A stretch of DNA of 64,000 nt from Gammaproteobacteria bacterium (GCA_026713925.1 JAPONM010000018.1:62001-126000); one strand, 5' to 3'. Counted from the first letter of the stretch, positions 1 to 64,000 are shown. Notes: generated from the sequence alone by a model not told the origin. Translations and numbers: made by a program.

Positions 1-234
1 TGCATGAACTTCAAACCCGTAGTAGCCGCGACCTTTTTTTCGTTCAGTGCGGGCCAGGGCATACTCCTCACCCGTATCCGGATGCAGGAACACCGGAAAA
101 TTCTTGCCGACCTGGCGGTACCCCCGGATCAGCATTTCCTCGGTGCTGGAGCCGACCACGACCCAGTCCCGCTCCCTGACAGGTAACCCCAGGAGTTCAT
201 CCCGAACCGCTCCGCCAACCAGGTAAACTTCCAT
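1..234 (-). CDS. cca: CCA-adding tRNA nucleotidyltransferase, N-terminal part
   Basis: Adds or repairs the 3' CCA end of tRNAs in the cytoplasm. Only the first 78 codons are inside the window; the gene continues past base 1. The protein opens [16 protein letters not shown], the class II nucleotidyltransferase head with the GGAVRD motif, followed by RDWVVVG (the Asp-containing metal-binding stretch, DWVVVG in gammaproteobacterial Cca), then FPVFLHP and [11 protein letters not shown]. This matches the enteric-type Cca closely. The ATG at 232-234 is the only sensible start. It is divergent from the lipoprotein peptidase gene, with 33 bases between. The C-terminal half, which would tell Cca with an HD domain from a shorter form, cannot be seen. 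Confidence 0.93.
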
Positions 235-267
235 CGTCAGATCTGGGAATTGTGATAACGTGAATAC

Positions 268-1323
268 ATGGTGAAAAATCGCTTCAGGGTGTTGAGTCTG
301 GCTTTACTGATCTGCCTCTGCACAGGCTGCAGCACGATCGGGTATTACCATCAATCGGTCAGTGGCCACTTGTCATTGATTTCCAAACGCAAACCCATAG
401 CCGACATCGTAAACGATTCTTCGCGTGACAAAAAACTTATCGAACAATTGGTACTTGCCCAGGAGCTGCGCACGTTTGCAAGTACTCATCTCAAACTGCC
501 TGAAAATGACAGTTACCGCAGTTACGTCCAACTGGACCGACCCTACGTGGTGTGGAGTGTTTTTGCTGCACCCGAATTCTCAGTCGGGCTGAAAAATTGG
601 TGCTTCCCGGTGGTTGGCTGCCTGAAGTACCGCGGGTATTTCGACAGGAACGAGGCACATGCCTATGCTGCAAAGCTGGCCGACCTTGGCCTGGACGTGT
701 ACGTATCAGGTGTACCCGCGTATTCGACCCTGGGCTGGTTTGATGATCCCTTGCTCAGCACCATGCTCAATCGAGGTGAACTCGTAACGGCCACCTATAT
801 TTTTCACGAACTGGCGCATCAGCAATTTTACCTGAAGGGTGATACCGGATTTAACGAGGCCTTTGCCACGGCTGTCGAGGAACTCGGAGTGAACCTCTGG
901 CTGCAGCACCGGGGGCAAACGGATGCACGGCTCAGGTATGAGAACTGGCTGACCCAGAAAAAAGTATTTTCGGACCTTGTCAGGCAAACACGACAGGAAT
1001 TCAGGAAACTTTATGCACGGGACCTGCCTGCAGAGGCAATGCGCAGTGAAAAACGAAAAATGATTGCTGACCTCCGCAAGCGTTTCGAAGACCTGGCCCG
1101 ACATAATGACCAGCTCCTCAGGTATCGGAAATGGATGTCGGGTCCACTGAACAACGCTCAGCTGGGTGCCCGCGCCTTATACCGGGACCTGACTCCTGTT
1201 TTCAAACGGCTGTTCCATGCATGCGGCCGCGATTTCACCGGTTTCTATCAGCGCGTAGAAGAAATTTCCGAGCTGTCCAAAGAAAAACGGAAACAAGTGC
1301 TTACATCACACCCGAAGTGCTAG
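268..1323 (+). CDS. Predicted lipoprotein aminopeptidase (Aminopep family, PF10023-like)
   Basis: A predicted zinc aminopeptidase anchored to a membrane by lipid. The N-terminus has a basic start, a hydrophobic stretch and a lipobox (CTGCS, Cys at about residue 21), so the mature protein should begin at that Cys. Around residue 180 is HELAHQQFY, an HExxH zinc motif, followed about 15 residues later by FNEAFAT, which supplies the third ligand Glu. Both are typical of this family of about 350 residues. The physiological substrate is unknown. The last four bases overlap the end of the convergent SDR gene. The family call is from motif recognition and is fairly secure. Confidence 0.82.
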
Positions 1324-2261
1324 CGGGAATGCTTGGCGCGATATGAATCATAGTTTGCCTGCCTAGACTGCTTGCACAGGTAGTCCGGTGCGACCGCTCC
1401 CAGCGGAGTCGGGCAGTGGTCAGTTCCCGGGCAAACACTGTCGGTCTGGAAAGACCGGTAATTATCCATGGAAAACGGTTTCCCGGGCACCAGTTCCAAC
1501 ATGCGTGCCTGCAATCTGGACAGCCACCCTGGCAGACCAACGACTTTCCTCTTGTAGCCACAAACGGATGCGGTGTAGCTCACGAGCTGTTTGAATGTGT
1601 ACTGTTTCGGGCCACACAGGTCTGTCCGGGCTCCATATGCCGTCAGGTCATTCACTGCATCCGCCATGATCCGTACAACATCGCCGACATACACAGGGGC
1701 CAGCTTGACATCCGCACAGGGCAAGGGAAATACTCCTGGAGTCCATTTGAGCAAGGATGCAAAGCGGTTCAGGAAATCGTCCTGGGGTCCGAATATCACC
1801 GAAGGCCTGAAGCTGGTGACGGCAAGGGCGCTGCCCGCTGAGTGCACGTGATTTTCGGCTTCGCCTTTTGTGCGCAAATAAAAACTTTTCGCATCAGGGC
1901 TCGCGTTGAGCGCACTCATATGAAGCAGTCTCGGGATTTTGCAATGGATGCAGGCTGTTATGGTCTTTTGCGCCAGCTCTACGTGAGCAACGTGAAACCC
2001 TCGGCCATTGCGACCCTTCTCATTGAGGATCCCGACAAGATTGACCACGACATCACAATCCCGAAAACAGGCATTCAACTGACCCGCATCATGAATATCA
2101 CATTCAATAATCTGCGTACCGGGCAAGACCAGCAAACTTCGGGAACGCTCGCGGCGGCGGGAAGGAATCCTGACTTGATGACCGCGTTTCACGAGTTCCG
2201 CGCACAAGTTGCTGCCCACAAAACCCGTTCCACCCAGCACACAAAAAGTTAAGGCTTTCAT
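1320..2261 (-). CDS. Atypical SDR, complex I NDUFA9-like NAD(P)-binding protein
   Basis: Rossmann-fold protein of 313 residues. It opens MKALTFCVLGGTGFVGSN, with the GGTGFVG dinucleotide-binding loop of extended/atypical short-chain dehydrogenases. DVVVNLVGIL and the SFRPSVIFGP stretch are typical of the NDUFA9-like subgroup (YbjT/NmrA-like), which often lacks a full YxxxK catalytic pair. The N-terminal half matches well; from about residue 210 the match is weaker. I chose the ATG at 2259-2261 rather than the TTG five codons upstream because the family begins with the short beta strand just before the GGTGFVG loop. Substrate is unknown. It stands alone, convergent with the peptidase gene and separated from purD by about 350 bases. 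Confidence 0.78.
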   Translation of the reverse strand: MKALTFCVLGGTGFVGSNLCAELVKRGHQVRIPSRRRERSRSLLVLPGTQIIECDIHDAGQLNACFRDCDVVVNLVGILNEKGRNGRGFHVAHVELAQKTITACIHCKIPRLLHMSALNASPDAKSFYLRTKGEAENHVHSAGSALAVTSFRPSVIFGPQDDFLNRFASLLKWTPGVFPLPCADVKLAPVYVGDVVRIMADAVNDLTAYGARTDLCGPKQYTFKQLVSYTASVCGYKRKVVGLPGWLSRLQARMLELVPGKPFSMDNYRSFQTDSVCPGTDHCPTPLGAVAPDYLCKQSRQANYDSYRAKHSR

Positions 2262-2608
2262 CTCACGATCGATCAATATTTCATCGTCCGGTATTCGTTC
2301 AACTGTATTCGAGTCCAGTCAAGGCTGTCATTCTACATGTGATGGATGCCAGCGCAGTACAGGTCATGAAATTTCCGCTTGCGACCAGGGGGGGATCGAT
2401 TCCGCTCGAATACCGCGGCAGCCCCGTTCACAGAGTTTCCAAACACATCGCATACAACACTGACTGACTGCAGCGTGTATGTAATGGAACCTCTCTCCTG
2501 CGCGGATCAACCAGGCCTTCAATGTTCACCACAATTCACGGGACACTCAGCGAAGATTCGATTGAGTGTGCGATTGACCCTTGTAGTAACCGCTAACCGA
2601 ACCACTGT
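2262..2608. other. Intergenic region between purD and the SDR gene
   Basis: No convincing gene on either strand. It must hold the 3' end of the purD transcript and the promoter of the SDR gene, both on the minus strand. I saw no strong hairpin plus T-run and no good -35/-10 pair. Confidence 0.5.
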
Positions 2609-3898
2609 TCAGCCGTTTTCTGCGAGTGCACGATTACCGATATCCGTACGATAGAACATCTGTGGCCATGAAATTTGCTGGACGAGGTCATAGGCTTGCT
2701 GCTGCGCTTCCCCCACGGTATTGCCCAGTGCCGTGACGCACAAGACGCGCCCGCCATTGGTCAACACCTTTCCATCGATCAGCCGGGTGCCGGCATGAAA
2801 GACCTTGCGGGCGGACAGCTCGTTTGCCGTGGGCAACCCTTTGATCACAGCTCCTGATTCGCAGGCTTCCAGTGGATATCCCCCTGCTGCCAGGACTATC
2901 CCCAGTGCTGTTCGCACATCCCACTGAATGTCATGCTGATCGAGTTGCCCTGCCAGGGCTGCCATGCACAACGTGGCCAGGTCTGATTGCATGCGCATCA
3001 GAATCGGCTGTGCCTCCGGATCACCGAACCGGCAGTTAAATTCGAGCACATACGGATTGTTCTGCGCATCGATCATCAAACCGGCATACAGAAATCCGAC
3101 GTATGGTGTCCCCTGCCCGGCAAATCCCCTTACGGTAGGATAGACGATGTCATCCAGTATCCGCCGGTGCAAGGCATCATCCACGATCGGTGCCGGTGAA
3201 TAGGCTCCCATACCACCGGTATTGGGGCCCGAATCCCCCACATCCCTTCGCTTATGGTCCTGGGAGGTTGCCATGGGCAGCACATGTTCACCATCAACCA
3301 TGCAAATGAAGCTGGCCTCTTCACCCTGGATAAACTCTTCAATCACGACATGTCTGCCTGCCTCTCCGAAGCGCTCCCCGCTCAGCATTTGCTGTACGCA
3401 TTGCAGGGCCTGCTCATGCTCGTTTGCAATCATGACACCCTTGCCTGCAGCCAGACCGTCCGCCTTGATTACCATCGGTGCTGGCCTGGAACGGATATAG
3501 TCCTGTGCATCCTTCAAGTCCGAAAACACCGCATAATTACCCGTGGGAATGTGATGCTGCTGCATGAATTTTTTGGCAAAGGCCTTGGACCCTTCCAGTC
3601 GGGCCGCAGCGGCTGTCGGACCAAACACCGGCAACTGTTCGTGATTGAACTGATCGACGATACCTGCTACCAGCGGGCCTTCAGGGCCCACCAGGGTCAG
3701 ATCGATCTTTTGTCGCCTCGCAAAATCCAGCAGCGCCGGGATATCTTCTGCGCCAATCTCTATATTGGTTGTTTTCGGTTCAGCAGCCGTGCCTCCGTTG
3801 CCAGGAGCTACATAAATCTGTGAAACCTCCGCCGAATGACCCAGTTTCCAGGCCAGAGCATGTTCACGCCCACCTCCTCCAACAACGAGAACTTTCAT
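2609..3898 (-). CDS. purD: Phosphoribosylamine-glycine ligase (GARS)
   Basis: Second step of purine synthesis: joins glycine to phosphoribosylamine using ATP, giving GAR. The 429-residue protein has the family's usual length. It opens MKVLVVGGGGREHALAWKL, the PurD signature, then VAPGNGGT and LVGPEGPL. The ATP-grasp part shows VIKADGLAAGKGV and, later, LEFNCRFGDPEAQ, the metal- and ATP-binding PurD signature. I placed the start at this ATG because the 13 extra in-frame codons upstream are not family-like. It follows purH with a 122-base gap, the usual gammaproteobacterial purH-purD order, probably in one transcript from fis or purH. Confidence 0.97.
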   Translation of the reverse strand: MKVLVVGGGGREHALAWKLGHSAEVSQIYVAPGNGGTAAEPKTTNIEIGAEDIPALLDFARRQKIDLTLVGPEGPLVAGIVDQFNHEQLPVFGPTAAAARLEGSKAFAKKFMQQHHIPTGNYAVFSDLKDAQDYIRSRPAPMVIKADGLAAGKGVMIANEHEQALQCVQQMLSGERFGEAGRHVVIEEFIQGEEASFICMVDGEHVLPMATSQDHKRRDVGDSGPNTGGMGAYSPAPIVDDALHRRILDDIVYPTVRGFAGQGTPYVGFLYAGLMIDAQNNPYVLEFNCRFGDPEAQPILMRMQSDLATLCMAALAGQLDQHDIQWDVRTALGIVLAAGGYPLEACESGAVIKGLPTANELSARKVFHAGTRLIDGKVLTNGGRVLCVTALGNTVGEAQQQAYDLVQQISWPQMFYRTDIGNRALAENG

Positions 3899-4020
3899 TG
3901 AACTGTCCGGCTTTCCGTCAAATTTGTCGGGTTCCAATCTAGCAAATCAGTTTCCTGTCTGTGCAGGGTCAATGTGTCGGCTTCGCTGCAGGATAACAAG
4001 CGTTCGATACTTTCTAAAGC

Positions 4021-5595
4021 CTAATGGCAGAAATGACGCATGCCCGTATGCACCATAGCCATGTTCAGCTCATCCACCGCTGCAATCACTTCCTTATCAT
4101 TGACGGAGCCCCCTGGCTGGATGACTGCTGTGATACCGTGCTCGTGTGCGGCATGAATGGCATCACTGAACGGGAAAAAGGCATCGGAAGCCATCACTGA
4201 GCCTGCAGTAGTGAGGTTTTCGTCATGCGCCTTGATCGCGGCAATCCTGACTGAATACACCCGGCTCATCTGCCCGGCACCTATACCGATTGTCTGCCCC
4301 TTGCACGCATACACTATTGCATTGGACTTGACAAATTTTACTACTTTCCAAGCAAACAATAAGTCCTGCAGTTCATTTTCTGCCGGCACCCGTTTGCTGA
4401 CCACTTGCAGCTCACTCCCTGCCACCGTACCGAGGTCGCGGTCCTGTGCCAGCAGTCCACCAACAATACGCTTGTAATCCAGTGCCCGGGACGGCTGCTT
4501 CCAGACTCCACACTCCAGTAGCCGGACATTTTCCTTGGATGCAAGCACCTTGCGTGCCGCCCCGGAGACTACGGGCGCAACCAGCACTTCAACAAATTGC
4601 TGTTCGAGAATACAAGTCGCCGTCGCGGCGTCCAGTTCCTGGTTGAACGCGATTACGCCACCAAATGCAGAAGTGGGATCCGTCTGATAAGCACGTTCAT
4701 AGGCCCGTGTGATATCCCTGCCTGTGGCGACTCCGCAAGGGTTGGCATGCTTGACAATCACGCATGCAGGAGCTTCAAACTGTTTTACGCATTCCAAGGC
4801 TGAATTGGTATCCGCGATATTGTTATAGGAAAGTTTTTTGCCCTGAATCACCTCGGCAGTGGCTACACAGGGTTCAGGCACGAGCGGCTCAATATAAAAG
4901 GCTCCCCGTTGATGCGGGTTTTCTCCATAACGCAGCATCTGCACCTGCCTGAACTGCAGGTTGAGTGTACGCGGGAATTGCGTGTCCCCATCCGGAAGCT
5001 TCCTGCCCAGATAATTTGCAATCGTGCCGTCATACCAGGCAGTATGCTCAAAGGCTTTTACTGCGAGATCAAAACGCACAGCGGCACCCAGTGTGCGGTT
5101 TTCTTCCTTCAGCCGCGCAATGATTTCCGCATAGTCACAGGGGTCTACAACCACAGCCACATACTCGTTATTCTTTGCTGCTGCGCGAATCATTGCCGGC
5201 CCTCCGATATCAATATTCTCCATGGCGTCTCCCAGGGAACAGTCCGGCCTTGCAGTGGTCTCATCAAATGGATAGAGGTTGATTGCAACCAGGTCGATCG
5301 GCACAATGCCATGCTGTTGCATGACTGGCTCATCCTGATCGCGACGGGCAAGAATTCCTCCATGAACCTTGGGGTGCAGCGTCTTGACACGGCCTCCCAT
5401 GATTTCGGGAAAACCCGTGTAGCCGGAAACTTCCTTGACCCTGATTCCATGCGTGTCAAGCAGCCTCGCAGTGTTGCCCGTAGACAGCAGTTCAATACCC
5501 AGACTGTCCAGCTCACGGGCGAAGTCCACAACACCCTTTTTGTTGGAAACGCTGATCAGTGCACGGCGAACAGGCTGCCGTTCGGAAGTAGCCAA
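4021..5595 (-). CDS. purH: Bifunctional AICAR formyltransferase / IMP cyclohydrolase
   Basis: Catalyses the last two steps to IMP: formylation of AICAR with 10-formyl-THF, then ring closure. At 524 residues it has the expected size. The N-terminal cyclohydrolase domain shows [12 protein letters not shown] and [16 protein letters not shown]. The C-terminal formyltransferase domain shows [19 protein letters not shown] with the catalytic Lys-His pair, SDAFFPF and IQPGGSVND. The gene seems to start with TTG, since no in-frame ATG or GTG lies before the conserved ALISVS strand. It sits 26 bases after fis and upstream of purD, consistent with a fis-purH-purD operon. Confidence 0.97.
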
Positions 5596-5621
5596 TGGAG
5601 TACCCCGGCTTGACCGAAGGG

Positions 5622-5915
5622 CTAGCCCAGCCCGTAGAGCATGAGCTTTTTCCGAAGCGTACCGCGATTGAGCCCGAGGTATCTTGCCGCCTTTGTCTGG
5701 TTACCCTTGCAGTACTGCATCACCAGTTCCAGAAGCGGGCGCTCAACTTCCTCTAAGAACAATTTATACAGGCCTTCAGGCTCGTGGCCACTTAACTGGC
5801 TTAAATACAGATGCAGGGAACTGGTGACCGTGTCACGCAAAGAAAGCTCGTTACCTTCACCGTGCAGATCAGTCACCTTGGCGGTAGAGGGAGATACGTT
5901 CACACCTAACTCCAT
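5622..5915 (-). CDS. fis: DNA-binding protein Fis
   Basis: Nucleoid-associated protein that bends DNA and activates rRNA and other growth-related promoters. The 97-residue length is typical. The C-terminal half carries the dimerisation helices ([14 protein letters not shown]) and the helix-turn-helix [21 protein letters not shown], which is nearly the canonical Fis DNA-binding sequence. The N-terminal third is variable, as in other species. It lies just upstream of purH. In many gammaproteobacteria dusB precedes fis in the same operon; here a non-coding gap lies there instead, so fis must use a promoter inside 5916-6494. Confidence 0.95.
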
Positions 5916-6494
5916 GATTTAGGCCGGCAGATACCGAGGAATCTTGCCAACCATACCTGTTGTTGCGATTCATTCTCTGTACGCATCAAGGGTATCTTCA
6001 TAAATCACGGCCAAATCCAGATGTCAGACGATATGTTCCAAGGCAGCGCACACGCCTGCTTCAATTCCATAACACGAATACAAGCCATCTCTGTGCACTT
6101 GTAGCCTTTTCTGATTTACCCAAAAGTGCGTAGGCAGCGTCTTGTTATATTTGAAAGGAAATTACCTAGTCAGGCAACCGATAATTGCCGCGCTGCTTTT
6201 CTACTATAATCGCACTTGACTCGATGAATGCCAAGACATTTTTTGCAGGATGTTTAGTAACCGGCGAGTCTGCCGGATCAAGCCAAGCAGGCTCCTGTTT
6301 TTATCCCGGTATGCGGGTACCCGCCTGATACGGATGCTGGCAGCCGTGGCGGGGGGTATTCCTTGCAGCCGGCTTCTGTCCCGTACCCGTACAGGTGCCC
6401 AATCCCGACAAACCCGGGACGGGCTCGAACCCCCTGCAGTATTTGCGGGAGGCTGCCGGCTTGACGGCTGCGCCGCATGACGAAAACCTGATTT
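5916..6494. other. 579-base gap between accC and fis, no confirmed gene
   Basis: In many relatives this position holds prmA and dusB. I see no trace of either protein on the minus strand. On the plus strand a TATAAT at 6205-6210 lies 13 bases before an ATG at 6224, but no good -35 pairs with it. The frame from 6224 runs 34 codons to TGA at 6326. A 12-base palindrome GCGGGTACCCGC (6314-6325) abuts that TGA. Promoters for fis should lie in the left part. I can support nothing further. Confidence 0.5.
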
Positions 6495-7868
6495 TCAGAT
6501 CTGGCTGTCCCGGTCCGTGCCGGAGAGCTGTTTTTCGAGTTTATCCTCGAGGTAACGGATGTTGTGCCGGGCTTCTACATATGCCGGGTCGTGCATCAAG
6601 TCCTGCAGCAAGGGAACATTCGTGCTGATGCCATCGATGACAATTTCATGCAGGGCACCAGACATCCTGGTCATCGCGCCTTCACGACTGTGCCCGATGG
6701 CCAGGAGCTTGCCGATCATCGAGTCATAGTACGGCGGGACGGTATAGCCGTTATACAGGTGTGTATCGACCCGTATGCCCGGGCCTCCGGGGCAGTGAAA
6801 GTGGGTGATCTTGCCCGGACAGGGAATGAAGGTGTAAGGGTCCTCGGCATTGATGCGGCACTCAATGGCATGGCCACGGATCTTGATGTCACTTTGAGCG
6901 AACGACAGCGGCTCTCCCGAGGCAATCAGCAGCTGTTGCTTGACAATGTCGATACCGGTAATCATTTCTGTTACCGGGTGCTCAACCTGTATCCGCGTGT
7001 TGATTTCAATGAAATAGAACTCCCCGTTTTCGTATAGAAACTCAAAGGTTCCCGCACTCCGGTAGCCAATTTCACGGCATGCTTGTGTCACGCGCTCACC
7101 GATGGTATTGCGCTGCTCTTCGCTGATCCCGAATGCAGGGGCCTCTTCAATGACTTTCTGGTTACGGCGTTGCATGGAGCAGTCACGCTCGCACAAATGA
7201 ATCACATTGCCGTGTGTGTCAGCCAGCACCTGGAATTCAACATGTCGCGGGGTCTGCAGGAATTTTTCTATGTACAGGCGATCATCATTGAATGCGGCAC
7301 CGGCTTCCGTGCGAGTGAGCGAAATCGACTCGATCAGCTTGTCTTCCTCAAATACGACACGCATGCCACGTCCACCCCCACCACCGGCCGCCTTGATGAT
7401 TACGGGATACCCGATATCCCCGGCCAGACGGCACGTCTCATCCTCATCTTCACCGACCGGTTGCGTGGTCCCCGGCACACAAGGTACCCCTGCTGCCTGC
7501 ATCACCTTCTTGGCCGTAATCTTGTCTCCCATTTGCCGGATGGTTTCCGCACTGGGGCCTATGAAAATAAAGCCGCTGGATTCGACGACTTCCGCAAACT
7601 CCGCGTTTTCTGACAGAAATCCGTAACCGGGATGTATGGCCGTGGCATCGGTTACTTCGGCAGCACTGAGGATGGCAGGGATATCCAGATAGCTTTTTGC
7701 AGAGGGTGCAGGACCTACGCAAACCGACTCATCGGCCATGCCGACATGCATCAGGTCCCGGTCCGCCTCAGAATGTATGGCGACCGTCTTGATCCCCATG
7801 TCCCGACAGGCACGCAGTATGCGCAAGGCGATCTCACCACGATTGGCAATAACAACTTTTTCAAGCAT
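6495..7868 (-). CDS. accC: Biotin carboxylase subunit of acetyl-CoA carboxylase
   Basis: Carboxylates the biotin carried by AccB, using ATP and bicarbonate: the first half-reaction of acetyl-CoA carboxylase and so of fatty-acid synthesis. The 457-residue protein starts [20 protein letters not shown], the biotin-carboxylase opening. It carries [14 protein letters not shown], the glycine-rich ATP lid [10 protein letters not shown], the catalytic [18 protein letters not shown] region and [14 protein letters not shown]. The gene is 4 bases after accB in an aroQ-accB-accC operon. Autoregulation by AccB is known in Escherichia coli but cannot be judged here. Confidence 0.98.
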
Positions 7869-7872
7869 AGAT

Positions 7873-8325
7873 TCAGTCGATCACAAACAAGTCCTGCCCG
7901 TATTCCACGGGCTGCCCATTTTCAACCAGCTTTGCCTTGACGGTCCCGGCCTTGTCCGCTTCGATCTGGTTCAGCATTTTCATGGCTTCAATAATGCACA
8001 GTGTATCGCCCGCTTGCACGGAGTCGCCCACTTCCACGAATGGCTTTTGTCCTGGTGCGGGGGCCTCGTAAAACGTGCCCACCATGGGCGATTGTATGGT
8101 GTGACCGCTTGGTAGCTCAGGCTCCGTCTTGGCAGGAGGGTGAGCGAAAGCCGGCACATCAGTCACCGGTGCAGCAGGTACCTGAAGCATGGCCATATGA
8201 GCAGTCGAGCCCCCAGGCATGGCGCGACTGATTCGCACTGACTCTTCACCTTCCTTGATTTCGATTTCGGCAATCCCGGATTCTTCCAGCAACTCGATAA
8301 GCTTTTTCACCTTGCGTATGTCCAT
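7873..8325 (-). CDS. accB: Biotin carboxyl carrier protein of acetyl-CoA carboxylase
   Basis: Carries the carboxybiotin between biotin carboxylase and carboxyltransferase. The 150-residue protein has the usual three parts: an N-terminal dimerisation segment ([18 protein letters not shown]), an Ala/Pro-rich linker at about 45-72, and a biotinyl domain from about 73. The biotin attachment motif EAMKM is at 113-117, with Lys116 the modified residue. The thumb segment FYEAPAPG, typical of AccB, is present. It lies 2 bases downstream of aroQ and 4 bases upstream of accC. Confidence 0.97.
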
Positions 8326-8327
8326 GC

Positions 8328-8771
8328 CTAGCTCCCGGATAATTTGTGATGAGCAGCTTCCACAGCAAGTTCATAGCCTTTGGCACCCAGTCCTGAAATC
8401 ACGCCCGCTGCGATATCTGTCAGGAAGGAACGTCTCCTGAAGTCTTCTCGTGCGAAGACATTGGATAAATGCAGTTCGATAAAGGGGATGGAAACGCCCA
8501 ACAACGCATCACGCAAGGCAATGCTGGTATGCGTGAATGCGCCAGGATTGAAAATTATGATGGCGACGCCTTCCTTGCTGGCCTGATGAATCCGTTCTAC
8601 CAGTTCATGCTCGGCATTGCTCTGGAAGCCTTCCAGCTGGTGACCCAGTCCGGATGCAGTCTCCTGTGCGCGCCGCACAATCCCCTCAAGCGTGTCCGAA
8701 CCATATATTTCCGGCTCACGCGTCCCCAGCAGATTCAGATTCGGACCATTTAAAAGCAGAATTTTGGCCAT
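8328..8771 (-). CDS. aroQ: Type II 3-dehydroquinate dehydratase
   Basis: Third step of the shikimate pathway, converting 3-dehydroquinate to 3-dehydroshikimate. The 147-residue protein opens [20 protein letters not shown], the type II signature with the catalytic Tyr near residue 24 (EIYGS). [13 protein letters not shown] and [13 protein letters not shown] (catalytic His in HLSN) complete the active site. I used the ATG at 8769-8771, not the TTG three codons upstream. First gene of the aroQ-accB-accC group; its promoter must lie in the AT-rich 8772-9033 region. Confidence 0.97.
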
Positions 8772-9033
8772 ATCTATCAATATACTGTTGCGAAATGTGC
8801 TGATCTTGCAGGCTTCTCACAACATTTTGCAATTTTACATGAATTGTGCAAGGTGACCAGTAGTTTGTTCAAAAATATTTTTATTGCACAACCCCTACAC
8901 GGTCTGGCTGACCTTCAGGTCAGGCAATCTTCACAAAATCATGTTCACAAGACCCGTATGCGGGTGGATACCCGCCACCCATTTGATGGTATGGTTAGCA
9001 TGCAAAGCAGTTCACCAAGTCCGATCATACGGC

Positions 9034-9957
9034 ATGAATCCAGTCATTTCGATCTCCAATCTCTCCAAGGTGTATGCCAACGGGCACAATGCGCTTCACA
9101 ATATCAGCCTGGACGTCCATGCTGGTGAAATCCTCGCATTGCTTGGGCCGAACGGGGCCGGAAAGACGACTCTGATCTCCATCATCTGCGGCATCGTGAA
9201 CCCCAGCGAGGGTTCAGTCATGGTCAATGGCCATGACATTACTCATGAATACCGGGTCACGCGCAGCATGATCGGGCTGGTGCCCCAGGAACTGACTCTG
9301 GGCATGTTCGAGACGGTGTGGGAAACGGTCTGTTTCAGCCGGGGGCTGTTCGGCAAGCAGCCCGATCCGGTTTACCTGCAGCAGGTCCTCAAGGACCTGT
9401 CCCTATGGGAAAAAAAGAACAGTATGATCAGGACCCTGTCGGGCGGCATGAAACGGCGCGTGCTGATCGCCAAGGCCCTGTCTCATCAACCTTCCGTCCT
9501 GTTTCTGGATGAGCCCACGGCAGGTGTCGATGTCGAGTTGCGCAAGGAAATGTGGCACCTGGTAACCAGGCTGAAGGAATCAGGCGTGACGATCATCCTG
9601 ACCACACATTACATTGAGGAAGCCGAGGCCATTGCGAACCGGGTCGCCGTGATCAGCAAGGGCGAGTTGCTGGTCGTTGATGACAAACAGGCCCTGAAGC
9701 ATAAGCTTGGAAAACGCCAGATGCTCATCGAAATGGAACAGCCGCTTGACTCAGTTCCACAATCCCTGTCCCGGTGGTCGCTGGAGCTGTCCCCCGAAGG
9801 CATTCAACTGATATATACCTATGACAGCTACAGTGAACATACCGGTATCGCCGAATTGCTGCGTGCCGTGGACAACGCCGGATTATTGATCAAGGATGTG
9901 AATACATCGCAAAGCTCCCTTGAGGACATTTTCATCAACCTGGTAAATACCGAATGA
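9034..9957 (+). CDS. ABC-2 type exporter, ATP-binding subunit (YadG-like)
   Basis: ATPase of a two-component export system. The 307-residue protein has Walker [11 protein letters not shown], the Q-loop LVPQELTLG, signature LSGGMKRR, Walker [11 protein letters not shown] and the switch TTHYIEEAE, in the order of the ABC-2/DrrA branch. The C-terminal 80 residues after the ATPase core are the regulatory tail seen in YadG/CcmA-like proteins. The ATG at 9034 starts the conserved [11 protein letters not shown] strand; the open frame extends 50 codons upstream but is not family-like. The stop overlaps the permease start by 4 bases (ATGA), so the two are translationally coupled. The substrate is unknown; YadGH itself is uncharacterised. 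Confidence 0.92.
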
Positions 9958-10718
9958 TCAACACTCATGCCGTCCGAATAATCTACAAACACGAAATGCT
10001 GCGCGCATGGCAATCCGTCATGCAGAGTTTTGTCTCGCCGATCATCTCCACAGTACTGTATTTCGTCGTATTCGGTTCAGCCATCGGGGGGCGCATTGAA
10101 ACGGTCGAGGACGTTTCCTACGGGGCATTCATCGTACCGGGGCTGATGATGCTTGCCCTGCTTACACAAAGTGTGGCGAATGCCTCGTTTGGCATTTATT
10201 TCCCAAGATTCACCGGAACGATTTACGAAGTGCTGTCTGCACCGATTTCATTTATAGAGATCCTGCTGGGTTACGTGGGCGCTGCAGCCACCAAGTCCTT
10301 CCTTATCGGTGTCATTATTTTGCTAACGGCGGGATTTTTTGTCGAACTGAACATCAGTCACCCATTGTGGATGTTTGGCTTCCTGGTATTGACCTGTATC
10401 TCGTTCAGCCTGCTTGGGTTCATCATCGGCCTCTGGGCGGACGACTTCGAAAAACTGCAACTTATCCCGATGCTGGTAATTACCCCTCTGGTATTCCTGG
10501 GAGGAAGTTTTTATACCATCGACATGCTCCCCCCTGCCTGGCAGACAGTAAGCCTGTTCAATCCCGTGGTCTACCTGGTCAGCGGCTTTCGCTGGAGTTT
10601 CTATGAAGTTGCAGACGTCCAGGTCGAGACCAGCCTGTTCATGGTGCTGCTGTTTACCGCTATCTGCCTCCTCATCATCTGGGCAATATTCAAGACCGGA
10701 TACCGGTTGAAACAGTAG
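9954..10718 (+). CDS. ABC-2 type exporter, permease subunit (YadH-like)
   Basis: Membrane half of the exporter encoded with the preceding ATPase. The 254-residue protein has about six hydrophobic segments, with the ABC-2 hallmark [17 protein letters not shown] in the first, [15 protein letters not shown] in the second and a C-terminal segment ending near residue 248. [17 protein letters not shown] between the later segments is typical of YadH/DrrB-like permeases. It probably works as a dimer with two ATPases. Followed by two hairpins, the second a good terminator, so the operon likely ends here. Confidence 0.92.
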
Positions 10719-11087
10719 GCCATGCCACGCATCTGCGTGGTTACCGCGCACCTCTTTAAGACATGGTCAAGAAACGTGCAAGGCCATACCCGCCTTTCGA
10801 GGCGGTTCCACTTTTTTTTCACACAACAGGGGATTCGGGCAGAAACAAGAGTCAGCCTCAGCGAAGGGATTTCCGTCACCAGGAAAAATTGCCTCGACAG
10901 GACTTCCGCGCCTGTGCAGGGAACCCAACTGGACAACGGATATGGCCAATGGCTGGCCTAGGCTTCCCGCCGACAGGTCACGGCCGTGATCGGGACCAAG
11001 CACATGATGTCAGAGCAGCACAAGGTGATGCCCATAACCAAGACTGAGGGGCAAAGAGGTGAGAGGCCCCATCTGAATTGAACGGCA
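10719..11087. other. Convergent intergenic region after the ABC exporter
   Basis: Contains a small hairpin at 10725-10740 (CCACGC, loop ATCT, GCGTGG) and the terminator listed at 10790-10819. From 10820 to the dsbD stop I see no gene and no clear signal. Confidence 0.55.
10790..10819 (+). terminator. Rho-independent terminator of the ABC exporter operon
   Basis: Stem CCGCCT / AGGCGG closes a TTCG tetraloop (10790-10805). Six bases later comes a run of eight T (10812-10819). It lies about 70 bases after the permease stop. Confidence 0.75.
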
Positions 11088-13004
11088 CTAGTCATTCAGG
11101 CCGAACGTGACACTGCCCGCATGTTTGAAACGCTCAATGTGCGATGCAAACCTGGATGCATGCATGAATCCGACCACACGGTAATTGCTCCACTCATCCC
11201 CCGTCGGGTCATAAAACAAAATCGCAGGCGGACCAAACAGGCCCAGATGTTTCAACAGTGCCCGGTCCTGTTCATCGTGGTCCGTCACATCCGACTGCAG
11301 CAGTATGAAATCCTGCAACGCGCCCTGCACCTCGTCGTCACTGAACGTGAAGGCTTCCATCTCCTTGCAGGAAATACACCAGTCTGCATAAAAATCGAGC
11401 ATGACGGGCTTGCCTCCTTCCACGGCCTTGCGAAGCGCCGCATCCAGTCCCCCGACGCCCTTGACCTGCTGGAAAGGCAGTGCATGGCCCGGGTACGTAT
11501 CCGTTCCGGAACTGTCCTGCACAACATTGCGCGCGGTAATGCCCTGCAGTGGATGTAACAGGCTGTGACTGCCCGCAGCGGCACCGATGACCAGTACCGT
11601 GCCGTATACCATGGCGATGACCCCCAGTCCTTTCCACAACCTGAACCAGCCGGAAACACCCTCGCGGACAGACTCCAGTGCACCCATGTAGACGGCAGAC
11701 GTGATGAGCAAGGCTCCGGAAAGCAGCAGGACGATTGGCGCAGGAACGAAGCGGTCCAGCATCCAGATGGCAAGCGCCAGCAGCAACACCCCGGACACCG
11801 CTTTGACCGCACCCATCCAAGATCCCGCTTTCGGCAACAACTTGCCCGCCGAAGTGCCAATCACCAGCAACGGTATGCCCATGCCCATGCTCAGCGCAAA
11901 CAATGCGATGCCACCGAGTACGGCATCGCCGACATTGGCTATATAGATCAGCGCACCGATCAGGGGGGCGTTGATGCAGGGCCCGACAATCAATGCCGAG
12001 AGAAATCCCATGACCCCTGCGCCCGCATAGGAGCCCTGTTTCTGACTGGAACTGGCGGCATGCAACCTGGACTGCACCGCGTGAGGAATTCGCAGTTCGT
12101 AGAACCCGAACATGGACAGCGAAAGCAGCACCAGTACGCCCGCAAAGGTGCTCAGTACCCATGGATTCTGCAGCCAGATCTGGACGTTCTCTCCTGACAG
12201 CCCCACTACGATCCCGGCTGCGGTATAGGTCACAGACATGGCCAGTACATATGCCAGCGACAGCCCGAACGCCCTGGATGCAGAGACGCTCTCACCCTGT
12301 CCGACGATAATGCTGGACAGAATTGGAATCATCGGAAACACACAGGGTGAGAAGGCCAGCAAGATCCCCAGGCCAAAAAAGCTGGCTACCGTGAGCCAGA
12401 GTTTTCCTGAGGCAAGCAGGGCAGCGAGACGATCCTGCTCGGACTGGAAGGTAGAAGTGCTTGACGGACTGCTGCCTGGACCAGACGGTGTTGCGCGGTT
12501 CCCGGCGGCAGGGTCGAAATCAACCAGAAGTGTCTTGGTGAGAGGAGGATAGCAAAGACCGGCCTTTGCGCAGCCCTGGTAGGTCACCACCAGCCCTAGT
12601 GTACGGGCATCTCCTGCTACATGCCGTACCGGAACGCTGGCCTGGAAATCATAGTCAATGATAGTCACATCACCAAAGTACTCATCATGGATTTCCTGGC
12701 CATCGGGCAATTGCACCGCACCCAGAGTGACCCGGGCTTCATCCCCTGGGGTGACAGCGATCTTGTCCTTGTACAGGTAATACCCCTTTACAACCATCCA
12801 GTCCATCACGATGGTTCGAGCATCGCCTTGTCTTGCGACGACCTGAAAGGCAATGTCAGGATCAAGAAATTCCTGATCACCGGAACCGCTGAACAGCTGG
12901 GTGATCGTGCCGGGTAATGTTAACTTGGCACCGGATTCCGCCAAGGCTGCAGGATGGCCCAATACGACTAGCACAATACAAAGCAGGGCGTACAGATTCT
13001 TCAT
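11088..13004 (-). CDS. dsbD: Thiol:disulfide interchange protein DsbD
   Basis: Moves electrons from cytoplasmic thioredoxin across the inner membrane to periplasmic reductases, supporting DsbC and cytochrome c maturation. The 638-residue protein has a signal peptide ending near AALA (residue 22). The periplasmic alpha domain has Cys145 and Cys151 (GCAKAGLC). A membrane part of about eight segments from about residue 200 carries Cys in FSPCVFPM and GPCINAP. The C-terminal thioredoxin-like gamma domain has WCISC. All six redox cysteines are therefore present. It overlaps the end of cutA by 4 bases, the common gammaproteobacterial cutA-dsbD pairing. Confidence 0.96.
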   Translation of the reverse strand: MKNLYALLCIVLVVLGHPAALAESGAKLTLPGTITQLFSGSGDQEFLDPDIAFQVVARQGDARTIVMDWMVVKGYYLYKDKIAVTPGDEARVTLGAVQLPDGQEIHDEYFGDVTIIDYDFQASVPVRHVAGDARTLGLVVTYQGCAKAGLCYPPLTKTLLVDFDPAAGNRATPSGPGSSPSSTSTFQSEQDRLAALLASGKLWLTVASFFGLGILLAFSPCVFPMIPILSSIIVGQGESVSASRAFGLSLAYVLAMSVTYTAAGIVVGLSGENVQIWLQNPWVLSTFAGVLVLLSLSMFGFYELRIPHAVQSRLHAASSSQKQGSYAGAGVMGFLSALIVGPCINAPLIGALIYIANVGDAVLGGIALFALSMGMGIPLLVIGTSAGKLLPKAGSWMGAVKAVSGVLLLALAIWMLDRFVPAPIVLLLSGALLITSAVYMGALESVREGVSGWFRLWKGLGVIAMVYGTVLVIGAAAGSHSLLHPLQGITARNVVQDSSGTDTYPGHALPFQQVKGVGGLDAALRKAVEGGKPVMLDFYADWCISCKEMEAFTFSDDEVQGALQDFILLQSDVTDHDEQDRALLKHLGLFGPPAILFYDPTGDEWSNYRVVGFMHASRFASHIERFKHAGSVTFGLND

Positions 13005-13321
13005 GTGTTTACGTTTTCTGTGATCCAGTCAAGGTAAGTTTCGAGACCCATGGTAATGGGAGTGGCGATAAGCTCTGGAAGTTCGTAAGGATGATGGCTT
13101 TGCACATAGGATTCGAGCGCTGCATACCCGCTGGCTGTGGTTTTAATAAGTGCGACATGCTCAGTCTCCATGCACTCCTTGCCCTGCCACATGTAAACGG
13201 ATTGTGCAGCGGGCAGAATATTCACGCAGGCAGCAAGTCGTGCCTGTACGATTCCCCGTGCAACCCGTCTGGCAGTATCGCCATCCGGGAAAGTGGTCAG
13301 TACCAGTAAATGTGAACTCAT
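13001..13321 (-). CDS. cutA: CutA family divalent-ion tolerance protein
   Basis: Small cytoplasmic trimer with a ferredoxin-like fold, linked to copper and divalent metal tolerance; its molecular role is unsettled. The 106-residue frame from the ATG at 13319-13321 matches the family end to end: LVLTTFPDGDTARRVA, LAACVNILPAAQSVYMWQGK (Cys in ACVNI and the Trp-Gln-Gly turn) and HPYELPELIATPI. A 69-codon upstream extension is open but not related. It is transcribed ahead of dsbD with a 4-base overlap. Confidence 0.95.
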   Translation of the reverse strand: MSSHLLVLTTFPDGDTARRVARGIVQARLAACVNILPAAQSVYMWQGKECMETEHVALIKTTASGYAALESYVQSHHPYELPELIATPITMGLETYLDWITENVNT

Positions 13322-13603
13322 GGTGCATGATATATTGGAATCAGAATATCCAACAAGCCTCAGGACATGGTTTGCTGCAAGGCAACCAGACATCGGAATG
13401 CAGGCACGTGCCCTATGGAAGAACTTTCCTGCAGTATCCGGGTACTCCTCAGGGGCTATACGGTATACAGTACACTCAGGACCGCATAACATGTTACCTA
13501 CTTCAATACAGGCTGGCTCCAGGGTCATGACATCTGAATTGCATGCAGAATCCGGTATTCAGGTAGCTCAGTCCGGACACACATTGTAGGGAGGGAGCCT
13601 GTC

Positions 13604-14065
13604 ATGTCGCGTACCCGAATCAGGTTGTTCCCCGTTCTGGCGGCAGCCTTTCTGATTGTCCCGATCATTGAAATCTACCTCCTGATCCAGGTCGGCAGCC
13701 TGATCGGCGCATTTCCCACGATTGGACTCGTTGTCCTGACCGCCATTCTGGGAGTCGCTTTGCTGCGTATACAGGGGTTCCATACCTATCTGAAACTCCA
13801 GCGGACCCTCAGCGAGGGCCGTAATCCGGCAATGGAGATGCTGGAGGGAGTTGCCCTGTTGGTGGGAGGAGCCTTGTTGCTCACCCCGGGGTTTTTTACC
13901 GATGTAATCGGGTTTGTCTGCCTGGTACCCTACACACGCAGGCCATTGATCACATGGTGCATGGCCAGATTCGGCATCGTTTTCAAAAACACCCTGTACA
14001 CCACCCATGTGCGCACTTCCCGCGGCAATGTCTATGAAGGTGAGGCCACCCGGCACGACGATTGA
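13604..14065 (+). CDS. fxsA: FxsA family inner-membrane protein
   Basis: Polytopic membrane protein; in E. coli extra FxsA blocks F-plasmid-based exclusion of phage T7, but its normal job is unknown. The 153-residue protein has hydrophobic segments at about 9-28, 34-52 and 80-112. It shows the family pattern: PIIEIYLLIQVGSLIG, then LTAILGVALLRIQG and LLLTPGFFTDVIGF. A GGGAGGGAG Shine-Dalgarno precedes the ATG. It sits upstream of groES, the same neighbourhood as in E. coli, with its own stop 30 bases before the groESL promoter. Confidence 0.93.
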   Translation: MSRTRIRLFPVLAAAFLIVPIIEIYLLIQVGSLIGAFPTIGLVVLTAILGVALLRIQGFHTYLKLQRTLSEGRNPAMEMLEGVALLVGGALLLTPGFFTDVIGFVCLVPYTRRPLITWCMARFGIVFKNTLYTTHVRTSRGNVYEGEATRHDD

Positions 14066-14097
14066 GCAACAGACTGAAATTTCTTGAAAAAAACAGC

Positions 14098-14125
14098 TTG
14101 ACATCAACCATCCTACCCGTATTAT
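14098..14125 (+). promoter_or_regulatory. Sigma-70 type promoter of groESL
   Basis: TTGACA at 14098-14103 and TATTAT at 14120-14125 are separated by 16 bases. The -10 touches the CIRCE operator, placing HrcA where it would block transcription. A CTTGAAA at 14083-14089 could be the -35 of an overlapping sigma-32 promoter, but its -10 (AACCATCC, 14106-14113) is a weak match. Confidence 0.72.
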
Positions 14126-14151
14126 TAGCACTCGCTAATTATGAGTGCTAA
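14125..14151. promoter_or_regulatory. CIRCE operator (HrcA binding site) of groESL
   Basis: Perfect inverted repeat TTAGCACTC, nine-base spacer, GAGTGCTAA: the consensus HrcA operator. It lies 77 bases before groES and overlaps or follows the -10 element. It predicts repression by HrcA that is relieved when GroEL is titrated by unfolded protein. Confidence 0.96.
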
Positions 14152-14228
14152 TAAAATTGATCGTATTTGACAACGCGAGTCGAGTGATCAAAAACCCAAT
14201 TTACTGAAACTAAAAGGAGGCGATCCTG

Positions 14229-14519
14229 ATGAAGATACGTCCGTTGCATGACCGGGTGGTCGTCAAGCGTATGGAAGAAGAACGTACAAGCCCTGGTGGT
14301 ATTGTGATCCCAGATTCAGCTGCAGAGAAACCGATCAAAGGTCAAGTGGTCGCAGTGGGAAATGGCAAGATCACTGACAGTGGAGAAGTGCGGGCACTGG
14401 ATCTGAAAGCTGGAGACCAAATCCTGTTCGGAAAATATTCCGGCACTGAAGTGAAAGTCGAGGGAGAAGATTTGCTGGTGATGCGTGAAGACGACGTCAT
14501 GGCAGTGATCGAAGACTAG
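14229..14519 (+). CDS. groES: Co-chaperonin GroES
   Basis: Seven-membered lid of the GroEL chaperonin. The 96-residue protein opens [18 protein letters not shown] and carries the mobile loop ([14 protein letters not shown]) that binds GroEL, then [10 protein letters not shown] and [13 protein letters not shown] strong AGGAGG Shine-Dalgarno lies just before the ATG. Forms an operon with groEL 45 bases downstream, under the CIRCE-controlled promoter. Confidence 0.99.
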
Positions 14520-14552
14520 CCCCTAACAATCAAACAGTATTAACGCATTTAG

Positions 14553-16211
<1,659 letters not shown>

Positions 16212-16239
16212 TGTAGTGGCTTTTGCGTCCCATCTACAA

Positions 16240-16266
16240 AGGCCTCGCATTGCGGGGCCTTTTTTA
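16240..16266 (+). terminator. Rho-independent terminator after groEL
   Basis: Stem AGGCCTCGC / GCGGGGCCT with an ATT loop (16240-16260), directly followed by a T-run. Located 29 bases after the groEL stop. Confidence 0.92.
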
Positions 16267-16294
16267 TTGCGTGAACATTGCGCATACTCGCCAC

Positions 16295-16843
16295 ATGCGC
16301 GTTGACCCTGCAAGCCATCTGATTTCCGGCGCATGCTATAGGCCTTCACCGAATGCGGATGAACGGCCCGCTGACTGTCAGCCTTCATTGATTGTCCTCC
16401 ACAACATAAGCTTGCCCCCCGGCCAGTTCGGGGGACCCTACATCGCACAGTTGTTTACCAATCAGCTTGAGGCCGACGCACATCCCCTTTTTGCATCCAT
16501 AGCAGACCAAAGGGTGTCGGCACATGTGCTGATACAGCGTGACGGCAGAATCACCCAGTTTGTCCCCTTTGATCGCCGGGCGTGGCATGCCGGAGTCTCG
16601 AGCTACAGGGGACAGGAGAACTGCAATGACTTCAGCATTGGGATTGAACTGGAAGGCACCGATCAACAGCCCTACGAAGATGCCCAGTATCAGGTTCTGG
16701 CAACATTGATTGACACATTGCGCATCGCCTACCCGGCTTTGAGCAAACGGGGAATTACCGGCCATTCCGATATTGCACCGCAGCGGAAAACCGACCCGGG
16801 ACCGGCATTCGACTGGCAACGCCTGTGCAGGGAACTGGCATAG
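16295..16843 (+). CDS. ampD: 1,6-anhydro-N-acetylmuramyl-L-alanine amidase AmpD
   Basis: Cytoplasmic zinc amidase that removes the stem peptide from anhydro-muropeptides in cell-wall recycling; its loss raises AmpC beta-lactamase in species that have AmpR. The 182-residue protein matches enteric AmpD closely: LIVLHNISLPPGQFGG (zinc ligand His36), FDRRAWHAGVS, NDFSIGIELEGTD and GHSDIAPQRKTDPGPAFDW (zinc ligands His157 and Asp167). I start it at the ATG at 16295 because an upstream extension would run through the groEL terminator. No ampE follows. Confidence 0.95.
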   Translation: MRVDPASHLISGACYRPSPNADERPADCQPSLIVLHNISLPPGQFGGPYIAQLFTNQLEADAHPLFASIADQRVSAHVLIQRDGRITQFVPFDRRAWHAGVSSYRGQENCNDFSIGIELEGTDQQPYEDAQYQVLATLIDTLRIAYPALSKRGITGHSDIAPQRKTDPGPAFDWQRLCRELA

Positions 16844-17098
16844 CCCCTTCATCTTGACCGAAACAGGGCCGCTGACTCATGTACAGGTCATGCGCGGGCA
16901 GCCCTGCAAAAACAGGCCGACGCCGTGGCCGGACCCTTCTCCAGGGATCGCCAGGGACAAGGGCCGGTGTTTATTTTCAAGACAGGACTTTTATCTGGGC
17001 AGCATTTGAAAATAAAATGTGTACAATGCTCGTCAACGGATGAATTCAGGATACTGTGGTATACCGGCTCACACAAAGTGACCGGCATGCCAGGATCA

Positions 17099-18688
17099 AT
17101 GTACGAGCAGTTACACAACAATCTCTCCCGGATCATCAGGGACAGGCATTTGCATCTGTTGTCCGGCAGCAAGATTGGTCTGGAAAAAGAATCGCTGCGG
17201 GTAGACCGTGACGGAAAGATTTCACAGCAGGCACACCCGCATGCTCTGGGTTCCGCGCTTACCAACCCCTATATCACTACAGATTATTCGGAAGCACTGC
17301 TGGAACTCATTACGCCGCCCATGCAGGGGATCCCCTCAACCCTTGAGTTCCTGAAAAAAATCCATCAGTTCGTTTACCCGCGGCTGGGAAATGAGTCGTT
17401 GTGGGGCACCAGCATGCCGTGCGCAGTGGTTGGTGATGAAAGTATACCCATCGCAGATTACGGCGAGTCGAATCTGGGCATGATGAAAACTGTCTATCGC
17501 CGTGGTCTCGGGTATCGCTACGGCAAGATGATGCAGGTGATCGCAGGCATACATTTCAATTATTCGATGCAGGACGGTTTCTGGTCGTACTATCACGATG
17601 TTTCCGGCCGTGCCTTATCGCTCCAGGATTTTGTTTCGGACCGGTATTTCGCATTGACGCGTAACCTGCAGCGTTACGGATGGCTAATCTATTATCTGTT
17701 TGGTGCGTCCCCTGCAGTCTGCAAATCTTTCTTAAGCGGACAGCCCGGCTCCCTGAAGCAGTTTGACAGCATCACGTATTACCTGCCCTATGCAACAACT
17801 TTGCGCATGGGAGATATCGGCTACAACAACAAGAAAGAAAGTGAAATCGGAATCAAGGCCTGTTACGACAGTGTTGACTCGTACATCAAATGTCTGGCCC
17901 GTGCCATCGAAACACCATTTCCCGAATATGAGAGGCTCGGTGTCAAGGTTGACGGCGAGTACCGCCAGCTCAATGCCAATATCCTGCAAATTGAAAATGA
18001 ATATTACAGTACCGTCCGGCCCAAGCAGCCTTGTGCGGCTGATGAAAAACCGATTCATGCACTAGGCCAGCGTGGAGTCCAGTATATCGAGCTGCGCTCC
18101 CTGGACCTGGATTTGTTCGAACCGTTGGGCACCAGCTCCACTCAACTCCATTTTCTGGAAGCCTTCATGGTTTTCTGCCTGTTGCAGCACAGTCCATTGA
18201 TCAATACGGAGGAACGCCAGGCCATCGATAACAACGAGATCAATACCGCACACCATGGCCGTGACCCGGCGCTCAGGCTGACCAGAGGGCGGAAAAAGAT
18301 TTCATTGCAGGCGTGGGGCCGGGAAATCCTGTGCGAGATGCAGGGCATCTGTGAAGCACTGGATGAATTGAGCCATTGTGACAGCTACCGCGATGCCTTG
18401 CGTCATCAGGTCGAGTTGATTGAAGATCCTGCGCTGACACCCTCTGCAAAAGTACTGCACGAGATGCGCACCCACAAGGAAGGGTTTTTCGAAATCTCGA
18501 GCCGGTACTCCGAAATGCACCGCAACCAGTTGTGCAAGCATCCGTTGGGTGATCAGGATACGGAGCATTTCAATAATGTGGTGCTGCAATCTGTTGAAAA
18601 ACAACGCAAGATAGAGGCTTCGGATACCGTATCTTTCGATGAATTCCTGGAAAACTACTTCCGGCCAAGCTCTCCGAAAAAACCATGA
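17099..18688 (+). CDS. gshA: Glutamate-cysteine ligase
   Basis: First step of glutathione synthesis, making gamma-glutamylcysteine from Glu, Cys and ATP. The 529-residue protein is close in size to enteric GshA (about 518) and shows the type 1 motifs: SGSKIGLEKESLRV (metal- and substrate-binding Glu), TDYSEALLELITPP, IAGIHFNYSM and YIELRSLDLDLFEP. The ATG at 17099 precedes the conserved LSRIIRD helix; an ATG four codons upstream and a longer open frame are possible. A TTTATC/TAAAAT pair around 16990-17020 may be the promoter. The fused selD gene follows 72 bases later on the same strand, so co-transcription is plausible. gshB is not in the window. Confidence 0.96.
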   Translation: MYEQLHNNLSRIIRDRHLHLLSGSKIGLEKESLRVDRDGKISQQAHPHALGSALTNPYITTDYSEALLELITPPMQGIPSTLEFLKKIHQFVYPRLGNESLWGTSMPCAVVGDESIPIADYGESNLGMMKTVYRRGLGYRYGKMMQVIAGIHFNYSMQDGFWSYYHDVSGRALSLQDFVSDRYFALTRNLQRYGWLIYYLFGASPAVCKSFLSGQPGSLKQFDSITYYLPYATTLRMGDIGYNNKKESEIGIKACYDSVDSYIKCLARAIETPFPEYERLGVKVDGEYRQLNANILQIENEYYSTVRPKQPCAADEKPIHALGQRGVQYIELRSLDLDLFEPLGTSSTQLHFLEAFMVFCLLQHSPLINTEERQAIDNNEINTAHHGRDPALRLTRGRKKISLQAWGREILCEMQGICEALDELSHCDSYRDALRHQVELIEDPALTPSAKVLHEMRTHKEGFFEISSRYSEMHRNQLCKHPLGDQDTEHFNNVVLQSVEKQRKIEASDTVSFDEFLENYFRPSSPKKP

Positions 18689-18760
18689 CAGCATGGGCAG
18701 AACCGGTACGGCAGTTGACACCGGCAAGCCCAAACCAAATTGACCCGATCGGAACATTTC

Positions 18761-21046
18761 GTGCAAAGTTCGACTAATCAAACAGTTGTCAAAGACCTGG
18801 TGTTAATCGGTGGCGGTCACAGCCATGTTGCCGTACTGAAAAAATTTGGCATGAATCCCGTATCGGGCCTGCAGATCACCCTGATCAGCCGCGATGTGCA
18901 CACCCCGTATTCAGGCATGCTTCCTGGCTATATTGCAGGCCATTACGAATATGACGAAAGTCATATTGATTTACAGCCTCTCTCACGGTTTGCGGGGGCA
19001 CGCCTGTTTCATACGCATGCCAGTGCGCTCGACCTGGAAAACAAGTATGTTATCTGTGGCAATCGCCCACCGGTGCGGTTTGACGTGCTTTCCATCAATA
19101 CCGGATCGACGCCTTCCCTGGAAGTGCCGGGCTCAGATGAACATGCACTGGGCGTGAAACCCATCAATCAGTTTTTGCGTGGATGGGACGCCATGATGAG
19201 GGAAGTGCTGGCACGCAGTGGCAGGTACCAGGTCGTCGTGGTGGGTGCAGGGGCCGGAGGAGTTGAAGTTGCCCTGTCAACACAGTTCCATCTGCAGAAG
19301 CTACTGCACAAGCACGCCTTGCCTACGGACAGGCTTCAATTTCATCTCATCTGCGGCAACGGTTCGGTTCTGCCCACGCACAACCGTTCCGTACAACGCC
19401 GTTTTCTACGGGTATTGAAGGACCGCCGAATCGTTGTACACAACTCGCGAACAGTCACTGAAGTCAACACTGGGGCCATCCGGCTGGATTCGGATGATTC
19501 ATTGGAAGCAGATGCCACAATCTGGGCCACACATGCCTCAGCTCCTTCCTGGTACAGGGAATCCGGGCTTGCCGTGGATGAGCGAGGATTTATACTGGTG
19601 AACAGTTCCCTGCAGTCGATTTCTCACAGCGACGTGTTTGCCGCAGGAGACATTGCCACGGTGACCGACTACCCTCGACCCAAATCGGGCGTGTTTGCGG
19701 TGCGACAGGGACGGCCCTTGTACAAGAACCTGAAACGCGCGCTTCAGGACAGACCGCTAAAAAAGCACGTGCCGCAAATCAGCTTCCTCAGCTTGATCAG
19801 TACAGGAAATCAATACGCTGTCGCCTCGAGGGGAGTGCTGGCCTGGGAAGGAGCATGGGTGTGGAGGCTCAAGGATGCCATCGACCGGAAGTTCATGCAC
19901 AAGTACAACAGTCTCCCGGAGATGGAAACCAAGCAGGATCATGGTTTCGACAGCACGCTGGCAAGCCAGGATTCACTCAAGGAACTCTCTGCCATCGCAA
20001 TGCGGTGTGGCGGATGCGGCGCAAAAATAGGCAGCAACGTCTTGAGTCGGGTCATCAATCAACTGTCACCTTTCATGCGCGAAGATGTGTTGCTCGGGCT
20101 GGATGCCCCCGACGATGCCGCCGTAGTGGAGGTGCCCCCGGGGAAAGTACAGGTACAGTCGGTGGATTATTTTCGGGCATTCATAGATGACCCCTATGTT
20201 TTCGGACAGATTACAGCCAATCACAGTCTCAGCGACGTGTTTGCCATGGGAGCAGAAGCCCAGGCAGCGATGGCCATCGCAACCATTCCTTACGGTATGG
20301 AAAATATTGTCGAGCAGCAGCTTTACCAGATCATGGATGGTGCAGTACAGGTGCTGAACCAGCACCAGGCGACCCTGGTAGGTGGCCATTCCAGTGAAGG
20401 AGCTGAACTTTCTTTCGGCCTGAGTGTGACCGGACTGATCGACAGGGAGAAACTGCTCGCCAAGGGAGGCATGCAGGCTGGTGACGCCCTGATCATCACA
20501 AAACCAGTAGGCACCGGCACGTTGTTTGCTGCTGAAATGCGTGGCAAAGCCAAGGGACGCTGGATCGCCGGAGCCATTGACTGCATGCTCCTTTCAAACC
20601 ATGCGTCCGCACAATGCCTGTACGACCATGGTGTACATGCTTGTACGGACATCACGGGCTTTGGTGTACTGGGTCATCTGGTAGAGATGGTGCGGGCAAG
20701 TCAGGTGGACATACGGGTGGACCTGAATGCACTGCCGATTCTCGATGGCACACCCGAAACGATTGAACTGGGAATCTTCAGTTCCCTGCAGCCCTCTAAT
20801 GTTCGTCTGCGCCGTGCCGTCAAAAACCAGAAGGCTGCTACCCGGCACCCGCTCTACCCTGTGCTGTTTGACCCCCAGACTTCCGGCGGTTTGCTGGCTG
20901 CAGTCCCCGCTCGGCACGCGCAGGCCTGTGTCGCGGAACTGCACCGCCTGGGCTATCGACATGCCGGTATCATCGGACACGTGCACCCGGCCAGTGATGA
21001 AATGGAGTCCATATATGTCAATACGGATGCATCAGGGGGACAATAG
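18761..21046 (+). CDS. selD: FAD/NAD oxidoreductase-selenophosphate synthetase fusion (SelD; SenC-like role)
   Basis: Two-domain protein of 761 residues. Residues about 10-375 are a pyridine nucleotide-disulfide-type FAD/NAD domain (NDH-2-like): FAD loop GGGHSH at 17-22, second dinucleotide loop VVVGAGAGGVE near 162-169, and FAAGDIATV. Residues about 405-755 are SelD: MRCGGCGAKIG (Cys416/Cys419 at the catalytic selenium site), GLDAPDDAAVV, SVDYFRAFIDDPY, LVGGHSSEGAE and DPQTSGGLL. SelD makes selenophosphate from selenide and ATP. The fusion partner probably supplies reducing power, but that is inference. Next to senB and senA homologues it likely serves as SenC of selenoneine synthesis. The gene seems to begin with GTG at 18761; no ATG precedes the first conserved strand. 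Confidence 0.93.
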   Translation: MQSSTNQTVVKDLVLIGGGHSHVAVLKKFGMNPVSGLQITLISRDVHTPYSGMLPGYIAGHYEYDESHIDLQPLSRFAGARLFHTHASALDLENKYVICGNRPPVRFDVLSINTGSTPSLEVPGSDEHALGVKPINQFLRGWDAMMREVLARSGRYQVVVVGAGAGGVEVALSTQFHLQKLLHKHALPTDRLQFHLICGNGSVLPTHNRSVQRRFLRVLKDRRIVVHNSRTVTEVNTGAIRLDSDDSLEADATIWATHASAPSWYRESGLAVDERGFILVNSSLQSISHSDVFAAGDIATVTDYPRPKSGVFAVRQGRPLYKNLKRALQDRPLKKHVPQISFLSLISTGNQYAVASRGVLAWEGAWVWRLKDAIDRKFMHKYNSLPEMETKQDHGFDSTLASQDSLKELSAIAMRCGGCGAKIGSNVLSRVINQLSPFMREDVLLGLDAPDDAAVVEVPPGKVQVQSVDYFRAFIDDPYVFGQITANHSLSDVFAMGAEAQAAMAIATIPYGMENIVEQQLYQIMDGAVQVLNQHQATLVGGHSSEGAELSFGLSVTGLIDREKLLAKGGMQAGDALIITKPVGTGTLFAAEMRGKAKGRWIAGAIDCMLLSNHASAQCLYDHGVHACTDITGFGVLGHLVEMVRASQVDIRVDLNALPILDGTPETIELGIFSSLQPSNVRLRRAVKNQKAATRHPLYPVLFDPQTSGGLLAAVPARHAQACVAELHRLGYRHAGIIGHVHPASDEMESIYVNTDASGGQ

Positions 21047-21424
21047 TGGATGCCGGGGGCCTGTGACAGGCCAGCTCACCCGACCTGACCTGTGTGCAGC
21101 CCACAAAAGGAAAGCCCGCGTGAAGCAGGCTTTCCATGCAGGCTCGTCGTCTAGCTGGTGATGTTTTACTGCATAGAGTCGTGCGTTGCTGACACTTAAA
21201 TTGCCCCGCCCTGCAGTCTCCTGCACTCCCGGGACATGACTGTAATGTTACGCTCGACCTGCATCTGGCTGTATTGCCGGCCCGCAAGCAAACAACTATA
21301 AAACACTCACAGGGTCAGGCTACGCTGAACTTTCATGCAGCACAACCAAAACTTCATTATGAAACAAATCAAATACCTTGATACCGCACTGCAGAATGAA
21401 ATAGAACAGACCGCGCGCAGTCGT
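21047..21424. other. Convergent region between selD and senB
   Basis: Holds the hairpin at 21109-21135. A 27-codon frame (ATG at 21359, opening MKQIKYLDTAL) runs into the end of senB; it has no Shine-Dalgarno and I do not call it a gene. Nothing else was recognised. Confidence 0.5.
21109..21135. terminator. Terminator-like hairpin downstream of selD
   Basis: Perfect 8-bp stem GGAAAGCC / GGCTTTCC with an 11-base loop. On the minus strand it is followed by CCTTTTG, a short T-run; on the plus strand there is none. It could end transcripts from either side. Confidence 0.55.
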
Positions 21425-22378
21425 TCAGGTGGCGTTGCCTAACAAGATTTTCCATTTGCTCTTCTCGCGCTCACAGGAAAACAACCCGGCTTTGGCCTGG
21501 CACCTGGCCTGCAGTTCTTGCAGCCAGACCGGGTCTGCTTCGGCCCTGAGAAGCAGTGTTCGCAATGCACGGGTATCCCCTACTGTAAAATAGCCGGGAT
21601 AATCTTTCCCCAGCAAACCGATCGAACCCGCGATATCCGAGGCGATTGTCGGCAGGCCTGCCACGCAGGCTTCTGAAATGACGTTGGCGCCTCCTTCCAT
21701 TCTCGAACTCAATACCATCACATCTGCGGTTGCATACACCTTGCGCACCTGCCAGTGCGGCACCTCACCGTGCCAGTGATACCGGGCATTGTCCCGCATT
21801 TCCTTTTCTGCCCGCTTTGCCCAGACCTGTGTATGAGCCTTGCCGTATTGATTGACCTGTACACGCGAATGGGCCGGCAGCCTGCGTACGGCACGGGCCG
21901 CACGCAGCGGGTCTTTTTCTTCACGCAAATGTCCGATCACACACACGCTAAATGCTTTTCTTCTTTCTACGGGCTTGCGGACCACCGGCTTAGCCGATTG
22001 ATGGATCACGGAAATCTTTTTCCTATATCTTTCAGGAATCGCCAGACCTGCGAGATCATGCAGGGTCACCAGAATGTCTGCGGCCTGAATGGAATATAAT
22101 GTAGGCTCAGGAGACGTCCTGATGAATTTATATATATCGGTGCCGGTCAATGCCACTACCAGCAAGTGGTCAGGGCACTGCAAATGGAAACGACGTATGG
22201 ATGCAGCACTGCGCCATGCATGCAGCGCAATCATGGCATCATACCGCCCCTCTGTGAACTCGGTTTTCACGTCCACCCTGTGCCCGAGCTCAACCAGTAT
22301 GTTTCTCCAGCGGGTTGCGGTAGCACGGTTTCCCGCACGGGACCGGGGCAATGCCGGTGTAACAAGAATAATTTTCAT
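21425..22378 (-). CDS. senB: SenB-like selenosugar synthase (GT-B glycosyltransferase)
   Basis: A 317-residue GT4-like glycosyltransferase. It opens MKIILVTPALPRSRAGNRAT and continues with TRWRNILVELGHRV, the pattern of the TIGR04348 family, now known as SenB. SenB transfers a sugar from a UDP-sugar to selenophosphate, giving a selenosugar. FSVCVIGHLREEKDPLRAA starts the second Rossmann domain, and EGGANVISEACVAGLP (about 228-243) is the nucleotide-sugar-binding E-x7-E region. No signal peptide or membrane segment. It converges on selD and diverges from the SenA-like gene, both known SenB partners. Without the context it would be called only a glycosyltransferase; the context raises the SenB call. 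Confidence 0.82.
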   Translation of the reverse strand: MKIILVTPALPRSRAGNRATATRWRNILVELGHRVDVKTEFTEGRYDAMIALHAWRSAASIRRFHLQCPDHLLVVALTGTDIYKFIRTSPEPTLYSIQAADILVTLHDLAGLAIPERYRKKISVIHQSAKPVVRKPVERRKAFSVCVIGHLREEKDPLRAARAVRRLPAHSRVQVNQYGKAHTQVWAKRAEKEMRDNARYHWHGEVPHWQVRKVYATADVMVLSSRMEGGANVISEACVAGLPTIASDIAGSIGLLGKDYPGYFTVGDTRALRTLLLRAEADPVWLQELQARCQAKAGLFSCEREKSKWKILLGNAT

Positions 22379-22380
22379 GA

Positions 22381-22431
22381 TAAGGCAAATGGTATTACGC
22401 TATGGGATGAATAACAGGGTATATTGCCTTA
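22381..22431. promoter_or_regulatory. Divergent senB/senA control region with an inverted repeat
   Basis: The 81 bases between the two start codons must hold both promoters. An 8-base inverted repeat, TAAGGCAA (22381-22388) and TTGCCTTA (22424-22431), brackets an AT-rich centre. It could be an operator pair or loop. No promoter elements stand out. Confidence 0.3.
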
Positions 22432-22459
22432 CCCGAACACAATCCGACATGGGCAATCC

Positions 22460-23764
22460 ATGAATTACGACCTTGCCACAGTAAAAGCCCTGACAGCGGC
22501 ATTGCAGGATGCGCGTGCCAGAACGCTGGCGCTGGTCGAAGACCTAGACGAACAGCAACTGCTGGGACCCCGGCTACCCACTACCAATCCGTTGTGTTGG
22601 GAAATTGCACATGCCGCCTATTTTCACGAACTGTGGGTACTACGTCACCTGGGCAGACGAACGGAAATCCTTCCGGACTCGGATGAGCTGTTCGATTCCA
22701 TTTCAATCCAGCATGATCTGCGCTGGGATCTGCCCTTGCCTGACATGATCAACATTCTCAAGTACATGGAAGACGTGCTGTCAGCAGAGCTCGTACAACT
22801 GAATCAGATCGAACTTGCAGATTCTGAAAAATACTTCTACCTGCTGGCCCTATTTCATGAAGACATGCATGGCGAAGCCCTGACGTATACACGCCAGACA
22901 CTGGCTTATCCGGCACCAGGTTTTCTGCAGGGCAAGGCACCGTCCGGCCATGCCGAGTCTCCGGCAAACGAAGACATTGAAATTGCAGGGGGGGTATTCA
23001 TGCTCGGTGCGAAACGGGATGGTGAATTCATCTTTGACAATGAAAAATGGGCACACAAGGTCACACTCGCACCATTCAGAATCGCCCGGTATGCCGTGAG
23101 CAACCAGGATTATGCAGAGTTTGTCGAAGCCGGCGGATACCTGACAGAGAAATACTGGTGCCAGCAAGGATGGAGGTGGCGCTGTGAACAGGGTCTTGAA
23201 CACCCTGTATACTGGAACAGGGATTCAGACCAGACGTGGTACGCAAGGCAGTTTGACCAGTGGCGTCCCTTGGACCTGTCACACCCGGTGATCCACATCA
23301 GCTGGCATGAAGCCAGCGCATTTTGCAAATGGGCGGGCCGCCGCCTGCCGACAGAAGCGGAGTGGGAATTTGCCGCAGCCTGTGATCCGGGCAACAGGAC
23401 CGACGACGGGCCGCGCAAGACCCCGTTTCCCTGGGGAAAGCATATCGCTGAGAATTGTGCCAACCTGGACAGTACGGCCCCAGGTACCGTTGCAGTAGAT
23501 GCCTGCCCGAATGGTGACAGCGCTTCGGGCTGTCGGCAAATGCTCGGCAACGTCTGGGAATGGACAGACTCGACTTTTCTGCCGTACCCGGGTTTTTCAC
23601 CGGACTGGTACAGGGAGTATTCCCGACCGCTGTTTGGTCAGACAAAAGTGCTGCGTGGGGGCGCGTGGGCCACCCGCGGGAGAATGCTGCGCAATACCTG
23701 GCGCAACTACTACGGGGCAGACCGCAACGACGTATTTGCCGGATTCAGAACCTGTGCTGATTAG
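22460..23764 (+). CDS. senA: SenA/EgtB-like non-heme iron sulfoxide/selenoxide synthase
   Basis: A 434-residue EgtB-family enzyme that joins hercynine to a sulfur or selenium donor with O2. The N-terminal DinB-like domain has the three iron ligands: a His near 51 (EIAHAAYFHE) and His133/His137 in HEDMHGE. The C-terminal part from about residue 180 is a formylglycine-generating-enzyme-like domain (GGVFMLGA, WHEASAFCKWAGRRLPTEAEWE, GNVWEWTDS, LRGGAWATR, GFRTC). EgtB proper uses gamma-glutamylcysteine or cysteine; SenA uses the selenosugar made by SenB. Adjacent SenB-like and SelD genes favour SenA. EgtB for ergothioneine remains the main alternative, since gshA is close by. I used the ATG at 22460; an open TTG frame extends upstream to 22424. 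Confidence 0.85.
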   Translation: MNYDLATVKALTAALQDARARTLALVEDLDEQQLLGPRLPTTNPLCWEIAHAAYFHELWVLRHLGRRTEILPDSDELFDSISIQHDLRWDLPLPDMINILKYMEDVLSAELVQLNQIELADSEKYFYLLALFHEDMHGEALTYTRQTLAYPAPGFLQGKAPSGHAESPANEDIEIAGGVFMLGAKRDGEFIFDNEKWAHKVTLAPFRIARYAVSNQDYAEFVEAGGYLTEKYWCQQGWRWRCEQGLEHPVYWNRDSDQTWYARQFDQWRPLDLSHPVIHISWHEASAFCKWAGRRLPTEAEWEFAAACDPGNRTDDGPRKTPFPWGKHIAENCANLDSTAPGTVAVDACPNGDSASGCRQMLGNVWEWTDSTFLPYPGFSPDWYREYSRPLFGQTKVLRGGAWATRGRMLRNTWRNYYGADRNDVFAGFRTCAD

Positions 23765-23833
23765 CGATACCCCGCCAGCACTGATAACATTGCAACAATT
23801 CGAATATATGCGAACAGTACAGGCAACACGACA

Positions 23834-24640
23834 GTGAGTTGGTGGGGAAAACTGGCAGGAGGTGGACTCGGATTTGCCCTGGGGGGACCCCTTGGCGCCA
23901 TGATCGGAGTCATGCTGGGCCACCAGCTGGACAAATCATCCGCGGGTCATGCGGGCCGGATCGGATTTGACAGGGGTTCCCAGGAACGCACCCAGGCCGC
24001 CTTTTTTACTGCAACCTTTTCGGTAATGGGTTGTATTGCCAAGGCTGACGGGCACGTTTCCCCCAAAGAAATCCAGCTCGCAGAACAGGTCGTAGAGCAA
24101 ATGCGCTTGAACAAAGAGCAGCGAAAAGTTGCCGTTGAGCTGTTCAACCAGGGCAGGCAGGACGGCTTCATGCTGGATGATGTGCTCGAACAGTTCCGCG
24201 CGGAATGCCAGCGCAAGACCACACTTATCCAGATGTTCATAGAAATCCAGTTGCAAGCTGCCTATGCAGACGGCGTCAAGGACCCTGCAGAGGAACGCCT
24301 GCTGCATCATATCTGCAACAGGCTGGGTTACCCGGTCGAATGGCTGGCTCAGCTGGAATCCATCACGTTTGGACAGCAGTATCATTCCGGACATGCCGGA
24401 AGCGCCCAGCCAGCATCAGCATCGGAAATAAGGAACGCGCACAGGGTTCTCGGTGTTGACCCGGCGGCGACAGAGGCGGATGTCAAGAAGGCCTATCGCA
24501 GACTGATGAGCCAGCATCATCCGGATAAACTGATCTCCAAGGGTTTGCCGGAAGAAATGATCGAGATTGCCACAGAAAAAACCCAGGAGATACGCAAGGC
24601 ATATGAGCTGATTCAGCAACAGCGCAAAACGCATCACTAG
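23834..24640 (+). CDS. djlA: Membrane-anchored J-domain co-chaperone DjlA
   Basis: DnaK co-chaperone of the inner membrane. The 268-residue protein has the DjlA layout: one N-terminal glycine-rich membrane segment (about 7-28, GGLGFALGGPLGAMIGVMLG), a TerB-like helical domain at about 45-175 (FFTATFSVMGCIAKADGHVS) and a C-terminal J domain from about 195 with HHPDKLISKGLP, the HPD motif that stimulates DnaK. Starts with GTG at 23834; no in-frame ATG is available. In E. coli djlA acts in envelope stress through the Rcs system; no such genes are near here. Confidence 0.94.
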   Translation: MSWWGKLAGGGLGFALGGPLGAMIGVMLGHQLDKSSAGHAGRIGFDRGSQERTQAAFFTATFSVMGCIAKADGHVSPKEIQLAEQVVEQMRLNKEQRKVAVELFNQGRQDGFMLDDVLEQFRAECQRKTTLIQMFIEIQLQAAYADGVKDPAEERLLHHICNRLGYPVEWLAQLESITFGQQYHSGHAGSAQPASASEIRNAHRVLGVDPAATEADVKKAYRRLMSQHHPDKLISKGLPEEMIEIATEKTQEIRKAYELIQQQRKTHH

Positions 24641-24764
24641 ACCGAAACAAGGTTCACGGATCTTGATCCCTTTCTTCTCTGCGTGTTGATGTATATGTAG
24701 AAACAGGCATTGCATGATAACATGTGACGCAAATTCTACTGATATCCAGAACTTACAACTTACC

Positions 24765-25745
24765 ATGACGAAACCTTATCTAGTGTTAACCTGGATGGCG
24801 ATCTTCGTGCTGAGTGCAATCCTTGCAGCACTGGCCGCCCATGACCCGATTATCTTTGCGTTCAAGGCCAATCCGTGGTTCAACTCCCTGATCGTCCTGG
24901 TATTGGCTGCAGGCTTGGCATACAACTTTCTGCAGGTAGTCAACCTCGCCAGGGAAATCGAATGGATCGAACATTTTCGCAGTCCGAAAAAAAGTGGCTC
25001 TCCCAAAAAAACCACACCCTTGCTTGCGCCCATGGAACGAATGCTGGCCCAGAAGACTGGCAACCACTTTACGTTATCCACACTGTCCATGCGTTCCCTG
25101 CTGGACAGCATCACCAACCGCATGGAAGAATCCCGTGACATCTCTAGGTACCTGATAGGCCTGCTCATATTCCTGGGACTCCTGGGTACGTTCTGGGGGT
25201 TACTGATCACAATCAGTTCAGCCAGCGACGTGATCAAGAACATGTCTGCCGACGGTGACAACAGCCTGCTGTTGTTCGAAAACCTCAAGCAGGGGCTGCA
25301 ACAGCCCCTGGCAGGCATGGGCGTAGCATTCAGTTCATCATTTTTTGGCCTGGCCGGTTCGCTGGTACTGGGTTTTACAGACCTGCAAACAAGTCACGCA
25401 CAAAGGAGATTTTTCAATGAACTGGAGGAATGGCTTTCAGGTATTACCCGGCTTTCCTCGGGGGCATTGACGGACATCGAGGATGTCTCCGTGCCGGAGT
25501 ACGTGCAGGCCTTGCTGGAGAAAACCGCAGATGGTATTGAAACCCTGGAACGCACCCTGGGTGATCAGGTGAGTGAACGCTCCAGACTGGATTCGAACCT
25601 GTTTGAGCTCACACGCCAGTTGGCCGAGCTCAGCGAGTACCTGAAGCGGAATCAGCAACCATTGTCGGAAGAGTTGCGCAAGGAGTTTCGTATTCTGGCA
25701 CGTACGATCGGTGCCTCACTGGCACATCGAAAACCACCCGAGTAA
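24765..25745 (+). CDS. MotA/TolQ/ExbB-like proton channel protein
   Basis: Inner-membrane protein of 326 residues, predicted as the ion-channel half of a stator-like complex with the next gene. Hydrophobic segments lie at about 8-27, 36-55, 125-150 and 180-205. The third contains LGLLGTFWGLL, the MotA/TolQ-type GTFxGLL channel motif, and the fourth GMGVAFSSSFFGLAGSLVLG. After it comes a helical cytoplasmic tail of about 110 residues, including ETLERTLGDQVSERS. It is not flagellar MotA and has no tol-pal neighbours. Its tail is much shorter than that of Zorya ZorA. Start chosen at the ATG of MTKPYLVL. Confidence 0.78.
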   Translation: MTKPYLVLTWMAIFVLSAILAALAAHDPIIFAFKANPWFNSLIVLVLAAGLAYNFLQVVNLAREIEWIEHFRSPKKSGSPKKTTPLLAPMERMLAQKTGNHFTLSTLSMRSLLDSITNRMEESRDISRYLIGLLIFLGLLGTFWGLLITISSASDVIKNMSADGDNSLLLFENLKQGLQQPLAGMGVAFSSSFFGLAGSLVLGFTDLQTSHAQRRFFNELEEWLSGITRLSSGALTDIEDVSVPEYVQALLEKTADGIETLERTLGDQVSERSRLDSNLFELTRQLAELSEYLKRNQQPLSEELRKEFRILARTIGASLAHRKPPE

Positions 25746-25746
25746 C

Positions 25747-26781
25747 GTGCGGCTTTCCTACTCATCCCGCCGGAATGTCAATATCTGGCCAGGCTTTGTA
25801 GACGCATTCTCTGCCCTGCTGATCGTTATCGTATTTTTGCTGCTGATATTTACAATCGGGCAATTTTTCCTGAGCATCGCACTGACCGGCAAGGAACAAA
25901 CAATTTCCGAACTTGACCGGGTGACGGCGGAACTTTCAAAGCTGCTTGCTACAGAAAAAACAACGACTGCAGGCCTGCAAGAACGCGTTGATAAACTGTC
26001 CTCGCAGCTTCTGAACAAGTCTGAAGACGTAACCGAACTGCAGACGGATGTCGAGTTGCTGACCGGCTTGCGCAGTCAGCTGGAACAGGATGTTGCGAAT
26101 CTGTCTGGCCAGCTTCAGGAAAGCCAAGAAACTCTCAAACAGGAAAAAGAGCTTTCGGCCCGATCCATCGCGCAAATCCAACTGATCAACAGACAGGTGA
26201 AGATGCTGCGCGAGCAGCTCAGTGCGATCTCGCAGATGCTAGGAATTGAAATGAAGCTGGATGATGAAAACCTTGAAAGGTTTTCCCGGGAGCTGAACAG
26301 GTCCCTGCTTCAGATGGTACAGAAACTTGCGTACTACCGTTCCAATTTTTTTGGCCGTCTGCGCGATGTGGTGGGGGAAAACCCCAATATCCGGATTGTA
26401 GGGGACAGGTTTATCCTGCAGTCAGAACTCCTGTTTGATACCGCCTCAGCCAGCCTGGGTGATCGCGGAAAGGAACAGGTGAAATCGCTGGCCAGGATCA
26501 TCACTGACGTAGCGGCTGACATACCGGGTGACATTGACTGGGTCATTCGGGTTGACGGGCATACCGACTCGAGAAAAATCAAAACACCGGAATTCCCCTC
26601 CAACTGGGAATTGTCCACGGCTCGAGCCCTGGCCATCGTGAGATACATGATTGAGCAAGGGGTCCCGCCACAGCGTCTTGCAGCAACCGGCTTCGGTGAA
26701 CACCGTCCACTGGATACTGGTGAAACTCCCGAAGCCTATGCCAAAAACAGAAGAATAGAGATCAAGCTGACAGCCAAGTAG
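25747..26781 (+). CDS. MotB/OmpA-like peptidoglycan-binding partner of the MotA-like protein
   Basis: A 344-residue protein with a MotB-type plan. A short basic N-terminus precedes one membrane segment (about 15-37), which starts with WPGFVDAFSALLIVIVFLL; its Asp sits where MotB has the proton-binding Asp32. Residues about 45-165 are predicted coiled coil. The C-terminal OmpA domain (about 215-344) includes IRVDGHTDSRKI, ELSTARALAIVRYM and NRRIEIKL, the peptidoglycan-binding signature. The GTG at 25747 starts one base after the upstream stop; a longer start at 25711 overlaps it. Tight spacing and matching families imply one complex anchored to the cell wall. The task it drives is unknown. Confidence 0.8.
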   Translation: MRLSYSSRRNVNIWPGFVDAFSALLIVIVFLLLIFTIGQFFLSIALTGKEQTISELDRVTAELSKLLATEKTTTAGLQERVDKLSSQLLNKSEDVTELQTDVELLTGLRSQLEQDVANLSGQLQESQETLKQEKELSARSIAQIQLINRQVKMLREQLSAISQMLGIEMKLDDENLERFSRELNRSLLQMVQKLAYYRSNFFGRLRDVVGENPNIRIVGDRFILQSELLFDTASASLGDRGKEQVKSLARIITDVAADIPGDIDWVIRVDGHTDSRKIKTPEFPSNWELSTARALAIVRYMIEQGVPPQRLAATGFGEHRPLDTGETPEAYAKNRRIEIKLTAK

Positions 26782-26793
26782 ACCCCGCACTTC

Positions 26794-26814
26794 CAACCAG
26801 CGGTGGCCTGGTTG
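26794..26814. terminator. Hairpin between two convergent genes
   Basis: Stem CAACCAG / CTGGTTG with a seven-base loop lies between the MotB-like stop and the RND pump stop. No T-run, so a weak or bidirectional terminator at best. Confidence 0.45.
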
Positions 26815-26816
26815 TA

Positions 26817-29800
26817 TCAGGCGGGAGCAGTTTCATCCGCACGAAGTGGTTTTGCCGTTCCAAGCTGCAGGAAGCTGGGCAGCAGAATAAGCGTGAACAT
26901 GGTACTTACACCCATACCGCCAACGATCACGCCCGCAAAGCCCCGGTAAAGTTCAGAGCCGGCTCCAGGAATGATCAATAAAGGCAACATCCCGAAAATA
27001 CTGGTCAGGGTGCTCATCAATATGGGCCGTAACCGCACACGTACAGATTCGTGCACGGCATCGTGTCGCGATTTCCCTCTGCGTTCGGCAGCACGGGCCT
27101 GATGCACCAGCAAGATTGCATTGTTCACGACCAGGCCAAGCAAGACGATAAAGCCGAGCATGGTTAGCAGGTCCGCGTGTAGACCCAGTGCCCGTAGCAT
27201 CAACACACCCCCTACTGTAGCAAGGGGCAGGACCAGAACCACGAGAATGCTGTCGATGAACGACCGGAACAGGGCGCTGATCAAAAGATAAAGGATGATC
27301 ACTGCCAGGACAAAGCTGCCGGCAAAACTTTTAATGGCTGTCTTCAGGTTGTCTGCAGAACCACTGAGTCGAATCTCTCCATCCTCCGGAAGCTCCCGTT
27401 CCATTAGCGGTACAATTTCCTGCTTGATCTTATCAATGACCACTTCCAGTGGCATACCGGGTGGCGGTCGAAACTCCAGGGTGACGGTACGCCGACGGTC
27501 CAGGCGGCGAATCTGATCCGGACCGGCCGTACGTTTGATATCAACAAGTTCACTGACCGGCAATACCCCGCCTTTCGGAGTATACAAGGGGATTGCAGCC
27601 AGCTCTTCCGGAGTTGACCAGGGTTCAACCCTTGCAACCACATTGATCTTTTCTTCACCCGTAAAAAATTCATTTACAAACAGACCCTGACCCAGAAACC
27701 GGGTCAGGACCGCCATCGTGCCACGATTCCATCCGGCCTCGATCAGGCGGTCCTCTTTAGGCACCATTTGTAACTCGGGCTCAGCCAGCTGCAGGCCGGG
27801 GCGAGGACGGGCCCGGGTCCCGTTGAAAACATTTGGAATTTCAAAAAACCCGACCCGTGCAGCGCGTAACAGGCTATCGATATTGCTTCCCTGGATATTG
27901 ATGTCGACTTCCGTACGCCCGCCGACGCCACTGAACAAAGAAGCTTTCCGGACAACGACAAAACTGTCCGGAAAACCTTGTACGGTTTCGTGCACCACCT
28001 CCAGTACCCGGTCGATTTCCTCTTTATTGGAGGACTGCGCCTGTGCACCCAAAAACATGGAACCCGGTCGGGCAACAAAAAAGTAGTGTTTGATTTTTGG
28101 GGACTTGCTGCCATCCAGATAAGGTTGCAGACGTGCGGCAACCACCTTGCCCATTTCTTGTTCAATATGGTCAATATTGACACCCGGAGGCGGGATCACG
28201 ATGCCGAATACCAGATTGCGGTTGCCGGTGGGCAGGTAATCGGTTTTGGGAAATGCCAGATAAGTGATCGCGAGCGCAGAACTGATCAAGCCAGCAATCC
28301 ACATCCAGCGCAGGGCGGCTGAACCGGTCATCTTCATGATGAAAGAACTGGAACGTTCCAACCAGGAATCGCGGCGCTCTCTACCCATGTTTGCCATGAA
28401 CTTGTGTGCTGCAACGGGAATGACTGCACTTGCTACCAGAAGGGAGGTAGCCGTGGCCGCGGAAATTACGATCGCGAGATCCGAGAACAGCTGACCGCTC
28501 TGGTCCTTTAAAAATATGATCGGCAAAAATATTGCTACCGTGGTGACGGCGGAAGCAAACAGGGCTGGCCAGACCTGCAGGGTACCCTCAAGTGCCGCTT
28601 TCCTGGAAGTCATTCCCTGCTCACGCATCCGCACGATATTCTCCAGCACGATGATTGCGGCATCCATCACCATACCTACCGCAAAGGCCATGCCTGCCAA
28701 GGATATGACATTGATGGTGCGCCCTGTCATATTCATTACCACCAGCGTCACGAACAAGCACAAAGGTATGGTCAGGGTGACGATAAGGGTGGCCCGGAAC
28801 TTTCTTAAAAACCACCATAGAACCACTATAGCCAACAGGATTCCCAGACTCAGACTGTTGCGAAGCAGTTCAATCGCACTGTTGATGTACACGGTTTCGT
28901 CATAAACCTGTTCAATATTGAGATCGGCCCGTTTGAAAGGACCCTGCTCGATTTCCTTGACCGCAGCACGTATGTCAGCCATGGTTTCAAGCACATTGAC
29001 GCCTGCCTCACGGTAGGCGTTGACAGCTATGGTCAGGTCACCCTTGGTAATTACAAAGTTGTTTCGATCGACTGTACGAAGTTCTACCTGGGCGATGTCC
29101 CGCAAGGTGACCGGTTTGCCGTCACGCCACTCCAGGATCAGATCACCGAATTGCTGGGCATCCAGTGCGCCGGTATAACGCAATGTGTAACGCCGCTTAC
29201 CGACATGCGCAGTGCCACCGGACACATCGTCGTTGCTGCCTACAACTGCTGCAGCCTCAGGCAACCCTACCCCCAATCCTGCCGCCTTGTACGGGTCGAC
29301 CGTAACCCGCACCTCATATTCATTGCCACCACGCACTTCAGAAAGGGCAACACCCGGGACTCGCTCAAAACGTGTCTGCACAACCTCTTCGACAAAATCC
29401 CGGTAGGTCTCGATCGGTCTCGTATTGCTTTCGTTCGTCTTGATGATGAACCATGCGATCGGGCGCCCTCTCCCCCCGGCCGTACTCAGTACAGGCTCGT
29501 CCGCATCTTCAGGGTAACTGGGGACACGGTTCAGACGGTTGATCACCTCGATCAGCGCACGATTCAGGTCATAGTCTACATCGAAGGTGATCGTGATCTT
29601 GCCTTTTCCGGCACTGGCCTCCGATAGCAGTTCCTGCATACCGGGCAGACCACGCAGCTGTTTTTCCTGTGGTTCAATAATTTCAGATTCAACTTCTTCC
29701 GGAGCCGCTGCACGCCAATTGGTGGAAATCACAATTTCGGGTTGTTCAACTGCAGGGGTAAGCTGTATGGGCAAACGAGTCAGGGTCACGGAACCAAACA

Positions 29801-29867
29801 GGATCACCAGCAAGCAGCCAACCAGAGTTGCCGTAGGGTTGCTCAGAGCAGACTTGATAAGATTCAT
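26817..29867 (-). CDS. RND efflux pump, inner-membrane transporter
   Basis: Proton-driven AcrB-type exporter of 1016 residues, the standard HAE-RND length. It opens with a membrane segment followed by LTRLPIQLTPAVEQPEIV. It shows the repeated six-helix halves and porter loops, with GMAFAVGMVMDAAIIVLENI in the fourth-helix region (the adjacent acidic residues carry protons) and GFIVLLGLVVNNAILLVHQARA in the second half. The gene overlaps its adaptor gene by 4 bases. No outer-membrane TolC-like factor and no regulator are in the window, so the pump must borrow a channel. The substrate cannot be inferred. Confidence 0.94.
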   Translation of the reverse strand: MNLIKSALSNPTATLVGCLLVILFGSVTLTRLPIQLTPAVEQPEIVISTNWRAAAPEEVESEIIEPQEKQLRGLPGMQELLSEASAGKGKITITFDVDYDLNRALIEVINRLNRVPSYPEDADEPVLSTAGGRGRPIAWFIIKTNESNTRPIETYRDFVEEVVQTRFERVPGVALSEVRGGNEYEVRVTVDPYKAAGLGVGLPEAAAVVGSNDDVSGGTAHVGKRRYTLRYTGALDAQQFGDLILEWRDGKPVTLRDIAQVELRTVDRNNFVITKGDLTIAVNAYREAGVNVLETMADIRAAVKEIEQGPFKRADLNIEQVYDETVYINSAIELLRNSLSLGILLAIVVLWWFLRKFRATLIVTLTIPLCLFVTLVVMNMTGRTINVISLAGMAFAVGMVMDAAIIVLENIVRMREQGMTSRKAALEGTLQVWPALFASAVTTVAIFLPIIFLKDQSGQLFSDLAIVISAATATSLLVASAVIPVAAHKFMANMGRERRDSWLERSSSFIMKMTGSAALRWMWIAGLISSALAITYLAFPKTDYLPTGNRNLVFGIVIPPPGVNIDHIEQEMGKVVAARLQPYLDGSKSPKIKHYFFVARPGSMFLGAQAQSSNKEEIDRVLEVVHETVQGFPDSFVVVRKASLFSGVGGRTEVDINIQGSNIDSLLRAARVGFFEIPNVFNGTRARPRPGLQLAEPELQMVPKEDRLIEAGWNRGTMAVLTRFLGQGLFVNEFFTGEEKINVVARVEPWSTPEELAAIPLYTPKGGVLPVSELVDIKRTAGPDQIRRLDRRRTVTLEFRPPPGMPLEVVIDKIKQEIVPLMERELPEDGEIRLSGSADNLKTAIKSFAGSFVLAVIILYLLISALFRSFIDSILVVLVLPLATVGGVLMLRALGLHADLLTMLGFIVLLGLVVNNAILLVHQARAAERRGKSRHDAVHESVRVRLRPILMSTLTSIFGMLPLLIIPGAGSELYRGFAGVIVGGMGVSTMFTLILLPSFLQLGTAKPLRADETAPA

Positions 29868-30925
29868 GGGTGCGTTTGCAGCGGTTTTACCCTGACTGCC
29901 ATACCATGCTCCAGGTTTTCACCACCGCGCGTCACCACACGGTCATGTTCCAGAATGCCGCCGATGACCTCTATGTTTCCGGATTCTGCAATCCCGGTCT
30001 CCACGGTAATCTTTTCGGCAATGGATTCTTTATTGATCCGGAATACGTACACGCCTTCCCTGCGCAATACCAACGCATCACGGGGCACCAGTATGGTTTC
30101 ACGGGGATGCGCCGTCGGTATGGCAACACGCAGCAGATTGCCGGCTTCGAGTGAAGGGTCGGATACAGAGATCCGCAATTCGTATAACCGTGACACGTCC
30201 CCTCCAACCGGTACGAATACACGCACTTTGCCTGTACCGGACATGTTTCCGTCCGTGTACATCAAGGGTGTACCTTTTGCTACATACTGCAAGGTGCTGG
30301 ACGGTACATGCGTTTGAATCTCCAGATCGTCAAGACTGACCAGGCGTACAATGACTGCACCCTTGTCAGCCCATTCCCCTGCCTGTAGGAACCGTGCCGA
30401 CACGACACCATCAAAGGGTGCAAGGATATTGGTGCGCTTCAAACGTTCCTCAGCCTGTGCCAGACGTGCCTTGGCAGAGAGGATGTTGCTGCGTGCGACA
30501 GATTGATCCGTGCTTGCCTGGTCAACCCGACTGTATGCAATGTTATCGTCCGTCAGAAGCTGACTGAAGCGCTCGACTGTCCTGGTATAAAAATTATATT
30601 TGGCCTGTTCACTCTGGATAATGGACTTTTCCTCAATCACCTGCTGTCTGATAAACACATCATCCAGTTTTGCCACCCGCTCGCCTTTTCGGAAACGATC
30701 CCCCACTTCCGCAACCCAGGTCAGGAGGCCGGATATCTCTCCGGCCAGATTGGCATCGTTGCGGCTGATGACCGCTGCACTGTACAGGACGGTAGGGGAC
30801 ACATGTTTTTTTACAGCATGTTCGGTCACTACAGGCACAACAAAGGAATCCGCCATTTGTTCTGCATGCACGGAAGAGGCCAGAATGACCAGGGTTGAAA
30901 TAATATGTGCCAACAAGGATTTCAT
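29864..30925 (-). CDS. RND efflux pump, periplasmic adaptor (membrane fusion protein)
   Basis: Bridges the RND transporter and an outer-membrane channel. The 353-residue protein has a signal peptide (cleavage near SVHAEQ, residue 22). It has a split lipoyl domain (SGLLTWVAEVGDRFRKGERVAKLDD and LAPFDGVVSARFLQAGEWADKG), a helical hairpin between them (about 90-160), and a beta-barrel with a C-terminal membrane-proximal domain (VPRDALVLRREGVYVFRI). There is no lipobox Cys, so it is probably soluble or uses an uncleaved anchor. First gene of a two-gene operon with the transporter. Confidence 0.92.
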   Translation of the reverse strand: MKSLLAHIISTLVILASSVHAEQMADSFVVPVVTEHAVKKHVSPTVLYSAAVISRNDANLAGEISGLLTWVAEVGDRFRKGERVAKLDDVFIRQQVIEEKSIIQSEQAKYNFYTRTVERFSQLLTDDNIAYSRVDQASTDQSVARSNILSAKARLAQAEERLKRTNILAPFDGVVSARFLQAGEWADKGAVIVRLVSLDDLEIQTHVPSSTLQYVAKGTPLMYTDGNMSGTGKVRVFVPVGGDVSRLYELRISVSDPSLEAGNLLRVAIPTAHPRETILVPRDALVLRREGVYVFRINKESIAEKITVETGIAESGNIEVIGGILEHDRVVTRGGENLEHGMAVRVKPLQTHP

Positions 30926-30964
30926 GTACAGAGTCCAGATCAGGCTACGGTGACAAACGCAATG

Positions 30965-31927
30965 TCACGGGCTTAACGAACCGCTGCAACTGCTTCCCTG
31001 CCCAGCGGTGCAGCCATAACAATGATCGGCAACTGCAATTTTGCTGCTACGCATATCAACGTCAACCAGCTCTGACAAATGTGTGCGCGTCTGGTTATTG
31101 TACTGCAAAGGCAAACCAAGCATTTGGTTAAAGTCACAATCGTACACATAGCCCTGCCAGTCGACGCTGATCAGGGAGCGGCACATGACTGACTGCAGAT
31201 TTTTTGCATGGTAGGCATCACGCAGCAACAGCATGTATTCCCTAAATTTTCCCTGGCTGATCAGGGTGCTGCCAAATCTGTTTATCGGCATGTTCGTGAT
31301 GGTAAACAAGTGATCAAAGCTGACCCCGTACTCGACCAGAAACTCGCGGTAGTCCCGCTCCAGCCTTTCCTGCGGTGGCGGCAAATCGGGACCCTGAGGA
31401 TTGTATACCAGGGTGAGGATCAGGACTTCATCGTTCTTGCCATACCCCAGGGCATTCAGTTTGCGAAGTGCACGTATACTTTTCTCAAACACCCCCTTGC
31501 CACGCTGCCTGTCGACATTCGTCTCAAGATAACAGGGCAGTGAAGCCACGACCTGTACTTTCTGTGCTGCCAGAAAATCGGCAAGGTCCTGCTGTCCAGG
31601 CTCTTCGAGAATGGTCAGATTGCACCGGTCAATGACACGCTCTACCCGGCTGTTGGCCATGCTTACCAGCTGCCTGAACTGCGGGTGCAACTCGGGTGCA
31701 CCACCGGTGATATCCAGCGTGTGAATCTTGCGGGCGTTCAGGTATTCCATCACCGTATCGATGGTTTCAGATGACATCATCTCCTTGCGATGAGGTCCGG
31801 CATTTACATGACAATGTACACAGGACTGGTTGCACCGGTACCCCAGGTTGACCTGCAGGGTTTGCACCTCATTGCGGTGAATTTCAGGAAAATCGGTTCG
31901 TTTCAGTAAGTGAAGCGTGTCGCGCAT
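30965..31927 (-). CDS. ArsS-like radical SAM enzyme (arsenosugar biosynthesis family)
   Basis: Radical SAM protein of 320 residues with the cluster motif CNQSCVHC (Cys32, Cys36, Cys39) and the SAM-binding DITGGAPELHP. The C-terminal part, DUF3641-like, has LISVDWQGYVYDCDFNQMLG and DHCYGCTAGQGSSCSG, a Cys-rich tail typical of the TIGR04167 ArsS family. ArsS proteins are proposed to add the deoxyadenosyl group to dimethylarsenic in arsenosugar synthesis. The usual partner ArsM methyltransferase is not here, so the arsenic role is family-based inference. It lies 28 bases after the TVP38-flavoprotein gene on the same strand. Confidence 0.85.
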   Translation of the reverse strand: MRDTLHLLKRTDFPEIHRNEVQTLQVNLGYRCNQSCVHCHVNAGPHRKEMMSSETIDTVMEYLNARKIHTLDITGGAPELHPQFRQLVSMANSRVERVIDRCNLTILEEPGQQDLADFLAAQKVQVVASLPCYLETNVDRQRGKGVFEKSIRALRKLNALGYGKNDEVLILTLVYNPQGPDLPPPQERLERDYREFLVEYGVSFDHLFTITNMPINRFGSTLISQGKFREYMLLLRDAYHAKNLQSVMCRSLISVDWQGYVYDCDFNQMLGLPLQYNNQTRTHLSELVDVDMRSSKIAVADHCYGCTAGQGSSCSGSLSP

Positions 31928-31955
31928 AGTGTCAATCTTCGATCAGGCATGCCTG

Positions 31956-34085
31956 TCACCGGCGTTCAAACGCATGATACCTTTTTACCCAGTTCAGCAT
32001 TCTTTGTGGTGCATGGGCCCGTTTCCACTCGCCCGCAGCAGCCTTGTTGGCTTCAGCCAGCGTCGGGTAGATATGTATGGTGCCCAGGATCTTGCCGAGA
32101 CCCAGTTTATGCTTCATGGCCGAAATGTACTCCGTGATCAGGTCTCCCGCATGCTCACCTACAATGGTTGCACCCAGAATCCTGTCTTTGCCAGGAACGG
32201 TCAGCACCTTAACCATACCATGCGCTTGTTCATCGGCTATGGCGCGGTCCAGGTCAGACAGGTCATAGCGTGTGACCTCATACTCAACACCCTGGTTCTT
32301 TGCCTCCTGTTCATTCAGACCCACTCGTGCCACTTCGGGCTCCGTGAAGGTACACCATGGAATGACCGAATAATCTACCCGAAACTTCCTGAACCTGCCA
32401 AACAGGGCATTGACACTGGCATACCATGCCTGATGCGATGCCGTGTGCGTAAACTGGTACGGACCCGCGAGATCGCCACAGGCATAAATATTGGGGTAAT
32501 TGGTCTGCAAAAATTCATTCAGTGCCGGCCTTCCGTCTTTTTGCAGTTCAATCTGCAAGTGGTTTTCCCAGGCCGAATGCGAGGTCACCTTGCGCCCCAC
32601 AGCCACCAGGATGGTATCGAACGGCACATTCACTTCCTCGCCATTATGGGCGCAAACCAGCCTATTCGAACCTGCTTCCTGCAGCACTTCCTTGGCGACG
32701 TGCCCGGTAAGAATCCGCACGCCATCCCTAGCGAAGCTTTCTGCCACCATGGCCGAGCACTCGGGGTCTTCACGCGGCAGGATTCTGGGACCTCTTTGAA
32801 CCTGGGTGACGCTCGAACCAAAACGCGCAAAACATTGTGCCAGTTCACAGCCGATCGGACCCCCACCGAGTACAACCATGCGCTCGGGCAACTCCTCCAG
32901 GCTCCAGATGGTATCCGAAGTATGGTACTCAATACCTGACAGACCCGGTATCTCAGGTATAAAGGGGCTGGCCCCCGTGGCCAGAATGATATTCCGGCTA
33001 GTCAGGTTTTTTTCATTGACAGCGACTGTCCAAGGATCTTTCAATTCCGCTTCGCCCTGAATACATTCGACCCCCAGCTTTGTATAGCGTTCCACGGAAT
33101 CGTGGGGCTCGATTTTCCCGATCACCCTGCGTACGCGCTGCATGATCTTGCTGAAATCAAAATTTACCTCGACAGGCTCACAGCCGTACTGTACAGCCCG
33201 CTTTGCCTGTGAAATGAATTTCGCCGAACGAATCAGTGCCTTCGAAGGCACGCAGCCCGTATTCAGACAATCTCCGCCCATTTTGCCCTTTTCGATGAGA
33301 GTGACCCGGGCCTTGACCATCGCAGCAATATACGCAGCGATCAGACCTCCGGAACCAGCACCGATTACAATCAGGTTACGATCGTATTTTCTGGGTCTGC
33401 GAAAACCTGCATAAGCGCGCCGTGCCCGGAACAAGACCAGCACTTTCCTGGCCACCCAAGGGAAAATCGCCAGCAGCCCGAACGCCACGACAAGATCCAA
33501 AGTCAGGATTCCGCCCAAGGATTCCAGGTCAGCAAGCTGGGTGCCGACGTTCACAAAGATGATGGAACCCGGAAGCATGCCTAGCAGACTGACCGAGGAA
33601 AAAACAGCCGTGCGCATGGGAGTCAGACCCATGACCAGATTGATAACAAAAAACGGGAAGATGGGAATCAGACGCAGTGTAAACAGGTAAAATGCACCGT
33701 CTCTCTCAATCCCCGTGTTTACAGCCCGAAGCTTGTCGCCGAAACGGTTTTGCACGAAATCGTGAAAGATATACCGGGAAAGCCAGAATGCAACGGTGGC
33801 ACCGGCAGTTGCAGCAAGCAATACGGTAACCGCCCCGACGGGCAAACCGAAGATCGCTCCGGCCAGCACTGACAGCACTCCCGCACCCGGCAGGGACAGG
33901 CCTGCCACCGCGAAGTACGCCAGGAAGAATATCAGCACCGTTTTTACGGGGTATGTATGAAAATAGTCCGTAATCAGTGCCTGTCTTGATTTAACATAGG
34001 AAAAATCAAGATACTGGTGCAGGTCAAACAGGAAAAATCCGGCAATCAGCATCACGACGGCCAACAATACGGCTAATTTTTTCAT
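31956..34085 (-). CDS. TVP38/DedA-like membrane domain fused to a mercuric reductase-like flavoprotein
   Basis: A 709-residue fusion. Residues about 1-215 are a TVP38/TMEM64-type membrane domain with several hydrophobic segments, including SLPGAGVLSVLAGAIFGLP and TLRLIPIFPFFVINL. Residues about 235-705 are a class I pyridine nucleotide-disulfide oxidoreductase: FAD loop IGAGSGG (241-247), redox-active CLNTGC (Cys273, Cys278), NAD loop VVLGGGPIGCELA and the dimer-domain IHIYPTLAEA. It lacks the HMA domain and the C-terminal Cys pair of true MerA. A GAGGGA Shine-Dalgarno 8 bases before the ATG at 34083-34085 fixes the start. Likely co-transcribed with the ArsS-like gene. Substrate unknown. Confidence 0.88.
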   Translation of the reverse strand: MKKLAVLLAVVMLIAGFFLFDLHQYLDFSYVKSRQALITDYFHTYPVKTVLIFFLAYFAVAGLSLPGAGVLSVLAGAIFGLPVGAVTVLLAATAGATVAFWLSRYIFHDFVQNRFGDKLRAVNTGIERDGAFYLFTLRLIPIFPFFVINLVMGLTPMRTAVFSSVSLLGMLPGSIIFVNVGTQLADLESLGGILTLDLVVAFGLLAIFPWVARKVLVLFRARRAYAGFRRPRKYDRNLIVIGAGSGGLIAAYIAAMVKARVTLIEKGKMGGDCLNTGCVPSKALIRSAKFISQAKRAVQYGCEPVEVNFDFSKIMQRVRRVIGKIEPHDSVERYTKLGVECIQGEAELKDPWTVAVNEKNLTSRNIILATGASPFIPEIPGLSGIEYHTSDTIWSLEELPERMVVLGGGPIGCELAQCFARFGSSVTQVQRGPRILPREDPECSAMVAESFARDGVRILTGHVAKEVLQEAGSNRLVCAHNGEEVNVPFDTILVAVGRKVTSHSAWENHLQIELQKDGRPALNEFLQTNYPNIYACGDLAGPYQFTHTASHQAWYASVNALFGRFRKFRVDYSVIPWCTFTEPEVARVGLNEQEAKNQGVEYEVTRYDLSDLDRAIADEQAHGMVKVLTVPGKDRILGATIVGEHAGDLITEYISAMKHKLGLGKILGTIHIYPTLAEANKAAAGEWKRAHAPQRMLNWVKRYHAFERR

Positions 34086-34191
34086 CGTATATGTCCCTCG
34101 GAGAACCCGTGCGCGTCGTGCATGCAATATCTGGTTTCAAACATCAGGCTGTGATTACAATACCCATTGCAGAAAACCATAGTACCCGGTA

Positions 34192-35082
34192 ATGAAACTC
34201 GCCACATGCATGCACAATAGTGAAGTGCACCTTGCCGTAGTGCAAGCGGATTCTATCCTGTTACCTGCAGGCTGTCCCGGCTGGCCTGCGGAAATCGACA
34301 GCATGCTGCAGGTGATCGATGACGGCGACCGGTACCTTGCGGACCTGCATGAACTGGCACGGCAGTCCGGTCGCGAACAATGGATTGCGCTGGATTCCGT
34401 CGAATTGCTGTCCCCTATCCCCAGGCCCCGGCAAAACATGATGTGTTTAGGCTGGAACTATATGGAACATGTCGAGGAGACCACACGGAAAATGGTAGAG
34501 GCACCCAAGCTGCCCAAATACCCCATCGTATTCACAAAGGCAGTTTCCAGCATGAATGGTCCGTTCGCAGACATCCCGGTCAATCCTGATGTGTCAGATA
34601 AAATGGACTGGGAAGTCGAACTGGGGGTGATTATCGGAAAAGGGGGTCAGGGCATTCGTCGCGAACATGCCTTGCAGCATGTTTTCGGGTATACCGTTAT
34701 CAATGATGTGTCCGCGCGCGACTTACAAAAGCGCCACAAGCAGTTTTTTCTCGGAAAGAGTCTTACCGGCGCATGTCCGATGGGTCCCTGGATAGTCACC
34801 AGGGATGAGATCCCCGACCCCCAGGCGCTGAACCTGGCCTGCCGGGTGAATAACCAGATCAAACAGAACTCCAATACGAGGCACCAGATCTTCGATACTG
34901 CAACTGTTATTGAAACCCTGTCCAGGAGTATGCGGCTTGAACCGGGAGATATCATTGCTACGGGCACACCGAATGGCGTGGGGTACGTCCGTAATCCTCC
35001 CGAATACCTGCTGCCAGGAGATATAGTAGAATGCGAAATCGAATCGATCGGTACGATTCGTAATACGATCATTGCAGCATGA
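34192..35082 (+). CDS. Fumarylacetoacetate hydrolase family protein
   Basis: Cytoplasmic metal-dependent hydrolase or isomerase of 296 residues. The metal-binding core shows CLGWNYMEHVEE, YPIVFTKAVSSMNGP, DWEVELGVIIGKGG (the E-x-E metal ligands), YTVINDVSARDLQ, GACPMGPWIV and IIATGTPNGVGYVRNPPEYL. These place it in the FAH/2-hydroxyhepta-2,4-diene-1,7-dioate isomerase/fumarylpyruvate hydrolase superfamily. Which acylpyruvate or enol acid it acts on cannot be told. It leads a plus-strand group with the SIS and SixA genes, though about 100 bases separate it from the next. Confidence 0.9.
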   Translation: MKLATCMHNSEVHLAVVQADSILLPAGCPGWPAEIDSMLQVIDDGDRYLADLHELARQSGREQWIALDSVELLSPIPRPRQNMMCLGWNYMEHVEETTRKMVEAPKLPKYPIVFTKAVSSMNGPFADIPVNPDVSDKMDWEVELGVIIGKGGQGIRREHALQHVFGYTVINDVSARDLQKRHKQFFLGKSLTGACPMGPWIVTRDEIPDPQALNLACRVNNQIKQNSNTRHQIFDTATVIETLSRSMRLEPGDIIATGTPNGVGYVRNPPEYLLPGDIVECEIESIGTIRNTIIAA

Positions 35083-35184
35083 CCCGTTTGAAGTACCGCA
35101 TTGCCTGCCTAGGCAGTCCAGCACGCTCAATGAGGTGCCACTGCGGCCGGATAACAGGAGGTTGAGTTCCCGAGGATGTAATGG

Positions 35185-35775
35185 ATGGATGTTAAACAAC
35201 GTGTACAGGAAATCTTTCTGCAGGAAGCCCGGGCAATCTCCTCGATACCGATCAGTGACAACTTTGAAAAGGCCGCATCCCTGCTGAAGAACTGCACCGG
35301 CAAAGTGCTGACAACCGGCATGGGCAAAGCGGGGCATATCGCCAACAAGTTTTCTGCAACCCTGTCCTCGACAGGAACTCCTGCCTCCTTTTTACACCCG
35401 GGTGAGGCCGCACATGGGGACCTGGGCCTGATTGAGGAAAACGATGCCATGGTAGCCTTTTCCACCAGCGGCAAAACCCGCGAAGTACTGGAAGTGCTCG
35501 TGGCAGGCCGGGAACTGGGGCTGCATTCCGTCATCGGCATCACGTCCCACCCGGACTCCAGGCTGCGTGAGTTAAGCGACATCATCCTGGACATGGGAAC
35601 AATCGAGGAAGCCTGTCCACTCGACCTCACACCTACTTCCAGCATGGCAGTCATGCTGGCCATCAGCGATGCACTGGCCCTGCTACTGATGGAACTCAAG
35701 AATTTCAGCCGGGAAGATTACGGCAAGCGCCACCATGGTGGCTACCTGGGCAAGAAAGCGCGCGACGCACCCTGA
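35185..35775 (+). CDS. SIS-domain sugar-phosphate isomerase-like protein (KdsD/KpsF N-terminal type)
   Basis: A 196-residue protein equal to the isomerase half of KdsD/KpsF: VLTTGMGKAGHIANKFSATL, STGTPASFLHPGEAAHGDLG, FSTSGKTREVLE, EACPLDLTPTSSMAVML and DYGKRHHGGYLG (the catalytic His-rich turn). The tandem CBS domains of full KdsD are absent. Arabinose-5-phosphate isomerase activity is therefore possible, but another aldose/ketose phosphate may be the substrate. It lies 5 bases upstream of the SixA gene, so the two are probably in one operon. Confidence 0.86.
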   Translation: MDVKQRVQEIFLQEARAISSIPISDNFEKAASLLKNCTGKVLTTGMGKAGHIANKFSATLSSTGTPASFLHPGEAAHGDLGLIEENDAMVAFSTSGKTREVLEVLVAGRELGLHSVIGITSHPDSRLRELSDIILDMGTIEEACPLDLTPTSSMAVMLAISDALALLLMELKNFSREDYGKRHHGGYLGKKARDAP

Positions 35776-35780
35776 ACGGC

Positions 35781-36275
35781 ATGCCCAGAAACCTGACACT
35801 CGTTCGTCACGCCAAATCAAGCTGGGACGATACGGGACTGCAGGACTTTGAACGGCCGCTGAACAAGCGGGGCCACAAAAACGCTCCGATGATGGGCAAG
35901 CGCCTCGCGGCCTGTGGATTCCAGGTCGATACCATCATTTCCAGCCCGGCAGTGCGCGCGCTCACAACCGCCAGCATGCTCGCTACTGAAATCTCATTTG
36001 ACCCGGACAAAATCCTTCGAAATCACTCCATGTACGCAGCCGGCCTGGGCACGCTCCTGGAAGTGGTCACCAGCATCGATGACCGATTCCAGCATGCCAT
36101 GCTGGTCGGGCATAACCCGGGTTTCACGCTGCTATGCAACCATCTTTGTGGAGACCGCATAGACAACATGCCGACCTGCAGCATCGCCCGCCTCGAATTC
36201 GATACGGACACCTGGAAGGCTGTTGCCAGACAAAAAGGCCGAATGACGGATTTCGACTACCCCAGGAAAGAATGA
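35781..36275 (+). CDS. sixA: SixA-like phosphohistidine phosphatase
   Basis: Small histidine phosphatase of 164 residues. It opens MPRNLTLVRHAKSSWDD with the catalytic RHAKSSW motif, then DFERPLNKRGHKNAPMMG, IISSPAVRALTTA and the second active-site His in MLVGHNPGF. In E. coli SixA removes phosphate from phosphohistidine proteins of the nitrogen phosphotransferase system; here the target is not known. Downstream of, and almost touching, the SIS gene. Confidence 0.9.
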   Translation: MPRNLTLVRHAKSSWDDTGLQDFERPLNKRGHKNAPMMGKRLAACGFQVDTIISSPAVRALTTASMLATEISFDPDKILRNHSMYAAGLGTLLEVVTSIDDRFQHAMLVGHNPGFTLLCNHLCGDRIDNMPTCSIARLEFDTDTWKAVARQKGRMTDFDYPRKE

Positions 36276-36345
36276 CGGCAAGGCGGTGGCATACCTCCCT
36301 GTTGCGAATCAGGACTTGATCACAGCGACCGGAGCCCTCACCTGA

Positions 36346-36831
36346 TCAGAACCTGTACTCGACCCTTTTTATTTCACCGTTCGGGCGATGCGCGATCCAC
36401 AACTCCCCGATGGTCCGCTTGTTTTCCGGGTGCTGTACATCCCCTGCAAGTTCAGCCAGCGGCTTGAGCATGAAACTGTAACGCAAGATGTCGGGATGGG
36501 GGAGACGTACACCGCCTGTCTGCATCACCAGATCCCCGTACAGCAGCTGGTCCAGATCCAGGGTGCGGGATTCAAACTGCTCCTTGCCGTGTGTGCGGCC
36601 ATGGTTCGCCTCGATCTGTTTCAGGGTCTGACTGATTTCCAGCGGAGATTCATGCGCATCAAACCCGACAACCAGGTTATGAAAATCGTCCCCTTCGAAT
36701 CCGACTGCCCGGGTTTCGTACACACTGGAAATTTCCAGATGGTCAAAGTGTGCACGCAGTGCAGCCACGGACGAAAGGATGTTTTTTTCCTTGTCGATGT
36801 TGCTTCCGATACCGATAAAGACACGAGGCAT
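36346..36831 (-). CDS. folK: 6-hydroxymethyl-7,8-dihydropterin pyrophosphokinase
   Basis: Transfers pyrophosphate from ATP to hydroxymethyl-dihydropterin in folate synthesis. The 161-residue protein has FIGIGSNI at the start, VYETRAVGF and the family signature SRTLDLDQLLYGD, then RLPHPDILRYSFMLKPLAEL. All the loops that cover the active site are present. It overlaps the end of folB by one base, so the two folate genes are translationally coupled. Confidence 0.96.
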   Translation of the reverse strand: MPRVFIGIGSNIDKEKNILSSVAALRAHFDHLEISSVYETRAVGFEGDDFHNLVVGFDAHESPLEISQTLKQIEANHGRTHGKEQFESRTLDLDQLLYGDLVMQTGGVRLPHPDILRYSFMLKPLAELAGDVQHPENKRTIGELWIAHRPNGEIKRVEYRF

Positions 36832-37193
36832 CAGCAGCGCTCCCCGCGCTCAATCGTTATCCCCACATCGCGCGCGCCGCGCACTGCCCCGGGTTTGCTG
36901 ACCGTGATTCGCAGCCAGGGAACATTGAATTCCTGAATCAGGATGCCGGCGATTTTTTCGATCAGGGTCTCAATCAGCTCATAGTGGCCGGTTTCGACAA
37001 ACTGTATGATTCGCTTGGCGACGGCCTTGTAGTCCAGGGTATCGTCGACGGAACATGTGGCAGCTGCCCGGGTGATGTCCGTAGCCATCTCCAGGTCAAT
37101 GCGCACCTTTTGCTTGATACGCTTTTCCCATTCAAACACGCCGATCGTGGCGTCAATTTCCAGGTCACGCAAAAATATCGTATCCATTCCCAT
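36831..37193 (-). CDS. folB: Dihydroneopterin aldolase
   Basis: Cleaves dihydroneopterin to 6-hydroxymethyl-dihydropterin and glycolaldehyde, the step before FolK. The 120-residue protein shows [20 protein letters not shown] (family opening with the Glu/Asp pair), [25 protein letters not shown] (active-site Glu) and [16 protein letters not shown] second ATG two codons later is an equally good start. It precedes folK and is divergent from the ribosomal protein genes. Confidence 0.95.
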
Positions 37194-37244
37194 ACTGGCC
37201 TGTTACATTGAGAAACCCATTCGTTGCGAGCCGCTGCCGGCTGC

Positions 37245-37273
37245 TTGTACCGGACGAATGATTCTGGTATCTT
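37245..37273 (+). promoter_or_regulatory. Candidate promoter of rpmB-rpmG
   Basis: TTGTAC (37245-37250) and TATCTT (37268-37273) with a 17-base spacer lie about 48 bases before rpmB. Each hexamer matches consensus at four positions. Confidence 0.4.
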
Positions 37274-37320
37274 CACGCGCCCTATACGGATTTACTGCAC
37301 CGCATACAGAAAAAACTGCC

Positions 37321-37557
37321 ATGTCACGCGTTTGTCAGGTTACAGGAAAACGGCCGGTATCAGGCAACAACGTTTCCCATGCTCACAATAAAACGAGGCG
37401 TCGTTTTATGCCTAATATACATACTCATCGCTTTTGGGTGAAGAGCGAAAACAGGTGGGTAAAACTGCGAGTGTCCTCCAAAGGCGTACGCATCATTGAC
37501 AAGAAAGGCATTGACGAAGTACTCAGTGATCTCCGGAAACAGGGTGTCAGGGTTTAG
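37321..37557 (+). CDS. rpmB: Ribosomal protein bL28
   Basis: Component of the 50S subunit. The 78-residue protein opens [20 protein letters not shown], then [12 protein letters not shown] and [15 protein letters not shown]. This is the full-length, zinc-free bacterial form (only one Cys, no CxxC pair). First of the usual rpmB-rpmG pair. An open frame continues upstream, but only this ATG gives the family N-terminus. Confidence 0.98.
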
Positions 37558-37586
37558 GGCCTTCGCCGAAGACAGGAGCACATTGC

Positions 37587-37754
37587 ATGGCAAAAGCAGT
37601 ACGTGAAAAGATCAAACTGGTTTCCAGTGCCGGGACCGGGCATTACTACACCACCAGCAAAAACAAACGGACGACCCCCGACAAGCTGGAAATGAAAAAA
37701 TACGACCCTGTCGTGCGAAGCCACGTCCTCTACAAGGAAGCCAAGATCAAATAA
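37587..37754 (+). CDS. rpmG: Ribosomal protein bL33
   Basis: 50S subunit protein of 55 residues, starting [19 protein letters not shown] and continuing [22 protein letters not shown]. It has the normal length and sequence of the gammaproteobacterial protein and no CxxC zinc motif. An AGGAG Shine-Dalgarno lies at 37574-37578. It follows rpmB by 29 bases. Confidence 0.97.
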
Positions 37755-37775
37755 CCGGTTTCCTGACCCTGATTT

Positions 37776-38984
37776 TCACAGCGCCCGGGTATTGCGGCGA
37801 CAGGCAGACCGTACCGGCTGCAATGCATAGCCTCTCAGGTTCTGGGCAAATATCTGCAGCCCCAGGATGCCTGTTGCTTCTGCTTCCTTGCACCACTGGG
37901 TGATCGCCTGGATCAGGCGTTCATGGCTCGCATAGGTTTCACTCCACAACTGCTGCAGCTTGCTTCGGTACTCATACACCGTGTGCAACGTTTCACTGTT
38001 CTGTAAAAGCTCCTGAAGGTGTTTGCGATGCGACGGCTTCAAACGGGTATTTTCGCGCACCAGTGCAGTACGCATCGGACGCGTGAGCTTCTTGCGGCGA
38101 ATGTCAGTGCCCGGCCATTCATCGCGAAAGGTGGGCAGGGTGACATGCTTCGCATAATCGGCCATGACATGCAGCTTGCTCGAAATGATGGCCTTGGCCG
38201 TTTCAAGATCGATCTTGTCTTTGTTCTCAACCCTCACAGGTTGCGGAGCCCGCCTGCGAACCTGGGCCAGGCGCAGGAATGACAGTAACTGGATATACAG
38301 CCAGCCGGTATCAATCTCCCACTTCTTGCTGGAAAACTTGGCCGAGCCGGGATACGCGTGGTGGTTGTTGTGCAGCTCTTCACCTCCAATCAGCACCCCG
38401 ATATTCACGACATTGGTGGAGCCGTCAGGCGTCTCAAAGTTGCGATAGCCCCAGAAATGACCGAAGCCATTCACGACACCTGCCGCAGTAACCGGGATCC
38501 AGAGCATCTGTACGGCCCAGATCAGGATTCCGGCAGTTCCGAACAGGGTCAGGTTCACAATCAAGATCACAATCACACCAAGAAACGTAAACCGCGAATA
38601 GAGATTGCGTTCAATCCAGTCATCGGGCGTACCGTGGCCGTAGTTCTCCAGGGTTTCCGGGTTTGCAGCCTCTTCCCTGTACAGCTCCGAGCCCTGCCAG
38701 AACACCGTGCCGATGCCCACCATGTGCGGGCTGTGCGGGTCATCCGCGGTCTCGGTTGTCGCATGATGCTTGCGGTGGACGGAAACCCACTCCTTGGTGA
38801 TCATTCCAGTTGTCGCCCATAGCCAGAAGCGGAACAGGTGTGCTGCTACCGGATGCAGTTCCAGCGCACAGTGCGCCTGGCATCGGTGCAGATACAGGGT
38901 AACCGCTATGGTGGTGCAGTGAGTAAGTGCAAGCGTGAGGAGAACATATCCCCACCATGGTAAAGAAACAAAACCTTCAAGCAC
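37776..38984 (-). CDS. Membrane fatty-acid (acyl-CoA) delta-9 desaturase
   Basis: Di-iron membrane desaturase of 402 residues that inserts a cis double bond in acyl chains. The three His boxes are present: HRCQAH, HRKHH and HNNHH, with membrane segments before and between them (about 8-28, 45-62, 130-175). GEELHNNHHAYP is typical of the bacterial DesA/stearoyl-CoA type. A tail of about 160 residues after the third box is predicted mostly helical and soluble and is of unknown role. The start is GTG at 38982-38984. It is convergent with rpmG, only 21 bases away. Confidence 0.9.
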   Translation of the reverse strand: MLEGFVSLPWWGYVLLTLALTHCTTIAVTLYLHRCQAHCALELHPVAAHLFRFWLWATTGMITKEWVSVHRKHHATTETADDPHSPHMVGIGTVFWQGSELYREEAANPETLENYGHGTPDDWIERNLYSRFTFLGVIVILIVNLTLFGTAGILIWAVQMLWIPVTAAGVVNGFGHFWGYRNFETPDGSTNVVNIGVLIGGEELHNNHHAYPGSAKFSSKKWEIDTGWLYIQLLSFLRLAQVRRRAPQPVRVENKDKIDLETAKAIISSKLHVMADYAKHVTLPTFRDEWPGTDIRRKKLTRPMRTALVRENTRLKPSHRKHLQELLQNSETLHTVYEYRSKLQQLWSETYASHERLIQAITQWCKEAEATGILGLQIFAQNLRGYALQPVRSACRRNTRAL

Positions 38985-39102
38985 GTGTTGACCCTGATTG
39001 ATTGCTATTGTATGGAGCCAGCCGGTCCTTCAACCAATAAATCATACGCGCTCATGCAGGGAACAGGCAAGCACTGCACACCGCATGCTGGCACATACCT
39101 GT

Positions 39103-41067
39103 TCAGCATGCATCCGTTCGTTCCAGCAAAAGACTGCCTGAGACCTGCTGCACTGCTGTCCATCCGGGCGCAAGGTACAGGGTAGCCTGGGCTTCCACGA
39201 TGATTGCAGGACCGGTCAGTGCCTGGCCCTGTCCGATATCCGGCCTTGTGAATACAGGTACCTGCGTTTCAAGTTCCACCAGTGCAGCCTGGTCAAACGG
39301 CCTGCCAGGTTCCCGCCGGGCAATTTGTGGGGCGGGCATGTCCAGCGCATCGGTTCCATGCGCAGTCAGCCGCACGTTGACCAGTTCAACCGGCATGTCC
39401 AGGGCATACCCGAACCGTTCCCGATGCCGTTCATGAAACGCACGGGCCGCCGCATCCCGACCCAGCCACGGCAACCGCAACGTTGCGGACTGCCCCTGGT
39501 ACCGCAGATCGATTTCGCGTTTGAACCGGAATTCCGAAATGGCTTCAGCCCCTAGATCATCTGTAATCCTGCATTCGAGCTGGCCAAAGATTCCCGACAC
39601 TTCATCCTCCTGGCACCTGTCAAGCAGCCTGATGCAGCTCAGGGATACCTCTTTCCCCGATGGAGCCGCCAGCAGCCCGACTGCAGACAGTACACCTGTA
39701 TGGGCAGGGACCAGCGCCTGGCGGATTCGCAGGGCCCCTGCAAGGTCACATACATGCAGGCCACCGGCACCACCGAAACTGACCAAGGTGAAGTGCTTCG
39801 GATCATGGCCACGGTGCACCGACATCACACGCAACGCCTGCGCCATCTGTTCATTTGCTATGCGTACGATCCCCTGTGCACAAGTCTGGGTATCCAGACC
39901 CAGTCGCCTGGCGAGGTCCGAGACGGCAGTCCGCGCTGCGTCCGCATCCAGTGCCAGATTCCCGGCAAGCTTGCAGCTTGAAGGCAAACGCCCCAGCACC
40001 ACGTGCGCATCCGTGACAGTGGCCTGGCTCCCACCCCGTCCATAACAAGCCGGGCCTGGCGAGGCCCCGGCTGAATCCGGCCCTACCTGCAACAGCCCGC
40101 CCTCGTCCACCCAGGCGACAGAACCTCCCCCTGCACCAATGGTGTGAATGTCCAGCATGGGCACGGCGATCGGGAGCCCGGCGATTCTGCCTTCACCGGT
40201 CAGCCCGAACTCCCCGTCGATGATCGACACATCCGTGGAAGTACCTCCCATGTCAAAAGTCAGCAACCGTCTGTGCCCCACGCCCGCACCGGCATGAAAG
40301 CTTCCCCACAGGCCTCCCGCCGGCCCGGACAAGAGCAGGCGAACGGCATTTCGCTCTGCCGTGTCCGTACCCAGTGTCAGGCCATCACTTTGCATGACCG
40401 AGATCCGGGAGTCAGGCAGCTTCTCCCCGAGGCGAGACAGGTACCCCTGCATGACCGGGCCCAGATAACTGTTTACCCAGGTTGCGAGCCCCCGCTCATA
40501 CTCGCGGTACTCTGCAAGAACTTCAGATGAGACCGAAACGAAGTAGCGGCCCGCGAGGCGCTCCCGGATTGCCTTTTCAAAGCGGTTGTCTACAAAAGAA
40601 AACAGCAGGCAGATTGCGACGGCCCTGGCATCAAGCTGCTCAATCCTGGAGACGAGAGCTTCAATTTCCTCGGCAGGCAGGGGCTGGACGGTCTTCCCAT
40701 CCGCACCGACCCTGCCTCCGGTTTCGAGGCTCAACTGCGGATCAAACAGCGTGCGTTTTTCCCGGGGAGTGAGGTTGTACAGTTCATCGCGTGTCTGTCG
40801 CCCGATCCGCAACAGGTCACTGAAACCATGATTGGTAACAAAAACAGTCCGTGCACCCTTGCCTTCCAGCAACGCGTTGGTCGCGACCGTGGTACCATGC
40901 ACGACCTGCAGCGCCTCGATATCGATCCCCAACGTGGCAATACCACGCAATATGGCATGTTCCGGCGCATGGGGCGTAGACAGTTCCTTGTGTGTAAGCA
41001 CCGATTGTCCATTAAAATAGACCAGATCCGTGAAGGTTCCACCCGTGTCAACACCCAGTATATGCAT
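39103..41067 (-). CDS. Hydantoinase/oxoprolinase A-type subunit (HyuA family)
   Basis: A 654-residue ATP-dependent amidohydrolase subunit with the actin-like fold. It opens MHILGVDTGGTFTDLVYFNG, the HyuA/OplA phosphate loop, then VVHGTTVATNALLE, TFDMGGTSTDVSIIDG and the conserved GPACYGRGGSQATVTDA. Families with this subunit act on hydantoins, 5-oxoproline or, as AcxA, on acetone carboxylation. The matching B subunit is not adjacent on either side, so it is an orphan or relies on a distant partner. The leader contains an inverted repeat and a terminator-like hairpin, which hints at regulated expression. Confidence 0.9.
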   Translation of the reverse strand: MHILGVDTGGTFTDLVYFNGQSVLTHKELSTPHAPEHAILRGIATLGIDIEALQVVHGTTVATNALLEGKGARTVFVTNHGFSDLLRIGRQTRDELYNLTPREKRTLFDPQLSLETGGRVGADGKTVQPLPAEEIEALVSRIEQLDARAVAICLLFSFVDNRFEKAIRERLAGRYFVSVSSEVLAEYREYERGLATWVNSYLGPVMQGYLSRLGEKLPDSRISVMQSDGLTLGTDTAERNAVRLLLSGPAGGLWGSFHAGAGVGHRRLLTFDMGGTSTDVSIIDGEFGLTGEGRIAGLPIAVPMLDIHTIGAGGGSVAWVDEGGLLQVGPDSAGASPGPACYGRGGSQATVTDAHVVLGRLPSSCKLAGNLALDADAARTAVSDLARRLGLDTQTCAQGIVRIANEQMAQALRVMSVHRGHDPKHFTLVSFGGAGGLHVCDLAGALRIRQALVPAHTGVLSAVGLLAAPSGKEVSLSCIRLLDRCQEDEVSGIFGQLECRITDDLGAEAISEFRFKREIDLRYQGQSATLRLPWLGRDAAARAFHERHRERFGYALDMPVELVNVRLTAHGTDALDMPAPQIARREPGRPFDQAALVELETQVPVFTRPDIGQGQALTGPAIIVEAQATLYLAPGWTAVQQVSGSLLLERTDAC

Positions 41068-41086
41068 GAAATTATCGTGTAAAGCC

Positions 41087-41117
41087 GATCAGACATCGCC
41101 TCGGGAAATGTCTGATC
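41087..41117. promoter_or_regulatory. 10-bp perfect inverted repeat just upstream of hyuA
   Basis: GATCAGACAT (41087-41096) and ATGTCTGATC (41108-41117) are exact inverse copies with an 11-base spacer. The repeat begins 20 bases upstream of the HyuA start codon. It may be an operator or an RNA hairpin in the leader; which protein would bind is unknown. Confidence 0.5.
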
Positions 41118-41124
41118 ATCTGTC

Positions 41125-41168
41125 AAAAATCCTGCACGCAGCCCCATGCACCATGGGGCCTTGCGTGC
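41125..41168 (-). terminator. Terminator-like hairpin in the hyuA leader
   Basis: Stem GCACGCA-GCCCCATG / CATGGGGC-CT-TGCGTGC with a CAC loop (41134-41168) is 15 bp with a two-base bulge. On the minus strand it is followed by AGGATTTTTG. No minus-strand gene precedes it, so it may attenuate the hyuA transcript. Confidence 0.55.
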
Positions 41169-41326
41169 TGCCAGTTTCAATATCCGTCATTATGACGCCC
41201 TGGTTTATCCTGGTTCAAAAGACGCTGGCAAGGCACTACTTTAACCATCATTGCCGAGAATATAAAGCCGGCCCCGGCCAGACCAACCGCTTCCGCTAGC
41301 GGCCGTGCCCGAGTGCGTTTGCAGCC

Positions 41327-42343
41327 ATGACAGCATCCGATTCAAACACCAGTCTTTCCAGGACAATTCCCGACCTGAAAGTCACTGTGCATGAGAGCCC
41401 CGTACTGCCAGTGGCGGGCCACCCGGTGCTGGCATGCCTGTATTTCGGGAACCCAGCCGGTCGCGATGAGGACTGCCTGTCGATTCAAACCCACCTGGAT
41501 ATTCTCCCCGGTTCAAACCTTTTCTCGCAGTTCTGGTATACAGGCCAGGACATTACGCAGGGCCAGCATGAGAGCGTGTGGTATACATACAGCCCACACA
41601 TGCTGTTTGGCCATATCCGGCTGCCCTGTCCGGGGCCCGGCAGTTTCCGGCAGCTGGCCAGGCAGGCCTACCGGGAGATCTATGGTTGCCTGCAGGGTAC
41701 TGCCTGCACACACCTGTTGCGCACCTGGAACTACTTTCCCGGTATCACGCATCAGGGTGAGGACCGGACCAGCCGTTACAACTCGTTTTGCAGTGCCCGC
41801 CTGCAGGCCATGCAGGCGAGCGGCATCGGAAGCAGGATCTATCCTGCCGCAACCGTAATCGGTAGCCAGCATGACTCCTTGCAGGTGTATTTTCTGGCCA
41901 GCGACACGCCGGGAATTGCAGTGGAAAACCCCCGCCAGACAAGTGCATACGATTACCCGGTTACGGACACCCACGCACCCCCGCTGTTTTCGCGCGGTGT
42001 GCTGAAGGCCTGGAGCCGGCACACACATTTCTATGTGTCAGGCACTGCCAGCATCATCGGACATGAAACCCAGCACGTCGACGATGTAGGGGCACAACTC
42101 AACGAATCCCTGAACAATATCGAAACCCTGGTGGTGCATGCCAATGACCGGCACCACACGCAACTGAATGCCCAGGACGACCTGCTCTACATGAAAGTGT
42201 ACGTCCGCCACCACAAGGATGTCCCCCACATCAATACGATTCTGGCGGCAAGGCTTCCGGGTACCACGCCCCGGATTCTGCTGCAGGGCGACATGTGCCG
42301 GGATGACCTGCTGGTTGAAATCGAGGCCCTTTACCAGGCCTGA
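41327..42343 (+). CDS. Chorismatase (FkbO/Hyg5/XanB2 family)
   Basis: Hydrolyses chorismate to pyruvate plus a hydroxybenzoate or a dihydroxycyclohexadiene acid. The 338-residue protein has the family marks: HLLRTWNYFPGI, EDRTSRYNSFCSAR, a substrate-binding FLASDTPGIAVENPRQTSAYDYP stretch near the middle, and FYVSGTASIIGHETQHVDD with its Gly-Thr-Ala-Ser and catalytic Glu. FkbO, Hyg5 and XanB2 differ in product; XanB2 gives 3- and 4-hydroxybenzoate, for pigment and ubiquinone. I cannot assign the subtype. It stands alone, 12 bases upstream of mutM, with no pigment or macrolide cluster in view. Confidence 0.86.
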   Translation: MTASDSNTSLSRTIPDLKVTVHESPVLPVAGHPVLACLYFGNPAGRDEDCLSIQTHLDILPGSNLFSQFWYTGQDITQGQHESVWYTYSPHMLFGHIRLPCPGPGSFRQLARQAYREIYGCLQGTACTHLLRTWNYFPGITHQGEDRTSRYNSFCSARLQAMQASGIGSRIYPAATVIGSQHDSLQVYFLASDTPGIAVENPRQTSAYDYPVTDTHAPPLFSRGVLKAWSRHTHFYVSGTASIIGHETQHVDDVGAQLNESLNNIETLVVHANDRHHTQLNAQDDLLYMKVYVRHHKDVPHINTILAARLPGTTPRILLQGDMCRDDLLVEIEALYQA

Positions 42344-42354
42344 ACCGTATCCGG

Positions 42355-43167
42355 ATGCCCGAACTTCCCGAAGTAGAAACCACCCTCCGGGGGATCAGCC
42401 GGTATGTCATCGGCAACCGGGTTACCGATGTCATCGTATACCAGCGCCAATTGCGCTGGCCCGTGTCACGTCACCTGGGCAGGTCGCTGAGAAACCAGCA
42501 GATAATTTCCGTGAAACGCCGTGCAAAGTATCTGCTGTTTGAAACCGCTGCCGGCCACCTGATTGTGCATCTGGGCATGTCCGGGAGCTTGCGAATCGTG
42601 GTGGGCGAGACAGAGGCGAAAAAACATGACCACGTCGATTTCGTACTGGGCGGAAAGATCCTCAGATTCCATGATCCCCGCCGTTTCGGATGCATACTAT
42701 GGACCCGCCAGGACCCGCTGCGACACAAGCTTCTGCAAGCACTCGGACCGGAACCTTTCAGTGACGCTTTCAACGGGCATTACCTGTACAAGCGCGCCGC
42801 CACCAGAAAAGTGAACGTCAAAAGCTTTATCATGAACAGCGGCATCGTGGCAGGAGTGGGCAACATCTACGCCAATGAAGCACTGTTCGCGAGCGGCATA
42901 CACCCTCAACGTGCAGCAAACCGTATCTCGCAGTCCAGGTACGAAATGCTTGCAGACAGCATCAAGGAGGTGCTGGACAAGGCTATTCATTCGGGCGGAA
43001 CGACACTACGGGACTTCCTGCGCGAGAATGGCAAACCAGGCTATTTTGCCCAGCAACTGAATGTATACAACCGCAGCGGCGAACCCTGCCCGGTCTGTAG
43101 GAAACCGATCCAGGTGCGGATGCTGGGTCAGCGCAGCAGTTTTTTTTGCAGCCGGTGCCAGCATTGA
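42355..43167 (+). CDS. mutM: Formamidopyrimidine-DNA glycosylase
   Basis: Removes oxidised purines such as 8-oxoguanine and FapyG and nicks the abasic site. The 270-residue protein begins MPELPEVETTLRGI, where Pro1 of the mature protein is the catalytic amine and Glu2 is the general acid. KRRAKYLLFET, LGMSG, RFGCILW and GVGNIYANEALF follow. The C-terminus is the zinc finger CPVC-x16-CSRC. All catalytic and zinc residues are present. Follows the chorismatase gene by 12 bases on the same strand. Confidence 0.97.
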   Translation: MPELPEVETTLRGISRYVIGNRVTDVIVYQRQLRWPVSRHLGRSLRNQQIISVKRRAKYLLFETAAGHLIVHLGMSGSLRIVVGETEAKKHDHVDFVLGGKILRFHDPRRFGCILWTRQDPLRHKLLQALGPEPFSDAFNGHYLYKRAATRKVNVKSFIMNSGIVAGVGNIYANEALFASGIHPQRAANRISQSRYEMLADSIKEVLDKAIHSGGTTLRDFLRENGKPGYFAQQLNVYNRSGEPCPVCRKPIQVRMLGQRSSFFCSRCQH

Positions 43168-43209
43168 GCCAGGCTGCACCGCGCGGTTTGAAAAATCAGG
43201 CCCGTACAA

Positions 43210-44916
43210 TCACCTGCCAGCTTGTGCACTGCCGATCCCGCGCGGGTCGCTAGCCGCAGTGACCCGGCCGGATGTCCGGTCCCAGATCACCACATGCATG
43301 TTCCCGTACCTGCGCTGCAGGCGTTCAAGGGCATGGCCCAGCCTGACAAGTGTCGCCTGGGTTTCCGGATCGAAGGCACCACTCTCGAACTGGATCCGGT
43401 CCGGCACAAACTGGTGGTGAAAACGCGGCAGTGCAACCATGTCATGCGCATCGCCACCGCTCGAAAACTCCAGGGCCGCCAACAGCACCATGGTGATGAT
43501 GCGGCTCCCACCCGGTGTACCCAGAATGGCGATACGCCGACCATCGTCCAGAAAGGTGGGGGACATGCTTGACAGCATCCGTTTACCGGGCTCGATCGCA
43601 TTCGCCCGGCCACCGATCAGGCCGTACAGGTTCGGATGGGCCGGTTTGATCACGAAATCATCCATCTCATTGTTCAGCACTACACCGGTGCCCGGGGGCA
43701 CGAACCCGGAACCAAACGGATAGTTGATGGAAAGCGTGGCTGCGACATAGTTGCCTTCCCGGTCAATGACGGAGAAATGGGTGGTGTGCCGGCCCGCACC
43801 TGATTCGAGGTCCCCTGTGGCTTCGAGCTCTTCCAGGTACCGACGGCTTGATGAGGCTTGCCGGGGGTTAAAATCGGCAAATGCCTCATCAGCATACTGT
43901 CTGGACAAAAGCTTCTGCACCGGAACCTCGACATAGTCCGGATCTCCGAGATAGCGGGCACGGTCCATATAGGCGCGCCGCATTGCCTCGACAACGGCAT
44001 GGGTGCGATGCGCACCGTCCAGTTGTGACAGGTCCAGCAACGACAACATGTTGAACATCTGCATCAGCACGATGCCTCCCGAGGAAGGCAGCGCAGCGCT
44101 TGTGATTTTCAAATTTCCGTACGCACCGGACACCGGCCGACGTTCCTTGACCTGGTACTGCTGCAGATCCCGTAACTGCCAGATGCCCCCTGCCTGGCGC
44201 ACCCCTTCAACCAGCTGCCGTGCCACCTCACCCCGGTAAAATCCATCGGCCCCCTGATCACGAATTCGTTCCAGGACATGGGCCAGTTGCGGTTGTTTCA
44301 ACCTGAAGCCCGCATCCGGGGCAGCCCCGCGATCGAGAAACACTGCAGACCCCCCGTGCGATTCACGCAGGTGATCAATCACTGCCACCGCAAGTCTCCG
44401 GTAATGAGAGCTCACCGTGAAGCCTTCGCGAGCGAGTCGGATCGCAGCCTGCAAGGTTGCCTCCAGTGGCAGTCGTCCATAGTTTCTTGACAGATGTACG
44501 ATGGCTGCAGGTACTCCCGGAATGCCTGCGGCAAGCGGACCCGCGACAGAGTGCCGGGTCGGATTGCCGGCACTGTCCAGGTACATATCACGGGTGGCGG
44601 CGAGTGGTGCCGTTTCCCGTCCATCCAGCATGATATCCCGCTGATCCGCAGCCGTGTGCAACAGCCAGAAACCGCCACCTCCCAGTCCTGAGGAATAGGG
44701 CTCCACCACCGCGAGCGCCGCAGTTAAGGCAACTGCTGCATCAAAGGCATTTCCTCCCTGTTCGAGCACTTCAATTCCTGCCCGGGTGGCCAGCGGATGT
44801 GCGCTGGCCACAGCATGGTCTGCCACCTGGTGGGGGTGCGCAGGATGCCCCGAGTCCGCTGCTGCAGCAGGCAGCAGGCAGCAGGCAACCCACCCGGGCG
44901 CAAGCAGCACGAACAT
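43210..44916 (-). CDS. ggt: Gamma-glutamyltransferase
   Basis: Periplasmic Ntn-hydrolase that cleaves glutathione and other gamma-glutamyl compounds. The 568-residue protein has a signal peptide (MFVLLAPGWVACCLLPAAAA), then HPLATRAGIEVLEQGGNAFDAAVA and GLGGGGFWLLH. The autocleavage site is TTHFSVIDREGN, where Thr378 should become the N-terminus of the small subunit. LNNEMDDF and RMLSSMSPT follow. I start at the ATG at 44914-44916, which gives a signal peptide and clears coaD; the longer open frame overlaps coaD entirely. Together with gshA it suggests active glutathione turnover. Confidence 0.94.
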   Translation of the reverse strand: MFVLLAPGWVACCLLPAAAADSGHPAHPHQVADHAVASAHPLATRAGIEVLEQGGNAFDAAVALTAALAVVEPYSSGLGGGGFWLLHTAADQRDIMLDGRETAPLAATRDMYLDSAGNPTRHSVAGPLAAGIPGVPAAIVHLSRNYGRLPLEATLQAAIRLAREGFTVSSHYRRLAVAVIDHLRESHGGSAVFLDRGAAPDAGFRLKQPQLAHVLERIRDQGADGFYRGEVARQLVEGVRQAGGIWQLRDLQQYQVKERRPVSGAYGNLKITSAALPSSGGIVLMQMFNMLSLLDLSQLDGAHRTHAVVEAMRRAYMDRARYLGDPDYVEVPVQKLLSRQYADEAFADFNPRQASSSRRYLEELEATGDLESGAGRHTTHFSVIDREGNYVAATLSINYPFGSGFVPPGTGVVLNNEMDDFVIKPAHPNLYGLIGGRANAIEPGKRMLSSMSPTFLDDGRRIAILGTPGGSRIITMVLLAALEFSSGGDAHDMVALPRFHHQFVPDRIQFESGAFDPETQATLVRLGHALERLQRRYGNMHVVIWDRTSGRVTAASDPRGIGSAQAGR

Positions 44917-44938
44917 CAGGTTTTGAATCCGGAACAAG

Positions 44939-45430
44939 TTACTTTCTGCCTGCAACCTTGTCCTGTAATGCCTGTGCCACTGCGGGAGAAACAAACCCGG
45001 AAATGTCCCCGCCAAGGCTTGCGATCTCCCGCACCAGGCTAGATGAGATGAACGTATGTTCTTCAGATGGAGTGAGAAAAATGGTTTCGAATTCGGCATC
45101 CAGCCGACGATTCATGCTTGCCAGCTGGAACTCGAACTCGAAATCCGAAACGGCCCGCAGCCCGCGCAATATGGCTTTGGCACCCTGCTGGCGTGCAAAG
45201 TCTACCAGTAGCCCATCAAAGCCGTGTACATCCGCATTGGGGATCGCGGCCAAGGCCTTGTCGGCAAGCTCGACACGCTGGGCCAGATCAAAGAACGGCT
45301 GCTTTACACTGCTGCCCGTCGCCACACCCAGGACGACCCGGTCGAATATCCCGCAGGCGCGGCGCACCAGGTCGGTATGACCATTGGTAATGGGGTCGAA
45401 AGTGCCGGGGTAGACTGCCACAAGTTCCAT
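44939..45430 (-). CDS. coaD: Phosphopantetheine adenylyltransferase
   Basis: Penultimate step of coenzyme A synthesis: 4'-phosphopantetheine plus ATP to dephospho-CoA. The 163-residue protein opens [21 protein letters not shown], with the T/HxGH nucleotidyl-transfer motif. [23 protein letters not shown] and [21 protein letters not shown] follow. Full length, no anomalies. It lies between rsmD and ggt on the minus strand, the common rsmD-coaD order. Confidence 0.98.
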
Positions 45431-45490
45431 GTCCGGATTCTAGCATGAAGCACCTGATACATGCGTGGCAGACAGGCCCGCAGGCCGGGC

Positions 45491-46051
45491 TCAGGGCTGC
45501 CATTCATACAGTTCATGGCGCACCTGGCTGGCCGTTTTTTCACGAATGCGATGCAAGGAGTCCGGACAGTGTACGGCCGTGTGCGCAGGTGACTCGATAT
45601 AGACCAGGCCTGAGGGACAGACCAGCCTGCGTGCAAGCAACACCGGCAAGACCTGCTGCAGGAGATCTGCCCTGAAGGGCGGATCGAGGAACACGATATC
45701 AAAAGGGTTTGCCGCCTGGGACAGGTAATCCTGGGCATCCTGCTGCACGATATCGACCTGCCACGCCTCAAGACTTCGTTTCTGCTCGGCCAGCATGGAT
45801 ACGACCGACGCGTTGCTATCGACTTGCACGACATGAGCCGCACCCCGGGAAGCGGCTTCAAATCCCAGGGCACCGCTGCCGGCAAACAGATCCAGGCAAT
45901 GTGCTCCGTTTATCCGTTCCGCCAGCCAGTTGAACAATGTCTCCCGCACCCGGTCAGGAGTCGGGCGAATCTGCGGGGTATCTGCAAACTGGATCCGGCG
46001 ACTTCGCCAGATGCCGCCAATGATGCGCAGGCTATTCCTTTTCTGGACCAC
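45491..46051 (-). CDS. rsmD: 16S rRNA m2G966 methyltransferase RsmD
   Basis: Methylates G966 of 16S rRNA in the assembled 30S subunit using SAM. The 186-residue protein has IIGGIWRSRRIQF, RPTPDRVRETLFNWL, the SAM loop CLDLFAGSGALGFEAASRGA and the catalytic DIVFLDPPF (DPPF motif). The start is GTG at 46049-46051, overlapping the last 20 bases of the M16 gene, which implies coupling. coaD is downstream. Confidence 0.96.
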   Translation of the reverse strand: MVQKRNSLRIIGGIWRSRRIQFADTPQIRPTPDRVRETLFNWLAERINGAHCLDLFAGSGALGFEAASRGAAHVVQVDSNASVVSMLAEQKRSLEAWQVDIVQQDAQDYLSQAANPFDIVFLDPPFRADLLQQVLPVLLARRLVCPSGLVYIESPAHTAVHCPDSLHRIREKTASQVRHELYEWQP

Positions 46052-47339
46052 CGACGATTATCTTTACCATGCGATGACTTTTCAGGTGCCTGTCGAATGC
46101 CTCGCGAATGTCCGCCCGGGTAACCGCAGCGATGTGCTGATTGAAGGTTCCCAGATAATCCAGCGGCAGACGATAGTACCCGATCAGCGACAGGTAGCCC
46201 AGGATATCCCGGTTGCTGTCGATGCGTAGCGGAAACCCGCCAATGATACTTTTCCTGGCAAGCTCCAGTTCTTCCTCGTCAGGCCCGTCCCGGATGAAAC
46301 CCTCGACCGTGCGCAGGGAAACTTCCACTGCCTGCTGCGCTTGTCCGGTGCTGGTCTGCAGACCCAAGATGAAGGGGCCGCTGGTCCGCAAGGGAAAAAA
46401 GTAACTGTAGACACTGTATGACAGGCCGCGTTCCATGCGGATTTCCTTGACCAGGCGTGAAGTAAACCCGCCTCCACCCAGGACATGGTTGCCTGTATAC
46501 AGCGTAAAATAATCCGGATCACCGCGCGCGATACCCAGTTGCCCCAGGTACACGTGTGCCTGCTGGGAGGGATACGGAATATACAGCTCCTGTGCGGGCA
46601 GCTGGTGGTCCGGTGCGCCAACCGGTTCAGGCCGCGAACCCCTCGGCAGATTCGAGGAGATGCGCTCGGCAATCTGCCTGGCCTTGACGGAATCGATGCC
46701 GCCTACGATTGCAATGATGGCGTTTTCTGCCACCAGAAATTGTCGATGAAATTCCCTGACATCTTCCAGTGTAATCGCTTGAATACTGTGTTCATCTCCT
46801 GAAACGGGCTGTCCATAGGGATGATCCCCGTACAGGGCTTTGTAAAAGGCCTTGCTGGCGATGCTGCCCGGGCGTTGCTGCTCATCCCGAATCGCAGTCA
46901 GCGCCTGATTTTTCAGACGCTGGTAATCTTTATCCGGGAAAGCGGGTTGTGCCAGCACAGCGATATACGTGGAAAGCGCCTGCTCGAACAGTGTTTCATC
47001 GGTAAGGCTGCGCAACGCGACACTGGAGCGGTCCAGGTTCACATTGACGCCAAACTGCGCACCTACATCCTCGAATTTCTCGGCGATTGCATCGGCGTTC
47101 AGCGCTCCGGTGCCCGTGTTGAGCAGGCTGTGCGTGAGTTGTGACAGGCCCGCCAGACTTGCATCGCGTCCACTGCCGGCATCGAATGTTACCGCAATAT
47201 CCAGCATCGGCAGTTCGGGTGCTGCGACGAACAGTGTCCTGACCGAGTTTTCAGTATGCCATTGCTCGATCTGCGGTGCTGCCGAGACACTGCCCAGCAA
47301 GGCAAGACCTATCCAGAGGATGTGAGGTGTGGTTCGCAC
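46032..47339 (-). CDS. M16 peptidase-like protein, non-catalytic partner
   Basis: A 435-residue M16-family protein with a signal peptide (cleavage near VSAAPQ, residue 21), so periplasmic. The zinc motif HxxEH is replaced by the stretch LSQLTHSLLNTGT, so it should be non-catalytic. Substrate-binding residues remain, such as the R/Y pair in ERGLSYSVYSYF and GGGGFTSRLVKEIR. It resembles the beta subunit of mitochondrial processing peptidase and the second gene of bacterial M16 pairs. Its stop lies inside rsmD and it follows the active partner by 6 bases. Confidence 0.9.
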   Translation of the reverse strand: MRTTPHILWIGLALLGSVSAAPQIEQWHTENSVRTLFVAAPELPMLDIAVTFDAGSGRDASLAGLSQLTHSLLNTGTGALNADAIAEKFEDVGAQFGVNVNLDRSSVALRSLTDETLFEQALSTYIAVLAQPAFPDKDYQRLKNQALTAIRDEQQRPGSIASKAFYKALYGDHPYGQPVSGDEHSIQAITLEDVREFHRQFLVAENAIIAIVGGIDSVKARQIAERISSNLPRGSRPEPVGAPDHQLPAQELYIPYPSQQAHVYLGQLGIARGDPDYFTLYTGNHVLGGGGFTSRLVKEIRMERGLSYSVYSYFFPLRTSGPFILGLQTSTGQAQQAVEVSLRTVEGFIRDGPDEEELELARKSIIGGFPLRIDSNRDILGYLSLIGYYRLPLDYLGTFNQHIAAVTRADIREAFDRHLKSHRMVKIIVGGPEKE

Positions 47340-47345
47340 GATCCG

Positions 47346-48710
47346 CTAATGCACAGCTTCCGGTCCCGGTGCGGCCGCGTTCGCCTGGACCTGTTCACGC
47401 TGCGGCTCGAGTACAGCAACGGTCAACCCATCCTCTACCAGGTAGGTGCGTGCCACCTCTCGCACCTGCTGTGCACTGACGGCCTTGATCCGGGCACTGT
47501 ACTCATTCATCAGCTGCCAGCCCAGACCCACTGTCTCCAGGCTGCCGATTACGCTGGCCTGCCCCCGGATAGAGTCCTGCCGGTACACCTCGCTGGCAAT
47601 CACCTGGGCCTTGACACGTGACAGCTCCCGGTCACTGACCAGGGTCTCCCGCAACTCCTGGATCTCTGCATAAAGTGCCTGCTCCACTTCTTCTGTACCA
47701 TGACCCACTGCAGGGGTGGCATCGAACAAGAACAGGGTCGGGTGTCGTGCATGGAGGCTGTAACCGGAGCCTGCACTCGCGACCAGCTCCTTTTCGCGCA
47801 CCAGGCGTTTGCTCAACCGCGCACTGCGCCCACCATCGAGCACACCGGCCAGCACCGACAGGGCGTAGGGCTCCCAGTCCCGCTCAGTTGTGGCTAGGGA
47901 AGGAACCTTGTAGCCCAGCATGATATAGGGAAGCTTGGCGAGCGCCTTCACGGTGACACGTCGCGGGCCCGTCTGCGAACTTTCAATCCGCGGCTTGCTT
48001 TCCTGTATGGGCCGGCGCTCGATCGAGCCAAAGTACTGTCTGGCCAGGGCGAATACGGCATTCGGCTCAACGTCTCCCACAACCACCAAGGTCGCATTAT
48101 TGGGCGCGTACCAGCGTTGATACCACACGTCAAGATCTTCCAGCACGAGATGATCCAGGTCATTCATCCAGCCGATAACCGGATGGTGATAGGGGCTGCT
48201 GACAAACGCTGCGGCATGCAACTGCTCATACACCAGGGCATTCGGGTTGTCATCCGTACGCCAGCGCCTTTCCTCCTTGACGACATCTAGCTCACTGTCG
48301 AAGTCATCCTGTGTCAGTACGAGGTTGACCATGCGGTCCGATTCAAGCCTGAAACTCACCTCCAGGTGATCACTGCCCATCAGCTGGTAGTAGGCCGTGT
48401 AATCACGGCTCGTAAATGCATTATCGCGTGCTCCGATTTCTGCTAGAGTAGAAGTGAATGTGTCGGCAGGATATTTTTCCGTACCCTTGAACATCATATG
48501 CTCAAGCAGATGAGACACCCCGGTTATCCCGTTGTGCTCCTGGGCAGAACCCACACGATACCAGACTTGCGAGACCACGACCGGAGCCCGGTGGTCTTCC
48601 TTGACAATGACTTTCATACCATTGTCCAGGGTTATTTCACGGGTGCTTTCCATACTGGCGTATGCATTGCAAAAAACCGCCAGACCCAGCAGCAACTTGG
48701 CAACTTTCAT
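47346..48710 (-). CDS. M16 zinc peptidase, catalytic partner
   Basis: A 454-residue pitrilysin/processing-peptidase relative with a signal peptide (cleavage near AYASM). The catalytic motif HLLEHMMFKGT (HxxEH) is followed about 75 residues later by ELDVVKEERRWR, which holds the distal zinc-ligand Glu. The next gene encodes the inactive partner, so a heterodimer is likely, as in MPP. The substrate is not known. It is divergent from ftsY, with 101 bases between. This M16 pair next to rsmD-coaD-ftsYEX is a common gammaproteobacterial arrangement. Confidence 0.93.
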   Translation of the reverse strand: MKVAKLLLGLAVFCNAYASMESTREITLDNGMKVIVKEDHRAPVVVSQVWYRVGSAQEHNGITGVSHLLEHMMFKGTEKYPADTFTSTLAEIGARDNAFTSRDYTAYYQLMGSDHLEVSFRLESDRMVNLVLTQDDFDSELDVVKEERRWRTDDNPNALVYEQLHAAAFVSSPYHHPVIGWMNDLDHLVLEDLDVWYQRWYAPNNATLVVVGDVEPNAVFALARQYFGSIERRPIQESKPRIESSQTGPRRVTVKALAKLPYIMLGYKVPSLATTERDWEPYALSVLAGVLDGGRSARLSKRLVREKELVASAGSGYSLHARHPTLFLFDATPAVGHGTEEVEQALYAEIQELRETLVSDRELSRVKAQVIASEVYRQDSIRGQASVIGSLETVGLGWQLMNEYSARIKAVSAQQVREVARTYLVEDGLTVAVLEPQREQVQANAAAPGPEAVH

Positions 48711-48811
48711 GACTCTAATGAATGGCTGTTATTTAGGTGTTAGGATGAGCGCCGCATCTTATACTAAAAATATGACCGCTAAACCATACTATAACCATTT
48801 GACCAAAATCC

Positions 48812-49726
48812 ATGCCTGAATCAGGAGTTTTTTCGCACCTGCGCCAGGGTCTGCTCAAAACCCGGAATGTGCTGACCGGCGGCATTCCTGCCGTCTCATC
48901 GAGCTTCAACGTTGCGGACCTGCTCGCTGAACTGGAAGACCGCCTGTTGCTGGCAGACGTTGGAATTGAAACCACCACCAGAATTCTTGACGACCTGAAT
49001 GCACGGCAGCTCAAACGGGCAGGCGATGCCCAGGCCGCACAGAAAATCCTGCAGGACAGCATTGCGGAAATCATGGCACCCTGCAACAAACCCCTGCTGA
49101 CGCGAGACGCGCGCCCGTTTACCATCCTGGTGATCGGCATCAACGGTGCCGGCAAAACCACTACCATCGGAAAAATTGCGCACCGGCTGGTTATGGAGAA
49201 CCAGTCCGTGATGCTTGCAGCCGGTGACACCTTCCGGGCCGCGGCTGCGGAACAGCTGCAGTCATGGGGGAAGAAAATTGGAGTCCCCGTTGTCGCGCAG
49301 AAAAGCGGGGCCGACAGTGCAGCAGTCGTCTTCGATGCCTACTCGTCCGCCATGGCGCGGAAAATGGACGTGCTGATTGCCGACACTGCAGGGCGCCTGC
49401 ATACCCAGCAGAACCTGATGGATGAACTGCTGAAAATCAAGCGGGCCATGCAAAAAATCGAACCCCAGGCCCCGCATGAAATCCTGCTGGTACTGGAGGC
49501 CGGCACCGGACAAAATGCCCTGAAGCAGGCAACGGGATTTCATCGGGCCCTGGATGTCACTGGCCTGTGCATCACCAAGCTCGACGGCACGGCCAAGGGG
49601 GGGACAGTGATTGCCATCGCGGACAGACTGGGGATCCCGATCCGCTATATCGGAATCGGGGAAGGCATCGAAGACCTGCGGGTGTTCGACGCCTACCAGT
49701 ATGCACAAGCCCTGCTGCAGGCATAG
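48812..49726 (+). CDS. ftsY: Signal recognition particle receptor FtsY
   Basis: SRP GTPase at the inner membrane that docks ribosomes for co-translational insertion. The 304-residue protein is the NG core only; the long acidic A domain of E. coli FtsY is missing, as in many bacteria. G1 GINGAGKTTTIGKIA, DTFRAAAAEQL, DTAGR and TKLDGTAKGG are all present. The usual LDAGTGQNA is LEAGTGQNA here. First of the ftsY-ftsE-ftsX operon. Confidence 0.96.
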   Translation: MPESGVFSHLRQGLLKTRNVLTGGIPAVSSSFNVADLLAELEDRLLLADVGIETTTRILDDLNARQLKRAGDAQAAQKILQDSIAEIMAPCNKPLLTRDARPFTILVIGINGAGKTTTIGKIAHRLVMENQSVMLAAGDTFRAAAAEQLQSWGKKIGVPVVAQKSGADSAAVVFDAYSSAMARKMDVLIADTAGRLHTQQNLMDELLKIKRAMQKIEPQAPHEILLVLEAGTGQNALKQATGFHRALDVTGLCITKLDGTAKGGTVIAIADRLGIPIRYIGIGEGIEDLRVFDAYQYAQALLQA

Positions 49727-49758
49727 TAGGCCAGCCATGTCGACCCGGATATCGGTTC

Positions 49759-50430
49759 ATGATTGAACTTCAGAATGTCACCAAACGCTACCCGGGAAAC
49801 CGGGAGGCCCTGGCACAATTGAACCTCGTTCTAGAACGCGGCGAGATGGCATTTCTTACCGGCCCTTCAGGGGCCGGCAAAAGCACTTTGCTGAAACTGG
49901 TCGCGGCCATCGAAAGGCCCACCCACGGGCAGATCTTCATCAACCAGCGAAACATCACGCATATTCCGAAAAACAAGGTTCCCAACCTGCGCCGTTACAT
50001 GGGGATCGTTTTCCAGAATCATCATTTGCTGTATGACCGCAATGTCTTCGAGAACGTCTCGCTGCCCTTGCGAATAGCAGGGTACGCACAGGCCGACATC
50101 AGTCGCCGGGTACGCGCCGCACTGGACAAGGTTTCCCTGCTGAACAAGGAACACGTCATGCCGATCATGCTGTCAGGAGGGGAACAGCAGCGTGTCGGGA
50201 TCGCGCGCGCCGTGGTCAACAAGCCGGCAATCCTGCTGGCCGATGAGCCGACGGGCAATCTTGATCCGCAGCTTTCGGCAGAGATCATGCAGCTTTTCTC
50301 CGAGTTCAACCAGGTCGGTGTAACAGTCCTGGTAGCCAGCCACGACCTGAGCCTGATTTCCCGAATGCGCAAACGCATTGTTCGTCTGCGTGGCGGCCGG
50401 TGCACAAACGGGGACCGGCCGGTGGCCTGA
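49759..50430 (+). CDS. ftsE: Cell-division ABC ATPase FtsE
   Basis: ATPase that with FtsX regulates septal cell-wall hydrolysis. The 223-residue protein starts MIELQNVTKRYPGNREAL. It has Walker A GPSGAGKSTLLKL, VFQNHHLLYDRNVFENV (FtsE-typical), LSGGEQQRVGIARA and LLADEPTGNLDP. It begins 32 bases after ftsY; an open frame extends upstream inside ftsY but is not related. Confidence 0.97.
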   Translation: MIELQNVTKRYPGNREALAQLNLVLERGEMAFLTGPSGAGKSTLLKLVAAIERPTHGQIFINQRNITHIPKNKVPNLRRYMGIVFQNHHLLYDRNVFENVSLPLRIAGYAQADISRRVRAALDKVSLLNKEHVMPIMLSGGEQQRVGIARAVVNKPAILLADEPTGNLDPQLSAEIMQLFSEFNQVGVTVLVASHDLSLISRMRKRIVRLRGGRCTNGDRPVA

Positions 50431-50471
50431 CATGCAGGGCAAGCACCCATTCCACAGGCCCTCATGAACCC

Positions 50472-51443
50472 ATGCTGAACACCCGGCGACAGCCCAAACC
50501 CCTGATCAGACCGAATCGCAGTACGCGTTTGTATTCCCATTTGCGCGATCACCTGCGCAGCCTGGTATTCAGCCTGGGCAAGCTGTACCGGCAGCCTTTG
50601 GCAACAACGCTCACGATACTCATGATCGCCGTGGCGCTGGCCCTGCCTGCCTGTATGTATATATTGCTCGATAACCTGCGTGCGGTGACCCAAAAATGGG
50701 ATGACTCCGGCCAGATCACCCTGTTTCTGAACTTGGAAACGAGTGAAAATGACATTGAGAAATTGCGCAGTCGTGCGACAGCCCTGGAAGAAATCGAGAC
50801 AGTTGAGTATGTGTCTGCCGAGCAGGCCTTGGACGAGTTCCGCGCACTCAGCGAACTGGACTACCTGATCGACGGGCTTGCGGAGAACCCGTTACCGCCC
50901 ACCCTGACCCTGACCCCATCCGCCTCCGCCAAAGCGCCTGACACCCTGCACCGGCTGGTAAGTGATTTCAGGTCGTACCCGGATGTCGAGCACGTGCAGC
51001 TCGATATGCAGTGGCTGCAACGGCTGCAGGCCATCTCCGATGTGGTACAGCGCGCCATCACGATAATCGGCATCACACTCGCCATTTCCGTACTGCTTGT
51101 GGTCGGCAACAGTATCCGGCTGGACATTGAAAACCGGCGAGACGAGATCGAGGTTACCAAGCTGATCGGGGCGACCAACCGGTTCATTCGCAGGCCCTTC
51201 CTGTATGGGGGCATGTGGTACGGACTGCTGGGCGGGGTTATCGCCCTGCTTCTGGTATTCACCGTTCTGCTGGTCATCGAGCAGCCCGCACAACGCCTGG
51301 TGACGCTGTACAACAGTGAATTCGAACTGATTTTCCCGGACTTCTGGCAGGGCCTGGGACTGGTAACCACCAGCATCGCTTTGGGTGTCTCCGGGTCCTG
51401 GCTGGCAGTCGGGCGTCATATTGCACGGATCGAGCCAAGTTGA
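50472..51443 (+). CDS. ftsX: Cell-division ABC permease FtsX
   Basis: Membrane partner of FtsE, linking the divisome to amidase activators such as EnvC. The 323-residue protein has an N-terminal cytoplasmic stretch and a first membrane segment at about 55-78 (TLTILMIAVALALPACMYI). A periplasmic loop of about 110 residues follows, then three C-terminal membrane segments with ENRRDEIEVTKLIGATNRFIRRPF, the FtsX signature. The ATG of MLNTRRQPKP lies 41 bases after ftsE. A start 24 codons earlier would overlap ftsE. Confidence 0.95.
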   Translation: MLNTRRQPKPLIRPNRSTRLYSHLRDHLRSLVFSLGKLYRQPLATTLTILMIAVALALPACMYILLDNLRAVTQKWDDSGQITLFLNLETSENDIEKLRSRATALEEIETVEYVSAEQALDEFRALSELDYLIDGLAENPLPPTLTLTPSASAKAPDTLHRLVSDFRSYPDVEHVQLDMQWLQRLQAISDVVQRAITIIGITLAISVLLVVGNSIRLDIENRRDEIEVTKLIGATNRFIRRPFLYGGMWYGLLGGVIALLLVFTVLLVIEQPAQRLVTLYNSEFELIFPDFWQGLGLVTTSIALGVSGSWLAVGRHIARIEPS

Positions 51444-51465
51444 TCCGGCGGGGCATGGCTGAAAG

Positions 51466-52209
51466 ATGAAAATCCAGATTCTGAGCGACCTGCACATCGA
51501 GTTCGAGGACTTCGAGCCACAGGCGACGGATGCCGAGGTGATCGTGCTGGCAGGTGATATCGGGGTGGGTATGCAAGTCCTGCTGTGGGCACAGAACCGG
51601 TTTGCGCGCAGGACAGTGGTCTACGTACCAGGCAACCACGAATTCTACCACCATGACATCGCTTTGATTGATGAGCTGAAGGCCTTGGCACCCGGCCATA
51701 TCCACGTCCTGGATGATGACCGTGTGATCATCGGTGGCGTACGGTTTCTGGGCAGCATCCTGTGGACCGACTTTGCCCTGATGGGCGATGCGGACAAGTC
51801 TTTTGCCATACAGCACGCACAGCAGTGCATGACGGATTATTCCGTGATCCGGAATCATGGCAGACGGTTCACCCCAGAAGATGCCATGGGGCTGCACAAG
51901 GCCAGCCGGGAGTGGCTGGCAGCATCGCTTGCACAACCCTTTGAAGGTAAAACGGTCGTCATTACCCACCACGCTCCCTCGTCGCGGTCCGTGCACCCAC
52001 GCTATGCCGGAGACCTGCTGTCCGCAGCCTTTGCCAGCAATCTGGAATCCATGATGGGTGGCAAATATGCAGCCTTGTGGATCCACGGACATGTACACGA
52101 CTCATTCGACTATGAGGTAGGCGGCACGCGGGTGGTCTGCAATCCGCGCGGATATGCCCCGCATGCCCTGAACGGGGCATTCAGGCCGGACACCGTCGTG
52201 GAAGTCTGA
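51466..52209 (+). CDS. Calcineurin-like metallophosphoesterase
   Basis: A 247-residue cytoplasmic phosphoesterase. The metal motifs are all there: LSDLHIEF (DxH), VLAGDIG (GD), VPGNHEFY (GNHE), THHAPSS and IHGHVHDSF (GHxH). Substrate unknown; the family includes nucleotide and phosphodiester hydrolases. It is inserted between ftsX and rpoH, which are usually adjacent, 22 bases after ftsX, and is probably part of the same transcript. Confidence 0.92.
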   Translation: MKIQILSDLHIEFEDFEPQATDAEVIVLAGDIGVGMQVLLWAQNRFARRTVVYVPGNHEFYHHDIALIDELKALAPGHIHVLDDDRVIIGGVRFLGSILWTDFALMGDADKSFAIQHAQQCMTDYSVIRNHGRRFTPEDAMGLHKASREWLAASLAQPFEGKTVVITHHAPSSRSVHPRYAGDLLSAAFASNLESMMGGKYAALWIHGHVHDSFDYEVGGTRVVCNPRGYAPHALNGAFRPDTVVEV

Positions 52210-52339
52210 GAGCTGCCGGTCACCGTTCCCGCAGGCCCGGTATCTCGTCCTCGCTTCGGATGCTCCCGTGTGTGGCGCTCAGGCAATCCGGACGCATGGA
52301 TCCGAATGGCCGGCTGTATCGTGCGAAACCCAAAATTTG

Positions 52340-52366
52340 TTAGCACTCTATATAGAAGAGTGCTAA
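52340..52366. promoter_or_regulatory. CIRCE operator (HrcA binding site) upstream of rpoH
   Basis: Perfect inverted repeat TTAGCACTC, nine-base spacer TATATAGAA, GAGTGCTAA: identical arms to the groESL operator at 14125-14151. TAAAAT at 52364-52369 with TTAGCA 18 bases upstream could be a promoter embedded in the operator. The rpoH start codon is about 58 bases downstream. Confidence 0.93.
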
Positions 52367-52423
52367 AATTGGTCTTGACTGATACAGTATGAATGCATGA
52401 ACCACGGGAGAACGCTGAAAACC

Positions 52424-53284
52424 ATGTCAACCGCCATGAAACCTTTACAGGCCTCAGTGGCCATTTCTACAGGAAACCTGGAGAGTTATATTGCTTCGGC
52501 CTGGCAGATTCCGGTACTGGATATGGAAGAAGAACGTTCTCTGGCGCTACGCCTGTACGAACACAACGACCTGGATGCCGCACGAACACTGATCATTCAC
52601 AATCTGCGGTTCGTGATCCACGTGGCACGCGGCTATATGGGCTACGGACTGCCGCTGGCCGACCTGATCCAGGAAGGCAACATCGGCCTGATGAAGGCGG
52701 TCAATCGGTTTGACCCCTACAAGGGTGTGCGCCTGGTATCATTTGCGGTGCACTGGATCCGGGCGGAAATCCATGAATTTGTGCTACGCAACTGGCGGAT
52801 CGTCAAGGTTGCAACCACCAAGGCCCAGCGCAAGCTTTTCTTCAACCTGCGCAATTCCAAGAAACGTCTTGCCTGGCTAAGCCAGGATGAAATCAATACC
52901 GTAGCCAGGGAACTGGGCGTGAAACGCAGTGAAGTAATCGAGATGGAAAAGCGCCTCAGCGACAGTGACCTGGGCTTTGATCCGGACCACGACTCCTCCC
53001 GGGAAACACCATCTTTTGCCCCGGCCGCATACCTAAGCCACGAGGAGGATAATCCGGAAATCCAGGCCGAAAAACAGGACTGGCAGGCCCATCAGGACCG
53101 GCAGTTGCGGGCTGCACTGGAGATACTGGATGAGCGCAGCCGGGACATTATCGCCCAACGCTGGCTGGCTGAAAACAAGACCACCCTGCAGGAGCTCGCT
53201 GCAAAGTACGGGATTTCGGCCGAGCGTGTGCGCCAGCTGGAAAACAACGCGATCAAGACCCTCAAGGCTGCGGTCGTTACCTGA
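52424..53284 (+). CDS. rpoH: Heat-shock sigma factor RpoH (sigma-32)
   Basis: Directs RNA polymerase to heat-shock promoters. The 286-residue protein has region 2 (LRFVIHVARGYMGYGLPLADLIQEGNIGLMKAV), HWIRAEIHEFVLRNWRIVK, the RpoH box QRKLFFNLR and region 4 with a helix-turn-helix (TLQELAAKYGISAERVRQLE). The start is uncertain: ATGs at 52397, 52424 and 52436 are in frame. I prefer 52424, with a GGGAG about 13 bases upstream. The CIRCE element upstream adds HrcA control to the usual ftsYEX-rpoH arrangement. The last 8 bases overlap the convergent ctaA. Confidence 0.97.
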   Translation: MSTAMKPLQASVAISTGNLESYIASAWQIPVLDMEEERSLALRLYEHNDLDAARTLIIHNLRFVIHVARGYMGYGLPLADLIQEGNIGLMKAVNRFDPYKGVRLVSFAVHWIRAEIHEFVLRNWRIVKVATTKAQRKLFFNLRNSKKRLAWLSQDEINTVARELGVKRSEVIEMEKRLSDSDLGFDPDHDSSRETPSFAPAAYLSHEEDNPEIQAEKQDWQAHQDRQLRAALEILDERSRDIIAQRWLAENKTTLQELAAKYGISAERVRQLENNAIKTLKAAVVT

Positions 53285-54314
53285 ACCGCACCCTGTTGCC
53301 CCGTTCACTTCGCGCCAGATGTATCAGGGTGATCACACCCAGCAGCAGCACCGCCGCACCACCGTTATGCAGTACGGCAACGCTCACCGGCAGGTGCAGC
53401 AGGACATTTGAAACACCGAGCGAGAACTGAATCACGAGCAGCAGCGCTGTGAGCGAACTGGCTACGCGCAAGGCCGTGGAAGTACCCTCCCTGACCAGCA
53501 GGTAGAAAAGCAGCACGAGCCAGTACAGCGCGACCACGACGGCCATGATTCGATGGCTCAGGTGAATGGCCGTGCGAGCCGGGTTGTCCAGTACCCCGAA
53601 TTCGTAATTGGTGCCCAGGCCACGCCAGAACACAAAGCCTTCCCTGAAGTCTGCCTGTGGCCACCACTTCCCCTGGCAGGTCGGAAAATCAGTGCAGGCC
53701 AGCGCCGCGTAGTTGGCACTGGTCCAGCCTCCCAGAACAATCTGTCCGATCAGCAGTAACAGCCCCACCACCAGCAGCGTCACGGTCGAGCTGCCTGTGC
53801 GCGACCTGCTGCCAAATCGTGCAGTGCCGGCGCCCAGGTAGACCCACCAGAGCAATGACAGTATGGCCAGGCCCCCAAGCAAATGCAGCATGACAATGAC
53901 CGGCTTGAGCAGCAGGGTCACCGTCCACATTCCAAGCAGGGACTGGAAAATGACCAGACCCACCAGAAAAACCGGTAGGCCGACCGCCTGGTCCGGGTTC
54001 CTGCGATTGCGCCATGCCAACAAGGCAAGAAACACAATCAGGAGCCCGAGTACAGCTGCAAAATAACGGTGCACCACTTCCTTCCAGGCCTTGCCCGCCT
54101 CGACCGCACGTTGCGGGTAGGCACTGTTGGCCTGCTCAACTTCCCGGGCCGACTCCGGTATGCCCAGCAGGTGGCCGTAACACCCCGGCCAGTCGGGACA
54201 ACCCAAGCCTGCATCGGAAAGGCGCACATAGGCACCCAGCACCACCACGAACAATGCCAGCGCACAGGCAATCAATGCACTGGTGCGAAATATGCTTTTC
54301 TGCTTGCTGTTCAT
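53277..54314 (-). CDS. ctaA: Heme A synthase (CtaA/COX15)
   Basis: Oxidises heme O to heme A for aa3-type cytochrome c oxidase. The 345-residue membrane protein has about eight hydrophobic segments. It carries YVRLSDAGLGCPDWPGCYG, the conserved N-terminal loop with Cys residues, EVVHRYFAAVLG (His-x-x-x heme ligand region), GGWTSANYAALACTDFPTCQG and AIHLSHRIMAVVVALY. The ATG at 54312-54314 has AAGGGG nine bases upstream; a second ATG three codons earlier is possible. No cox genes flank it; the neighbours are rpoH and biotin genes. Confidence 0.94.
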   Translation of the reverse strand: MNSKQKSIFRTSALIACALALFVVVLGAYVRLSDAGLGCPDWPGCYGHLLGIPESAREVEQANSAYPQRAVEAGKAWKEVVHRYFAAVLGLLIVFLALLAWRNRRNPDQAVGLPVFLVGLVIFQSLLGMWTVTLLLKPVIVMLHLLGGLAILSLLWWVYLGAGTARFGSRSRTGSSTVTLLVVGLLLLIGQIVLGGWTSANYAALACTDFPTCQGKWWPQADFREGFVFWRGLGTNYEFGVLDNPARTAIHLSHRIMAVVVALYWLVLLFYLLVREGTSTALRVASSLTALLLVIQFSLGVSNVLLHLPVSVAVLHNGGAAVLLLGVITLIHLARSERGNRVRFR

Positions 54315-54443
54315 CCTTCCCATCCCCTTGAATGGTTACCCCGATTTCCGCTTTGCCTGCTGCCCCTCAGGCACACCCTGTACACTGCTGCGAATGTGCC
54401 GGCTTGCATGCCAGGAACCGGCGGCACCGTCGCAGGAAGGGTA

Positions 54444-55364
54444 TTATTCAATTTTTGTAGCGCCATGCAAACCTGTCACCGGTTTATGCCTTCCGATCCC
54501 GCTTATCGGCACCCTGACTTCCTTTCTTCCTGCATCCTCGGATTCATGATCCGCCGGCTTTCGTGCATACCCGTATATGACCTCATAGCTTGCGGGAAGC
54601 AGGCCGTTTTCCCGACGGTATCCCTCATAGGCCTGTACCAGAGACCGGTATTTCTCCTTGCCCATGAGGCCTGTCGGCTTCGAACGCCCGGAAGCAAACT
54701 TTCCACGGCTCCCGGTATCCTTTAAATCCTGCAGCAGTTGCCGCACCGACTGATACTGGATTTCGATCATTTCCATATCAACGACCGGGTCGGCAAAGCC
54801 CGCTTCCACCATCATGTCGCCTATATGGTGCATGTCGATAAATTCGTGCACATGCTGGAAATCATCTAGCTTGGCAAAGCTGCGCCGTAACTGAAGCAAA
54901 GTGTCCGGGCCAAATGTGGAAAATACCAGCACACCGTCGGGGCGCAGTATGCGTCGGCACTCCGACAAGGCCCGGGGCAGGTCCGCACACCACTGGAAAG
55001 TGGAGGTGGAAAAGACCAGGTCCACAGATTCCTGTGCAAAGGGAAGCTGTTCTGCATCGCTGCACACCAGCTGTTCAGTGTACCAGGCTGCATGGTGCTC
55101 ACGGCAGTACTGCAGCATCGGCAATGCCAGGTCGCAGGCAATCATCTCGCTGTCAGGATACCGGGATGCGAGTCCTTTCAGGCCGCGGCCCGTAGCACTG
55201 CCTACATCCAGAATGAACCCGGGTTGCAGTTCCAGCATGTCCACCCGTTCCAGGGCACGCTCACAAACTGCATGCTGGACCACTGCGGCTGCATCATACC
55301 TGTCTGCAGCCTGCGCAAAATCTTCACACACGCGGCGCTTTTCTATATCCGGGTACTCACTCAT
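54444..55364 (-). CDS. bioC: Malonyl-ACP O-methyltransferase BioC
   Basis: Methylates malonyl-ACP with SAM so that fatty-acid synthesis can build the pimelate chain of biotin. The 306-residue protein has RRVCEDFAQAADRYDAAAVV at the start and the SAM-binding motif FILDVGSATGRGLKGLA. CDAEQLPFA-like (CSDAEQLPFAQESVDLVFS), FQWCADLPRAL and RPDGVLVFSTFG follow. It is longer than E. coli BioC (about 250) by a C-terminal extension of unclear role. Overlaps the end of bioH by 8 bases. Confidence 0.93.
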   Translation of the reverse strand: MSEYPDIEKRRVCEDFAQAADRYDAAAVVQHAVCERALERVDMLELQPGFILDVGSATGRGLKGLASRYPDSEMIACDLALPMLQYCREHHAAWYTEQLVCSDAEQLPFAQESVDLVFSTSTFQWCADLPRALSECRRILRPDGVLVFSTFGPDTLLQLRRSFAKLDDFQHVHEFIDMHHIGDMMVEAGFADPVVDMEMIEIQYQSVRQLLQDLKDTGSRGKFASGRSKPTGLMGKEKYRSLVQAYEGYRRENGLLPASYEVIYGYARKPADHESEDAGRKEVRVPISGIGRHKPVTGLHGATKIE

Positions 55365-56127
55365 CGTTTGTGCAGCGATCCAGCCATTGAAGAAACCGGT
55401 CCGGATGCGAAACAAACGGGGCATGCCCTGCCTGTGCCACCCGCTCCAATTGAGCCTGCCGCCAGATGTGAACGGTATCCTGCGCCGCCCTGACAGACAG
55501 CACCTGATCCTGCTCGCCATGCAATAATCTCACGGGTATACTGCCGAGTTCAGCATCCGCACGCAGATCGATCTGCTCCAGCCATTTCAGGCCCCATACG
55601 ATTTTCTCAGCATGCCTGGGGTGGGCGGACATCGAGTCATGCAACACCGCGAGCGTGTCGCCCGCCCGTTCCGCCTTCAGCACCTGAAGGGCACAGAATG
55701 TCCGCAGGGCCTGCAGCGAAACCCTGGCATACCGCCTGGAAAATTCAGACAGGGCCTCGGGAGCCGTGCCGTTTGGCCATTCACCGGCAGCGGTAAATCG
55801 TGGAGCACTTGAGACCAGCAGCAGTCTCGTCACGCGTTGCGGGAACTGCCGGGCATACAGCTGAGCCATCAGGCCACCCAGGGACCAGCCGATCACAATA
55901 CCCGTTTCCGGCATCACCTCTGCAAGCAGCCGGATCCCCTGTTCAGTACTGCCATCCCACTGCACGGCATGACTGTCTCCATGCCCGGGCAAGTCAATGC
56001 ACCAGACCTGAAACCTGGTATCCAGCCTCCCCGCAAGATTTTGCCATACCTTCGAACTTGACCCCCATCCGTGTAACAATACAAGATTCGGGCCCTGACC
56101 GGATTTTGAGCTATGCAGTTTCGGCAC
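55357..56127 (-). CDS. bioH: Pimeloyl-ACP methyl ester carboxylesterase BioH
   Basis: Removes the methyl group from pimeloyl-ACP methyl ester, ending the BioC-started pathway. The 256-residue alpha/beta hydrolase has VLLHGWGSSSKVW (oxyanion hole), the nucleophile elbow IGWSLGGL, the acid in LLHGEQDQVL and the catalytic His in AGHAPFVSHP. The start is GTG at 56125-56127 with a GGAGGA Shine-Dalgarno. It shares an 11-base gap with the divergent plsY. Order is bioH-bioC. Confidence 0.95.
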   Translation of the reverse strand: MPKLHSSKSGQGPNLVLLHGWGSSSKVWQNLAGRLDTRFQVWCIDLPGHGDSHAVQWDGSTEQGIRLLAEVMPETGIVIGWSLGGLMAQLYARQFPQRVTRLLLVSSAPRFTAAGEWPNGTAPEALSEFSRRYARVSLQALRTFCALQVLKAERAGDTLAVLHDSMSAHPRHAEKIVWGLKWLEQIDLRADAELGSIPVRLLHGEQDQVLSVRAAQDTVHIWRQAQLERVAQAGHAPFVSHPDRFLQWLDRCTNDE

Positions 56128-56138
56128 AATTCCTCCAC

Positions 56139-56741
56139 ATGAGTACAGCAGGATTCCAGATAGCGGTCGTCATTGCGGCCTACCTGCTGGGCTCAATCAA
56201 CAGTGCAATTCTGATCAGCAGGGCCATGCAGCTTCCTGACCCGCGCCAGGAAGGCTCAGGCAACCCCGGCGCCACCAATGTTTTGCGTGGAGGCAACAAG
56301 ACCGCAGCCACCGTTACGCTTCTCGGCGACCTGCTGAAAGGCTTTGTTCCGGTCTTCCTGACCGGTGCCTTCATACAGAACACCTGGCTTGTTTCAGTCG
56401 TAGGCCTGGCAGCACTACTGGGCCATGTCTATCCTGTCTATTATCGCTTTCGTGGCGGGAAAGGGGTAGCGACCACATTGGGTGTGCTGCTCGCCATGAA
56501 CTGGATTCTGGGCGTACTGTGGGCGGTGACCTGGCTTGTCGTGGCAATGCTGTTCCGGTATTCATCGCTCGCAGCCCTGGCGGCAACGGCCGTAACGCTG
56601 TGTTTTGTGCTGCGCTTCTGGAGCGCTGATACCTGGATGACCGGCACGCTGGCCATCATCACGGTTCTGATTTTCTGGCGCCATGCCAGCAACATCCGTG
56701 ACCTATTCTTGCGCAGGGAAACCAAGATCGGGCAGAAATAG
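56139..56741 (+). CDS. plsY: Glycerol-3-phosphate acyltransferase PlsY
   Basis: Acylates sn-glycerol 3-phosphate from acyl-phosphate in membrane phospholipid synthesis. The 200-residue protein has about five membrane segments and the family motifs: YLLGSINSAILIS, EGSGNPGATNVLRGGNK (motif 1), GHVYPVYYRFRGGKGVATTLGV (motif 2) and WRHASNIRDLF. Starts 11 bases from bioH and ends one base before the convergent tsaD stop; the plsY-tsaD adjacency is conserved, often with folB, which is elsewhere here. Confidence 0.97.
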   Translation: MSTAGFQIAVVIAAYLLGSINSAILISRAMQLPDPRQEGSGNPGATNVLRGGNKTAATVTLLGDLLKGFVPVFLTGAFIQNTWLVSVVGLAALLGHVYPVYYRFRGGKGVATTLGVLLAMNWILGVLWAVTWLVVAMLFRYSSLAALAATAVTLCFVLRFWSADTWMTGTLAIITVLIFWRHASNIRDLFLRRETKIGQK

Positions 56742-57752
56742 TCAGATATCTTCCAGTGACCAGCGCGGCTGAACCCGTATCTGCAAGGGTTCACGTGCTC
56801 CGCTTTGCAGGCGCAGCAACCCCAGTTGTGCCACCATGGCCGCATTGTCCGTACAGTATTCGGGGGACGGAAATATCACGGTAACGTCCAGCTTGGCCAG
56901 TTCCCGGGTCAGCTGCCGGCGCAGTTTCTGGTTGGCCCCCACGCCTCCTGCCACCACCAGGGTTTGCACACCGGTACGTTCCACCGCGCGCATGGACTTG
57001 ATGCGCAACGTATCTACTGCGGCATCCTCGAAGGCACGTGCCACATCGGCGCGGGCCTGATGGTCCACGCTCGCCAGGCCCCTGAGCGTATTCAGTGCAT
57101 GCGTTTTCAGGCCGCTGAAACTGAAATCAAGACCCGGGCGATCGGCCATCGGTCGCGGAAAGACAAACCGGTCAGGACTGCCCTGCCTGGCAAGTTCCTG
57201 AATACGCGGTCCGCCGGGATACCCGAGTCCCAGCATCTGGGCAACCTTGTCAAAAGCCTCCCCGACGGCATCGTCGATGCTCTCACCAAGCAGGGTATAG
57301 TGTGCGACGGCTTTGACTTCCACCAGCAGGGTGTGACCGCCTGAGACAAGCAGCGCAACATAGGGATAGCCGGGAGCGGTATCCTCCAGCAGCGGTGCCA
57401 GCAGATGAGCCTCCATGTGATGTACGGCCACAGCCGGCTTGTCCAGTGCCCAGGCCAGACTGCGCCCCACTCCTGACCCGACCATCAGGGCTCCCATCAA
57501 TCCCGGGCCTGCAGTGTAGGCCACCGCATCGATATCGTCATTCAGGGACAGCTGGGCCGCATGCATTACGCGCCGGATCAAGGGACCCAGCTTGCGGATA
57601 TGATCCCGTGAGGCCAGTTCGGGAACCACACCGCCGTACTCATCATGCATGGCGGTCTGGGAATACAGGTGATGCGCCAGCAGCCCCTGCTGCTCGCAGA
57701 TCACCGCAACGGCCGTTTCATCACAGGAAGTTTCTATGCCCAGTACCCGCAT
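56742..57752 (-). CDS. tsaD: tRNA N6-threonylcarbamoyladenosine synthase catalytic subunit TsaD
   Basis: Transfers the threonylcarbamoyl group to A37 of ANN-decoding tRNAs, with TsaB and TsaE. The 336-residue protein begins [18 protein letters not shown] and has [12 protein letters not shown], the metal-binding HMEAHLLAP (HxxxH), [11 protein letters not shown] and [13 protein letters not shown]. Standard length and no missing motif. It has its own promoter on the minus strand about 170 bases upstream and diverges from rpsU. Confidence 0.98.
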
Positions 57753-57925
57753 ACTCTCATGTCCTCGTGTTTGCCTCGCTTGTGCGCACAGGTTTGAGCA
57801 AGATGAAGATCCTGAAGCCTGTGACGGGCTCCCGATGCCTGCACGGAGTCAGTTCCGGCACCCCTCACGAAACGGTCCACCTCAGGTCGGGCACCTCCCG
57901 AACAAGACACACACTGCATCGGGCC

Positions 57926-57955
57926 ATTATACTCGCCGTGTACACAGCGGGGCAA
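57926..57955 (-). promoter_or_regulatory. Candidate sigma-70 promoter of tsaD
   Basis: On the minus strand, TTGCCC (57950-57955) and a perfect TATAAT (57926-57931) with an 18-base spacer. Confidence 0.5.
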
Positions 57956-58048
57956 AAAAGACCTCGCCAGACCCGCGCATCGAATGCCGGCCTGTTGCAG
58001 CCTGGACATATATTCCTCCGATCCCACCGGGCAGGCAGTATATTGTAT

Positions 58049-58076
58049 TTGAAATATGAATGGCGGCAGGTATAAT
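58049..58076 (+). promoter_or_regulatory. Sigma-70 promoter of rpsU
   Basis: TTGAAA (58049-58054) and TATAAT (58071-58076) with a 16-base spacer; expected start of transcription about 40 bases before the rpsU ATG. Confidence 0.7.
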
Positions 58077-58124
58077 CGCGGTTCTTTTTGACTTGAAGAT
58101 TGTGTCGCCGGATAATAGTGAGTT

Positions 58125-58340
58125 ATGCCTGGTATACGTGTAAAAGAAAACGAACCGTTTGACTTCGCCCTGCGGCGTTTCCGACGCTCGTGTGAAAAAG
58201 CAGGCATCATCACCGAGGTGCGCCGACGCGAGTATTACGAAAAGCCGACTGAAGTGCGCAAGCGAAAAGCTGCTGCCGCCGTCAAACGCAACCTGAAACG
58301 CGTAGCCCGCACCAGCCTGCGGCGCCGACGCCTGTACTGA
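58125..58340 (+). CDS. rpsU: Ribosomal protein bS21
   Basis: Small 30S protein needed for initiation on natural mRNAs. The 71-residue sequence [19 protein letters not shown], then RRSCEKAGI and a basic C-terminus ([15 protein letters not shown]), is the typical gammaproteobacterial form. In many relatives rpsU leads the rpsU-dnaG-rpoD operon; here hemE follows instead. A short GTCCC/GGGAC hairpin at 58349-58361 lies after the stop, without a T-run. Confidence 0.98.
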
Positions 58341-58426
58341 ACCTCACCGTCCCTTCGGGACACCCGACATCGAAGGCCCGTGACCTGACGTGCGGTGCCA
58401 GTCGCGTCTGCTATACTCGGGCTGCC

Positions 58427-59488
58427 ATGCCCCCCTTGCAAAACGATGTCCTGATCCGTGCACTGCTCAAACAGCCGGTAGAGCGCACGCCGCTGTGGAT
58501 CATGCGCCAGGCTGGCCGTTACCTGCCGGAATACCGGGCAACCCGAAAGCGTGCAGGAGGATTCCTCACGCTGTGCAAAACGCCGGAACTGGCATGCGAA
58601 GTCACGCTGCAGCCGATTGAGCGTTTTGACCTGGATGCAGCCATACTCTTTTCCGATATCCTGACCATTCCGGATGCCATGGGACTGGGCCTTTATTTCA
58701 CTGAAGGTGAGGGGCCAAGACTGACCCACCCGATCTCGAGCATGGAAGACGTGGAGCGCATTGCACGGCCTGAACCCATGGACGGCCTCGAATACGTGTG
58801 CGATGCAGTCCAGCTGACCATCCGTGAACTGGACGGACGGGTGCCACTGATTGGATTTGCCGGAAGCCCCTGGACACTCGCCACCTACATGGTGGAAGGC
58901 CAGGCCAGCAAAGAATTTCGCAAGATCAAGGCCATGCTGTACAGTCAACCGGACATTCTCGAACGTCTGCTTGACATTCTGAGCGTGGCCACCACGGCAT
59001 ACCTGTCGGCACAAGTCGCTGCAGGTGCCCAGGCAATCATGATTTTCGATACCTGGGGAGGCGTGCTGCCACGCGAGTCCTATCTGAAATTTTCACTGGA
59101 ACCCATGCAGCGTATCGTCTCGGAACTATTGCGCATCAAGACGGAACACCAGGTCCCCGTCATTCTGTTCAGCAAGGGGATCAGCAACCAGCTGCCAGAC
59201 ATCGCTGCCACCGGGTGCCATGCCGTCGGTCTGGACTGGACCATGGAACTGGATCATGCACGCGCACTGATCGGTACCCGGGTTGCCCTGCAGGGCAACC
59301 TGGACCCGGCGGTCTTGTATGCTCCGGACCAGGTCATCCGCAACGAGGTAAAAAAGATCCTGAACAAATACGGCCAAGGCACTGGCCATGTCTTTAACCT
59401 TGGACATGGCATTCAGCAATATGTGGATCCGGGAAAGGTCACGGTCCTGGTCGATGCCGTCAAGGAACTGAGCCCCGCCTACCACTAG
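58427..59488 (+). CDS. hemE: Uroporphyrinogen decarboxylase
   Basis: Converts uroporphyrinogen III to coproporphyrinogen III by four decarboxylations in heme synthesis. The 353-residue protein has [16 protein letters not shown] (signature 1), [14 protein letters not shown] (catalytic Asp), [27 protein letters not shown] (signature 2) and [13 protein letters not shown] near the C-terminus. Complete. It follows rpsU on the same strand but has an 86-base gap with a hairpin, so it may have its own promoter. Confidence 0.98.
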
Positions 59489-59560
59489 CCCGGATAGGCA
59501 TGCTTCGCATGCTACTGGGGCAACCCCATTCAATCCCGATGCAGCGCGGCCTGTCGGCCA

Positions 59561-60190
59561 TCATATTCCCGTCCGGGCAGGCGTCATGTCGAGACGGGTC
59601 TGGTCCAGCAGGGTTGCCAGTGCCTTGGTATTCATTCTCTGCGCACTGCGATTGCAGGTTTTGCTTTTTGGAGGCTGGTGACGCTGGCGCAGGCTGAAGA
59701 TCATGATCTCGATTTCATGGCCCTGACAGGAAAACCCCAGGACGGGCAGGCAGGCATAGTGACGGTTTTGCCGAAAACGCCGCTCTTCAACCTTTACCTC
59801 CATACCGCTGCATTCAAGGACTGTCATGACTTCTTCCAGACAGTCACATGATACATGGATGCTGATCGGTGTATCCGCACCCGCTGTGCCTTCGAGCACC
59901 GGGCCCGTCAGATAGGGAGAAAACCGCACCAGCCAGTTCATCACCGTCAACGCGGTACAGCGCAGTCCCCACAGGGTCCTCTCATGACCGGGCAAGTAGG
60001 TTCTCAGGAACGACAGGATGGCCGATTCTATCTCGAGATTGCTGGGCAACGATCCCCCGCGCAGGGCATTCAGGCGTTCACAGGCCTTGCGCTTGGCCTT
60101 CTGATAGTCGTGTACCCCCTCTGCAACAATGATCTTGGCGGCCTCGTGCGCCAGGGATTCGCGAAGCCGGTCCTGTTTTCTTGCAGCCAC
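59561..60190 (-). CDS. Conserved hypothetical protein of gammaproteobacteria
   Basis: A 209-residue soluble protein that I recognise as a conserved but unnamed gammaproteobacterial family. The N-terminal part (RLRESLAHEAAKIIVAEGV, then DYQKAKRKACERL and LPSNLEIESAI) is helical and rich in charged residues. The middle (LVRFSPYLTGPVLEGTAGAD and ISIHVSCDCLEEVM) looks like an alpha/beta unit, with EIEIMIF as a late strand. No catalytic motif is certain; a nucleotidyltransferase-like fold is possible but unproven. No signal peptide or membrane segment. Begins with GTG, 8 bases upstream of the mrcA stop on the same strand, so it is probably downstream in another unit. Confidence 0.72.
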   Translation of the reverse strand: MAARKQDRLRESLAHEAAKIIVAEGVHDYQKAKRKACERLNALRGGSLPSNLEIESAILSFLRTYLPGHERTLWGLRCTALTVMNWLVRFSPYLTGPVLEGTAGADTPISIHVSCDCLEEVMTVLECSGMEVKVEERRFRQNRHYACLPVLGFSCQGHEIEIMIFSLRQRHQPPKSKTCNRSAQRMNTKALATLLDQTRLDMTPARTGI

Positions 60191-60198
60191 GGTATCGC

Positions 60199-62658
60199 TT
60201 AAAAGATCTGTTCAGGAGGTTCGGCTTCTCCATCATCTTTGCGGGTAGACGGCATAAGGTCGGGGTCGGCTTGTTTGCCCCGCACAGGCACATATCCCTG
60301 GCGAAACGTCTCTTCGATTCCCTGGTCGCTGTCCTGATCATCAATCGGCAATCCGGTTGCGGGATCGATCCGCACGGTGACAATGGTCTCGGGCTGCTTG
60401 AGCGTGTTTTCCGCCTTGTCCTGGAGCGCAAACCGCATGAACTCGATCCACACAGGCAACGCTGCCACCCCGCCCACTTCCCTGCGCCCGAGCGGCCTGT
60501 ACCCATCAAATCCTACCCAGGCAATGGCCACAATATCACCGTTGAAGCCACTGAACCACGCATCTCTTTGTTCATTGGTGGTACCTGTCTTTCCGGCCAA
60601 ATCACTGCGCCCCAGCTGACGGGCCTTACGGCCTGTGCCAAACTGTATCACGTCCTGCAACATGCTTACTATCTGGTAGGCATTCCCCCGGGGCAATACA
60701 CGCTGCGCCATCTGGATCCCGGAGTCGCCCACCTCGTCCTGCTCCATGATCTCACTACTGCTGACCAGCAACTGCTCCTGCAGCGCCAGACAGTCCTCTT
60801 CGCACACCATATGCGGACTGGACCGGAACAGGACCTGTCCCTTGTAATCTTCAATCCGTTCAATGACATACGGTTCAATATAGTACCCGCCATTGGCAAA
60901 CACCGCATACCCCCGGGCCATTTCAAACGGCGTGACCGCACCCGAGCCCAGAGCCAGACTCAGGTTTCTGGGCAAGCGCTCGCTGGCAAAGCCAAATCTG
61001 GCGATATGCTGCACAGCGTACCGATGCCCTACATCCCGCAGCACCCGGATAGAAACCATATTGCGTGATTTTGTGAGCGCATCGCGCAGACGTGTGGGAC
61101 CGAAAAACTTGCCGCTGTAATTCTTGGGCCGCCAGGTATTCTCCAGGCTCTCATCCTCAAATACCACCGGCGCATCGTTCACGATACTGGCTGGCGTGTA
61201 GCCGGATTCCAGTGCTGCAGAATAGATGAATGGCTTGAAACTGGACCCGGGCTGACGCTCGGCCTGCATGACACGATTGAACTTGCTGCGGCTGTAATCG
61301 TACCCGCCCACCAGGGCCAGCACACTGCCGTTTTGGGGATCGATGGCAATGAAGGCCCCCTCAACCTCGGGAATCTGGCTCAGGGTCCATGTGCCGGACC
61401 CGGTTTTTACCACCCGGATGACATCACCGAGCGCAAACATGCTGACAAAGTCCTCCGGTGTCTCGCCCATGACATTTTCACTGACATAAGCCTTCGCCCA
61501 CTTAGCCTGGGCGATGGACAGCGTGGCGGACTGCTGGTTGCCCAGGTACACCTCGATTTCCTGAGGGTCGACCCGGGTCACTATGGCCGGTGTCAGACCG
61601 CCCGTCTCACGCAAGCCGCCCAGTGCCTCGTCCAGCTTGCCGAGATCGGCAACCCCCTCTTGCGTGTACGCAAGCTGCAGATGGGATTCCACACCACGGT
61701 AGCCATGGCGCCGGTCATACGCTTGCAACCCATCCCGCAGGGCCTGCTGTGCCTGCTGCTGAAGTTCGCTGTTGACTGTCGTGTACACACGGTAGCCCTT
61801 TTTGTAGGTATCGGTTCCGAAGGAATCAAACATCTGCGAGCGGGCCATCTCACCGATATACGGCGCATGCACTTCCACTTTGGGGTAATGCAGCGATGCG
61901 GTCACCGGCTCGTCCAGCATGCCCTGGTACACGTCCGTGGCGATGAACCGCAACTCATGCATCCTTCCCAGCACATAGTCGCGGCGCACAATGGCACGCT
62001 CCGGGTTGATGATAGGGTTGAAGCGTGAAGGGGCCTTGGGCAATCCCGCTATCATCGCGATCTGTGCAAGATTCAATTCGTGCACACCCAGCCCGTAATA
62101 GACTTCTGCCGCAGCCCCGACACCGTATGCACGGTTACCCAGGTAGATCTTGTTCAGGTACAGCTCGAGGATCTCGTCCTTGTTGAATTCATGTTCGATT
62201 CTCAGGGCCAGGAAGATTTCCTTGATCTTGCGGGTGTAGGTGCGCTCATTGCCGAGAAAGAAATTCCTGGCCAGTTGCATCGTGACCGTGCTTCCTCCCT
62301 GACGCTTTTCTCCGGTGAGCAGCACACTGATTGCAGCCCGCAGAAGACCCTGGTAATCGACCCCGAGATGTTCGTAGAACCGGTCATCCTCGGCAGCCAG
62401 AAATGCCTGCACCAGTACTTCGGGCAGTTCATCAACTTCCAGCGGCTCACGACGTTGCTCACCATATACCGCGATCAGTTTGCCATCGCGACTGTAGACC
62501 TTGAGCGGCACCTGCAGCTCCACATCCCTGAGCATGGCCACTCCGGGCAGGGAAGGAGCGAGGTAAATGTAGGCCCCCAGCACTGCAGCGATGACAGCGA
62601 GAAATGCCCCGAACACCCCGGCCAGCCCGAGGCGCAAGAGCTTCAGGAAGGTGGACAT
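60199..62658 (-). CDS. mrcA: Penicillin-binding protein 1A
   Basis: Bifunctional peptidoglycan synthase of the lateral wall. The 819-residue protein has an N-terminal membrane anchor (about 5-30). The glycosyltransferase domain follows (AAEDDRFYEHLGVDYQG with catalytic Glu, GGSTVTMQLARNFFL), then an OB-like insert (about 290-410) typical of PBP1A. The transpeptidase has GSSFKPFIY (SxxK), SRN and KTGTTNE (KTG). I use the ATG at 62656-62658, where the membrane anchor begins; the longer frame adds only a non-conserved stretch. The usual neighbour pilMNOPQ is absent. Confidence 0.97.
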   Translation of the reverse strand: MSTFLKLLRLGLAGVFGAFLAVIAAVLGAYIYLAPSLPGVAMLRDVELQVPLKVYSRDGKLIAVYGEQRREPLEVDELPEVLVQAFLAAEDDRFYEHLGVDYQGLLRAAISVLLTGEKRQGGSTVTMQLARNFFLGNERTYTRKIKEIFLALRIEHEFNKDEILELYLNKIYLGNRAYGVGAAAEVYYGLGVHELNLAQIAMIAGLPKAPSRFNPIINPERAIVRRDYVLGRMHELRFIATDVYQGMLDEPVTASLHYPKVEVHAPYIGEMARSQMFDSFGTDTYKKGYRVYTTVNSELQQQAQQALRDGLQAYDRRHGYRGVESHLQLAYTQEGVADLGKLDEALGGLRETGGLTPAIVTRVDPQEIEVYLGNQQSATLSIAQAKWAKAYVSENVMGETPEDFVSMFALGDVIRVVKTGSGTWTLSQIPEVEGAFIAIDPQNGSVLALVGGYDYSRSKFNRVMQAERQPGSSFKPFIYSAALESGYTPASIVNDAPVVFEDESLENTWRPKNYSGKFFGPTRLRDALTKSRNMVSIRVLRDVGHRYAVQHIARFGFASERLPRNLSLALGSGAVTPFEMARGYAVFANGGYYIEPYVIERIEDYKGQVLFRSSPHMVCEEDCLALQEQLLVSSSEIMEQDEVGDSGIQMAQRVLPRGNAYQIVSMLQDVIQFGTGRKARQLGRSDLAGKTGTTNEQRDAWFSGFNGDIVAIAWVGFDGYRPLGRREVGGVAALPVWIEFMRFALQDKAENTLKQPETIVTVRIDPATGLPIDDQDSDQGIEETFRQGYVPVRGKQADPDLMPSTRKDDGEAEPPEQIF

Positions 62659-63094
62659 GGCCCTGGTAGAGCAGTGCAGAAACCCGGGATCACCCGGCAA
62701 ACGACAGGAATCCGGTCCGGAGCGCCAGCCGGGACGGCATGGCATCCTTGCTTATTACCAGGTACAGGCATACAAAGACTCCCGCAAACCTCATTGATTC
62801 AACGCTAATGGACCGCTCCCGGAAAGGCAGTTCCCAGTCCCGTCATTGTAGGGCAAAGCGCCCTGCAAGTCATGGCACAGGAGAAGTGGTGCTGCGCTCT
62901 TGTCAGTTTCTCCCGCCAAGCAGGCACCCGGGATCGAGTGTACGCAGGGTGATGGATGGTATACCGGAACGAAGTCAAAGCGTGAGAATTTTGCACACTT
63001 TCCATCATCCCCCTTGCTGGCAAATGTACCTGCGCTTAGAATGCTGCCCATACCAATTACAACTATCTACGATAACTATCAGGAGACCCTTACC
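62659..63094. other. Divergent mrcA/ACP intergenic region
   Basis: Must hold the mrcA promoter (minus) and the ACP promoter (plus; candidate at 63014-63042). I found no gene and no other strong structure. Confidence 0.5.
63014..63042 (+). promoter_or_regulatory. Candidate promoter of the acyl carrier protein gene
   Basis: TTGCTG (63014-63019) and TAGAAT (63037-63042), 17-base spacer, about 50 bases before the ACP start. Confidence 0.35.
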
Positions 63095-63325
63095 ATGTCA
63101 TCAACAGAAGATCGCCTCAAGAAGCTTGTTCAAGAAAACCTGGATATTGGTCAAGACCCGAACCTTGATGCTGGATTCGGCGAGTCCGGGGTATCCTCGG
63201 TGGATGCCGTTGCATTTATCAAGCTGGTCGGCCAGGAATTCAACGTTGCGATCCCTCCTGGAGATTTTTCCCAGTTTCAGACCCTGCGGGAACTGGCCCA
63301 ATATGTAGATTCAAATTCCGGATGA
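63095..63325 (+). CDS. Stand-alone acyl carrier protein
   Basis: An acidic 76-residue carrier protein. Helix 1 is EDRLKKLVQENLDI. The phosphopantetheine site is ESGVSSVDAVAFIKLVG, where a Ser stands in the position of the DSL motif; the local sequence GVSSVD is unusual and is not that of FabD/FabF-type AcpP (DSLD). The C-terminal helix includes FQTLRELAQYV. An AGGAG Shine-Dalgarno lies nine bases before the ATG. It is followed by a phosphopantetheinyl transferase gene, so it may belong to a secondary-metabolite or specialised lipid pathway that continues past the window. Confidence 0.83.
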   Translation: MSSTEDRLKKLVQENLDIGQDPNLDAGFGESGVSSVDAVAFIKLVGQEFNVAIPPGDFSQFQTLRELAQYVDSNSG

Positions 63326-63478
63326 AGGTTCCCGGGTCTGGGACCTCCAGTCGGCACCCCGTCGCAATCTCCCGATTGGTTTGATGGCCCCGGATCCTAG
63401 ACGGCCGGTATGCTGGATACCATACGGCCCCTAGCCCGGACGGAGGCACCCTTCAGAATCGGGATGATGGAGCTGCGC

Positions 63479-64000
63479 ATGGCTGACAGCGACTGCACCC
63501 AGACACCCGGCTCAACGGCCCAATGCTGGTGGCAGCCATACCGGGATACCGGGGGTATTGCCGTTTTCCATGTGGACCTGACCCCGAATAGGATTCGGGA
63601 AGCAAATGCGCTGGCGTGGCTCGACAAGAAAGAGCAAGCAAGACGGAATCGTTTTGTGCATGCCCGCCCCCGCCGGGAGTTCGGCTTGTGCAGGGCGGCG
63701 TTGCGCGCCATTCTCTGCAATCGGCTTGACTGTGGAAATGACGAGATCACTTTTAAAACCTCGGAGTATGGAAAGCCGTTTGCACTTGTGCACGGAATTC
63801 CGGCCTGCATCCACTTCAATATCAGTCATAGTGGCCGACACGGATTGATCGCGCTTGCATCGACAGGACGCATTGGTGTAGACATAGAGGAACGCATCTT
63901 GCGCCTGGACCTTGACGGAGAAATCCAGACCGTGTTGACTCCGAATGAACGTGCAGAACTGGCATCGGTAGCCGGGGAACAGAAGGTTCATCTGTTTTTC
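63479..64000 (+). CDS. Sfp-type 4'-phosphopantetheinyl transferase, N-terminal part
   Basis: Adds the phosphopantetheine arm of CoA to carrier proteins. The frame stays open to the window edge, giving 174 codons. It has RRNRFVHARPRREFGLCRAALR, then the conserved KPF (GKPFAL), HFNISHSG and IGVDIEERI (the metal-binding GVDIE motif), which mark the Sfp/Gsp family. The third motif, WxxKEAxxK, would lie just past the end. I chose the ATG at 63479 because GGAG lies six bases upstream; an in-frame ATG at 63410 would add 23 residues. It is 153 bases after the ACP gene, its likely substrate. Confidence 0.87.
   Translation, partial: MADSDCTQTPGSTAQCWWQPYRDTGGIAVFHVDLTPNRIREANALAWLDKKEQARRNRFVHARPRREFGLCRAALRAILCNRLDCGNDEITFKTSEYGKPFALVHGIPACIHFNISHSGRHGLIALASTGRIGVDIEERILRLDLDGEIQTVLTPNERAELASVAGEQKVHLFF

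Follow-up and report, generated by a model that had tools for sequence, protein, structure and literature searches.

Selenoneine is an antioxidant that contains selenium. It occurs in marine animals, and where tuna obtain it is still unsettled (PMC10903977), a question to which bacterial producers are relevant. The closest described system, as far as the accounts in PMC10891094 and PMC10903977 set it out, is the senA-senB-senC cluster of Variovorax paradoxus (Kayrouz et al., 2022). A second system, the ovoselenol pathway with its enzyme OvsA (Kayrouz et al., 2024; PDB 8u41, 8ux5), enters here as cited in PMC13188914. Fusions of SelD to an Ndh flavoprotein have been described since 2008, with a CxxC motif in the SelD active site as their published mark (PMC2398784), and a 2015 report found Ndh-SelD to be by far the commonest SelD fusion (PMC4561486).

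The window, by which we mean the whole stretch of 64,000 nucleotides that was analysed, comes from a small (~2 Mb) gammaproteobacterial genome whose nearest relatives found are metagenome bins. Region 18761-23764 encodes an Ndh-SelD fusion (plus strand), a GT-B glycosyltransferase (minus strand) and an EgtB-like enzyme (plus strand). The initial annotation had seen here, within 5 kb, a SelD fusion, a glycosyltransferase opening MKIILVTPAL and an enzyme with HEDMHGE and an FGE-like domain, and had proposed that the trio is a SelD-SenB-SenA selenoneine locus. Open frames for the three genes lie at the positions it gave, the motifs and domains were all found, and its proposal is supported by profiles, a tree, key residues and an egtD gene elsewhere in the genome. 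Judging from sequence, we put the probability that this is a selenoneine biosynthesis locus at roughly 0.93. The gene set, the family memberships, the catalytic residues, the co-occurrence with EgtD and the absence of SelB are direct observations. The features are:

18761-21046, plus strand: selD/senC, an Ndh-SelD fusion in which a flavoprotein domain of the NDH-2/FSP1 type precedes the selenophosphate synthetase
18794-19906, plus strand: FAD/NAD(P)-binding oxidoreductase domain of the fusion, from profile and domain searches
20006-20026, plus strand: SelD active-site motif C416-G-G-C419-G-A-K422 (CxxC, catalytic Cys and Lys)
21109-21135, minus strand: hairpin resembling a terminator, downstream of senB, with 11 pairs followed by TTTT, a consensus match only
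21425-22378, minus strand: senB, predicted selenosugar synthase (Se-glycosyltransferase), from TIGR04348, PDB matches and residues
22379-22459, no strand: 81-bp spacer between the divergent senB and senA starts, presumed site of both promoters
22460-23764, plus strand: senA, predicted selenoneine synthase (non-heme Fe, DinB-like and FGE-like domains), from NF041186, residues and tree

The cluster itself is real, and its gene order and fused selD are common among related bacteria; the senB/senA/selD trio recurs within the window's order, dozens of proteobacterial genomes besides carry it too, and the profile matches (E 1e-118 and 3e-151) are far beyond chance. No promoter consensus was found in the 81-bp spacer, and terminator-like hairpins number nine in the region against 4.9 expected. 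Upstream, gshA (16925-18688) ends 72 bp before selD, and djlA (23834-24640) lies downstream. Glutathione might aid selenite reduction, gshA being directly upstream of selD; as a functional link we rejected this adjacency, which holds at the level of the genus and is lost in sister genera. Elsewhere in the window, genes for a subunit of an RND-type efflux pump and for the membrane-fusion protein that partners it (26817-30925, minus strand, recognised by eye) adjoin the cluster in the same order in several relatives. An arsenosugar-type radical SAM protein, ArsS (30965-31927, minus strand; TIGR04167, 465 bits, cut-off 300), sits beside a 723-residue protein (31956-34127) that matches dihydrolipoyl dehydrogenase and MerA-type oxidoreductases over its C-terminal two thirds.

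The fusion scores 477 bits against TIGR03169 (cut-off 310) and 297 bits against the selD model TIGR00476 (cut-off 125), with Pyr_redox_2 at the N-terminus and SelD at the C-terminus, and its PDB matches are E. coli SelD (3u0o) and the NDH-2 YjlD. Its frame extends from a TTG over 18740-21046, and the GTG at 18761, which agrees with the starts of relatives and had been chosen in the initial annotation, is most likely the start. C419 and K422 align with the Cys and Lys of E. coli SelD, and C416, C419, K422 and C723 are invariant across 50 Ndh-SelD fusions. No invariant Cys was found in the Ndh domain across the same 50, and the domain therefore fits an NDH-2/FSP1-like flavoprotein and not a sulfide:quinone-type enzyme; SQR-like chemistry was considered for it and is unsupported. 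The simplest guess is that the domain would give SelD reduced selenium.

The glycosyltransferase, by its profile score, belongs inside the SenB family, the first of three points on which the initial annotation could have failed: it reaches 395.8 bits against TIGR04348 (cut-off 300) over positions 1-308 of 310. The protein, which opens MKIILVTPAL and contains TRWRNILVELGHRV, has as its closest solved relatives 8k5u, 8jjn, 8jjq and 8fbx (E 4e-49 to 2e-45 for 8k5u, 8jjn and 8fbx). In SenB, the residues studied by mutagenesis or listed as conserved are N20, T23, H58, K158 and the EGGA(H)V motif (PMC10891094); in the alignment the window protein keeps N17, T20, H53, R152, K155 (the equivalent of K158) and EGGANV, with N in place of H in the motif.

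The identity of the EgtB-like protein as SenA was weighed against both OvsA and EgtB. Its frame is open from 22424, and the ATG at 22460 (MNYDLATVKAL), where relatives start, is most likely the true start. It contains the HEDMHGE motif together with a domain of the FGE-sulfatase type (PF03781, E 1.3e-49), keeps the iron-binding His triad H51/H133/H137 and the catalytic Tyr (Y384), and scores 504 bits against the SenA model NF041186 (cut-off 420). This match by itself was rejected as proof, since OvsA passes the same model at 435 bits; for that reason automatic annotation may also call ovoselenol enzymes selenoneine synthase. The possibility that the protein is an OvsA-type selenoxide synthase, joining the selenosugar to histidine and not hercynine, draws further on the phmmer search, where the closest solved structure is not SenA but OvsA (8ux5 and 8u41, 316 and 307 bits, against 230 for Variovorax SenA), and on OvsA-type genes that also lie near senB at two loci (L099, L147). 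The lead of OvsA is tempered by Variovorax SenA being itself very divergent (branch 2.6). In the tree, OvsA groups with two OvsA-type neighbours on a single branch (length 2.22, support 100/100), while the window protein falls in a different, well-supported SenA subclade, apart also from EgtB; the branches of Variovorax SenA and EgtB are very long and their exact placement is unsure.

Substrate-site residues point the same way. The EgtB positions used here (R87, Q137 and D416, and 380, 414 and 415) follow what we take to be the literature numbering. At 380/414/415 the window has Y387/N416/Y417 against M/Q/A in wild-type OvsA, and 8ux5 differs from 8u41 at exactly these positions, with Y/N/F as in Variovorax SenA, presumably an engineered substrate pocket. 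At the 13 columns separating SenA from OvsA the window protein is SenA-like in all 13, no departure from strongly conserved SenA columns was found in it, and it reaches the TIGR04373 signature (84 against a threshold of 71), which OvsA does not (57). An EgtD would moreover be idle beside OvsA, and the co-occurrence of SenA and EgtD described below is exact. Taken as far as sequence permits, these results exclude an OvsA identity, and we regard an ovoselenol-type locus as very improbable. To our knowledge no member of the gamma/alphaproteobacterial SenA subgroup has been assayed.

The other reading takes the protein for an ordinary EgtB making sulfur ergothioneine from gamma-Glu-Cys or Cys, with SenB and SelD serving another end. 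The presence of EgtD would suit it, as would gshA just upstream of selD, and the EgtB profile score (TIGR03440, 339 bits) is near the cut-off of 360. It is nonetheless under that cut-off, where the SenA score is well over its own, and the gshA adjacency is gone in sister genera. Nearly all members of the clade are paired divergently with senB, and R87, Q137 and D416 of EgtB are replaced by H85, M136 and Y418, as in Variovorax SenA (H, M and F) and as in OvsA; across the SenA clade the first two are H and M in 77 of 77 proteins and the third is Y or F in 73, the other four being three gaps and an A. By these signs the window protein groups with SenA and not with sulfur-specific EgtB, the second point on which the initial annotation might have fallen, and a sulfur pathway seems to us, if anything, the less credible of the two alternatives to selenoneine. 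No EgtB-family enzyme besides SenA was found in the window genome.

Selenoneine synthesis calls for hercynine, and EgtD, which had been expected outside the window and whose absence would have been the third point against the initial annotation, is indeed encoded elsewhere in the genome (G000:C61:116897-117808; 333 bits, cut-off 290.9), with the active-site motifs conserved in the solved EgtD 4uy6. The window's order is represented here by one family with 19 genomes, of which 14 have SenA together with EgtD and five have neither; random placement would give this pattern with a chance of 1 in 11,628, a figure to be read as support and not as a p-value because the genomes are related and possibly only two losses are involved. 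In the window's own genus egtD is not linked to senA, which counts somewhat against selenoneine, whereas in four genomes (G005, G009, G010, G011) senA, egtD and selD run in one direction with egtD directly between the others.

Other selenium use was also considered. No SelB over the cut-off was found by profile search in the 19 genomes of the order, so that selenocysteine decoding is not visible and SelD is unlikely to serve selenocysteine. SelU is over its cut-off in 17 of the 19, the window's genome included (G000:C64), and SelD therefore probably serves tRNA selenouridine besides SenB. A SelD devoted solely to selenoneine was thus rejected, and SelD alone proves nothing about selenoneine.

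The arrangement of the genes turned out to be ordinary. The initial annotation had called the split orientation and the fused SelD unusual, and neither judgement stands. When the SenB alignment was used to scan genome contigs, 80 loci came up. A SenA-like gene is in reach at 71 of these, and at 69 of the 71 it is divergent from senB: 61 satisfy a strict script rule, and eight more were counted by hand, divergent pairs whose stop-to-stop frames overlap or whose gap is slightly longer. Both exceptions are of the OvsA type: L099 is divergent but has a gap of ~2.9 kb, and L147 has the two genes on the same strand. SelD lies in reach at 51 loci and is visibly fused to Ndh in 44 of them; it converges on senB in 31, the layout of the window and the commonest one, and follows senA in 17. 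Four senB loci lack senA in reach (L105, L106, L111, L138). L105 and L106 are not orphans, since SenA is encoded elsewhere in their genomes; the L138 genome has only a relative under the cut-off and in that of L111 none was found, both genomes being possibly incomplete. The genomes that hold L106 and L105 (G020 and G019) carry, away from senB, a SenA gene (~480 bits) divergent beside a second gene of SenA/OvsA type (~410 bits) (L174, L175, L178, L179), and genomes of this kind might produce ovoselenol as well as selenoneine.

Three relatives (G007, G012, G013) have senB directly divergent from Ndh-selD (L081:1329-4701, L080:1043-4498, L079:7336-10808), and neither senA nor egtD was found genome-wide in them, at a completeness of 82-91%. 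Their SenB proteins score 355-374 bits and retain the catalytic residues, T23 being Ser in G012 and G013. Between these last two, senB has a dN/dS of 0.15 at a dS of 1.2, close to the 0.09-0.13 of senA-bearing pairs, which suggests that purifying selection on senB persists without SenA. Whether the SenB and Ndh-SelD module has a use independent of SenA and hercynine is doubtful on present evidence, and we lean against it. If it did, a selenosugar or a derivative would be a selenium product in its own right and the window genome could make this as well as selenoneine. That senA and egtD are lost together without exception, while some relatives retain senB, offers a defined test of a selenosugar role outside selenoneine.

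For the preferred selenoneine locus, all chemical steps are drawn from characterised homologues, and the route would run as follows. The Ndh flavoprotein domain may help to provide selenide, from which, with ATP, the SelD domain would make selenophosphate. SenB would then swap the UDP of a UDP-sugar, probably UDP-GlcNAc, for selenium, with cleavage of the Se-P bond giving a 1-selenosugar, while EgtD, encoded elsewhere in the genome, would trimethylate histidine to hercynine. SenA, as a three-histidine iron enzyme, would use O2 to couple the selenosugar to the hercynine imidazole at C-2, and the resulting selenoxide would collapse to selenoneine with no lyase needed. The locus and egtD put a complete gene set for selenoneine in a small-genome gammaproteobacterial lineage.

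Set against the known systems, the locus combines familiar parts. With EgtB (PDB 4x8b) its SenA has in common the fold family, the iron triad and the equivalent of the catalytic Tyr377 (PMC10903977); it differs in carrying H, M and Y for R87, Q137 and D416 and in being paired with senB and selD. With OvsA it has in common the enzyme superfamily, the selenosugar logic and a SenB partner nearby, but lies on a separate branch, with Y/N/Y in the substrate site where OvsA has M/Q/A. Compared with the published Ndh-SelD fusions (PMC2398784, PMC4561486), the domain order and the CxxC in the SelD active site are the same; the genomes with fused SelD in PMC4561486 have selenoproteins and Sec machinery, whereas the window genome has no SelB and its visible uses of selenium are selenoneine and SeU. 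Finally, in comparison with the Variovorax paradoxus sen cluster, the window has an Ndh-SelD fusion, a distantly similar SenA (230 bits) and an egtD elsewhere in the genome, while the three enzymes are the same, the catalytic residues of SenB and SenA are kept and EgtD would likewise supply the hercynine.
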